From: Klenkia sp. PcliD-1-E
GTDB taxonomy: Bacteria > Actinomycetota > Actinomycetes > Mycobacteriales > Geodermatophilaceae
Assembly: GCF_024124375.1 (NCBI RefSeq)
Contig: NZ_JAMXRZ010000033.1
Span: 1-36,514 of the forward strand
DNA: 36,514 nucleotides
Direction of reading: 5' to 3'
Part shown: piece after piece, positions 1 through 36,514 of the stretch
Layout: every line of letters starts with the position of its first letter
Position numbering within the stretch: the first letter of the stretch is position 1
Position numbers and translations under genes: made by a program
The notes under the pieces: model-generated
Told to the model about the DNA's origin: nothing
What the model saw: only the letters and a program-made list of their open reading frames with translations
Databases searched by the model: none

Positions 1-1113
1 GCCGCGGTCGCGGCGAAGGTGCCCTACCTGGAGTCCCTCGGCGTCCGGTACCTGCACCTGATGCCGCTGCTCACCCCCGGCCCGCCGCCCAACGACGGCC
101 GCTCCGCGGTGGCCGACCACGGCGGCTCGGCGACCACGGCGGCAGCGCAGAACGTCGTCATCACCGACCCGCAGGACGCCACCTCGGCGACCGCCGCGGC
201 CGCGAAGGCCGCCCCCAGCGTGGTCACCGTGTACGTGACCAGCGGGCAGAGCGCCGGCTCCGGGTCGGGCGTGGTGATGAGCGCCGACGGCTACGTGCTG
301 ACCAACAACCACGTGGTCACCCTGGACAGCAGCACCGACCAGGCGACGGTCCAGGTGACGACGTCGGACGGCACCCTCTACGACGCCACGGTCGTGGGCA
401 CCGACCCGACCTCGGACCTCGCGGTGATCAAGCTCGAGGGTGCCTCGGGGCTGACCCCGGCCACCTTCGCCGACTCGAGCAAGGTGCAGGTGGGCGACCA
501 GGCGGTCGCCATCGGCGCCCCGCTGGGGCTGTCCAACACCGTCACCACCGGCATCGTGAGCGCCCTGGACCGTGCGGTCTCCACCGGCTCGGACCAGAAC
601 ACCACGGTCATCGACGCCATCCAGACCGACGCCGCGATCAACCCGGGCAACTCCGGCGGCGCGCTGGTCGACGCCGCCGGCGAGGTGATCGGCATCAACT
701 CCGCGATCGCCTCGGTGGCCAACCAGAGCTCGCAGGAGCAGCAGAGCGGCAACATCGGGGTCGGCTTCGCCATCCCGTCCGACACCGCCCAGCGGGTCGC
801 CCAGCAGATCATCCAGACCGGCAGCGCCACCCACGCGCTGCTGGGGGTGAGTGCGCAGACCGCCGCGGAGCAGGGCTCCGAGGTCGGCGAGGGCGCGAAG
901 GTGGCCCAGGTCGCCGACGGTGGTCCGGCCGCGCAGGCCGGGATCCAGGTCGGCGACGTCATCACCGCGGTCGGCAGCCGGGAGATCTCCACCGCGACCG
1001 ACCTGACCGCCGCGGTGCGCAGCGCCTCGCCGGGGCAGAAGGTCACCCTGACCGTCCGCCGGGGCAGCAGCACCGAGCAGGTCGACGTCACGCTGGGCAC
1101 GGCGTCCAGCTAG
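1..1113 (+). CDS. S1C (HtrA/DegP-like) serine protease with PDZ domain, 5'-truncated and chimeric N-terminus
   Basis: Trypsin-fold HtrA-type protease, a family that degrades or guards misfolded extracytoplasmic proteins. The reading frame is open to the window edge, so the true start lies outside or is the GTG at 19. Numbering from that GTG, the triad is His98 (TNNHVV), Asp133 (TSDLAV) and Ser212 (GNSGG), with one C-terminal PDZ domain at about residues 275-360. Actinobacterial homologues normally have a cytoplasmic tail and a transmembrane anchor before the protease domain. Here that part is missing. Residues 1-35 instead resemble GH13 amylosucrases (YLHLMPLL, then PNDG and AVAD), joined in frame to an ordinary protease linker near residue 36. 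This could be a real fusion or deletion, or an assembly join. The protease assignment is firm; whether the protein is exported is not. Confidence 0.85.
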   Translation, partial: AAVAAKVPYLESLGVRYLHLMPLLTPGPPPNDGRSAVADHGGSATTAAAQNVVITDPQDATSATAAAAKAAPSVVTVYVTSGQSAGSGSGVVMSADGYVLTNNHVVTLDSSTDQATVQVTTSDGTLYDATVVGTDPTSDLAVIKLEGASGLTPATFADSSKVQVGDQAVAIGAPLGLSNTVTTGIVSALDRAVSTGSDQNTTVIDAIQTDAAINPGNSGGALVDAAGEVIGINSAIASVANQSSQEQQSGNIGVGFAIPSDTAQRVAQQIIQTGSATHALLGVSAQTAAEQGSEVGEGAKVAQVADGGPAAQAGIQVGDVITAVGSREISTATDLTAAVRSASPGQKVTLTVRRGSSTEQVDVTLGTASS

Positions 1114-1123
1114 GTGACCTGCT

Positions 1124-1187
1124 GGAACGGCCCGGCTGCAGGGCCCCGCGGCACGCGCAACGTGCCGTGGGGGCAGTCGGGTCCTTC
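1124..1187 (+). repeat. Structured intergenic repeat, copy 1
   Basis: It starts GGAACGG and ends TCCTTC, like the copies at 24587 and 27464. The outer stem is CCCGGCTGC (1131-1139) with GCAGTCGGG (1173-1181), 9 pairs including one G-T. The inner hairpin is CGGCACG (1149-1155) with CGTGCCG (1161-1167). It lies 10 nt after the protease stop codon. Stem sequences differ between copies but pairing is kept. Confidence 0.7.
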
Positions 1188-1189
1188 TC

Positions 1190-1223
1190 GGGGGCCGGTA
1201 CCGCGACCGCGGTACCGGCCCCC
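1190..1223. terminator. GC-rich perfect 16-bp hairpin
   Basis: The arms 1190-1205 and 1208-1223 are perfectly complementary (GGGGGCCGGTACCGCG and its complement) around AC. There is no T-tract, as is usual in high-GC actinobacteria. It sits between the protease gene and the DUF445 gene and probably ends protease transcription. It ends 7 nt before the -10 box of the DUF445 gene. Confidence 0.65.
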
Positions 1224-1229
1224 GCTGCA

Positions 1230-1235
1230 TAGCCT
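1230..1235 (+). promoter_or_regulatory. -10 box of a leaderless promoter for the DUF445 gene
   Basis: TAGCCT lies 6 nt before the GTG at 1242, so transcription would begin at or very near the start codon. No Shine-Dalgarno sequence is visible. Confidence 0.5.
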
Positions 1236-1241
1236 GGGCCG

Positions 1242-2510
1242 GTGGCTCCCCCCGTCCCGCTGACCGGCGCGCTCGACGACCCGGCCCGCGCACGGGACCT
1301 GCGGCGGATGAAGACCCTGGCCACCGGGCTGTTCGGAGCCGCTGCCCTGGTCTACCTGGCCTGCGTGGTGTGGGGCGGGGACCGCACCTGGGTCGGTTAC
1401 GTCGAGGCCACCGCCGAGGCCTCCATGGTCGGTGCCCTGGCCGACTGGTTCGCCGTCACCGCGCTGTTCCGGCACCCGCTGCGGCTGCCCATCCCCCACA
1501 CCGCGGTCATCCCGCGCAAGAAGGACCAGATCGGCACCAGCCTGGGTGCGTTCGTGCAGGAGAACTTCCTGACCGCCGCGGTGGTCTCCGAGCGGCTGGC
1601 GACCGTCGACGTCCCCGGCCGGATCGGGGACTTCCTGGCCGCGCCGGGCCGCGCCCAGCGGCTGGCCGGGGACGCCGGGGTCGCCGTCCGGGCGCTGTTC
1701 GACCTGCTGGACGACGACGTCGTGCAGGAGGCGCTGGGGTCGCTGGTGGACCGCAAGGCGCGCGAGACCCCCGCCGCGCCCGTGCTGGCCCGGGTCATCG
1801 AGGCCGTGGTGGAGGGCGACAAGCACCAGGACGTGCTCTCGGCCGGGTTGACCGGGCTGGCCGGGTTCCTGCGCGACAACCGGGCGCTGTTCCGGGCGCA
1901 GCTGTCCGACGCCTCGCCGGTGTGGGTGCCCGACTGGGTCGACGACCGGGTGTTCGTGCGGGCCTTCGACGGGGTGCAGCGGTTCCTGGCCGAGGTGGGG
2001 GCGGACCCGCAGCACGAGCTGCGTCGCTCCTACGACGCCCGGCTGCGCGCCTACGTGCAGGCGCTGCGCACCGACCCGGCCACCGCGGCCAAGGTGGAGG
2101 ACGCCAAGGCCGACCTGCTCGACCACCCGGCGGTGCGCACCTGGTCGGCCGGCCTGTGGGGCACCGCGAAGGCCGCGCTGCTGGCCGCCGCCGACGACCC
2201 GGACTCCGCGCTGCGGGCCCGGGTGGGCGACCTGCTGCTGCGCGCCGCCCGGATGCTTCAGGAGGACGAGCAGGTGCGGGCGACCGTGCAGGAGCAGGCG
2301 GTGCGCGCGGCCCGCTGGGCGGTCACCCGGTTCAGCGGCGACGCCGCCGAGCTGGTCAGCACCACGGTGGCCCGGTGGGACACCGAGGAGACCAGCCGGC
2401 GGATCGAGCTGCAGGTGGGCCGGGACCTGCAGTGGATCCGGGTCAACGGCACCGTCGTGGGTGGCCTGGCCGGGCTGGTCATCCACACCGTCGGCCAGCT
2501 GATCGGCTGA
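1242..2510 (+). CDS. DUF445 family membrane-anchored protein (YjiN-like)
   Basis: A 422-residue protein of the DUF445 family, of unknown function. One hydrophobic segment (about residues 26-44) is followed by the family's best-conserved stretch (ASMVGALADWFAVTALFRHPL, then PHTAVIP.KKDQIG, about 60-95). A long, helix-rich, charged C-terminal part follows, and a second hydrophobic glycine-rich stretch lies at the extreme C-terminus (VVGGLAGLVIHTVGQLI). The topology suggests a hairpin-like or tail-anchored protein with its bulk on one side of the membrane. The GTG start is supported by the -10 box just upstream and by the lack of a ribosome-binding site. It is a stand-alone gene bounded by strong hairpins on both sides. 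Family assignment is secure; no cellular role can be given. Confidence 0.85.
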   Translation: MAPPVPLTGALDDPARARDLRRMKTLATGLFGAAALVYLACVVWGGDRTWVGYVEATAEASMVGALADWFAVTALFRHPLRLPIPHTAVIPRKKDQIGTSLGAFVQENFLTAAVVSERLATVDVPGRIGDFLAAPGRAQRLAGDAGVAVRALFDLLDDDVVQEALGSLVDRKARETPAAPVLARVIEAVVEGDKHQDVLSAGLTGLAGFLRDNRALFRAQLSDASPVWVPDWVDDRVFVRAFDGVQRFLAEVGADPQHELRRSYDARLRAYVQALRTDPATAAKVEDAKADLLDHPAVRTWSAGLWGTAKAALLAAADDPDSALRARVGDLLLRAARMLQEDEQVRATVQEQAVRAARWAVTRFSGDAAELVSTTVARWDTEETSRRIELQVGRDLQWIRVNGTVVGGLAGLVIHTVGQLIG

Positions 2511-2569
2511 CCGGTCCACCGAGCGGCGACCAGCCCACCGAGCGGCATGGATCAGGTGGGACGGGCAAC

Positions 2570-2609
2570 GTGCATCCTCCGCCACCGGCGTCCGTGGCGG
2601 AGGATGCAC
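2570..2609. terminator. Perfect 16-bp hairpin between converging genes
   Basis: The arms GTGCATCCTCCGCCAC (2570-2585) and its exact complement (2594-2609) flank an 8-nt loop. It lies between the DUF445 gene (plus) and the cupin gene (minus), so it can act as a bidirectional terminator. A second small palindrome, GATCAGCT-G-AGCTGATC, follows at 2613-2629. Its half-site GATCAGCT recurs at 2645-2652 across the cupin stop codon. Confidence 0.7.
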
Positions 2610-2646
2610 CGTGATCAGCTGAGCTGATCCACGCCGCGGCCGGTGA

Positions 2647-3018
2647 TCAGCTCAGCGCGAAGCCCGACCACCGGAAGCCCGGCGAGACCACGCAGCTGAC
2701 CAGCACCTCGTCGGCGGCCGGCGCGGTGGCCTGCGGCACGCCGGCGGGGACCAGGGTCTGCGGGTGCGCGGCGTCCAGCACCACCCGCTCCTCCCCCACG
2801 TGCAGCTCGAGCGCACCGGGACCGTGCCAGAGCCACAGCTCGTCGGCGTCCACGGTGTGCCGGGCCGAGGACTCCCCCGGCGCCAGGAGGAACAGGATCG
2901 CGGTGGCCTGCGGGCGGCCACCGCCCCCGGGCGGCCCCGTCCAGGTGCGCCGGAACCACCCGCCCTCCGGGTGCGGCGCGAGGTCCAGCCGCTGCGCCGT
3001 CGCCGGCCGCGCGGTCAC
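2647..3018 (-). CDS. Cupin-fold protein, DUF985 family
   Basis: A protein of 123 residues beginning GTG. The start is chosen because this GTG overlaps the rlmB stop codon by 4 nt (GTGA), indicating translational coupling. A longer frame reading back into rlmB encodes arginine-rich nonsense. DUF985 cupins carry an N-terminal [10 protein letters not shown] motif (about residues 12-21), a strand pair with [17 protein letters not shown], and a terminal [12 protein letters not shown]. All three are present. The His in ARHT, the Asp/Glu pair after it and the His in LWHG could form a metal or ligand site. Family members are single-domain beta-barrels without an agreed reaction. It is co-transcribed with cysS and rlmB, but that context does not reveal a substrate. 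Confidence 0.8.
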
Positions 3019-3977
3019 CGTCGGGCGGAGGCCGCGGCGTAGAGGGCGATGGAGGCCGCGACGCTGACGTTGAGCGACTCGGTGTCCTTGGTCATCGGGA
3101 TGCGGACGACGACGTCGCACCGCTCGCGCACCAGCCGGGAGAGGCCCGCGCCCTCGGCCCCGACCACCAGCGCGACCGGGTCGGCGAAGCCGTCGTAGGC
3201 GTGCAGGTCGACGTCGCCGTCACCGGCCAGGCCGACCGTCTGCAGGCCGGCGTCCTGGTAGGCGGCCAGCGTGCGGGCCAGGTTGACGGCACGCGCCACC
3301 CGCACCCGCGCGGCGGCGCCGGCGGAGGTGCGCCAGGCCGAGGCGGTCATGCCGACCGCGCGCCGCTGCGGCACGACCACGCCGTGCGCGTCGAACGCCG
3401 CGGCCGAGCGCACGACCGCGCCCAGGTTGCGGGGGTCGGTGACGCCGTCCAGGGCCACCACCAGCGGGGGCCGCCCGGCGTCGCGCGCGACGTCGAGCAG
3501 GTCGTCGGGGTGGGCGTAGTCGTAGGGCGGGACCATCAGCCCGATGCCCTGGTGCAGGGCGCCGTCGCTCATCCGGTCGAACTCCGCGCGGCCCACCTCC
3601 AGCAGCGGCAGGCCGCGGTCGGCGGCCAGCTGCACGGCCTCGGCGATCCGCTCGTCGGTGCCGCCGCGGCTGCCGTCGCCGGTGACGACGTACAGCGCCT
3701 GCGCCGGGATGGCGGCGCGCAGTGCCTCCACGACCGGGTTGCGACCCAGCAGCAGCTCGGGCTGCTCCTCGTTGCGCTTGGCCACCCGGGCCCGGTTGTC
3801 CCGCCGCGCGGCGGCGGCCTTGGCCTTCCTGAACGCCGGGTGGTAGGGCCGGTCCTCGGCCTTGGGGGTGTTGCCGCGCCCGGCCAGACCCCGGCGCCCG
3901 TGCCCGCCGGTGCCGGCGGTGGCGCCCTTCTTGCCCGCGCCGCTCGTGCGGCCGCGGCGCTGGCTGTTGCCTGCCAT
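3015..3977 (-). CDS. rlmB: 23S rRNA 2'-O-ribose methyltransferase RlmB (SpoU/TrmH family)
   Basis: SAM-dependent SPOUT methyltransferase expected to methylate the ribose of G2251 in the 23S rRNA P-loop. The 320-residue protein has a basic, glycine/arginine-rich N-terminal extension (about 1-75) common in actinobacteria, a substrate-binding domain starting at [11 protein letters not shown], and the SPOUT core. The core has motif 1 [16 protein letters not shown], motif 2 [13 protein letters not shown] and motif 3 IPM...[14 protein letters not shown], which form the knotted SAM pocket. ATG is preceded by GGAGAGAAG. It lies 25 nt downstream of cysS, the same order as M. tuberculosis Rv3580c-Rv3579c, and overlaps the cupin gene by 4 nt. 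The assignment is firm at family level; the exact target G2251 is by homology. Confidence 0.93.
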
Positions 3978-4002
3978 CAGTCTTCTCTCCGTGCTGTCCG
4001 GC

Positions 4003-5403
4003 TCACCGGGAGAGCTCCCAGCGGGGGCCGGACGGGGTGTCCTCGACGACGACGCCGAGGGTGGTCAGCTGGTCGCGGATCGCGTCCGCGGCCGCGTAGT
4101 CCTTGCGGGCCCGGGCGGCGGCGCGCTGGTCCAGCGCCAGCCGCACCAACCCGTCGGTGACCTCGGCCAGCCGGTCGTCGGCCCCACCGGCGGCCCACTG
4201 CGGGTCCAGCGGGTCCAGGCCCAGGACGCCGAGCATCGCCCGCACCGCGCCGAGCTCGGCGGCCACCGCCGCGTCGTCGCCGTCGGCCAGGGCGGTGTTC
4301 CCGGCCCGGGCGTGCTCGTGGGCGACGGCGACCGCGGCCGGCGTCCCCAGGTCGTCGTCGAGCGCGGCGACGAAGGCGTCGGGCAGCCGGCCGCCCTCGA
4401 CCGTGCCGACCCGTTCGGCGGCGCGGCGGACGAAGGACTCCAGCCGGCGGTAGGCGGCGCCGGCCTCGGCCAGCGCGGCGTCGGTGAACTCGATGGTCGA
4501 CCGGTAGTGCGGGGCGACGAGGTAGTAGCGCAGCTCCACCGGGCGGACCCGGGTGACGACCTCGTCGACCAGGGCGGTGTTGCCCATCGACTTGCTCATC
4601 TTCTCCCCGCCCAGGGTGACCCAGCCGTTGTGCAGCCAGTACCGGGTGAACGGGTCGCCGGCGGCGCGGGACTGCGCCTGCTCGTTCTCGTGGTGCGGGA
4701 AGCGCAGGTCCAGCCCGCCGCCGTGGATGTCGAACTCCTCGCCCAGGTACTTGTGCGCCATGGCCGAGCACTCCAGGTGCCAGCCCGGCCGCCCACGGCC
4801 CCAGGGGGTGTCCCAGGAGGCGGTGGCCGGGTCGGTGGGCTTGTGCGCCTTCCACAGCGCGAAGTCGCGGGGGTCGCGCTTGAGGTCGTCGGTGTCGGCG
4901 TCGCCGGCGGGCTGCAGGTCCTCGAGCTTCTGCCCGGTGAGCTCGCCGTAGGACGGCCACGACCGGACGTCGAAGTACACGTCGCCGCCGGCGGCGTAGG
5001 CGTGCCCGCGCTCGACCAGCCGGCCGATCATCTCCACCATCTCGGGCACGTGGCCGGTGGCCCGGGGCTCGTAGGTGGGCGGCAGGGTGCCCAGCACCTG
5101 GTAGGCGCGGGTGCAGGCCAGCTCGTTGCGGTAGGCCCAGTCCCACCACTCCGTGCCGGACGCTGCGGCCTTGGTCAGGATCTTGTCGTCGACGTCGGTG
5201 ACGTTGCGGACGAAGGTGACCTCCAGGCCCTGCGCGGTGAACCAACGGCGCAGCACGTCGAAGGCCAGCGCGGCGCGGACGTGGCCGATGTGCGGGGGGC
5301 CCTGGACGGTGAGCCCGCAGACGTACATCGACACCCGGCCGGCCCGCAGGGGGGTGAAGTCGCGCACGGCGTGCGCGGCCGAGTCGTACAGCCGGAGGTC
5401 CAC
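4003..5403 (-). CDS. cysS: Cysteinyl-tRNA synthetase
   Basis: Class I aminoacyl-tRNA synthetase that charges tRNA-Cys; 466 residues, the usual length. The HIGH motif is literal (PHIGH, about residues 37-41) and KMSKS is literal (about 266-270). Zinc ligands are the early Cys in MYVCG (C29), the Cys in LECSAMAH and the His/Glu of FPHHENE. The C-terminal DALR-type helical domain and anticodon-binding tail are present, ending WELSR. The start is the GTG at 5403, giving the conserved [12 protein letters not shown]. The frame runs further upstream, but that is antisense to the neighbouring plus-strand gene. TAGACT lies 7 nt before this GTG, indicating a leaderless mRNA. It heads the cysS-rlmB-cupin operon. 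Confidence 0.96.
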
Positions 5404-5410
5404 CGCCGGG

Positions 5411-5416
5411 AGTCTA
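5411..5416 (-). promoter_or_regulatory. -10 box of leaderless cysS promoter
   Basis: On the minus strand, TAGACT is followed by 7 nt and then the cysS GTG. The same hexamer precedes disA at 21713. Confidence 0.55.
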
Positions 5417-5463
5417 CGGATGGGCGGTCCGACGCCGGTTCCGGTGCGGGCGTGCGGGCTCAG

Positions 5464-5469
5464 TAACGT
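5464..5469 (+). promoter_or_regulatory. -10 box of leaderless promoter for the IspD-like gene
   Basis: TAACGT lies 7 nt before the ATG at 5477. With the cysS box it forms a compact divergent promoter pair inside a 73-bp gap. Confidence 0.45.
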
Positions 5470-5476
5470 GAAGAGG

Positions 5477-6133
5477 ATGCCCACGCCCGGCGCCTCCGCG
5501 CCCTCCCGCGGCCCCGCCCGGGGCACCGGCCTGCTCGGCCTGGTCGTGGAGAACCCCGCCGGCATCCCGGGGCTGCGCCTGCAGGGCCGGCCGCTGCTGG
5601 GCCACGGGGTCGACACCCTCGGCGCGGTGGCGACGCTGCAGGTCCGGGTGCTGGGCCGGGGCACCGCCGGGGCGCTCGGCCTGCACCCCGGGGAGCACTG
5701 GCGGTCGCTGGCCACCGAGGGCCTGGTGCTGCACGACGCGCTGTGCCCGCTCCTGCCGGCGTCGGCGGTCCGGGAGGCGGTGCAGCTGCTGGCCGCGGCC
5801 GGCCCCCGGGGGGTGGTGGTCGGCGTCCGGCCGGTCACCGACACGGTCAAGGAGGTCGTCGACGGCGCCGTGGTGGGCACCGTCGACCGGGACGCGCTCA
5901 GCGCACTGGCCTCCCCCGTCGCGGTGGGCGCCGGACTGCTCGACGCGCTGGCGGCGCGGTTGCCGACCGCCGGCGGGCTGGCCGACCTGACCGCGGTGCT
6001 CGAGGCGCTGGACGGCCTGGGCACGGTGGTGCCCTTCGAGGTGCCCTCGGCCGGGCGGCGGCTCACCGACGCCGACGACGTCGTCCTGATGGAGTGCCTG
6101 CACGGGCTGCGCGGCCGGCTCCGGGAACGCTGA
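5477..6133 (+). CDS. Degenerate IspD-like protein, probable pseudoenzyme
   Basis: A 218-residue protein that keeps the scaffold of 2-C-methyl-D-erythritol 4-phosphate cytidylyltransferase (IspD) but lacks its catalytic parts. Recognisable pieces are [12 protein letters not shown] (37-48), LHDALCPLL (85-93, where IspD has HDAARPL), PVTDTVKEV (119-127, an intact IspD signature), [11 protein letters not shown] (134-144), and a C-terminal stretch ending [13 protein letters not shown], like IspD's nucleotide-loop helix. The glycine-rich CTP loop with its Arg and Lys is gone ([11 protein letters not shown] in its place), the Arg of DAAR is lost, and TPQxF is replaced. The frame is intact with normal codon use, so it looks selected rather than decayed. 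A more conventional IspD/TarI-type gene lies only 0.3 kb away on the other strand. Binding or regulatory function is possible but unproven. Confidence 0.75.
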
Positions 6134-6136
6134 GCC

Positions 6137-6448
6137 TCAGCGGCCGCGGATGAGCGTGCCGAGCTCGGCGAGCAGCTTGCCGGGCTGGCGCAGCAGCGCC
6201 CCGGGCAGCTCGCGGGCGAAGCGCAGCGGGTCGCGGCGGGCACGGCGGGCCATCCGCACCGGCTTGCTGGTCACCCGGTGCTCGAGGTCGTGCAGGTAGC
6301 CGGTCAGCATCGAGCGGGGCACGACCTCCACGACGTGGCCGCAGGCGGTGCAGGTGGTGGTGGCCAGCAGCCGGCCCACGTGCCGCAGCTCGTGCTCCAC
6401 GGTGCGCCCGCAGGCGGTGCAGGTCAGCTCGGCGTACTCCTGCTCCAC
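6137..6448 (-). CDS. Small zinc-ribbon protein
   Basis: A protein of 103 residues with two CxxC knuckles (CTAC near residues 10-13 and CTAC near 33-36), spaced as in a rubredoxin-like zinc ribbon. A basic, helical C-terminal half follows (about 55-103, many Arg, ending LIRGR). It begins at GTG one base after the stop of the IspD-type gene, so it is the last gene of the PTS/SAF/IspD gene string. The next gene is convergent with a 3-nt gap. I recognise no named family. The ribbon plus basic tail fits a nucleic-acid- or protein-binding accessory role, which is inference only. Confidence 0.7.
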
Positions 6449-6449
6449 G

Positions 6450-7202
6450 TCAGCTCCCCCCTGCCGCTCCGGGTCCCAGCCGGCGGACGTCGAACGAGGA
6501 CCGCGCGAGCAGCGCCTCGGCGAGGAACAGGTCCTCGGCGTATGTGATCTTGATGTTGGTCGAGCTGCCGGGCACGTTGCAGATGCGCACCCCGGGGGCG
6601 AACCGCTCGATGCTCGCGGCGGTGTCCGAGCCCTCGAAGCCGGCGTCCGCGGCGGCCCGGTAGGCCGCCACCAGCTCGCGGGCGGTGAACCCCTGCGGGG
6701 TCTGCACGCCGACGGCCTCCCCGGCGCGGACGGCGAGCCCGTCGCGGTGCAGCAGGCCCGGCTGTCGGCGGCCGGGGACCGCCCCGCCGTGCTGGCGGGC
6801 GGCCGCGGCGACGTCGCGGAACAGGCCCGGACCGCTCAGCGGGCGGGCGGCGTCGTGGATGAGCACCACGTCCACCTCCCCCCGCTCGATCGACGGCAGC
6901 AGCTCCTGCACCGCTGCCCACTCCGAGGCGTGCCGGCTGGCTCCCCCGACGACGACGCGGACGTCGCGGCCGGCCGCCTCGCGGGCCAGCACTGTGTGCG
7001 CGGCCTCGACCTCGTCGGCCCGCACGACCAGCACCACGGGCCCGATGCCGGGGTCGTGCGCGGTGGCGTCCAGGGTCCAGACGAACACCCGCCGGCCGGC
7101 CAGCGGCAGGAACACCTTGTTGGTGCGGTGCCCCGTCCGCGAACCGGTCCCCGCCGCGAGCAGCACGAGGGCTGCCCGCGGCGGGGACGGGTCACGCGTC
7201 AC
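6450..7202 (-). CDS. ispD: IspD/TarI-type cytidylyltransferase
   Basis: Predicted to join CTP to a sugar-alcohol phosphate: 2-C-methyl-D-erythritol 4-phosphate in the MEP isoprenoid pathway, or ribitol 5-phosphate in TarI relatives. The 250-residue protein has the CTP loop AAGTGSRTG plus NKVFLPL (16-34, catalytic Arg and Lys kept), GGASRHASEW (87-95), HDAARPL (116-122), VGVQTPQGF (164-172), and the C-terminal DTAASIER with NIKIT.AEDLFLAEALL (216-231). The usual PVxDTxK substrate motif is absent, replaced by PGRRQPGLLHRDG (143-155). It follows the SAF dehydrogenase by 22 nt and precedes the zinc ribbon by 1 nt, so it belongs to the PTS gene string rather than sitting between carD and ispF as usual. 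It may still be the only IspD of the genome; the specificity is open. Confidence 0.8.
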   Translation of the reverse strand: MTRDPSPPRAALVLLAAGTGSRTGHRTNKVFLPLAGRRVFVWTLDATAHDPGIGPVVLVVRADEVEAAHTVLAREAAGRDVRVVVGGASRHASEWAAVQELLPSIERGEVDVVLIHDAARPLSGPGLFRDVAAAARQHGGAVPGRRQPGLLHRDGLAVRAGEAVGVQTPQGFTARELVAAYRAAADAGFEGSDTAASIERFAPGVRICNVPGSSTNIKITYAEDLFLAEALLARSSFDVRRLGPGAAGGS

Positions 7203-7224
7203 CCGGCCAGCGTAGGGCCCGGGC

Positions 7225-8556
7225 TCAGGCGGGGACGCCGCCCAGCGCGGCCACCAGGTCGGCCTCGGACGGCGCGGTGCCGGCCGGGGTGGCGTCCTGC
7301 AGCTTGCGCAGCGCGACGATGACCGAGTCCTGCGCGAGCTCGACGTCGTCGTAGGTGAGGTACTCCCCCGCCTTGACGTCCCGGACCAGGCGGGCGTGGG
7401 CGATGACGCCCAGCGGCACCCGGTTGCCGGCGGCGAAGTCCGCGGCGTCCTCGATCAAGCCGTGCACGTGCGCACCGCCCACGCCCTCGAGCACGGTGCC
7501 CGCGGCCAGGTCGCTCTTGGCGACCGCGCCGACCTCGGCGGTCCAGAACTCCGAGGTCAGGCTGGCACGGTTGTCCAGGACCATCTCGGCCACCGTGAGC
7601 GGGGCCTCGACGCTGGCCAGGTGGTAGGGCCGGTAGAGGGCGAAGTACGGGCCCGTGCCCATCTGCAGGTAGGACAGCTCGTGGTTGACGTAGGGGTCGT
7701 CGGTGCGGACGACGACGAACACGCCGGGCGCCACCGGGCCGGTGCAGTAGTCCACGACGCCGGCCTTCTCCAGCACGCCGCCGTCCTCGACGAGGGCGAA
7801 GGTGTCCTGCAGGGTCGGGACGGTCGACGCCGGGCCGTGCATGCCGCGGGTGGAGACGCCCAGGCCCGTGGTGTTGGCCAGCGCGGCCATCTCGATCATG
7901 GCCTTGGAGCCGTCCACGAAGCTGCACAGCATCTTCGGGTTCATGCCCTTGCGCTGCGCCTCCTCGGTGAGCGAAGCGGGCGTCGCCGACGGGTTCAGCG
8001 GGTTGTTCTTGCCCTTGCCCGCCATGACGACCTCCATGGAGAGGTCACGGGCGTAGTCGACGAGGATCTTGCACTCGACGGGCTCGTCGCCGCGGCAGAT
8101 CGAGTAGATCGCGCCGGAGGACTGGGCCAGGTCGTGCAGCAGCCGGCCGATGGTCACGTCGGACTCGACGTTCAGCGTGGCGATGTGCTTGCCGGCCAGC
8201 AGGCAGCGGACCGCGACCTGCGCGCCGATCTCGGGCACGCCGGTGGCCTCGACGACGACGTCGACGGGCAGGTCGGTGAGCATGGACAGGTCGTCGAGGG
8301 CGACGGCGCCCCCGCTCTCGACCACGCGGACGACCTCGTCGAGGTCGTGGCTGATGACCGGCTGCTGGCCGGTGCCGACCAGGGCCTCCGACGCGCGCTC
8401 GGCGACGACGTCGACGACGGCGGAGACGTGCACGCCGGTCATCCGGTGGGCCTGGGCGGCGAACCCGCGGCCCATCTGGCCGGCGCCGACCAGGGCGATG
8501 CGGACCGGACGGCCGCGCTGCGCCGCCAGGGCGGCGAGACGGGAGCTGTAGCTCAT
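7225..8556 (-). CDS. SAF-domain NAD(P)-dependent oxidoreductase, homoserine-dehydrogenase/DRL-like
   Basis: A protein of 443 residues. The N-terminal Rossmann domain has IALVGAGQMGRGFA (20-33), followed by a region like homoserine dehydrogenase NAD-binding domains (VVVEATGVPEIG). The central domain has the conserved stretches NVESDVTIG, SICRGDEPVECKILVDYAR, VMAGKGKNNP and a TYR-like LYRPYHL. A C-terminal SAF domain (about 350-430, VPLGVIAHARLVRDVKAGEYLTYDDVEL) completes it. This architecture matches the DXR-like (DRL) enzymes described from Brucella, which make 2-C-methyl-D-erythritol 4-phosphate from deoxyxylulose phosphate, but related proteins accompany glucitol-type PTS operons and may act on other sugar or alditol phosphates. 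ATG overlaps the EIIA stop by 4 nt. The IspD/TarI gene follows directly, making a DRL-IspD pairing. Domain calls are firm; the substrate is unknown. Confidence 0.8.
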   Translation of the reverse strand: MSYSSRLAALAAQRGRPVRIALVGAGQMGRGFAAQAHRMTGVHVSAVVDVVAERASEALVGTGQQPVISHDLDEVVRVVESGGAVALDDLSMLTDLPVDVVVEATGVPEIGAQVAVRCLLAGKHIATLNVESDVTIGRLLHDLAQSSGAIYSICRGDEPVECKILVDYARDLSMEVVMAGKGKNNPLNPSATPASLTEEAQRKGMNPKMLCSFVDGSKAMIEMAALANTTGLGVSTRGMHGPASTVPTLQDTFALVEDGGVLEKAGVVDYCTGPVAPGVFVVVRTDDPYVNHELSYLQMGTGPYFALYRPYHLASVEAPLTVAEMVLDNRASLTSEFWTAEVGAVAKSDLAAGTVLEGVGGAHVHGLIEDAADFAAGNRVPLGVIAHARLVRDVKAGEYLTYDDVELAQDSVIVALRKLQDATPAGTAPSEADLVAALGGVPA

Positions 8557-8981
8557 GAGGCGTCCTCGGGGGTGGCGACCGGACCGGCCGGTCGCAGGAT
8601 GCGGAAGGTGTCGCCCGGCTGCGGGAGCACGAGCGAGCCGACGGGGAGGTTGCAGTCACCGGGCATGTCCGCCTCGGTCGCACCGTTGGCCTTGAAGTCG
8701 ATGTGGCCGAGGTTGACCAGGTTGGCCTCGACCACCGCGCCGACGGCGAGCACGGGGATGCGGGTGCCCCCCAGCTCGACGACGTCGCCGGGGCGGGGGC
8801 CGGCGCTGGCCACCGTCGGTTCGTGCAGGGCGGAGAAGTCGTGCAGCTCGGCCGGGGAGTCGGCACCGAACAGGACCAGGATCCCGTGGTCGGAGACGAA
8901 CATCCCGACCTGCTCCCCGACCGCGGTGACGGTGGAGGAGTAGAGGACCTGCTCCTCCACCGTCACCTCGGGGGTGGTCAC
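8553..8981 (-). CDS. srlB: PTS glucitol/sorbitol-type EIIA component
   Basis: Cytoplasmic EIIA of the glucitol PTS family, which takes phosphate from HPr and passes it to EIIB. The 142-residue protein aligns over its whole length with E. coli SrlB: YSSTVTAVGE, ILVLFGADSPAELHDFSALHE, PVLAVGAVVEANLVNLGHIDFKANG, and a closing VGSLVLPQPGDTFRIL. His53 (in ALHEPT) falls where SrlB has its phosphorylated His43 region. The start is the GTG that overlaps the EIIB stop (GTGA). The frame extends further, but only as a shadow of EIIB. It overlaps the SAF dehydrogenase gene by 4 nt. General PTS proteins EI and HPr are not in the window. Confidence 0.9.
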   Translation of the reverse strand: MTTPEVTVEEQVLYSSTVTAVGEQVGMFVSDHGILVLFGADSPAELHDFSALHEPTVASAGPRPGDVVELGGTRIPVLAVGAVVEANLVNLGHIDFKANGATEADMPGDCNLPVGSLVLPQPGDTFRILRPAGPVATPEDAS

Positions 8982-9349
8982 TTCTCGACCACGTCCGCGA
9001 CGCCGACGCCGGAGACGAAGATGTCCTCCTTGATGAAGGAGGCCAGCGGGCCCGACGGCGACGTGGCGTGCACGTCGACGGTCATGACCTTCTTCATCGG
9101 GTAGACGCCGACGCGGGCGGTGCCGCCGCAGTCGATGACGGCCACGGCGATCTTGTCGAACGGGGCGGAGCTCTTGAAGCCGTCGAAGGCCTCGCCGCCG
9201 GTCAGCTCGGCGATCTTGGCAGCCACGGGGTGGATGCCCCCGCCGGTGACGCTGTAGATCAGCGGCTTGTCGGCGGTCGGGGTGATGGTGAGGGGGCCTC
9301 CCCATCCACCGCGGCCCTTGCTGATGGTGACGGACTTGTACTCGGGCAT
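8978..9349 (-). CDS. PTS glucitol/sorbitol-type EIIB component (separate gene)
   Basis: A 123-residue free-standing EIIB that matches the N-terminal third of E. coli SrlE: KGRGGWGGPL near the start, then ELTGGEAFDGFK, VAVIDCGGTARVG, and SGPLASFIKEDIFVSGV. Cys74 in IDCGGT is the expected phospho-acceptor, passing phosphate from EIIA to the incoming polyol. A second Cys a few residues on in E. coli (LRCGIYP) is Val here. In E. coli this domain is fused in front of the second membrane domain; here it is a separate gene placed after it, 37 nt downstream of EIIC2. ATG start. Confidence 0.9.
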   Translation of the reverse strand: MPEYKSVTISKGRGGWGGPLTITPTADKPLIYSVTGGGIHPVAAKIAELTGGEAFDGFKSSAPFDKIAVAVIDCGGTARVGVYPMKKVMTVDVHATSPSGPLASFIKEDIFVSGVGVADVVEK

Positions 9350-9386
9350 CTCGTGCTCCTCTTCGTTGCGGTGGTGCTCGGGTGGG

Positions 9387-9980
9387 TCAGTTGGACGAGT
9401 ACATCCCGAAGCTGGCGAAGTACGCGATCACGACCGCGATCGGCCCGGTGACCAGGCGGCTGAACAGCACCGCCGGGACGCCGGCCTCGACGGTCTCGGG
9501 CTCGGCCTCGCCCAGGGCCAGGCCGACGGGGATGAAGTCGCAGCCGACCTGCGGGTTGATGGCGAACAGCGCCGGCAGGGCGTACTGCGGCGGGATGTCC
9601 CCGGCGCCGATGCGGGTGCCGAGCAGGACGCCGACGACCTGCGCGATGACCGCACCGGGGCCGAGCACCGGCGACAGCACCGGGATGGCGCAGAAGATGC
9701 AGATCGCCAGCAGGCCGATCAGGTTCGACGCCAGGGGGGCGACGACGTTGGCCAGGGCGTTGCCCAGGCCGGTGTAGTTGACGATCCCGACGATGACCGA
9801 GACGAAGGCCATGAACGGGATGATGTTGCGGATGACGGTGTCGATGGTGTCGCGGCCGGCCTGGTAGAGGACGCCGACGACGCCACCGACGGCCTTGCCG
9901 ACCCGGACCAGGAGGCTGCTGGCCTTGCTCGCGACGCCGTTGCCGCTCTTCGCCGGCTTCTCGGTGGTTGCGGTGCTCAC
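9387..9980 (-). CDS. srlE: PTS glucitol/sorbitol-type EIIC, second half (EIIC2)
   Basis: A 197-residue membrane protein matching the C-terminal two thirds of E. coli SrlE: LYQAGRDTIDTVIRNIIPFMAFVS, LASNLIGLLAICIFCAIPVLSP, LGPGAVIAQVVGVLLGTRIG, IPPQYALPALFAINPQVGCDFIPVGLALGEA. About four hydrophobic segments are visible. With EIIC1 it forms the translocation channel that binds the polyol. It overlaps the EIIC1 gene by 4 nt. It lacks the N-terminal EIIB domain normally fused to it. The family is clear; the transported polyol cannot be read from sequence, since glucitol-type PTS permeases have diverse substrates. Confidence 0.9.
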   Translation of the reverse strand: MSTATTEKPAKSGNGVASKASSLLVRVGKAVGGVVGVLYQAGRDTIDTVIRNIIPFMAFVSVIVGIVNYTGLGNALANVVAPLASNLIGLLAICIFCAIPVLSPVLGPGAVIAQVVGVLLGTRIGAGDIPPQYALPALFAINPQVGCDFIPVGLALGEAEPETVEAGVPAVLFSRLVTGPIAVVIAYFASFGMYSSN

Positions 9981-10582
9981 GCCAGGGCTCCCTCGGTGCG
10001 GGTGTTGCGGGCCAGGAGACGCGCGGTGATGAGCTCGGTGACCACACCGCGGATGAGGATGACGACCATGCCGACCAGCAGGAAGCGGACGGCGAGGTCA
10101 CCCAGGCCGAGGCCCAGGGTGGTGATGCCGGCGGCGATGCCGTAGTAGACGAACAGCTCACCGGGGTTGGCGTGCGGGAACAGGCCGAGGATCGGGTGCA
10201 CGAAGCTCACCGAGGAGTCGTAGAAGGCGGGCTTGTACTTCTCCGGGAGGAACCGGCCCATCGTGTAGCACATGGGGTTGGTCAGGAAGAAGACCGACAG
10301 GACCGGCAGCACCAGGTAGCGGACCGGGTACCACTGGATGCCGGGGCGGGCGGCGAGCTCGCCGAAGCGCTCGATGCGCTCGACGCCGATCGCCCTGACC
10401 AGGGCGTTGACGGCGGTCAGCAGGACGATGAGCAGCGGGATGATCCCGGTGAGCAGGCCGACGAAGTTCGTCGCGCCCGCCTGGAAGAGGCCGATGAACC
10501 ACTCGGCGGCGTGGGCGAGGACACCGAAGAAGCCGGTGGGGTCCTGTGCCTGCGAGGTGTCCGTGGCTGCCAGTACTGACAT
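9977..10582 (-). CDS. srlA: PTS glucitol/sorbitol-type EIIC, first half (EIIC1)
   Basis: A 201-residue membrane protein matching E. coli SrlA: AEWFIGLFQAGATNFVGLLTGIIPLLI, IERFGELAARPGI, FFLTNPMCYTMGRFLPEKYKP, FPHANPGELFVYYGIAAG, and a final hydrophobic hairpin VRFLLVGMVVILIRG. Together with the next gene it makes the polyol channel. ATG is preceded by a good ribosome-binding site (AGGAGGGA). The 132-nt gap up to gutM is G-rich on the plus strand and shows no obvious gene. It is the largest gap in this otherwise overlapping gene string, so an internal promoter or processing site is possible. Confidence 0.9.
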   Translation of the reverse strand: MSVLAATDTSQAQDPTGFFGVLAHAAEWFIGLFQAGATNFVGLLTGIIPLLIVLLTAVNALVRAIGVERIERFGELAARPGIQWYPVRYLVLPVLSVFFLTNPMCYTMGRFLPEKYKPAFYDSSVSFVHPILGLFPHANPGELFVYYGIAAGITTLGLGLGDLAVRFLLVGMVVILIRGVVTELITARLLARNTRTEGALA

Positions 10583-10714
10583 GCGTGCGTCCCTCCTAGG
10601 GATGCGTGGCAGGGGTGGTGGGGGCGGGTGGGCACGGCGGGGAGACCGTTCCCGTGGTGCGGTGGGTCGGTCGGGCGGTGGTGCGGTGGTCGTGCGGGGT
10701 GGGACCCCGGCGGG

Positions 10715-11158
10715 TCACGCCGGGCTGGACACCCCCGCGGGGGTGGAGGCCGTCGTCCCGGTGGTGCTGGTGGCGCCGGGACGGCCGGCCAGGGCGGCGC
10801 GGAGCATCTCCGCGGCCTGTCGAGCGGCTTCCCGCTCGGGCTTGGTGAGGCCCTCGACGGGCCGGTCGCCGGCGACCACCGCCAGCCGGACGCCGACCAG
10901 GGCGTCCAGCGGGGTGGGCCGGGCGAAGGTGGTGAACCCGCGGAGGGTGAAGGCGCCGGTGATGCGCTTGTCGGCCACCGCGATCGCGACGAACGCGCGA
11001 CCCCCGCGGTAGCGGCGCCCGCCGGCGCCGACGGCGGTGGCGCCCAGGGGCCGCAGGCGGCGCAGCTCCCGGGCCCAGGCGGTGGTCTGCTTGCTGGTCA
11101 GCCACAGCTGCAGGACGGTCCCCAGGACGACGGGGACCAGCAGGATCGCCCAGCTCAT
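10715..11158 (-). CDS. gutM: GutM-type glucitol operon accessory regulator
   Basis: A protein of 147 residues beginning with a hydrophobic segment (AILLVPVVLGTVLQLWLTS, about 3-22). A compact domain typical of the glucitol operon activator GutM/SrlM follows: LGATAVGAGGRRYRGGRAFVAIAVADKRITGAFTLRGFTTFARP. The tail is Thr/Ser/Ala/Gly-rich. In E. coli GutM activates the glucitol operon; how the membrane segment contributes is unclear. The start ATG overlaps the regulator stop (ATGA). Its presence supports the glucitol-PTS identity of the whole operon. Family assignment is good; activator versus other role is inference. Confidence 0.82.
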   Translation of the reverse strand: MSWAILLVPVVLGTVLQLWLTSKQTTAWARELRRLRPLGATAVGAGGRRYRGGRAFVAIAVADKRITGAFTLRGFTTFARPTPLDALVGVRLAVVAGDRPVEGLTKPEREAARQAAEMLRAALAGRPGATSTTGTTASTPAGVSSPA

Positions 11159-12150
11159 CGCAGTGCCTCGCTCTCGTCGGTGTCGGACGTGCGGTCGGTG
11201 TCGCGGGCCAGTGCCAGGACGGCGCGGGCCAGGCTCTCGTCGCACACCAGGACGTCGACCAGGCGCCCGCGCAGGGCACCCAGGACGCCGGCGGCCTTGA
11301 CCCGGCCGCAGGCGACGCCGACGACGGTGGGGATGGCGGCGAGGTCGGAGAGGGTCACGGCGAGCACCCGCTCGTGCACCGCGCCCAGGACGGGGTTGCC
11401 GTCCGCGTCGAAGTAGCGGGCGGCGATGTCGCCGACCGGGGCGGCCTTGCGCAGCTGCGAGGCCTCCTCGGCGTCGAGGGCGAGCGCGGAGAGGATGGCC
11501 GCCGACGACCCGTGGGCCGGGGTGCCGATGCCGACGAAGGCGATGTCGGCCCGCCGGGCCTCGGCCAGGGCCTGCTCGACGCTGGCCTCCTCGGCGAGGG
11601 CGTCGCGGGCGGCGGCGGTGGTCAGCGTCGCCGGGGCGTGCAGGTAGCGGTAGGTGGCGCCCAGCCGGGAGGCGAGCTCGCGGACCAGCTCGTGGCCGGA
11701 GACCTCGTTCTCCACGGCGGACAGCCCGCCGACGAGCTGGACCAGCTTGACCGCGTAGTCGTGCTCGGCGGTGGTGTGCCAGACCATCGACTGCAGGGCG
11801 CTCCCCCACGACAGCGCGACGACCATGCCGTCGTGCAGCTCGTCGAGCAGCAGCCGGCCGGCCTGGACGCCGACCTGCTGGTCGGCGTCGCCGGCGGCGG
11901 TGCGCTGGGCGACGCGGACGGCGCGCAGGCCGAAGCGGGTGCGCAGGGCCTCCTCGAGCTCGCGGTCGCGGCCGGCCGGGTCGTTCACCCGGATCTCGAC
12001 GACGCCCTGCTCGACGGCGGATGCGAGCATGCGGGAGACGTTGCTGCGGCTGGTGCCCAGCCGCTGGGCCACCTCGGCCTGCGACTGGTTCTCCAGGTAG
12101 TACAGCCGGGCCGCGGCCACCAGGAGCTCCAGATCTCGGGGAGCAGGCAT
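11155..12150 (-). CDS. SorC/DeoR-type sugar-responsive transcriptional regulator
   Basis: A 331-residue SorC-family regulator. The N-terminal helix-turn-helix (about 8-55) includes LYYLENQSQAEVAQRLGTSRSNVSRML, the standard SorC HTH. The large C-terminal sugar-phosphate-binding domain shows VVALSWGSALQSMV, VQLVGGLSA, VGIGTPAHGSS, GDIAARYFDADGNPV and a final VGVACGRVKAAGVLGALRGRLVDVLVCDE. The start ATG has an excellent ribosome-binding site (GGAGGTGA, 2 nt away from the ATG). The frame extends upstream but only into the operator region. It is the first gene of the PTS string, so it probably autoregulates. Matching TGCAC-containing sites upstream of it and of the dehydrogenase operon suggest it controls both. 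Confidence 0.88.
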   Translation of the reverse strand: MPAPRDLELLVAAARLYYLENQSQAEVAQRLGTSRSNVSRMLASAVEQGVVEIRVNDPAGRDRELEEALRTRFGLRAVRVAQRTAAGDADQQVGVQAGRLLLDELHDGMVVALSWGSALQSMVWHTTAEHDYAVKLVQLVGGLSAVENEVSGHELVRELASRLGATYRYLHAPATLTTAAARDALAEEASVEQALAEARRADIAFVGIGTPAHGSSAAILSALALDAEEASQLRKAAPVGDIAARYFDADGNPVLGAVHERVLAVTLSDLAAIPTVVGVACGRVKAAGVLGALRGRLVDVLVCDESLARAVLALARDTDRTSDTDESEALR

Positions 12151-12170
12151 CGTCACCTCCGTCCATCGCG

Positions 12171-12187
12171 TCTGCACCGTTGTGCAC
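12171..12187. promoter_or_regulatory. Operator-like inverted repeat, PTS operon proximal site
   Basis: TGCAC-CGTT-GTGCA is perfect at 12173-12186, preceded by TC as in the other two sites. A further TGCAC begins 10 nt after the first. It lies 21 nt upstream of the regulator start codon, suiting autoregulation by the SorC-type protein. Confidence 0.5.
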
Positions 12188-12269
12188 GTTGTTGCGCGAC
12201 GCACAGTGGCATGTGACAGGGACCACCCGCAAGTACCTGACGCACCTATTTCCAGATTTTCTGCACATC

Positions 12270-12285
12270 TGTGCGCACGCGACTC
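12270..12285. promoter_or_regulatory. Operator-like inverted repeat, PTS operon distal site
   Basis: TTCTGCACATCTGTGCG contains TGCAC-ATCT-GTGCG. It is almost identical to the site at 15851 upstream of the dehydrogenase operon. It sits about 120 nt upstream of the regulator start, inside a locally AT-rich patch. Confidence 0.55.
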
Positions 12286-12382
12286 CCGGGTCCGGGCACG
12301 CCGAGGCCCCGGGCGCGGCGACGGCGGCGCGACCGGGGCGGGCCCTCCCAGGACGTCGTCGGCCCGGGAGGGGGTAGGCGGG

Positions 12383-12417
12383 GCGCCGCAGGCCGGCACG
12401 GGGACGGCCTGCGGCGC
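12383..12417. terminator. 13-bp hairpin after the E2 gene
   Basis: GCGCCGCAGGCCG (12383-12395) pairs perfectly with 12405-12417 around a 9-nt loop. It lies just downstream of the E2 gene on the minus strand and separates the dehydrogenase operon from the PTS operon. Confidence 0.65.
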
Positions 12418-12444
12418 GTGGGGGCGTCCTCGCGCCCGCGTGGG

Positions 12445-13767
12445 TCAGGCCAGGTCGTCGGCCATGAGGGCGAGCAACCGGGCGCCGTCGGCGCCGTCGC
12501 CGACCCGGTGGTCGACGGTCAGGCCCGCGGTGACCACCAGCGCGGTGCCGATGCCGCCGGGGACGGCGACCGGGCGGCGGCTGATCGACCCCAGGGCGAG
12601 CACGCTGCCCTGCGGAGGGGTGATCAGGGCCTGGAACCGGTCGACGCCGAGGCCGCCCAGGTTGGACAGGCTGGCGTTGGCCACCGCCTGGTGCGCGGCG
12701 TCGACCTTGCCCGTGCGGGCTGCCCCCGCCACCGCGCGCAGGTCCTCGTCGAGCCTGCGCGGGTTCTGGCTCTCGGGTGCGGTGAAGGTCGGCACCATGA
12801 GCCCCTCGGGGGTGTCCACCGCCAGCGCGACGACCGGTCCGCCGGTGGGCACCGCGTTCTCGCCGTCCCAGCGGTCGAGCAGCCGCGGCACCTGCAGCAG
12901 CGCGCGGGCGTAGCTCTGCAGCAGCACCGTGGTCCAGGACAACCCGTCGCGGTGCCCGTCCGCGGTGTCGAGCACCAGGTCCCGCCAGACCGTGAACTGC
13001 GGGATGGCCGCACTCTCGGTCATCTTGCGGGCCACGGCCCGCCGGACCGCCGCGACCTTGGCGCTGACCTGCCCGGTGGCCGGGGCAGCTGGCGCCACCG
13101 GCGCCGGCGCGGGCACCGGTGCGGGGGCCGGCTCGGGCACCGGGGCCGACTGGGCCTGCGCTGCGGCCCGCTTGCGCTGCGGCGGGGTCAGCGGCTTGGC
13201 CGCGGCCGGGGCCTCGGCGGCGGGCACCTCCGCGGCCGGTTGCGCAGCGGCGTCGATGGCACCCTGCACGTCGGCGATGGACACCACGCCGCCGGGGCCG
13301 GTCGGGGTGATCGACCGCAGGTCGACACCGGCCTCGGACGCCATGGCCCGGGCCTTCGGGACCGCCGCGACCGGACCGGTCGACGCCGCCCCCGCGGTCG
13401 CCGGTGCGGGCGCGGGCGCCTGCTGCGGCTCGGGGGTGGGTGCGTCGGCGCCGTCGGAGCCCAGCTCGTCGCCGGCGGCGGCCGGCTCCGCGGGGTCACC
13501 GAAGTCGAGCAGGTCGGTGAAGGAGTCGCCGTCGGCCTCGATCCAGCCGATCGGCTCGCCGACGGGCACGATCCCCGACTCGTGGACGATCTCCACGAGG
13601 GTGCCGGTGGCCGGGCTCTCGACCTCCATGTCCACCTTGTCGGTGAGCACCTCGCAGATCACGTCGCCGGAGGCGATCTCGTCGCCGACGCCGATGGCCC
13701 AGTGCGACAGCTCGCCCTCGGTCATGGTCATCGACATCTTGGGCATGCGGACGGGCACACGCGCCAC
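12445..13767 (-). CDS. Dihydrolipoamide acyltransferase (E2) of a 2-oxoacid/acetoin dehydrogenase complex
   Basis: A 440-residue E2 core enzyme. It has a single N-terminal lipoyl domain (about 1-80) with the lipoylated Lys in LTDKVDMEV, then an Ala/Pro-rich linker and a peripheral subunit-binding domain (about 133-170, PKARAMASEAGVDLRSI.PTGPGG). After a second long Ala/Pro linker comes the catalytic domain (about 225-440), with DHRVGDG near the C-terminus as the HxxxDG acyltransferase signature. It passes the acyl group from lipoyl-lysine to CoA. It begins 3 nt after E1beta. No dihydrolipoamide dehydrogenase (E3) gene is in the window, so E3 must be shared. The substrate (pyruvate, acetoin or another 2-oxo compound) is not decided by sequence. 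Confidence 0.88.
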   Translation of the reverse strand: MARVPVRMPKMSMTMTEGELSHWAIGVGDEIASGDVICEVLTDKVDMEVESPATGTLVEIVHESGIVPVGEPIGWIEADGDSFTDLLDFGDPAEPAAAGDELGSDGADAPTPEPQQAPAPAPATAGAASTGPVAAVPKARAMASEAGVDLRSITPTGPGGVVSIADVQGAIDAAAQPAAEVPAAEAPAAAKPLTPPQRKRAAAQAQSAPVPEPAPAPVPAPAPVAPAAPATGQVSAKVAAVRRAVARKMTESAAIPQFTVWRDLVLDTADGHRDGLSWTTVLLQSYARALLQVPRLLDRWDGENAVPTGGPVVALAVDTPEGLMVPTFTAPESQNPRRLDEDLRAVAGAARTGKVDAAHQAVANASLSNLGGLGVDRFQALITPPQGSVLALGSISRRPVAVPGGIGTALVVTAGLTVDHRVGDGADGARLLALMADDLA

Positions 13768-13770
13768 GGC

Positions 13771-14802
13771 TCAGGCCTCCTGGGTGGCGAGCGCGCGGGC
13801 GGTGGTCACGACGTCGTCCAGCTGCGGGACCATCGCCGACTCCAGCGCCGGGGCGTAGGGCATGGGCGCGTCGAGCCCGCACAGCCGCTTGATCGGCGCC
13901 TCGAGGCTGTAGATCGCCGACGAGCCGGCGATCCGGGCGGCGATCTCGCCCATGTAGCCGACGTGCCCGGGGGCCTCCTGCACCAGCAGGACACGTCCGG
14001 TGCGGCGGACGGCGTCCAGGATGGGCGCCTCGTCCAGCGGGGTGAGGGTGACCGGGTCGACGACGGTGGCCTCGATGCCCTCGGCGGCCAGCCGCTCGGC
14101 GGCCTCCAGGCTGCGGCCCACCATCACGCCGGTGGCCACGATGGTCAGGTCGGCGCCCTGGCGGCGGACGACCGTCTTCCCCAGCGGCACGCGGTCCGCG
14201 CCGGCGGGGACGACGCCCTTGGTGCGGTAGAGCAGCTTGTGCTCGAGGAACACGACGGGGTTGGGGTCGTCGATGGCGGCCAGCAGCAGGCCCTTCACCT
14301 CGGACACGGTGCTGGGCATGACCACCTTGAGGCCGGGCACGTGGGCGAACCACGCCTCCAGGCTCTGCGAGTGCTGCGCCGCGGCGCCGGTGCCCGAGCC
14401 CAGCGGGGTGCGCAGCACCATGGGCACCGACACCGCCCCTCCGAGCATGAAGTGGATCTTGGCGGCCTGGTTGACGATCTGGTCCATCGCCTGGCAGGTG
14501 AAGTCGGAGAACTGGATCTCCACGATCGGCCGCATGCCGGCCAGCGCGGCACCGACGGCGGCCCCCACGATGCCGAGCTCGGAGATGGGGGTGTCGCGCA
14601 CCCGCTCCTTGCCGAACCGGTGCACCAGGTCACCGCTCACCCCGAAGGCCCCGCCGTAGACCCCGACGTCCTCGCCCAGCATGAAGACGCGGTCGTCGGC
14701 GGCCATGGCCTCGGCCAGGCCCTCGCGGATGGCCTCGGAGTAGGTCATCTCGCCGCGCGCGGCGGCGGTGCTCGCGGCTGCGTCCTGCGCGGTGGCGGTC
14801 AT
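13771..14802 (-). CDS. E1 component beta subunit, pyruvate/acetoin dehydrogenase type
   Basis: A 343-residue transketolase-like subunit with the standard features: [64 protein letters not shown], and [27 protein letters not shown]. The C-terminal transketolase domain has [32 protein letters not shown]. With E1alpha it forms the thiamine-diphosphate enzyme that decarboxylates or cleaves the substrate and acylates lipoyl-E2. It overlaps E1alpha by 4 nt. Similarity is to both the acetoin dehydrogenase (AcoB) and PDH E1beta groups; I cannot choose between them by eye. Confidence 0.9.
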
Positions 14803-15878
14803 CGGGTCACGTCCTGGGTGTCGGCGGGGGCGAAGACGGCGTCGAGCAGGTCACCGGGGTCGGCGTCGACCCCGGAGTTGGCCTCGCGGACGGCGGCCTT
14901 GACGGCCTCGGTGGCCTCGTCGCGGGCGGCCGCGACGTCGTCCGCGGTGAGCAGACCGGACCCGGTCACCTTCGTCTCGAAGGCGACGATGGGGTCGCGC
15001 TCGCGCCACTCCGCGATCTCCTCGCGGGTGCGGTAGAGGTTCTTGTCGCTCTTGCTGTGGCCCTTCCAGCGGTAGGTCTCGGCCTCGATCAGGGTCGGGC
15101 CGCCGCCGCCCCGGGCGCGGTCGACGGCCTCGGCGGCCGCGGCGTGCACCGCGTCGAGGTCGTTGCCGTCGACGGTGACGCCGGGCATGCCGTAGGCCGC
15201 GGCGCGCTCGGCCACGTGCGGCACGGCCATCGAGAACTCGGTGGAGAAGCTCATGCCGTACTTGTTGTTCTCGCACACGAAGACCACCGGCAGGTCCCAG
15301 ATCGCGGCCAGGTTGAGGCCCTCGTGGAAGGCGCCCTCGTTGGTCGCGCCGTCGCCGAAGAAGCTCGCGACCACGCGGTCCTCGCCGCGCATCTTGTAGG
15401 CCAGCGCCGCACCGGCGGCGATCGGGATGCCGCCGCCGACGATGCCGTTGGCGCCGAGGTTGCCGGTGGCGACGTCGGCGATGTGCATCGAGCCGCCGCG
15501 GCCGCGGCAGTAGCCGCTCTCCTTGGCCAGCAGCTCGGCCATCATCCGGGTCAGGTCGGCTCCCTGCGCGATGCAGTGGCCGTGGCCCCGGTGGGTGCTG
15601 GTGATGGCGTCGCGCTCGCGGAGGGCCAGGCACACACCGGTCGCGCTGGCCTCCTGGCCGATCGACAGGTGCATGGTGCCGTGCATCAGGCCCCGGGCGA
15701 ACAGGTCGTCGACGGCCTCCTCGAAGCGGCGGATCTTCCACATGGTGGCCAGCGAGGTGCGGGCGGTCGTGGGGTCGCTGGACGGCGCGACGGGGCGGCC
15801 GTCCTGGACAGGCGGCTGGTGCGCGATGGCAGTGATGACGAACTCCCTGGTCTGCACATTTGTGACAACGGTTTGCAC
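14799..15878 (-). CDS. E1 component alpha subunit, acetoin/pyruvate dehydrogenase type
   Basis: Thiamine-diphosphate-dependent E1alpha, about 359 residues from the GTG at 15878. Family landmarks are [50 protein letters not shown], the ThDP/Mg motif [16 protein letters not shown]...CENNKYG, and the phosphorylation-loop region RWKGHSKSD. It resembles AcoA (acetoin dehydrogenase) slightly more than classical PDH. The start is uncertain. In-frame GTGs exist at 15926, 15911, 15878 and 15857, and none has a clear ribosome-binding site. 15878 is the first candidate downstream of the putative -10 box TACATT, and 15857 would fall inside the operator-like site. First gene of the E1alpha-E1beta-E2 operon. 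Confidence 0.88.
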
Positions 15879-15880
15879 GT
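15851..15880. promoter_or_regulatory. Operator-like site upstream of the dehydrogenase operon
   Basis: TCTGCACATTTGTGAC matches the distal site of the PTS operon (12270) at 13 consecutive-type positions apart from one T/C change. A second TGCAC starts 21 nt after the first, two helical turns on. The site overlaps the start region of E1alpha just downstream of the probable -10 box, a good place for repression. Confidence 0.5.
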
Positions 15881-15890
15881 CTGCCCAGGG

Positions 15891-15896
15891 AATGTA
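15891..15896 (-). promoter_or_regulatory. Probable -10 box for the dehydrogenase operon
   Basis: On the minus strand, TACATT lies within CATACATT, in an unusually AT-rich stretch for this genome. It is 12 nt before the GTG at 15878. No convincing -35 was found. Confidence 0.35.
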
Positions 15897-15943
15897 TGGG
15901 GTGGACCACACCGATGCAAGAGGCACCGCCGCGGCTGCCGCGC

Positions 15944-15977
15944 GCGGGCACCCCGGGGGCCCCGGGCGCGGGTGCGC
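15944..15977. terminator. GC-rich hairpin downstream of ispF
   Basis: GCACCC pairs with GGGTGC and an inner CGGGG pairs with CCCCG, within a nearly pure G+C stretch between the ispF stop and the dehydrogenase promoter. It probably ends ispF transcription. Pairing is imperfect, so confidence is moderate. Confidence 0.4.
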
Positions 15978-15998
15978 ACGGGGTGGGAGAGGTCCGGG

Positions 15999-16478
15999 TC
16001 AGGCCCGGGCGACGACCAGCGCGGTGGCGACGGCGGCCAGGCCCTCGCCGCGACCGGTGAGGCCGAGCCGGTCGGTGGTGGTCGCGGTCAGCCGGACGAC
16101 GGCACCCAGCGCCTCCTCGAGGACCTGCACGGCCTCGGCGCGCCGGCCGCTCAGCCGCGGGGTGTTCCCGACCAGCTGGACGGCGACGTTGCCGACGTCG
16201 AACCCGGCCGCGCGGACCAGCCGGGCGGTCTCGGCCAGCAGAGTGAGCCCCGAGGCGCCGGCGTACTCCGGGCGCGAGGTGCCGAACACCCCGCCGAGGT
16301 CGCCGACCCCCGAGGCGCTCAGCAGCGCGTCGCAGGCGGCGTGGGCCACGACGTCGCCGTCGGAATGCCCGGCCAGCCCGGCCTCGGCCCCGGGCCAGTG
16401 CAGGCCGGCCACCCACAGCGGGCGACCCGCCTCCAGGGCGTGCACGTCGACCCCGACCCCGACCAGCGGCAGCTGCAT
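15999..16478 (-). CDS. ispF: 2-C-methyl-D-erythritol 2,4-cyclodiphosphate synthase
   Basis: MEP-pathway enzyme that cyclises CDP-methylerythritol 2-phosphate, releasing CMP. The 159-residue protein is of normal length. Metal-site residues are in VGVDVHAL (Asp and His of DxH) and [24 protein letters not shown] corresponds to the family's NVDxTxxxxxPKL, and [14 protein letters not shown] is the C-terminal CMP-binding signature. In M. tuberculosis ispD lies between carD and ispF. Here ispF follows carD directly with a strong hairpin between them, and ispD is elsewhere. GAGACT 6 nt before the ATG is a possible leaderless -10 box. Confidence 0.95.
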
Positions 16479-16500
16479 GCGGGCAGTCTCCCGGATGCAC

Positions 16501-16534
16501 GAGGGGCCCCCGACCAGGTGGTCGGGGGCCCCTC
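16501..16534. terminator. Perfect 16-bp hairpin between carD and ispF
   Basis: GAGGGGCCCCCGACCA (16501-16516) pairs exactly with 16519-16534. It lies immediately after the carD stop on the minus strand and about 22 nt before the ispF start, so ispF must have its own promoter. Confidence 0.75.
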
Positions 16535-16553
16535 GGACGAGCGGTGCGGGAGG

Positions 16554-17036
16554 TCAGCTGGCGAGGACCTCGTCGAGCAGCACCTCGGCCTTGTCCTCGT
16601 TGGTGCCCTCGGCGAGCGCGAGCTCGCTGACCAGGATCTGGCGGGCCTTGGACAGCATCCGCTTCTCCCCGGCCGACAGGCCGCGGTCCTTGTCACGGCG
16701 CCAGAGGTCGCGGACGACCTCGGCCACCTTGTTCACGTCACCGGAGGCCAGCTTCTCGAGGTTGGCCTTGTAGCGGCGCGACCAGTTGGTCGGCTCCTCG
16801 GTGTGCGGGGCACGCAGCACCTCGAAGACCTTGTTCAGGCCCTCCTGGCCGACGACGTCGCGGACACCCACGATCTCCGCGTTGTCGGCCGGGACCCGTA
16901 CGGTCAGGTCGCCCTGGGCGACCTTGAGCACGAGGTAGGCCTTCTCCTCACCCTTGATGGTCCGCTTCTCGATCGCCTCGATGAGCGCTGCGCCGTGGTG
17001 CGGGTAGACGACGGTCTCGCCGACAGTGAAGCCCAT
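16554..17036 (-). CDS. carD: CarD-type RNA polymerase-binding transcription regulator
   Basis: Essential in mycobacteria, where it binds the RNA polymerase beta subunit and stabilises open complexes, notably at rRNA promoters. The 160-residue protein has the N-terminal RNAP-interacting Tudor-like domain ([17 protein letters not shown] through [14 protein letters not shown], about 1-60). The helical DNA-binding domain has the conserved Trp in [10 protein letters not shown] and an [24 protein letters not shown] helix pair. The ATG has an AAAGGGG ribosome-binding site. A TATTCT -10-like hexamer lies about 33 nt upstream (17069-17074). The highly conserved sequence makes this one of the surest calls in the window. 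Confidence 0.97.
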
Positions 17037-17167
17037 GTGTGTGTGACCCCTTTCGCTGTCGCCCAGAATACCACGGGACAGGTGGGGAAGAACTGGTTGG
17101 TCCTGCCAAACGTGCAGGTCAGGGGCTTGTCGCTGGTCAGGGAGGGGTTGACAGAGGGGTGGTTGGT

Positions 17168-18028
17168 GTGCGTGTGCCGGGCGAGCGGCCCCGGTCGGGG
17201 CCTGTGCGCGCCGTCACGGCGATGGCGCTGGCGACCCACCTCGGGCCCACCGTCGCGGTCACCGCGGTGGCCACCCTGCTCGCCCTCGCGTCGGGCGCCG
17301 GGGCCGCCCGCACCGCCCTGGTCGGGCTCGCCGTGCTGGCCGGGCAGGCCTCCATCGGGTGGAGCAACGACTGGCTGGACGCCGGGCGCGACGCCGCGGT
17401 CGCCCGGGCGGACAAGCCGACCGTGCAGGGGCTGGTCACGCCCGCGCGGTTGCGCGCCGCCGCGCTGGCCGCCGTCGTCCTGGCCGTCGTGCTCTCCCTG
17501 GCCCTGGGCCCCGCGCCCGGGGTGCTGCTGCTGGGCGTCGTGGCCGGCGGCTGGGCCTACAACGCGGGCCTGAAGCGGACGGCGGCCTCGATGCTGCCCT
17601 ACCTGGTGGCCTTCGGGCTGCTGCCCGCCGGCGTCGTGGCCGCCGCGCCGGGCACCCCGGTGGCGCCGTGGTGGCTGGTCGCGGCGGGCGCGCTGCTCGG
17701 CGGGGCCGCGCACCTGGCCAACGTCGCCCCCGACCTGGAGGACGACGCGGCCACCGGCGTGCGCGGGCTCCCGCACCGGCTCGGCGCCACCGTCTCCGCC
17801 CTGGTCGCCGCGGGTCTGCTCGGGGCGGCATCGCTGGTGCTGGTGCTCGGCCCGGCCGGTCCGCCGTCGGTGGTGGGCTGGGTCGCGCTGGTGGTCGCCG
17901 TCCCCGCCCTGGTGGTGGCCGCCCTCGCCGGCACCGCCCGGTTCCGGGCGGCGGCGTTCCCGGCGGTGATGCTGCTGACGGTGGTCGACGTCGTCCTGCT
18001 GCTCGTCGGTGGCGGTGCCGTTCAGTAG
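17168..18028 (+). CDS. UbiA-family prenyltransferase
   Basis: Integral membrane prenyltransferase, about 286 residues, with eight or so hydrophobic segments. It moves a prenyl chain onto an acceptor; the acceptor is unknown. Both Asp-rich motifs are present: [22 protein letters not shown] (about residue 66 onward) and [22 protein letters not shown] (about 182 onward). The DKP after the first motif and the GLPHRLG after the second are typical of the family. The frame opens at 17039, but the first 40 residues are not hydrophobic and overlap the carD promoter. I choose the GTG at 17168 because AGGGG lies 8 nt upstream; GTG 17174 and ATG 17222 are alternatives. It overlaps the convergent photolyase gene by 7 nt. 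Confidence 0.85.
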
Positions 18029-19581
18029 GGGTCGGTCCCCCGCTGCTGCTCCTGCTCCACGACCGCCTCGCGGTCCTTCAGGCGCCGCAGGCCGGCCAGC
18101 GGCTGGGCCATCCGCCGGTTGCCGGCCAGGGTGTCCTCGACCCGGTCCAGGAACCCCCAGTAGCCGGCGGTGAACGGGCAGGCGTCCTCCCCCAGCCGCT
18201 TCTTCGGGTCGTACCGGCAGCCACCGCAGTAGTCGCTCATCCGGTCGATGTAGGCACCGCCCGCCGCGTAGGGCTTGGTGGCCAGCACGCCCCCGTCGGC
18301 GTGCTGGCTCATGCCCACCACGTTGGGCACCATCACCCAGTCGTAGGCGTCGACGAAGGTGCGGTGCATCCAGTCGGTCATCGCCAGCGGCTCGATCCCC
18401 CGCTGCAGCGCGTAGTTGCCCAGCACCATCAACCGGGGGATGTGGTGCAGCCAGCCGCGCGAGCGCAGGTCGCCGACCACCCCGGACAGGCACGCGGCGT
18501 CCAGGTCGGTGGTGTCCAGCTCGGCCATCCAGGCCGGCACCTCGGCGTGCGCGCCCAGGGCGTTGCCGTGCCGGTAGTCCCGGCCCAGGTGCCAGTACAG
18601 GTGCCAGATGTAGTCCCGCCAGCCCATCACCTGCCGGACGAACCCCTCCACCGAGTTCAGCGGCAGGCCCTCGTCGCGGTAGGCCTTCTCCGCCCGCTGC
18701 ACCACCTCGGCCGGGTCGACCAGACCCAGGTTCATCGGCGCCGACAGCAGCGAGTGCGCCAGCCACGGCTCGCCGGCGAGCATCGCGTCCTCGTGCGGGC
18801 CGAAGGCGGCCAGCCGGTGGGCCAGGAAGTCGCGCAGCCGGTGCAGGGTCTCCCGCCGGGTGACCGGGAACAGCCGGGGCCCGTCGTCGCCGACGAAGCA
18901 GACGTCGCCGTCGGCCTCCCAGCGGTCGAGGTCGGCCCGCACCTGCTCGTCGATCTCGTCCTCGGCCGGGATCCACGGCTCCGGCGCGGGCGAGCTGCCA
19001 TCCTTCGGCGGCGGCTCCCGGTTGTCGTGGTCGAAGTTGTACTTCCCGCCGGTGGGCTCGCCACCCTCCATCAGGACGTCGTGGTGCTGGCGGGCGGCCC
19101 GGTAGAAGTCGTCCATCAGCAGCCGCTTGCCCCCGTCGCCGCCGCGGCCGGACGCCCAGCGGCGGAACGTCTGCTCGTCGGTGACGAAGCCGCGCGAGGC
19201 GAGCACCTGGACGCCGTCGCGGGCCAGCACGAAGTCCCGCGCCGGCCAGGTCGTGGGCGCGCAGACGCTCAGCGGCTCGTCGACGGCGTCCAGGGCCTCG
19301 CCGTAGGTGGTGGTCTGCAGGAAGCGGGCCTGGTCGCCCAGCTCGGCCGCCCGGTGGCGCAGCGCCGACAGCAGCAGGTGGGCCTTCTGCCGGTGGAACC
19401 GGCGCCGCCGGAACACCGCGCGGGACTCGACCAGCAGCACCTCCTGGTGCGGGTCGTCCAGGAAGTGCGGGCCGAGCTGGTCGGCGAAGCACCACCGCCG
19501 GGTGTCCGGCGCGCGGGCCGGGAAGTCGGCCAGTGCCGGGTCCTCCCCGGGGTCGTCGTCAGCCACGCCGGTCACCGCCAC
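18022..19581 (-). CDS. Iron-sulfur photolyase/cryptochrome (PhrB/FeS-BCP-like)
   Basis: About 519 residues, the usual size for this flavoprotein group, which includes Agrobacterium PhrB, a (6-4) photolyase with FAD, a lumazine and a 4Fe-4S cluster. N-terminal antenna domain: WCFADQLGPHFLDD, VLLVESRAVFRRRRFHRQKAHLLLSALRH. Catalytic helical domain: LLSAPMNLGLVDP, EGFVRQVMGWRDYIWHLYWHLG, HHIPRLMVLGNYALQRGIEP, DWMHRTFVDAYDWVMVPNVVGMSQHADGG. The four cluster Cys are all kept (DAACLSG near 364, CGGC near 452-455, DACPF near 468). The start is the outermost GTG; internal GTGs at 19575 and 19566 are equally plausible. It may repair (6-4) photoproducts or sense light. Confidence 0.9.
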   Translation of the reverse strand: MAVTGVADDDPGEDPALADFPARAPDTRRWCFADQLGPHFLDDPHQEVLLVESRAVFRRRRFHRQKAHLLLSALRHRAAELGDQARFLQTTTYGEALDAVDEPLSVCAPTTWPARDFVLARDGVQVLASRGFVTDEQTFRRWASGRGGDGGKRLLMDDFYRAARQHHDVLMEGGEPTGGKYNFDHDNREPPPKDGSSPAPEPWIPAEDEIDEQVRADLDRWEADGDVCFVGDDGPRLFPVTRRETLHRLRDFLAHRLAAFGPHEDAMLAGEPWLAHSLLSAPMNLGLVDPAEVVQRAEKAYRDEGLPLNSVEGFVRQVMGWRDYIWHLYWHLGRDYRHGNALGAHAEVPAWMAELDTTDLDAACLSGVVGDLRSRGWLHHIPRLMVLGNYALQRGIEPLAMTDWMHRTFVDAYDWVMVPNVVGMSQHADGGVLATKPYAAGGAYIDRMSDYCGGCRYDPKKRLGEDACPFTAGYWGFLDRVEDTLAGNRRMAQPLAGLRRLKDREAVVEQEQQRGTDPY

Positions 19582-19603
19582 GCGCGCATCGTGGGCAGAC
19601 CGA

Positions 19604-19609
19604 TACGCT
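19604..19609 (+). promoter_or_regulatory. -10-like box for the lipoprotein gene
   Basis: TACGCT sits about 65 nt before the GTG at 19674. That gives a 5' leader of roughly 58 nt ending in the strong ribosome-binding site GGAGGAGG. Confidence 0.35.
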
Positions 19610-19673
19610 GCCCGCGACTCGAGTTGGACGAACGCACCCGGTGCCCACCGGTTGCCGGAGGAGGTCTCCCGCC

Positions 19674-20234
19674 GTGAACCGCGTGCTGCGCGCCGCCACG
19701 ATCGGTGTGCTGGTGCTGTCCCCGGCGGTGCTGTCGGCCTGCAGTGCCGGCCAGATCGCCCAGACCGCCACCCAGGAGCGGGACATCCGCGGCGGCCAGG
19801 CCGACCTCGGCAGCATCCACCTGCGCACGGCCACCACCGCCTACCCGCAGAGCGGGGTCTACGAGGAGGGCGGCGACGCGCGGCTGCTGGTCGCCATCGC
19901 CAACTCCGGCACCTCCGACGACGAGCTGACCGACATCTCGGGCCCGGGCTTCGAGTCCTACGAGGTCGTCGACCCCACCGCCTCGGGCGACGCCTCCCCC
20001 ACCGGGTTCACCATCCCGGCCGGCAGCAACGTCTACGTCGGCGACGGCGGTCCCCAGGTCACGCTGACCGGGCTCACCGAGGCCCTCACCCCGGCCCAGT
20101 CGCTCGAGGTCACCTTCACCTTCCGCGACGCCGGCGAGGTCACCCTCCCCGTCCTGGTCGGCACCCCCTCGCTCGACCTGCCCCGCGGCGAGCAGTTCGA
20201 CTTCCACGACGAGGGCGGCGCCGCCGAGGGGTGA
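19674..20234 (+). CDS. lpqE: LpqE-like lipoprotein with a PCu(A)C-type fold
   Basis: A 186-residue lipoprotein. The signal peptide (residues 1-20) ends in the lipobox LSAC, with Cys21 or so as the lipidated residue. The mature part resembles the PCu(A)C/DUF461 copper-chaperone fold (LVAIANSGTSDDELTDISGP, then IPAGSNVYVGDGGPQVTLTGLTEALTPAQSLEVTFTFRDAGEVTLPVLV). However, it has no Met at all after the start and lacks the His/Met pattern that binds copper in true PCu(A)C proteins. Position next to radA and disA, with carD nearby, matches mycobacterial lpqE (Rv3584). GTG start with GGAGGAGG 9 nt upstream. Surface location is likely; function unknown. Confidence 0.82.
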   Translation: MNRVLRAATIGVLVLSPAVLSACSAGQIAQTATQERDIRGGQADLGSIHLRTATTAYPQSGVYEEGGDARLLVAIANSGTSDDELTDISGPGFESYEVVDPTASGDASPTGFTIPAGSNVYVGDGGPQVTLTGLTEALTPAQSLEVTFTFRDAGEVTLPVLVGTPSLDLPRGEQFDFHDEGGAAEG

Positions 20235-20274
20235 CCTCCGCGGTTCTGTCGTACCCCCGGTCCACCATGGGGTC

Positions 20275-21642
20275 GTGCCGCCCACCGTCGTGAAGTCCCG
20301 CCCCGCCCACCGCTGCAGCGAGTGCGGGGCCACCTCGCCGCGCTGGGTGGGCCGCTGCCCCGAGTGCCAGGCCTGGGGCACCCTGTCCGAGGTCGGCGGC
20401 GGCGCCTCGGGCGGTCTGCGCGCCGTGGCCCCCGGCCCGGTCAGCGGCCGGGCCCGGCCGATCGCCCAGGTCGAGCTCGAGGGCTCCCGCGCGGTGCCCA
20501 CCGGCATCGGCGAGTTCGACCGCGTCCTGGGCGGGGGCCTGGTGCCCGGCGCCGTGCTGCTGGTCGCCGGCGAGCCCGGGGTGGGCAAGTCCACCCTGCT
20601 GCTCGAGGTCGCCCACCGGGTGGCCGAGGCCCACGGGCCCACCCTGGTCGTCTCGGGCGAGGAGTCCGCGGCCCAGGTGCGGCTGCGGGCCGAGCGCATC
20701 GGGGCCCTGCACCCGCACCTGTTCCTGGCCGCGGAGACAGAGCTGTCCGCGGTGCTCTCCCACGTCGAGGAGGTCAACCCCTCCCTGCTGGTCCTCGACA
20801 GCGTGCAGACCGTGCGCTCCCCCGCCGTCGACGGCACCGACGGCGGCGCCACCCAGGTCCGCGCGGTGGCCAGCGCGCTCACCGGGGTGGCCAAGGCCCG
20901 CGGCATGACCGTCATCCTGGTCGGCCACGTGACCAAGGACGGCGCGATCGCCGGGCCCCGGGCCCTGGAGCACCTCGTCGACGTGGTCATCAGCTTCGAC
21001 GGCGAGCGGCACTCCACGCTGCGGCTGGTGCGGGCCACCAAGAACCGGTTCGGCCCGGCCGACGAGATCGGCTGCTTCGAGATCGGCGACGGCGGCGTGG
21101 TCGGCGTCCCCGACCCCTCCCACCTGTTCGTCTCCAAGCGCGCTGCCCCGGTGGCCGGCAGCAGTGTCACGGTAACCATGGAGGGCAGCCGCCCGCTGCT
21201 GGCCGAGGTGCAGGCGCTGGTGGCCACGAACAACGGCGGTGGCTCGCCGCGGCGGGCGGTCAGCGGCCTGGACCCGCAGCGGCTGGCGATGATCAACGCG
21301 GTGGTCGAGCGGCGGGGCGGGGTGCCCCTGGGCGGGTCCGACGTGTTCGCCGCCTCCGTCGGCGGGGTGCGCATCCTGGAGCCCGCGGCCGACATGGCCG
21401 TCGCCCTGGCCATCGCCTCCTCGGCCAAGGACAAGGCGCTGCCGGTGGGCATGGTCGCCTTCGGCGAGGTCGGGCTGTCCGGGGAGGTCCGCCGGGTGGG
21501 CGGGATCGGCCGCCGGCTGGCCGAGGCCGCCCGGCAGGGCTACACGCTCGCCGTCGTCCCGCCCGACCCGGGCCCGGTGCCGCGCGGCCTGCGGGTGGTC
21601 GAGGTGCCCGACCTGGGTGCCCTGCTGAACCGCCTGTTCTGA
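20275..21642 (+). CDS. radA: DNA repair protein RadA
   Basis: RecA-like ATPase that helps branch migration and processing of recombination intermediates. The 455-residue protein contains the N-terminal C4 zinc finger (CSECGATSPRWVGRCPECQAWGTL, about 12-36). Walker A is GEPGVGKSTLLLEVA (about 98-112), Walker B is LLVLDSVQT, and the RadA signature KNRFG is in RATKNRFGPADEIG. The C-terminal Lon-protease-like domain has MAVALAIASSAKDKALP and FGEVGLSGEVRRV. GTG start. Gene order lpqE-radA-disA is as in mycobacteria. No deviation seen. Confidence 0.96.
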   Translation: MPPTVVKSRPAHRCSECGATSPRWVGRCPECQAWGTLSEVGGGASGGLRAVAPGPVSGRARPIAQVELEGSRAVPTGIGEFDRVLGGGLVPGAVLLVAGEPGVGKSTLLLEVAHRVAEAHGPTLVVSGEESAAQVRLRAERIGALHPHLFLAAETELSAVLSHVEEVNPSLLVLDSVQTVRSPAVDGTDGGATQVRAVASALTGVAKARGMTVILVGHVTKDGAIAGPRALEHLVDVVISFDGERHSTLRLVRATKNRFGPADEIGCFEIGDGGVVGVPDPSHLFVSKRAAPVAGSSVTVTMEGSRPLLAEVQALVATNNGGGSPRRAVSGLDPQRLAMINAVVERRGGVPLGGSDVFAASVGGVRILEPAADMAVALAIASSAKDKALPVGMVAFGEVGLSGEVRRVGGIGRRLAEAARQGYTLAVVPPDPGPVPRGLRVVEVPDLGALLNRLF

Positions 21643-21712
21643 GCCGGGCGGCGGCAGGTCACCGGCCGGTCACGGGGAGACCGCGCGGCCAGCCCCGCCC
21701 AGGCCGGTCACC

Positions 21713-21718
21713 TAGACT
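21713..21718 (+). promoter_or_regulatory. -10 box for disA
   Basis: TAGACT, the same hexamer as at cysS, lies 35 nt before the GTG of disA. Here a leader with the ribosome-binding site AGGAGC follows, so disA can be transcribed independently of radA. Confidence 0.45.
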
Positions 21719-21753
21719 CGGCGCAGCCGTCCCGCCCACGTCAGGAGCAACCC

Positions 21754-22836
21754 GTGCCCGCCCTGGACCCCGACGTCGCCCTGCGCGAACTGCTCGGGCG
21801 CATCGCCCCGGGCACCGCCCTGCGCGACGGCCTGGAGCGGATCCTCGCCGGTCGCACCGGCGCGCTCATCGTCCTGGGCTACGACGGCGTGGTCGAGTCC
21901 CTGTGCACCGGCGGGTTCGCCCTCGACGTCGCGCTGTCGGCCACCCGGTTGCGCGAGCTGGCCAAGATGGACGGCGCGGTCATCGTCTCCGCCGACGGCC
22001 TGCGCATCGTCCGGGCCGGCGTGCACCTCATGCCCGACCCGACCATCCCCACCGAGGAGTCGGGCACCCGGCACCGCACCGCCGAACGGGTGGCCCTGCA
22101 GACCGGGTTCCCGGTGATCTCGGTCAGCCAGTCGATGCACATCATCTCGGTGTACGTGGCCGGCCGGCGCTACACCCTGGAGCACCCGACCACCATCCTG
22201 GCCCGCGCGAACCAGGCGCTGGCGGCCCTCGAGCGCTACAAGCTCCGCCTCGACGAGGTGGCCAGCACGCTCTCGGCCCTGGAGATCGAGGACCTGGTCA
22301 CCGTCCGCGACGCCATGAGCGTGAGCCAGCGGCTGGAGATGGTCCGCCGGATCGCCGACGAGATCGAGGGGTTCGTCATCGAGCTCGGCACCGACGGCCG
22401 GCTGCTGGCCCTGCAGCTGGACGAGATGCTGGCCGGCGTCGAGGAGGACCGGGGGCTGCTGGTCCGCGACTACCTGCCCGCCGACGGCCGGCGTGCCCCG
22501 GCCGGGGAGCAGGTGCTCACCGACCTGCGGGCGTTGAGCGCCACCGAGCTGCTCGACCTGTCCGCGGTGGCCCGCTGCTACGGCCTGCCCACCTCGCCCG
22601 ACGCCCTGGACTCCCCGGTCAGCCCGCGCGGCTACCGGCTGCTGGCCCGGGTGCCGCGGCTGCCCGCGGGCATCATCGACCGGCTGGTCACCCACTTCGG
22701 TGGCCTGCAGAAGCTGCTCGCCGCCACCATCGAGGACCTGCTCAGCGTGGACGGCGTCGGCGAGGCCCGCGCCCGCGGCATCCGCGAGGGGCTGTCGCGG
22801 CTGGCCGAGACCTCGATCCTCGACCGCTACAGCTAG
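21754..22836 (+). CDS. disA: DNA integrity scanning protein DisA (diadenylate cyclase)
   Basis: Makes the second messenger c-di-AMP from two ATP while scanning DNA; activity falls on branched DNA. The 360-residue octamer-forming protein contains the DAC domain (about 1-145) with the catalytic motifs [10 protein letters not shown] (Asp-Gly-Ala) and [11 protein letters not shown] (RHR). A helical linker (about 150-280) is followed by a C-terminal RuvA-like helix-hairpin-helix DNA-binding domain (about 300-355, [29 protein letters not shown]). GTG start after the AGGAGC ribosome-binding site. Its stop codon shares the tetranucleotide CTAG with the convergent gene. Confidence 0.97.
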
Positions 22837-23549
22837 CCGACGACGAACGCCGCCGGGGTGCCGACCTTGGTGTCCAGCCGGCCCTGCAGCGTGTAGCTGC
22901 CCGGCGCCGGGGCGGTCCGCGGCGTGCTGCAGCCCGGGGTGCTGGTCAGGCCGCCCCACTGGATGGGGATGCTGACCGCCTCGCCGACGGCGAGGGTGCG
23001 CGGGTCGCTGCTGACCTCGGGGAAGCAGTCGTTGCTGCCCCACACGCGGGTGCCGGCCGCGTCGAGCAGCACGACCTCGCGCAGCCCGGCATCCAGGCTG
23101 CGGGTGCACGGCACCGGCGAGGTGTTGGTGACCACCAGGGTGAAGGTCGGCTTGCTGGCCGCCGCGGCCTGCGGCGCCTCGGGCACCACGTCGACGGCGA
23201 TCATGTCGTCGGTGCAGGCCTGGCCGGCGGTGTACTGCGGCGCGGCCGGCGCGGTCTCCACCACCGGTGCGGCGGTGGGCTCCGGGGCGGCGGTCGCCTC
23301 CTGCTCGGGCACCGGGGCCGACGAGGGCACGACGACGGCGGCCAGCGAGGGCACCACCTGCTCCAGCGACGGCACGCCCGCCGCGGTCTGCGTCGCGCTC
23401 GCGGTGACCGTCCCCGAGCCGTCGGGGGTCGCGGTGGCCGACACCGCCAGCCAGCTGCCCCCGCCGACCACCGACAGCAGGGCGCCCAGCACGAGGGCCC
23501 GCCGACGCCAGTAGACGCCCGCGGGCAGCTCGCCGACCGGGTGCAGCAC
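22833..23549 (-). CDS. Conserved actinobacterial membrane-anchored protein (Rv3587c-like)
   Basis: A protein of 238 residues: a short cytoplasmic N-terminus with basic residues (YWRRR), one transmembrane segment (about 17-37, [20 protein letters not shown]), then an Ala/Pro/Val/Thr-rich low-complexity stalk (about 40-105). The extracytoplasmic domain (about 108-238) contains four Cys (QACTDD, PVPCTRS, SNDCFPE, PGCSTP) that could form two disulfides. The closing pattern of strands with [14 protein letters not shown] suggests a beta-sandwich. Position after disA and before mutY matches M. tuberculosis Rv3587c. The function is unknown. TACCGT lies 7 nt before the GTG start, indicating a leaderless mRNA. 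Confidence 0.8.
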
Positions 23550-23556
23550 GTCGGTG

Positions 23557-23562
23557 ACGGTA
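23557..23562 (-). promoter_or_regulatory. -10 box of leaderless promoter for the Rv3587c-like gene
   Basis: On the minus strand, TACCGT is followed by 7 nt and the GTG at 23549. It lies in the 101-bp divergent gap shared with mutY. Confidence 0.5.
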
Positions 23563-23650
23563 TCGGCGACCGGCCCCGGTGCCGGGGCGGCTCGCCGAGG
23601 GCGGTGGAACGGGGACAGGGCTGCCGCGGCGACTGGGACACTGGTGCCCC

Positions 23651-24523
23651 GTGACCACCCCGTCCCCCGGCGACGCGATCGTCGACTGGTACGCCTCCGC
23701 CGCCCGCGATCTGCCGTGGCGGCAGCCGGGCGTCGACGCGTGGGCGGTGCTGGTCAGCGAGGTGATGCTGCAGCAGACCCCGGTGGCCCGGGTGGAGCCG
23801 GTCTGGCGGCAGTGGCTGGCGCGCTGGCCCCGGCCCTCGGCACTGGCCGCCGAGCCCACCGGCGAGGTCATCCGGGCCTGGGGCAAGCTCGGCTACCCCC
23901 GGCGCGCGCTGCGCCTGCAGGCCGCCGCGGCCGCCATCGCGGCCGACCACGGCGACGTGGTGCCCGACGACGTCGCGGTGCTGGAGTCCCTGCCCGGCAT
24001 CGGCAGCTACACCGCCCGGGCGGTCGCCTGCTTCGGGTACGGGCAGCGCCAGCCGGTGGTCGACACCAACGTGCGCCGGGTGGTGGCCCGGCTGGTGCAC
24101 GGCCGGGCCGAGGCCGCCCCCGCCCGCACCTCCGACCTCGCCGACGTCGCCGAGCTGGCGCCGGCCGACCACGACCGGGCGGTGCGGTTCTCCGTCGCGG
24201 TCATGGAGCTCGGCGCGCTGGTCTGCGTGGCCGGCGCACCCCGCTGCGGGGTGTGCCCGGTGCGGGAGCTGTGCGCGTGGCGGCTGGCCGGGTCCCCCGC
24301 CCACGACGGACCCCCGCGGAAGGTGCAGCGGTTCGCCGGCACGGACCGGCAGGTGCGCGGCCGGCTGCTGGACGTGCTGCGCGCCGCCACCGGTCCCGTC
24401 GAGCAGCCCGCGCTGGACGCCGTCTGGGACGACGCGGTGCAGCGCGGCCGGTGCCTGGACTCGCTGCTGGTCGACGGCCTGGTCGTGCAGACCGACGACG
24501 GCCGGTTCGCGCTGCCGTCCTGA
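23651..24523 (+). CDS. mutY: Adenine DNA glycosylase MutY, short form
   Basis: Removes adenine mispaired with 8-oxoguanine. The 290-residue protein contains the helix-hairpin-helix GPD fold: VSEVMLQQTPVARV carries the catalytic Glu, and LPGIGSYTARAVACFGYGQRQPVVDTNVRRV carries the HhH and the catalytic Asp. The FeS cluster ligands follow as C-x6-C-x2-C-x5-C (CVAGAPRCGVCPVRELC). Only about 70 residues follow, as in other actinobacteria. The full C-terminal NUDIX-like domain that recognises 8-oxoG in E. coli MutY (350 aa) is missing or replaced by a small winged-helix-like tail. I start at the GTG giving VTTPSPGDAIVDWY; an earlier in-frame start at 23579 would add a basic Gly-rich stretch without family support. 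Confidence 0.93.
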   Translation: MTTPSPGDAIVDWYASAARDLPWRQPGVDAWAVLVSEVMLQQTPVARVEPVWRQWLARWPRPSALAAEPTGEVIRAWGKLGYPRRALRLQAAAAAIAADHGDVVPDDVAVLESLPGIGSYTARAVACFGYGQRQPVVDTNVRRVVARLVHGRAEAAPARTSDLADVAELAPADHDRAVRFSVAVMELGALVCVAGAPRCGVCPVRELCAWRLAGSPAHDGPPRKVQRFAGTDRQVRGRLLDVLRAATGPVEQPALDAVWDDAVQRGRCLDSLLVDGLVVQTDDGRFALPS

Positions 24524-24535
24524 CCCCGGCACGAA

Positions 24536-24574
24536 GGAGGCCCGCCACCCGCGGGGAGCGGGTGGCGGGCCTCC
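24536..24574. terminator. Perfect 17-bp bidirectional hairpin between mutY and clpC
   Basis: GGAGGCCCGCCACCCGC (24536-24552) pairs exactly with 24558-24574 around the loop GGGGA. It lies 12 nt after the mutY stop and next to repeat copy 2, which lies after the clpC stop. It is the strongest hairpin in the window. Confidence 0.8.
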
Positions 24575-24586
24575 TGGTGACCCGCT

Positions 24587-24651
24587 GGGACGGCCCCGTC
24601 CCAGGGGCCCCGGGTGCGCGGAGCGCAGCTGGGGGTGGGACGGGGTCCTTC
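24587..24651 (+). repeat. Structured intergenic repeat, copy 2
   Basis: Outer stem CCCCGTCCCA (24594-24603) with TGGGACGGGG (24636-24645), 10 perfect pairs; inner hairpin TGCGC-GGA-GCGCA. It ends TCCTTC, then one base, then the complement of the clpC stop codon (24653-24655). The same one-base spacing is seen at lsr2. Confidence 0.75.
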
Positions 24652-24652
24652 G

Positions 24653-27190
<2,538 letters not shown>

Positions 27191-27422
27191 CTGCTGCTTC
27201 CCCTCTGACCGGCTCGGACGTGCGGTGCTGCTCCCCTCGCGGGGTCCTGCTGACCGACGTCGTCGGTGTCTTCTCCGATGAACGGGGCACCGGTCGTTCC
27301 ACTGTAGTCGCGGACGACGGGCGCCGGAGCGCCGTCCACACCCGGAGGTGGTGTCGTCCACCCTGCTCAACCCCCGGTCCGGGGCCGGTGTTCCGCACCC
27401 GTTACGCCCTCAGCGGACGACG

Positions 27423-27452
27423 CAGGCCCGGCACCTTCCGGTACCGGGCCTG
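27423..27452. terminator. Hairpin downstream of lsr2
   Basis: The arms of 9 perfect pairs extend by a further partly paired CACC/GGTA around TTCC. It lies just beyond repeat copy 3 on the minus strand, like the hairpins beside copies 1 and 2. Confidence 0.55.
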
Positions 27453-27463
27453 GCGACGTGCTA

Positions 27464-27529
27464 GAACGGCCCCCTCGCAGGGCCGCGGGCCGCGCGGAGC
27501 GTGGTCCGGGGGGGGCGAGGGGGTCCTTC
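27464..27529 (+). repeat. Structured intergenic repeat, copy 3
   Basis: It starts GAACGG and ends TCCTTC. The outer stem CCCCCTCGC (27470-27478) pairs with GCGAGGGGG (27515-27523), 9 perfect pairs of a different sequence from copy 2. The inner hairpin has a 5-bp stem with one G-T pair. One base separates TCCTTC from the complement of the lsr2 stop codon (27531-27533). Confidence 0.75.
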
Positions 27530-27530
27530 C

Positions 27531-27887
27531 TCAGTGGGCGGCTTCGTAGGCCTCGACCACGCTGGCCGGGATGCGGCCGCGGTCGCTGACCTCGTGGCCG
27601 TTCTTGCGGGCCCAGTCGCGGATCGCGCCGGCCTGCTCGCGGTCCATCCGGCCGGCACCCGTGCCACCGGTGGCCTTGCTGCGCCCCCCGCCGGAGGCGC
27701 GACCCCGGCCGGCGACCTTGCGGGCGGCGCCGACGTACTTGGCGAACACCTCGCGCATCTCGGTGGCGTTCTTGTCCGACAGGTCGATCTCGTAGGTGGT
27801 GCCGTCGAGGGCGAAGGTCACCGTCTCGTCGGCGGGGACGTCGTCGTCGAAGTCGTCGCTGAGGATGACCTGGACCTTGCGTGCCAT
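27531..27887 (-). CDS. lsr2: Lsr2-type nucleoid-associated protein
   Basis: H-NS-like xenogeneic silencer of actinobacteria that coats AT-rich DNA. The 118-residue protein contains an N-terminal dimerisation domain ([37 protein letters not shown], about 1-55), a basic flexible linker ([20 protein letters not shown]), and the C-terminal DNA-binding domain ([30 protein letters not shown]) with the AT-hook-like RGR that enters the minor groove. ATG at 27887 chosen over an upstream in-frame start because it gives the conserved MARKVQV and has GGAGAAG upstream. Its stop codon is one base from structured repeat copy 3. Confidence 0.97.
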
Positions 27888-28038
27888 TTCTTCTCCTGCT
27901 GTCGTCGGCCCCCGTTGTGGCCACGTGCATTCCGCCGCCGAGAATGCGGCGGCGACGGAATGCATTCCACCACACCCCGGCCGGTAATGCGCAATTACCG
28001 CGCAGAACTGCTCGACGGGGTGAGTGGAACCGAATTGT
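27888..28038. promoter_or_regulatory. lsr2 upstream region with several palindromes
   Basis: This 151-bp gap between lysS and lsr2 is clearly richer in A+T than its surroundings. It contains GGAATGCATTCC (27957-27968, perfect), CGGTAAT-N5-ATTACCG (27982-28000, perfect), and an imperfect hairpin built on GCATTCCGCCGCC near 27927. GAATTGTTC follows next to the lysS stop. AT-rich DNA directly upstream of lsr2 would suit autoregulation. No single promoter could be fixed. Confidence 0.45.
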
Positions 28039-29544
28039 TCAGGAAGTGAGCGGACGGACCAGCGGGAAGAGGATGGTCTCGCGGATGCCGAGACCGGTCA
28101 GCGTCATCATCAAGCGGTCCATGCCCATCCCGACACCACCGGTGGGGGGCATGCCGTACTCCAGCGCCTCGAGGAAGTCCTCGTCGAGCACCATCGCCTC
28201 GGGGTCGCCCGCGGCGGCCAGCAGGGCCTGCTGGGTGAACCGCTCGCGCTGCGCGGTGGGGTCCACCAGCTCGGAGTAGCCGGTGCCGCGCTCGATGCCG
28301 CCGATGTAGAGGTCCCACTTCTCGGCCACGCCCGGCGTGCTGCGGTGCGCGCGGGTCAGCGGCGAGGTGTCGGTCGGGTAGTCCACGACGAACGTCGGCG
28401 CCTGCAGCGAGTGCTGCACCAGCGCCTCGAACAGCTCCTCGACGAGCTTGCCGTGGCCCCAGGCGGGGTCGACGCCGAGCTCGACCCGCTCGGCGTGCGC
28501 GCGCAGCTGCTCGACGGTGGTGCCGGGCGTGATCTCCTCACCCAGCGCCTCGGAGGTGACGCCGTACAACGACACCTGCGGCCATTCCCCCGACAGGTCG
28601 ACCTCGGTGCCGTCGTGGTGCCGCGCGGTGTGGTCGCCGAACAGCGCCGCGCACGATTCCTGCACCAGTTCCCGCGTCGTGCGGGCCATGTCCTGGTAGT
28701 CGGCGTGGGCCTCGTAGAACTCCAGCATCGCGAACTCCGGCGAATGCGAGGAGTCGGCACCCTCGTTCCGGAAGTTGCGGTTGATCTCGAACACCCGGTC
28801 CAGCCCGCCCACGATGCACCGCTTGAGGAACAGTTCCGGTGCGATGCGCAGGTACAGGTCGAGGTCGAATGCATTCATGTGCGTGCGGAAAGGGCGCGCC
28901 GTGGCCCCGCCGTGGACCACCTGCAGCATCGGCGTCTCGACCTCGAGGTAGCCGCGCGAGGTCAGCCCGGCCCGGACGGCGGCGTTCACCGCGGCGCGCT
29001 GGTGCACGGTGCGGCGGGCCTCGTCGCGGACGATGAGGTCGACGTAGCGGCGGCGGACCCGCAGCTCCTCGCTCATCGGCTTGTGCGCCACCGGCAGCGG
29101 GCGCAGCGCCTTGGCGGCCAGCTGCCAGGAGTCGGCGAACACCGACAGCTCCCCGCGCCGGGAGGTGCCCACCTCGCCGGTGACCAGCACGTGGTCTCCG
29201 AGGTCGACGTCGGCCTTCCACGCCGCCAGCGCCTCCTCCCCGACCCGGTCGCGGGAGAGCATGACCTGCAGCTCGGTGCCGCCCTCGCGCAGCGTGGCGA
29301 AGCACAGCTTGCCGGTGTTGCGGCTGAAGATGACCCGGCCGGTGACGCCCACGACCTCACCGGTCATCTCGTCGGCGTCCAGCTCGGGGTGGGCCTCGCG
29401 GACGGCGGCCAGCGACGTCGTCCGGGGCACCGAGACCGGGTAGGGCTCGACGCCTGCCTCGCGCAGCCGGTCGAGCTTGCCGCGGCGGACCCGCAGCTGC
29501 TCGGGGAGCTCGTCGTCGGGGGTGTCGGTGGGGCCGTCGGTCAC
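28039..29544 (-). CDS. lysS: Lysyl-tRNA synthetase, class II
   Basis: Charges tRNA-Lys; 501 residues, standard length. N-terminal OB-fold anticodon-binding domain (about 60-155, [25 protein letters not shown]). Class II core: motif 1 region [18 protein letters not shown], motif 2 [26 protein letters not shown], and motif 3 [16 protein letters not shown]. It lacks the membrane extension of mycobacterial LysX-type proteins. GTG start. TACCCT ends 6 nt before this GTG, so the mRNA is probably leaderless and separate from the cofactor operon that ends 37 nt upstream. Confidence 0.97.
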
Positions 29545-29550
29545 CGGGCA

Positions 29551-29556
29551 AGGGTA
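29551..29556 (-). promoter_or_regulatory. -10 box of leaderless lysS promoter
   Basis: On the minus strand, TACCCT lies 6 nt before the GTG of lysS. It is inside the 37-nt gap after coaX. Confidence 0.5.
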
Positions 29557-29581
29557 CGGAGGGACCCCGGGCGGCTCGCCC

Positions 29582-30370
29582 TCACCTGGAGGACTGGTGC
29601 CGTTCGTGGGCCAGCCGCAGGCCCTGCACGGTCAGGTCGGGGTCACGCTCCCCGACCGACCGGCAGCTGTCGACCACCAGGGGGTGCAGCCCGCCGGTGG
29701 CGACCACGACCGGCCCGACGCCGAAGGTGGTCATCAGCTCGGCCGCCACCCGGTCGACCAGCCCGTCGACCAGCCCGGCGAACCCGAGGACGACGCCGGA
29801 CTGCAGCGCGGCGACGGTGTTCTTGCCGATCGCCTTCTCCGGCACGGTGAGCTCGACCGAGCGCAGCTGCGCCGCGCGGGTGGCGAGGGCGTCCAGCGAC
29901 ACCTCGACGCCGGGCGCCAGCGCCCCGCCGAGGAACTGGCCGGCCGGGCCGACGGCGTCCACCGTGGTGGACGTGCCGAAGTCGACGACGACCACCGGCC
30001 GGCCGGTGCCGTCGGGCCGCTTGCCGTACAGCTCGTGGGCGGCCAGCGCGGTGACCACCCGGTCGGCGCCCACCTCGCGCGGGTTGTCCACGTGCAGCGG
30101 GACGCCGGTGCGCACGCCCGGGCCGACCAGGGTGACCGGGACGTCGAGCCGGTCCAGCAGCTGGCGCAGCACCGGCAGCAGCTGAGGCACCGTCGAGCAG
30201 GCGGCCACGCCGGTGACGTCGGTGTCGCGCAGCAGGCCGCGCCAGACCAGCTGGATCTCGTCCGCGGTCGCGCGGGGCTGGGTGCGCACCCGCCAGCAGC
30301 CGGTCACCCGGGCGCCGTCGAAGGTGGCCAGCACGGTGTGGCTGTTGCCGATGTCCACGCAGAGCAGCAC
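29582..30370 (-). CDS. coaX: Type III pantothenate kinase
   Basis: First step of CoA synthesis from pantothenate, of the CoaX (ASKHA-fold) type. The 262-residue protein has the phosphate-1 loop [12 protein letters not shown] (about 6-17), [20 protein letters not shown] with the catalytic Asp (about 95-114), [14 protein letters not shown] (about 125-138, phosphate-2 motif) and [24 protein letters not shown]. It starts at GTG one base after the nadC stop. It closes the six-gene cofactor operon, acting directly on the product of panC and panD in the same operon. Some actinobacteria also have CoaA elsewhere, so it may or may not be the main kinase. Confidence 0.94.
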
Positions 30371-30371
30371 G

Positions 30372-31279
30372 TCAGGCCCGCAGGTCCAGGGCGAGGTCGA
30401 GGATCGGCGAGCTGTGGGTGAGCGCGCCGACCGACAGGTAGTCCACGCCCGTGGCGGCCACCGCGCGGGCGCCGGCGAGGGTGAGCCCGCCGGTGGCCTC
30501 GGTCTGCGCCCGCCCGCCGACCGCCACCACGGCCTCCCGCAGGACGTCGGGGGGCATGTTGTCCAGCAGCAGGAAGTCCGCGCCCGCCTCGACGGCCTCG
30601 ACCGCCTGCGCGACGGTGTCGGCCTCCACCTGCACCGGCACCCGCGGCGCCCGCTCCCGGACGGCGGCGACGGCGGCGGCCACGGAGCCCGCGGCGGCGA
30701 CGTGGTTGTCCTTGACCATGGCGACGTCGTAGAGGCCCATCCGCTTGTTCGACCCGCCCCCGCAGCGCACCGCGTACTTCTCCAGCGGCCGCAGCAGGGG
30801 CGTGGTCTTGCGGGTGTCCAGCACGACCGCGCCGGTGCCCTCGACGGCGTCCACCCAGGCCCGGGTGGCGGTGGCGATCCCCGAGGCGCGGCTGGCGATG
30901 TTCAGCGCCGACCGCTCGGCGGCCAGCAGGGCGCGCACGTAGCCGGTGACGGTGAGCAGCACGTCGCCGCGGCGCACCCGGTCACCGTCCGCCGCGCCGG
31001 CGGCCAGGGTCGCCGAGGGCGCCAGCCGGCTGAACACCCGCGCGGCGACCGGCAGCCCGGCGACGACGCCGTCGGCCCGGGCGACCAGGTCGGCGGTGCC
31101 GCGCTGGGTGGCCGGGACGGTGGCGGCGCTGGTGACGTCGTGCGCCACCGCCTGGTCGGGGGCGTGCGGCAGCGGGGAGCCGCCGGTCAGGTCCTCGGCG
31201 AGGGTGCGCTCGACCAGGTCGGTCACCCAGGCCTCGTCCAGGCCGGTGCCGGCCAGGTCACGGGGGTCACGGGCACCGC

Positions 31280-31283
<4 letters not shown>
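30372..31283 (-). CDS. nadC: Nicotinate-nucleotide pyrophosphorylase (quinolinate phosphoribosyltransferase)
   Basis: Converts quinolinate and PRPP to nicotinic acid mononucleotide in de novo NAD synthesis. The 303-residue protein contains the N-terminal alpha/beta sandwich (ERTLAEDLTGG) and a TIM-like barrel with the conserved RSALNIASRASGIAT, DTRKTTPLLRPLEKYAVRCGGGSNKRMGLYDVAMVKDNHV, QVEADTVAQAVEAVEAGADFLLLDNM and ATGVDYLSVGALTHSSPILDLALDL. Substrate-binding Arg and Lys of DTRKTTP and the KDNH are intact. It overlaps nadB by 4 nt. Normal in every visible respect. Confidence 0.96.
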
Positions 31284-32961
<1,678 letters not shown>

Positions 32962-32965
<4 letters not shown>

Positions 32966-33399
32966 CCGCGGACCGTATCCCCCCGGGCATCCCCCCGGAC
33001 CAGGCCGTTGCCCGCGACGCCGGGCGGCGGGGTCGCGGGGTCGGCACCGAGCTCGACCACCCGGTTCCCGGCGTCGACGTGCACGACCTTCGGCAGGAAG
33101 GACTTCGCCTCGGTCTCGTCCATCAGGCCGTAGCTGATCAGGATGACCAGGTCGCCGGGGTGCACCAGGTGGGCGGCGGCGCCGTTGATGCCGATGACGC
33201 CCGAGCCGCGCTCGCCCGGGATCGTGTAGGTCTCCAGCCGGGCGCCGTTGGTGACGTCGACGATGGCCACCTGCTCGCCGGGCAGCAGGTCCGCGGCGTC
33301 GAGCAGGTCTTCGTCCACGGTCACCGAGCCGACGTAGTGCAGGTCGGCCTGGGTGACGGTGGCCCGGTGGATCTTGGACTTGAGCATCGTGCGCATCAT
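32962..33399 (-). CDS. panD: Aspartate 1-decarboxylase, pyruvoyl-dependent
   Basis: Makes beta-alanine for pantothenate. The 145-residue proenzyme has the self-cleavage site Gly24-Ser25 (YVGS), which creates the pyruvoyl group on Ser25, plus Lys9 (KSKIHRATV), Tyr22, Arg-Gly-Ser-Gly ([16 protein letters not shown]) and Tyr58-region residues. The start is the first of two adjacent ATGs; this places Ser at 25 as in characterised enzymes and overlaps panC by 4 nt (ATGA). After [11 protein letters not shown] there is a Pro/Gly/Arg-rich C-terminal tail. Such tails are common in actinobacteria and in M. tuberculosis are linked to turnover by ClpC1, whose gene is also in this window. Confidence 0.96.
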
Positions 33400-34250
33400 C
33401 GGGGCTCCCCCAGGGTCACGGCGGTGTTGTCGATCAGGCGGGTGCCGCCGGCGCGGGCGGCGACCAGCAGGCGGGCCGGGCCGGTGGACGGCGCCGGCCC
33501 CAGGTCGGGGTCGGTGAGGGCGAGGTAGTCGGGTACCAGGGAGGGCTCGGCGTCCAGCACCTGCCGGGCCGCCGCGAGGACGGCGTCGGGCCCCCGGTCG
33601 CCGGCGGCGGCTCCGGCGCGCAACGCGGCCGAGATGGCCGCGGCCGCCGACCGCTGGGCGGGGTCGAGGTAGCGGTTGCGCGAGGACAGCGCCATGCCGT
33701 CGTCCTCGCGGACGGTGGGGACGCCGACCACCTCCACGCCCAGCGCCAGCTCCCGCGCCATCCCACGGAGGAGCGTCAGCTGCTGGTAGTCCTTCTCGCC
33801 GAACACGGCGACGTCCGGGCGCACCAGCCCGAACAGCTTCGCGACGACGGTGAGCACGCCGGCGAAGTGCCCGGGCCGGACGGCGCCCTCCAGCACCTCG
33901 CCGAGCGGGCCGGGGTGCACGGTGACGCCGAGCGCGCCGCCCGGGTAGACCTCGTCGACGCCGGGGTGGAACACCACGTCGGCGCCCTCCTCGGCCAGGG
34001 CGGCGAGGTCGGCCTCCCACGTCCGGGGGTAGCGGTCGAAGTCCTCGCCGGGGCCGAACTGGGTCGGGTTGACGAACACCGAGACGACCACGCTGCCGCC
34101 GAGCGTGCGGGCGTGCCGGACCAGCGTGCGGTGGCCCTCGTGCAGGGCGCCCATGGTGGGCACCAGCACGACCGGGCCGGGCAGGTCGGCGACCAGCTCG
34201 AGCAGCTCGGCGGCGGTCTCCGCGACGGCCGTCGTGGCGACCGCGGTCAC
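33396..34250 (-). CDS. panC: Pantothenate synthetase
   Basis: ATP-dependent condensation of pantoate with beta-alanine. The 284-residue protein carries the adenylate-forming HIGH-like motif MGALHEGH (about 33-40), the conserved [18 protein letters not shown], then [31 protein letters not shown] and the KMSKS-equivalent MALSSRN. It begins at GTG overlapping the DUF2520 stop by 4 nt and ends overlapping panD by 4 nt, so the two enzymes supplying and using beta-alanine are translationally coupled. All active-site motifs look intact. Confidence 0.96.
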
Positions 34251-35182
34251 CGGGGCACCTCCACCCCGTCGAGCAGGTCGGTGAGCGGCTGCGCCTCGTG
34301 CGGCTTGAGCCGGCCGGCGGCGGCGGCGCGCTCGGTGGTGCGCCGGGCCATGGCGACGTAGCCGGCGACGGCGTCGGGGGCCCGCTCGGCCAGCGCGGCG
34401 ACGTGGCCGGCGACGGTGCCGACGTCGCCCCGGCTGACCGGGCCGGTCAGCCCGGCGTCCCCGCGGCGCAGGCCGTTGTCCAGCGCCGCCGACAGCAGCG
34501 GGCCCAGCACCCGGGCGGGCTGGTCGACCCCGGCGGTGCGCAGCAGGTCGGCGGCCTCGGCGACCAGGGTGACCAGGTGGTTGGCGCCGGTGACCAGCGC
34601 GGCGTGGTAGAGCACGCGGTCGGCCTCGGCGACCCAGAACGGTTCACCGCCCATCTCCAGGACGACGGTCTCGGCGACGGCGCGGTGCTCGGGCCGGCTG
34701 GTGACGCCGAAGGGGGTGCCAAGCAGGCGGGGCAGGTCCTCGGGTCCGCCGGAGAACGTCATCGCCGGGTGCAGCGCCAGGCCCAGGACGCCTGCCTCCT
34801 CCGCGGGGGCCAGCACCCCCAGGCCGTGCGCGCCGGAGGTGTGGAGGGCCAGCTGGCCGCGACGCCACCCGCCGGTGCCGGCCAGGCCGGCGACGAGCCC
34901 GGCCAGGGCGTCGTCGGGGACGGCGAGGACGACGAGGTCGGCGGCGGCCACCACCTCGTCGGTGGGCAGCAGCGGGACGCCGGGCAGCAGCCGGGCGGCG
35001 CGGGCGCGGGAGGCGTCGGACAGGCCCGCGGCGGCGACCACGTCGTGGCCGGCGGCGGCGAGCGCGGCGCCCAGGACGGCGCCGACACGACCGGCTCCGA
35101 CGACCCCGACGCGCAGGCGGGCGGGGCTGTGGCGGTCGGCGGGCAGGGCCGCGCTGAACCCGTCAGGGCTGAACTGGTCCAT
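34247..35182 (-). CDS. Rossmann-like/DUF2520 oxidoreductase (Rv3603c-like)
   Basis: A 311-residue protein. N-terminal Rossmann domain starting [27 protein letters not shown] (about 23-49), with [12 protein letters not shown] and [10 protein letters not shown] (a typical dehydrogenase substrate-side loop). DUF2520 C-terminal helical domain contains [54 protein letters not shown] and [15 protein letters not shown]. The fold resembles 6-phosphogluconate/ketopantoate-reductase-type enzymes. As the first gene of the panC-panD operon it is a candidate ketopantoate reductase for the missing pantoate step; that is inference from context. ATG with GAGGTG upstream. Confidence 0.85.
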
Positions 35183-35427
35183 CGGTGTGCACCTCTCGTT
35201 CCAGGCCCTCGCGGGTCCCGGACTGCTCGGCGACGACGGGCCCTCCTCGTCGAGGACCCGGGTGGTGCTGGGTGGTACGGGGTGGTGCCGGTGCCCCGGG
35301 GCTCGGCTGCAACGGGTTGTCACGCGGTGACCGGGCGCCGACGAGTGTGCTACCCGGATGCGGCGCCGACCACGCCTGCGCGGTGTGGGCTCACCCACAC
35401 CGGGGGGCGGTCGCTACGGTGCGGCAC
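35183..35427. promoter_or_regulatory. Divergent intergenic region, cofactor operon and SDR gene
   Basis: The 245-bp gap has no gene. It contains three imperfect tandem copies of a 10-bp unit (GGTGGTGCTG, GGTGGTACGG, GGTGGTGCCG at 35261-35290) and an inverted repeat GTCAC-GCG-GTGAC (35319-35331). TACGGT (35415-35420) lies 7 nt before the SDR start, indicating a leaderless plus-strand promoter. No clear -10/-35 pair was found for the minus-strand operon. Confidence 0.4.
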
Positions 35428-36207
35428 GTGACCGAAGCCGCTCGCACCGACCTGTTCTCCTTCGCCGGCCGCACCGCCCTGGTGACCGGCGCCAGCCGGG
35501 GCATCGGCCTGGCCATCGCCCGCTCGCTGGTCGACCGCGGCGCCCGGGTGGTGCTCACCGCCCGCAAGCCCGACGCCCTCGCCGAGGCGGTGGAGTCCCT
35601 CGGCGGGCCCGAGGTGGCCGTCGCGGTCGCCGGCAACGCCGCCGACCCCGAGCACCGCACCGAGGCCGTGCGGACCGCGGTGGAGACGTTCGGCAGCCTG
35701 GACCACCTGGTCGGCAACGTCGGCATCAACCCGGTCTACGGCCCGCTGCTGGAGACCCCGCTGGACGCCTTCCGCAAGATCCTGGACACCAACGTGGTGA
35801 GCACGCTGGGCCTGGTGCAGGAGGCCCACCGGGCCTGGCTGGGCGAGCACGGCGGGTCGGTGCTGATCGTGGCGTCGGTGGCCGGGCTGAAGTCCAGCCA
35901 GGGCATCGCCGCCTACGGCGTCAGCAAGGCCGCGCTGGTCAACCTGACCACCCAGCTGGCGGTGGAGCTCGGCCCGCAGCGGATCCGGGTGAACGCCGTC
36001 GCCCCGGCCGTGGTGAAGACCAGGTTCGCCGAGGCGCTGTTCGAGGGGCGCGAGGACGCTGTGTCCCGGCAGTACCCGGTCGGCCGGCTCGGCGTGCCCG
36101 AGGACATCGGCGAGGCCGGGGCCTACCTGCTGTCGGACGCGGCCGGCTGGGTCACCGGCCAGACCCTGGTGCTGGACGGCGGCGCGCTCTCCCAGGGCCC
36201 GATCTAG
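35428..36207 (+). CDS. Short-chain dehydrogenase/reductase (FabG-like SDR)
   Basis: A 259-residue classical SDR. Cofactor motif TGASRGIG (about 20-27) with an Arg-rich end of beta2 (LTARKP), which suggests NADP(H). The usual NNAG is replaced by GNVGINPVYGPLLE, a pattern seen in a recognised actinobacterial subgroup. Catalytic Asn in LDTNVVSTL, Ser in IVASVAG, and Tyr/Lys in AAYGVSKAAL. The C-terminal region (RVNAVAPAVVKTRFAEAL, WVTGQTLVLDGG) is standard. The start is GTG at 35428, supported by the leaderless promoter. The substrate is not predictable; the gene stands alone. Confidence 0.9.
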   Translation: MTEAARTDLFSFAGRTALVTGASRGIGLAIARSLVDRGARVVLTARKPDALAEAVESLGGPEVAVAVAGNAADPEHRTEAVRTAVETFGSLDHLVGNVGINPVYGPLLETPLDAFRKILDTNVVSTLGLVQEAHRAWLGEHGGSVLIVASVAGLKSSQGIAAYGVSKAALVNLTTQLAVELGPQRIRVNAVAPAVVKTRFAEALFEGREDAVSRQYPVGRLGVPEDIGEAGAYLLSDAAGWVTGQTLVLDGGALSQGPI

Positions 36208-36236
36208 CGGTCTCGCCCCGCCCCCGCCGGTCGGGC

Positions 36237-36514
36237 CTACTGGTCGAGGACCCGGGCGAGGACGTCGTCGCCGTCGTCGTCCTCCTCGCGGTACCGGCGC
36301 CGCCGTCGGCCACCCAGGGTCGCGCCGGACTCGGCGAGGATCTGGGTGAGCCGCTGGTGGCCTGCCGTCTCGAAGACGTCGGGCTCGTGCTCGGGCTCGG
36401 CCGGTGGCGGCGGGGGCTCCTCCGGGGCCGCGCGGCGGTGCGGGCGCTGCGCGGCGTCCGCGGTGGTGTCGACCGGGTCGCCGAGGGTGCCCCACAGCCC
36501 GCTCGGCGGGCCGG
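36237..36514 (-). CDS. C-terminal fragment of an uncharacterised Arg/Pro-rich protein (possibly DUF6779/Rv3604c-like)
   Basis: The last 91 residues of a protein that continues past the window edge. It is low-complexity: a Pro/Glu stretch (EEPPPPPAEPEHEP), then HQRLTQILAESGATLGG followed by five Arg, and an acidic end EEDDDGDDVLARVLDQ. The short helix before the Arg run recalls the C-termini of actinobacterial Ala/Arg/Pro-rich membrane proteins. In M. tuberculosis the gene beyond Rv3603c is such a protein (Rv3604c). The frame is open throughout; a competing frame here is Arg-rich shadow. The family call is tentative. Confidence 0.6.
   Translation of the reverse strand, partial: GPPSGLWGTLGDPVDTTADAAQRPHRRAAPEEPPPPPAEPEHEPDVFETAGHQRLTQILAESGATLGGRRRRRYREEDDDGDDVLARVLDQ

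Follow-up and report, generated by a model that had tools for sequence, protein, structure and literature searches.

The window studied here, the whole 36,514-nt stretch of a Klenkia sp. PcliD-1-E contig, harbors a block of genes which, judging from its sequence, is predicted with somewhat better than even confidence to be an operon for the catabolism of 2-C-methyl-D-erythritol or of a closely related branched tetritol (Table 1). This gene set for the use of methylerythritol, a branched polyol with five carbons, looks undescribed yet widespread. The nine genes of the original prediction were all recovered on the minus strand by ORF and profile searches (6137..12150), with the ATG of SorC at the upper end of the range, and five of the eight junctions lie within 4 nt, as had been proposed for most of them. 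Overlaps of 4 nt occur at SorC/GutM, EIIC/EIIC2, EIIB/EIIA and EIIA/DRL, and IspD is separated from the zinc ribbon by 1 nt, while wider gaps are found at DRL-IspD (22 nt), EIIC2-EIIB (37 nt) and GutM-EIIC (132 nt). Beyond this range the same strand carries genes for E1-alpha, E1-beta and E2 (12445 to about 15857), the last of which ends 294 nt from SorC. This pyruvate/acetoin-dehydrogenase-type complex belongs to the module and is likely the second enzyme of the pathway, outside the coordinates originally considered. IspF and CarD follow past the E1/E2 genes; the other flank holds a divergent degenerate IspD-like gene, in which the N-terminal nucleotide-binding motif was not seen, as well as CysS and RlmB.

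Table 1. Genes of the block and its neighbors, with supporting matches.
Feature	Position	Strand	Evidence
E1-alpha, thiamine-dependent dehydrogenase complex, proposed DXP dehydrogenase (P0012)	14799..15857	-	TIGR03182 358.6 bits; start approximate, in-frame GTG codons 15857-15926
E1-beta, same complex as E1-alpha	13771..14802	-	NF006667 348.6 bits, cut-off 321 passed; 4-nt overlap with E1-alpha
E2, lipoyl acyltransferase of E1-alpha/E1-beta complex	12445..13767	-	best model under cut-off
SorC-family regulator	11155..12150	-	Pfam Sugar-bind E 1.8e-63; ATG 12150
GutM	10715..11158	-	Pfam GutM E 6.3e-9
Glucitol-type PTS EIIC	9977..10582	-	EII-GUT E 4.8e-73; both NCBIfam cut-offs passed
EIIC2, second membrane part of glucitol-type EII (C-terminal half of EIIBC)	9387..9980	-	EIIBC-GUT_C E 8.6e-48
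EIIB	8978..9349	-	EIIBC-GUT_N E 3.9e-52
EIIA	8553..8981	-	PTSIIA_gutA E 4.8e-22; GTG start 8981
DRL-type (DXR-II-like) NAD(P)-dependent oxidoreductase (P0007), proposed MEP -> DXP	7225..8556	-	DRL_cat E 4.8e-64 + NAD_binding_3 + SAF; 3upl E 5.6e-97
IspD-type cytidylyltransferase (P0008), variant loop	6450..7202	-	Pfam IspD E 3e-38
Small zinc-ribbon protein, frequent neighbor of this IspD type	6137..6448	-	Pfam matches under curated cut-offs only
Degenerate IspD-like protein, neighbor outside operon	5477..6133	+	PF01128 E 5.8e-9, residues 91-195 only; start approximate
IspF, housekeeping MEP-pathway neighbor	15999..16478	-	
CarD (named by eye), marker of relatives' carD-ispD-ispF-cysS locus	16554..17036	-	

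In the proposed pathway the glucitol-type PTS would import and phosphorylate 2-C-methylerythritol to 2-C-methylerythritol 4-phosphate (MEP), from which the DRL, running the DXR reaction in reverse, would produce 1-deoxyxylulose 5-phosphate (MEP + NADP+ -> DXP + NADPH). DXP is an acetoin-like ketol (CH3-CO-CHOH-R) that E1/E2 with thiamine diphosphate would split between C2 and C3, passing the acetyl unit to CoA; the net reaction, DXP + CoA + NAD+ -> acetyl-CoA + glyceraldehyde 3-phosphate, is suggested by gene linkage, chemistry and active-site residues. Control would be exerted by SorC and GutM, and MEP would also be the branch point to isoprenoids via the housekeeping IspD of the same locus. 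The earlier idea of a PTS handing an alditol phosphate straight to the SAF dehydrogenase and IspD is thus retained in part: PTS delivery and 2-C-methylerythritol breakdown fit the conserved PTS-DRL pair, but IspD is probably not the second enzyme.

EIIC, EIIB, EIIC2 and EIIA all score above the Pfam thresholds, and PTS enzyme I (PF05524) is found in the genome. The EIIC, EIIB/C, EIIA and GutM proteins are of the same Pfam families as those of the glucitol/sorbitol PTS operon of E. coli, srlAEB-gutM. In contrast to the latter, the block has EIIBC split over two genes, a SorC-family regulator and no gene for sorbitol-6-phosphate dehydrogenase, in whose place the DRL is located.

The SAF protein belongs to the DRL-type enzymes, as is borne out by full-length homology to Brucella abortus DRL (PDB code 3UPL; PMC3847144), with 41.8% identity over 416 aligned positions and a shared DRL_cat domain. 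In the DRL tree, for which the root was chosen at L053/L104/L193 and whose sequences include no DLO1/DLO2 named in PMC3847144, it groups with the operon DRLs and Brucella DRL. Interconversion of MEP and DXP has been published for relatives in the DRL family. The DXR equilibrium favors MEP, a point against the proposed pathway. Gly121, His250 and Arg320 are kept in the window's DRL, while position 229 is Ala, as in 11 other sequences (12/115, against Thr in 97/115), and position 351 is Thr. Thr229 was reported to be absolutely conserved in DXR-II and Val351 to be conserved in most members (PMC3847144), so the substrate of the window's DRL may have shifted. Compared with the Brucella enzyme it differs further in its PTS/E1 operon setting, in the presence of DXR-I in the same genome, and in the opposite direction proposed for it.

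These two substitutions are among the points which could favor the same architecture acting on another polyol, the DRL oxidizing a different PTS-delivered polyol phosphate (tetritol, pentitol or branched alditol) and E1/E2 taking the resulting methyl ketol or 2-oxoacid. Glucitol-type PTS may accept several polyols. Furthermore, four tested DLO relatives did not complement a DXR mutant (PMC3847144), and in Ligilactobacillus a fructose-6-phosphate aldolase (Fsa) and a transketolase, usable for pentitols too, stand in place of E1/E2. We nevertheless consider this reading unlikely, given that the operon DRLs of Rhizobium and S. fredii NGR234, the latter strain listed within the DXR-II family (PMC3847144), share 74.6% and 70.3% identity with Brucella DRL, the reference enzyme for DXR-II, that the operon is placed among MEP-pathway genes in several lineages, and that a DXR-I match is absent, with IspD present, from 8/8 tested genomes in which the DRL lies next to ispD and neither PTS nor E1 is seen nearby.

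These eight genomes are closer to the window than the Rhizobium and S. fredii cases, and since they have IspD while the DXR-I match is missing, their DRL is probably the isoprenoid DXR. DXR-I is missing as well in 17 of 42 other genomes tested; its absence is therefore not special to the DRL-ispD genomes, and some genomes lacking it may use mevalonate. In favor of a catabolic role, Finegoldia magna has an active DXR-II and no other MEP or MVA genes (PMC3847144). The eight genomes lend some weight to regarding the DRL as merely a second DXR for isoprenoids, next to sugar genes by accident, but for the window this is very improbable, as DXR-I is present in its genome and PTS, DRL and E1 genes are kept together in different phyla.

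The latter was assessed in loci extending 7.5 kb or more to either side of the DRL (full-flank loci), 40 of which are named and lie outside Klenkia. A PTS is near the DRL in 35 of these 40, so that the co-occurrence of PTS and SAF dehydrogenase is widely conserved, and in 31/40 both a glucitol-type PTS and E1-alpha/E1-beta lie within 10 kb of it; DRL-free loci of relatives contain neither PTS (0/14) nor E1 (0/14). The set is found in Actinomycetota, Chloroflexota, Bacillota, Spirochaetota and Alphaproteobacteria, and this repetition across phyla shows that the grouping is not due to chance. Within Klenkia, DRL and this E1-alpha occur jointly or not at all (both in five genomes, neither in G398, G401 and G402). 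The importer varies around a constant core: a PTS is present in Rhizobium, Nitratireductor, Pseudoroseomonas and Terrarubrum, an ABC importer and a PfkB kinase replace it in S. meliloti, and an MFS transporter and an FGGY kinase in Priestia. Both the Rhizobium and the S. fredii NGR234 DRL reside in SorC-DRL-E1a-E1b-E2 operons. E1 is absent from 9 of 42 full-flank named loci, and from loci of Listeria, Enterococcus raffinosus and Ligilactobacillus, where an alternative DXP sink would be needed; Phyllobacterium L195, which groups within the tree's Brucella clade, has a DRL with neither PTS nor E1.

The window shares the gene order E1-alpha, E1-beta, E2 with AcoABC acetoin dehydrogenase and with E1-alpha/beta-type pyruvate dehydrogenase (PDH), whereas its complex is linked to a DRL and polyol import. 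Its E1-alpha has the STHRGHGH motif of acetoin dehydrogenase, whose ketol-cleaving chemistry would be the same; this motif of the linked E1-alpha proteins occurs also in 7 of 12 comparison sequences, acetoin operons included. In contrast, HGT, GYC and GHSKSD are common to linked E1-alpha and rare in the comparison set: the catalytic His is preceded by HGT rather than by the GF of 10/12 comparison sequences, and the active-site loop reads GHSKSD in the window, not GHFEGD as in three acetoin operons (L198, L200, L205). Beside the loop serine, at P0012 residue 248, Lys or Arg is found in 75/75 linked E1-alpha sequences versus 1/12. E1-alpha stays below the cut-off of the PDH model TIGR03182 (358.6 versus 393.85 bits), and E2 is likewise under its PDH cut-off; yet PDH models are the best matches of both and E1-beta passes a PDH subfamily cut-off, so the complex may be an ordinary 2-oxoacid dehydrogenase. 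Related chemistry is known from a mutant PDH E1 that produces DXP in E. coli (PMC3424233) and from fructose-6-phosphate aldolase, which condenses hydroxyacetone and glycolaldehyde to 1-deoxyxylulose (PMC8791446).

P0008 shares PF01128, above threshold, and the nucleotide-binding, HDAARP and NIK motifs with canonical IspD and sits at the carD-ispF-cysS locus, but it lacks the DTxK loop and the Arg before LxAVQTPQ and reaches 140.7 bits with the TIGR00453 IspD model, below the equivalog cut-off of 181.3. Apart from one GlmU-like ORF (GlmU by eye), it is the sole IspD found in the genome by Pfam profile, and in a less sensitive search its counterpart is the only P0008 match in the four other Klenkia carriers. 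IspF and DXR-I being present too, it is the only candidate detected for the CDP-ME step. Relative G411, with no block at the locus, has the same IspD type (73-74% identical) in carD-ispF-ispD-cysS, and the atypical clade adjoins IspF/CarD with no PTS or DRL in the locus in L089, L090, L093, L095 and L096. As the only IspD detected, positioned at the ispF-cysS locus, it is by its sequence context a housekeeping enzyme and not an accessory of the operon, the role originally assigned to it; 21/45 named PTS+E1 loci have no IspD nearby. The same observations speak against a CDP-alditol route, in which a TarI-like IspD would convert the PTS product to a CDP-polyol. Although the variant loop would suit such an enzyme, the ribitol-phosphate model yields just 68.9 bits, and we give this route hardly any credence. 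The zinc ribbon lies within 300 nt of IspD in 29/64 loci having IspD.

The proximity of IspD to the DRL is not confined to this genome (24/40 full-flank named non-Klenkia loci), in part because the operon frequently sits among MEP-pathway genes, adjoining ispF/cysS/carD in 13/42 full-flank named loci. This arrangement, with IspD directly behind the DRL in the window, would agree with salvage instead of catabolism, PTS-made MEP feeding IspD and isoprenoids, the DRL balancing DXP and MEP, and E1/E2 being an unrelated pyruvate dehydrogenase. Salvage is improbable, however: once MEP is made the DRL is superfluous, the DRL is accompanied by E1a/E1b more often than by IspD in three sets (16 versus 7 of 20, 47 versus 39 of 76 and 7 versus 0 of 13), and the E1-alpha residues are absent from the PDH sequences compared.

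DXR-II has so far been seen as a redundant isoprenoid enzyme with an unexplained, scattered distribution. How it could evolve in strains already having DXR-I has been raised as a question (PMC3847144), and according to a 2026 review its distribution still follows no defining pattern apart from overrepresentation among certain pathogens (PMC13001223). On the catabolic reading the scattered bacterial DXR-II genes would be mainly catabolic, with certain lineages employing theirs as isoprenoid DXR. Chances appear about even that a 2-C-methylerythritol catabolic pathway extends from Actinomycetota to Rhizobia and Clostridia, perhaps acting also on isoprene-derived aerosol methyltetrols, and that DXR-II was ancestrally catabolic and was recruited as the isoprenoid DXR on several occasions following the loss of DXR-I. 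If true, this origin would account for the apparently superfluous DXR-II of many bacteria, predict a substrate for many genomes and mean that a family annotated as 'pyruvate dehydrogenases' consists of DXP dehydrogenases. Plants and isoprene oxidation are sources of methylerythritol, for which the pathway would constitute a biological sink, and it would offer an external feeding route for MEP-pathway engineering.

The nine genes of the original prediction, from the SorC regulator through GutM, the glucitol-type PTS genes, the DXR-II-like DRL (P0007) and IspD (P0008) to the zinc ribbon, are all real and their order on the minus strand is confirmed. The block extends further upstream on the same strand, where the genes of E2, E1-beta and E1-alpha (P0012) are tightly packed. 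Farther out, past E1-alpha, IspF and CarD are found (CarD named by eye), while the opposite flank harbors a divergent degenerate IspD-like gene (P0010), followed by CysS and RlmB (both named by eye). In the same-genus genomes without the block (G398, G401 and G402; loci L097-L099) the locus order is carD-ispD-ispF-cysS-rlmB, and in G411, from another genus of the same family, it is carD-ispF-ispD (P0008 type)-degenerate ispD-cysS-rlmB. These locus comparisons lead to the conclusion that the block sits in a locus of MEP (2-C-methylerythritol 4-phosphate) genes, between ispF and the P0008-type ispD.

Upstream extension of the block and small genes at its other end
Feature	Position	Strand	Remark
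E1-alpha	14799 to about 15857	-	upstream extension of block
E1-beta	13771-14802	-	upstream extension of block
E2	12445-13767	-	upstream extension of block, end 294 nt before SorC
Zinc ribbon	6137-6448	-	small family
Degenerate IspD-like gene	5477-6133	+	divergent to cysS

The degenerate IspD-like gene, in which no nucleotide-binding motif is visible, recurs in the other Klenkia carriers, in G411 and in a Nocardioidaceae MAG (L157), and is possibly a pseudo-enzyme partner of IspD. The zinc ribbon was set aside as a functional clue, as no family exceeded the threshold and none of the zinc-ribbon proteins scanned reached the Pfam cut-off. Of the 64 loci having IspD, 29 have a member of this family no more than 300 nt from it, and in some Bacillota (L159, L165, L167) homologues lie close to the PTS-DRL module. 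Plain sorbitol use was likewise set aside, a sorbitol-6-phosphate dehydrogenase being absent among the genes of the block.

Within the genus, DRL and the operon E1-alpha are both present in five genomes (the window's genome G000, G396, G397, G399 and G400; 94-100% identical), with G399 carrying them on two contigs that each end inside the block. G398, G401 and G402 contain neither, their sole E1-alpha being a 35-36% paralogue. DRL and operon E1-alpha appear to have been co-gained within Klenkia. G411, block-free at its IspD locus, has a DRL paralogue (37%) and an E1-alpha (48%) at other sites. Among the best 80 of 584 confirmed stretches, the named relatives nearest to the window are Klenkia brasiliensis and K. 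taihuensis, whose DRLs are 97% and 96% identical.

Across the phylum, 63 of 396 genomes contain a DRL (E 1e-40). The association of DRL with PTS genes recurs in 35 of the 40 non-Klenkia named loci with at least 7.5 kb visible on either side of DRL (42 of 76 named loci, Klenkia included), and PTS and E1 are both present in 31 of these 40, the named set being the best 80 stretches and thus biased towards close relatives, with L146, L149, L152 and L178 dropped as duplicates of the phylum set. Neither PTS nor E1 occurs in any of 14 DRL-free loci of relatives, a non-random set from the same order centred on IspD or IspF, of which L091 (5.7 kb) and L094 (11.8 kb) are short. PTS genes are found within 10 kb of DRL in 14/20 phylum loci (from 19 genomes chosen among the 63 positive ones), 57/76 named loci and 6/13 plasmid loci (hand-chosen among 88 records), and E1-alpha together with E1-beta in 16/20, 47/76 and 7/13, respectively, many of the contigs being short. 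CarD, IspF or CysS lies within the same distance in 13 of the 42 full-flank named loci. All neighbours were detected by tblastn with a fixed query set, so that the counts cover genes resembling those queries. The existence, extent and conservation of the module are shown by the results above.

The importer varies while the core is constant. An ABC importer and a PfkB-type kinase are found in S. meliloti and, by tblastn, the same set in S. fredii NGR234; Priestia has an MFS transporter and an FGGY kinase, and Rhizobium, Nitratireductor, Pseudoroseomonas and Terrarubrum a PTS with its own enzyme I. Next to the module, S. meliloti has genes for lipoyl synthase and dihydrolipoyl dehydrogenase and Rhizobium has thiamine synthesis genes, which points to the cofactors that E1/E2/E3 chemistry requires. 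The picture is not uniform: Listeria innocua has SorC-DRL-GutM-IIC-IIB-IIA and no E1; in Ligilactobacillus salivarius fructose-6-phosphate aldolase and transketolase stand in place of E1/E2; E1 is lacking in 9 of the 42 full-flank named loci; and the more distant relatives L053, L054, L104, L193 and L194, as well as L195, have neither PTS nor E1 nearby. The replacement aldolase also fits a 1-deoxyketose, since this type of aldolase makes 1-deoxyxylulose from hydroxyacetone and glycolaldehyde (PMC8791446). In L153, L156 and L159 (Bacillota, Chloroflexota) the order and orientation of E1/E2 around PTS and DRL vary, a pattern suggestive of reshuffling or transfer.

P0007 shares 41.8% identity with the Brucella DRL of known structure (chain 3UPL, which we take to be the B. 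abortus enzyme), and the operon DRLs of Rhizobium and S. fredii share 74.6% and 70.3% with that enzyme. The residue numbers of PMC3847144, where 53 DXR-II sequences are described, 11 of them complementing a DXR mutant, and where S. fredii NGR234 and Listeria are included in the family, fit 3UPL. In the tree the Brucella enzyme is sister to the operon DRLs of Rhizobium, Sinorhizobium, Aminobacter and Nitratireductor, and the same group holds a Phyllobacterium DRL without such an operon. P0007 carries Ala at position 229 and Thr at 351; Thr229 is described as invariant in DXR-II (PMC3847144). Ala229 also occurs in 11 of the other 114 DRL sequences, two loci being counted twice among the 12; these do not form one clade, and a group with Thr229 branches among them (weak support). 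All seven Ala229 genomes tested possess DXR-I, versus 19 of 44 others (Fisher p 0.0098, phylogeny ignored). The Ala229 proteins may no longer work in the synthetic direction or may act on a different substrate, and for this reason P0007 is not classed as a proven DXR-II.

Other DRLs appear to serve isoprenoid synthesis itself. The search for DXR-I covered 50 of the 80 named genomes, with L147 (the ninth locus having DRL and ispD) and the phylum loci L036 and L041 lying outside this sample; 25 genomes have it and 25 do not. No DXR-I match was obtained in any of the eight tested genomes with DRL and ispD but without PTS/E1 nearby (L109, L114, L119, L120, L121, L132, L148, L151), several genomes being MAGs and the contigs of L114, L119, L120, L132 and L148 ending near DRL, so that a PTS may lie beyond; the remaining 42 divide into 25 with and 17 without DXR-I. 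With IspD in all eight and DXR-I in none, their DRLs probably make MEP. DRLs of this kind occupy several positions inside the actinobacterial operon clade, some beside the window's branch, those of L151 and L114 being 52-56% identical to P0007.

A CDP-polyol role for an operon-specific IspD was set aside, because P0008 is the sole IspD detected in its genome: in G000 (99.9% complete) the Pfam profile PF01128 matches only one ORF besides one resembling GlmU, a search in which the degenerate P0010 was not listed. The P0008-type gene of G411, at the same locus without the block, also opposes it. Four other Klenkia carriers give one P0008 match each, the operon copy, although here "only IspD" is softer than in G000, since the P0008 search can overlook a canonical IspD, as it did the G398 copy revealed by tblastn of the locus. 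P0008 is thus most simply read as the housekeeping IspD. G000 further contains a single IspF match, inside the window, a DXR-I outside it, one DRL and a PTS enzyme I. The P0008 clade lacks the DTxK loop and the following Arg, which have a role in canonical IspD; this atypical clade adjoins ispF or carD in several families, at loci without DRL or PTS (L089, L090, L093, L095, L096). Elsewhere, some genomes have no IspD match besides the operon-linked one, while others have it as one of two or more. IspD lies near DRL in 24 of the 40 full-flank named loci outside Klenkia and was not found near it in the tabulated alphaproteobacterial, Bacillota and Spirochaetota loci.

By type, E1-alpha and E1-beta belong with PDH and acetoin dehydrogenase. 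All 75 E1-alpha linked to DRL have Lys or Arg at position 248 (P0012 numbering) and Tyr95, and 70 of the 75 have Asn252, versus 1/12 comparison sequences in each case; the motif was spotted by eye before the comparison sequences were collected, and the 75 count two Klenkia loci twice (L085/L106, L087/L105) and include L102, on another contig than its DRL. The comparison comprises nine sequences of eight plasmid loci hand-picked among 350 records, one human sequence and the second E1-alpha of L139 and L140, which were regrouped after the motif was seen to be lacking (75/77 if counted as linked); sequences below 300 amino acids (L136, L163, L185) and four duplicates were left out. Directly before the catalytic His, HGT in the linked E1-alpha corresponds to GF in 10 of the 12, and STHRGHGH is shared with 7 of the 12, including three acetoin operons. 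The only comparison sequence with Lys comes from L199, a Clostridioides difficile plasmid, and clusters with the linked E1-alpha; L204a lies inside their clade without the motif (author-chosen root, support 0.87). L199 (4998-9927) encodes SorC, E1-alpha with a GHSKSD signature, E1-beta, E2 and Lpd, with no DRL annotated in the 11 kb examined.

Residue 248 aligns with Met265 of human E1-alpha, beside Ser264, near which the main access channel is described; Phe61, His63, Tyr89, Met200 and His263 are among the catalytic-site residues (PMC6168537). A phosphorylated ketol such as DXP (1-deoxyxylulose 5-phosphate) would presumably require a site that is larger, more polar and newly provided with a positive charge. 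Cleavage of DXP is plausible because the bond to be cut is made by DXS when it joins a thiamine-bound two-carbon unit to glyceraldehyde 3-phosphate. It is also plausible because single changes in E. coli PDH E1 cause DXP to be made in vivo (PMC3424233).

In the proposed pathway the PTS, to judge from its genes, would import a polyol and phosphorylate it to MEP, DRL would convert MEP to DXP in keeping with the activity of its family, and E1/E2, as linkage, chemistry and residues suggest, would yield acetyl-CoA and glyceraldehyde 3-phosphate. The identity of the polyol is the weakest link; methylerythritol is favoured, the strongest pointers being the activity of verified DRL relatives on DXP and MEP and the frequent location of the block among ispD, ispF and cysS.

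Between E1-alpha and ispF, two Klenkia genomes carry galactitol-type PTS genes together with a second SorC, 73-76% like the first (L085:14872-17833, L088:15141-18162), and in Rhizobium (L186) and Pseudoroseomonas (L197) second PTS genes are likewise found close to the module; these might import a related sugar, e.g. 1-deoxyxylulose. In G400 the stretch from SorC to E2 (L088:7600-11200) contains ORFs that by eye resemble PEP synthase and the protein regulating it; PEP synthase, if so identified, would help to supply PEP for the PTS when carbon arrives as acetyl-CoA.

Among the matches listed from open-licence PMC papers none concerned 2-C-methylerythritol catabolism, a PTS operon with DXR-II or a dehydrogenase acting on DXP, a silence that is weak evidence of absence, and in the main text of PMC3847144 neither "PTS" nor "catabol" occurs. 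The redundancy of DXR-II with DXR-I is posed there as a question, and a 2026 review describes the distribution of DXR-II as without defining pattern except for overrepresentation in some pathogens (PMC13001223). Finegoldia magna, whose DXR-II is reported as verified while all other MEP and MVA genes are lacking (PMC3847144), is hard to explain unless DXR-II has a non-isoprenoid role.
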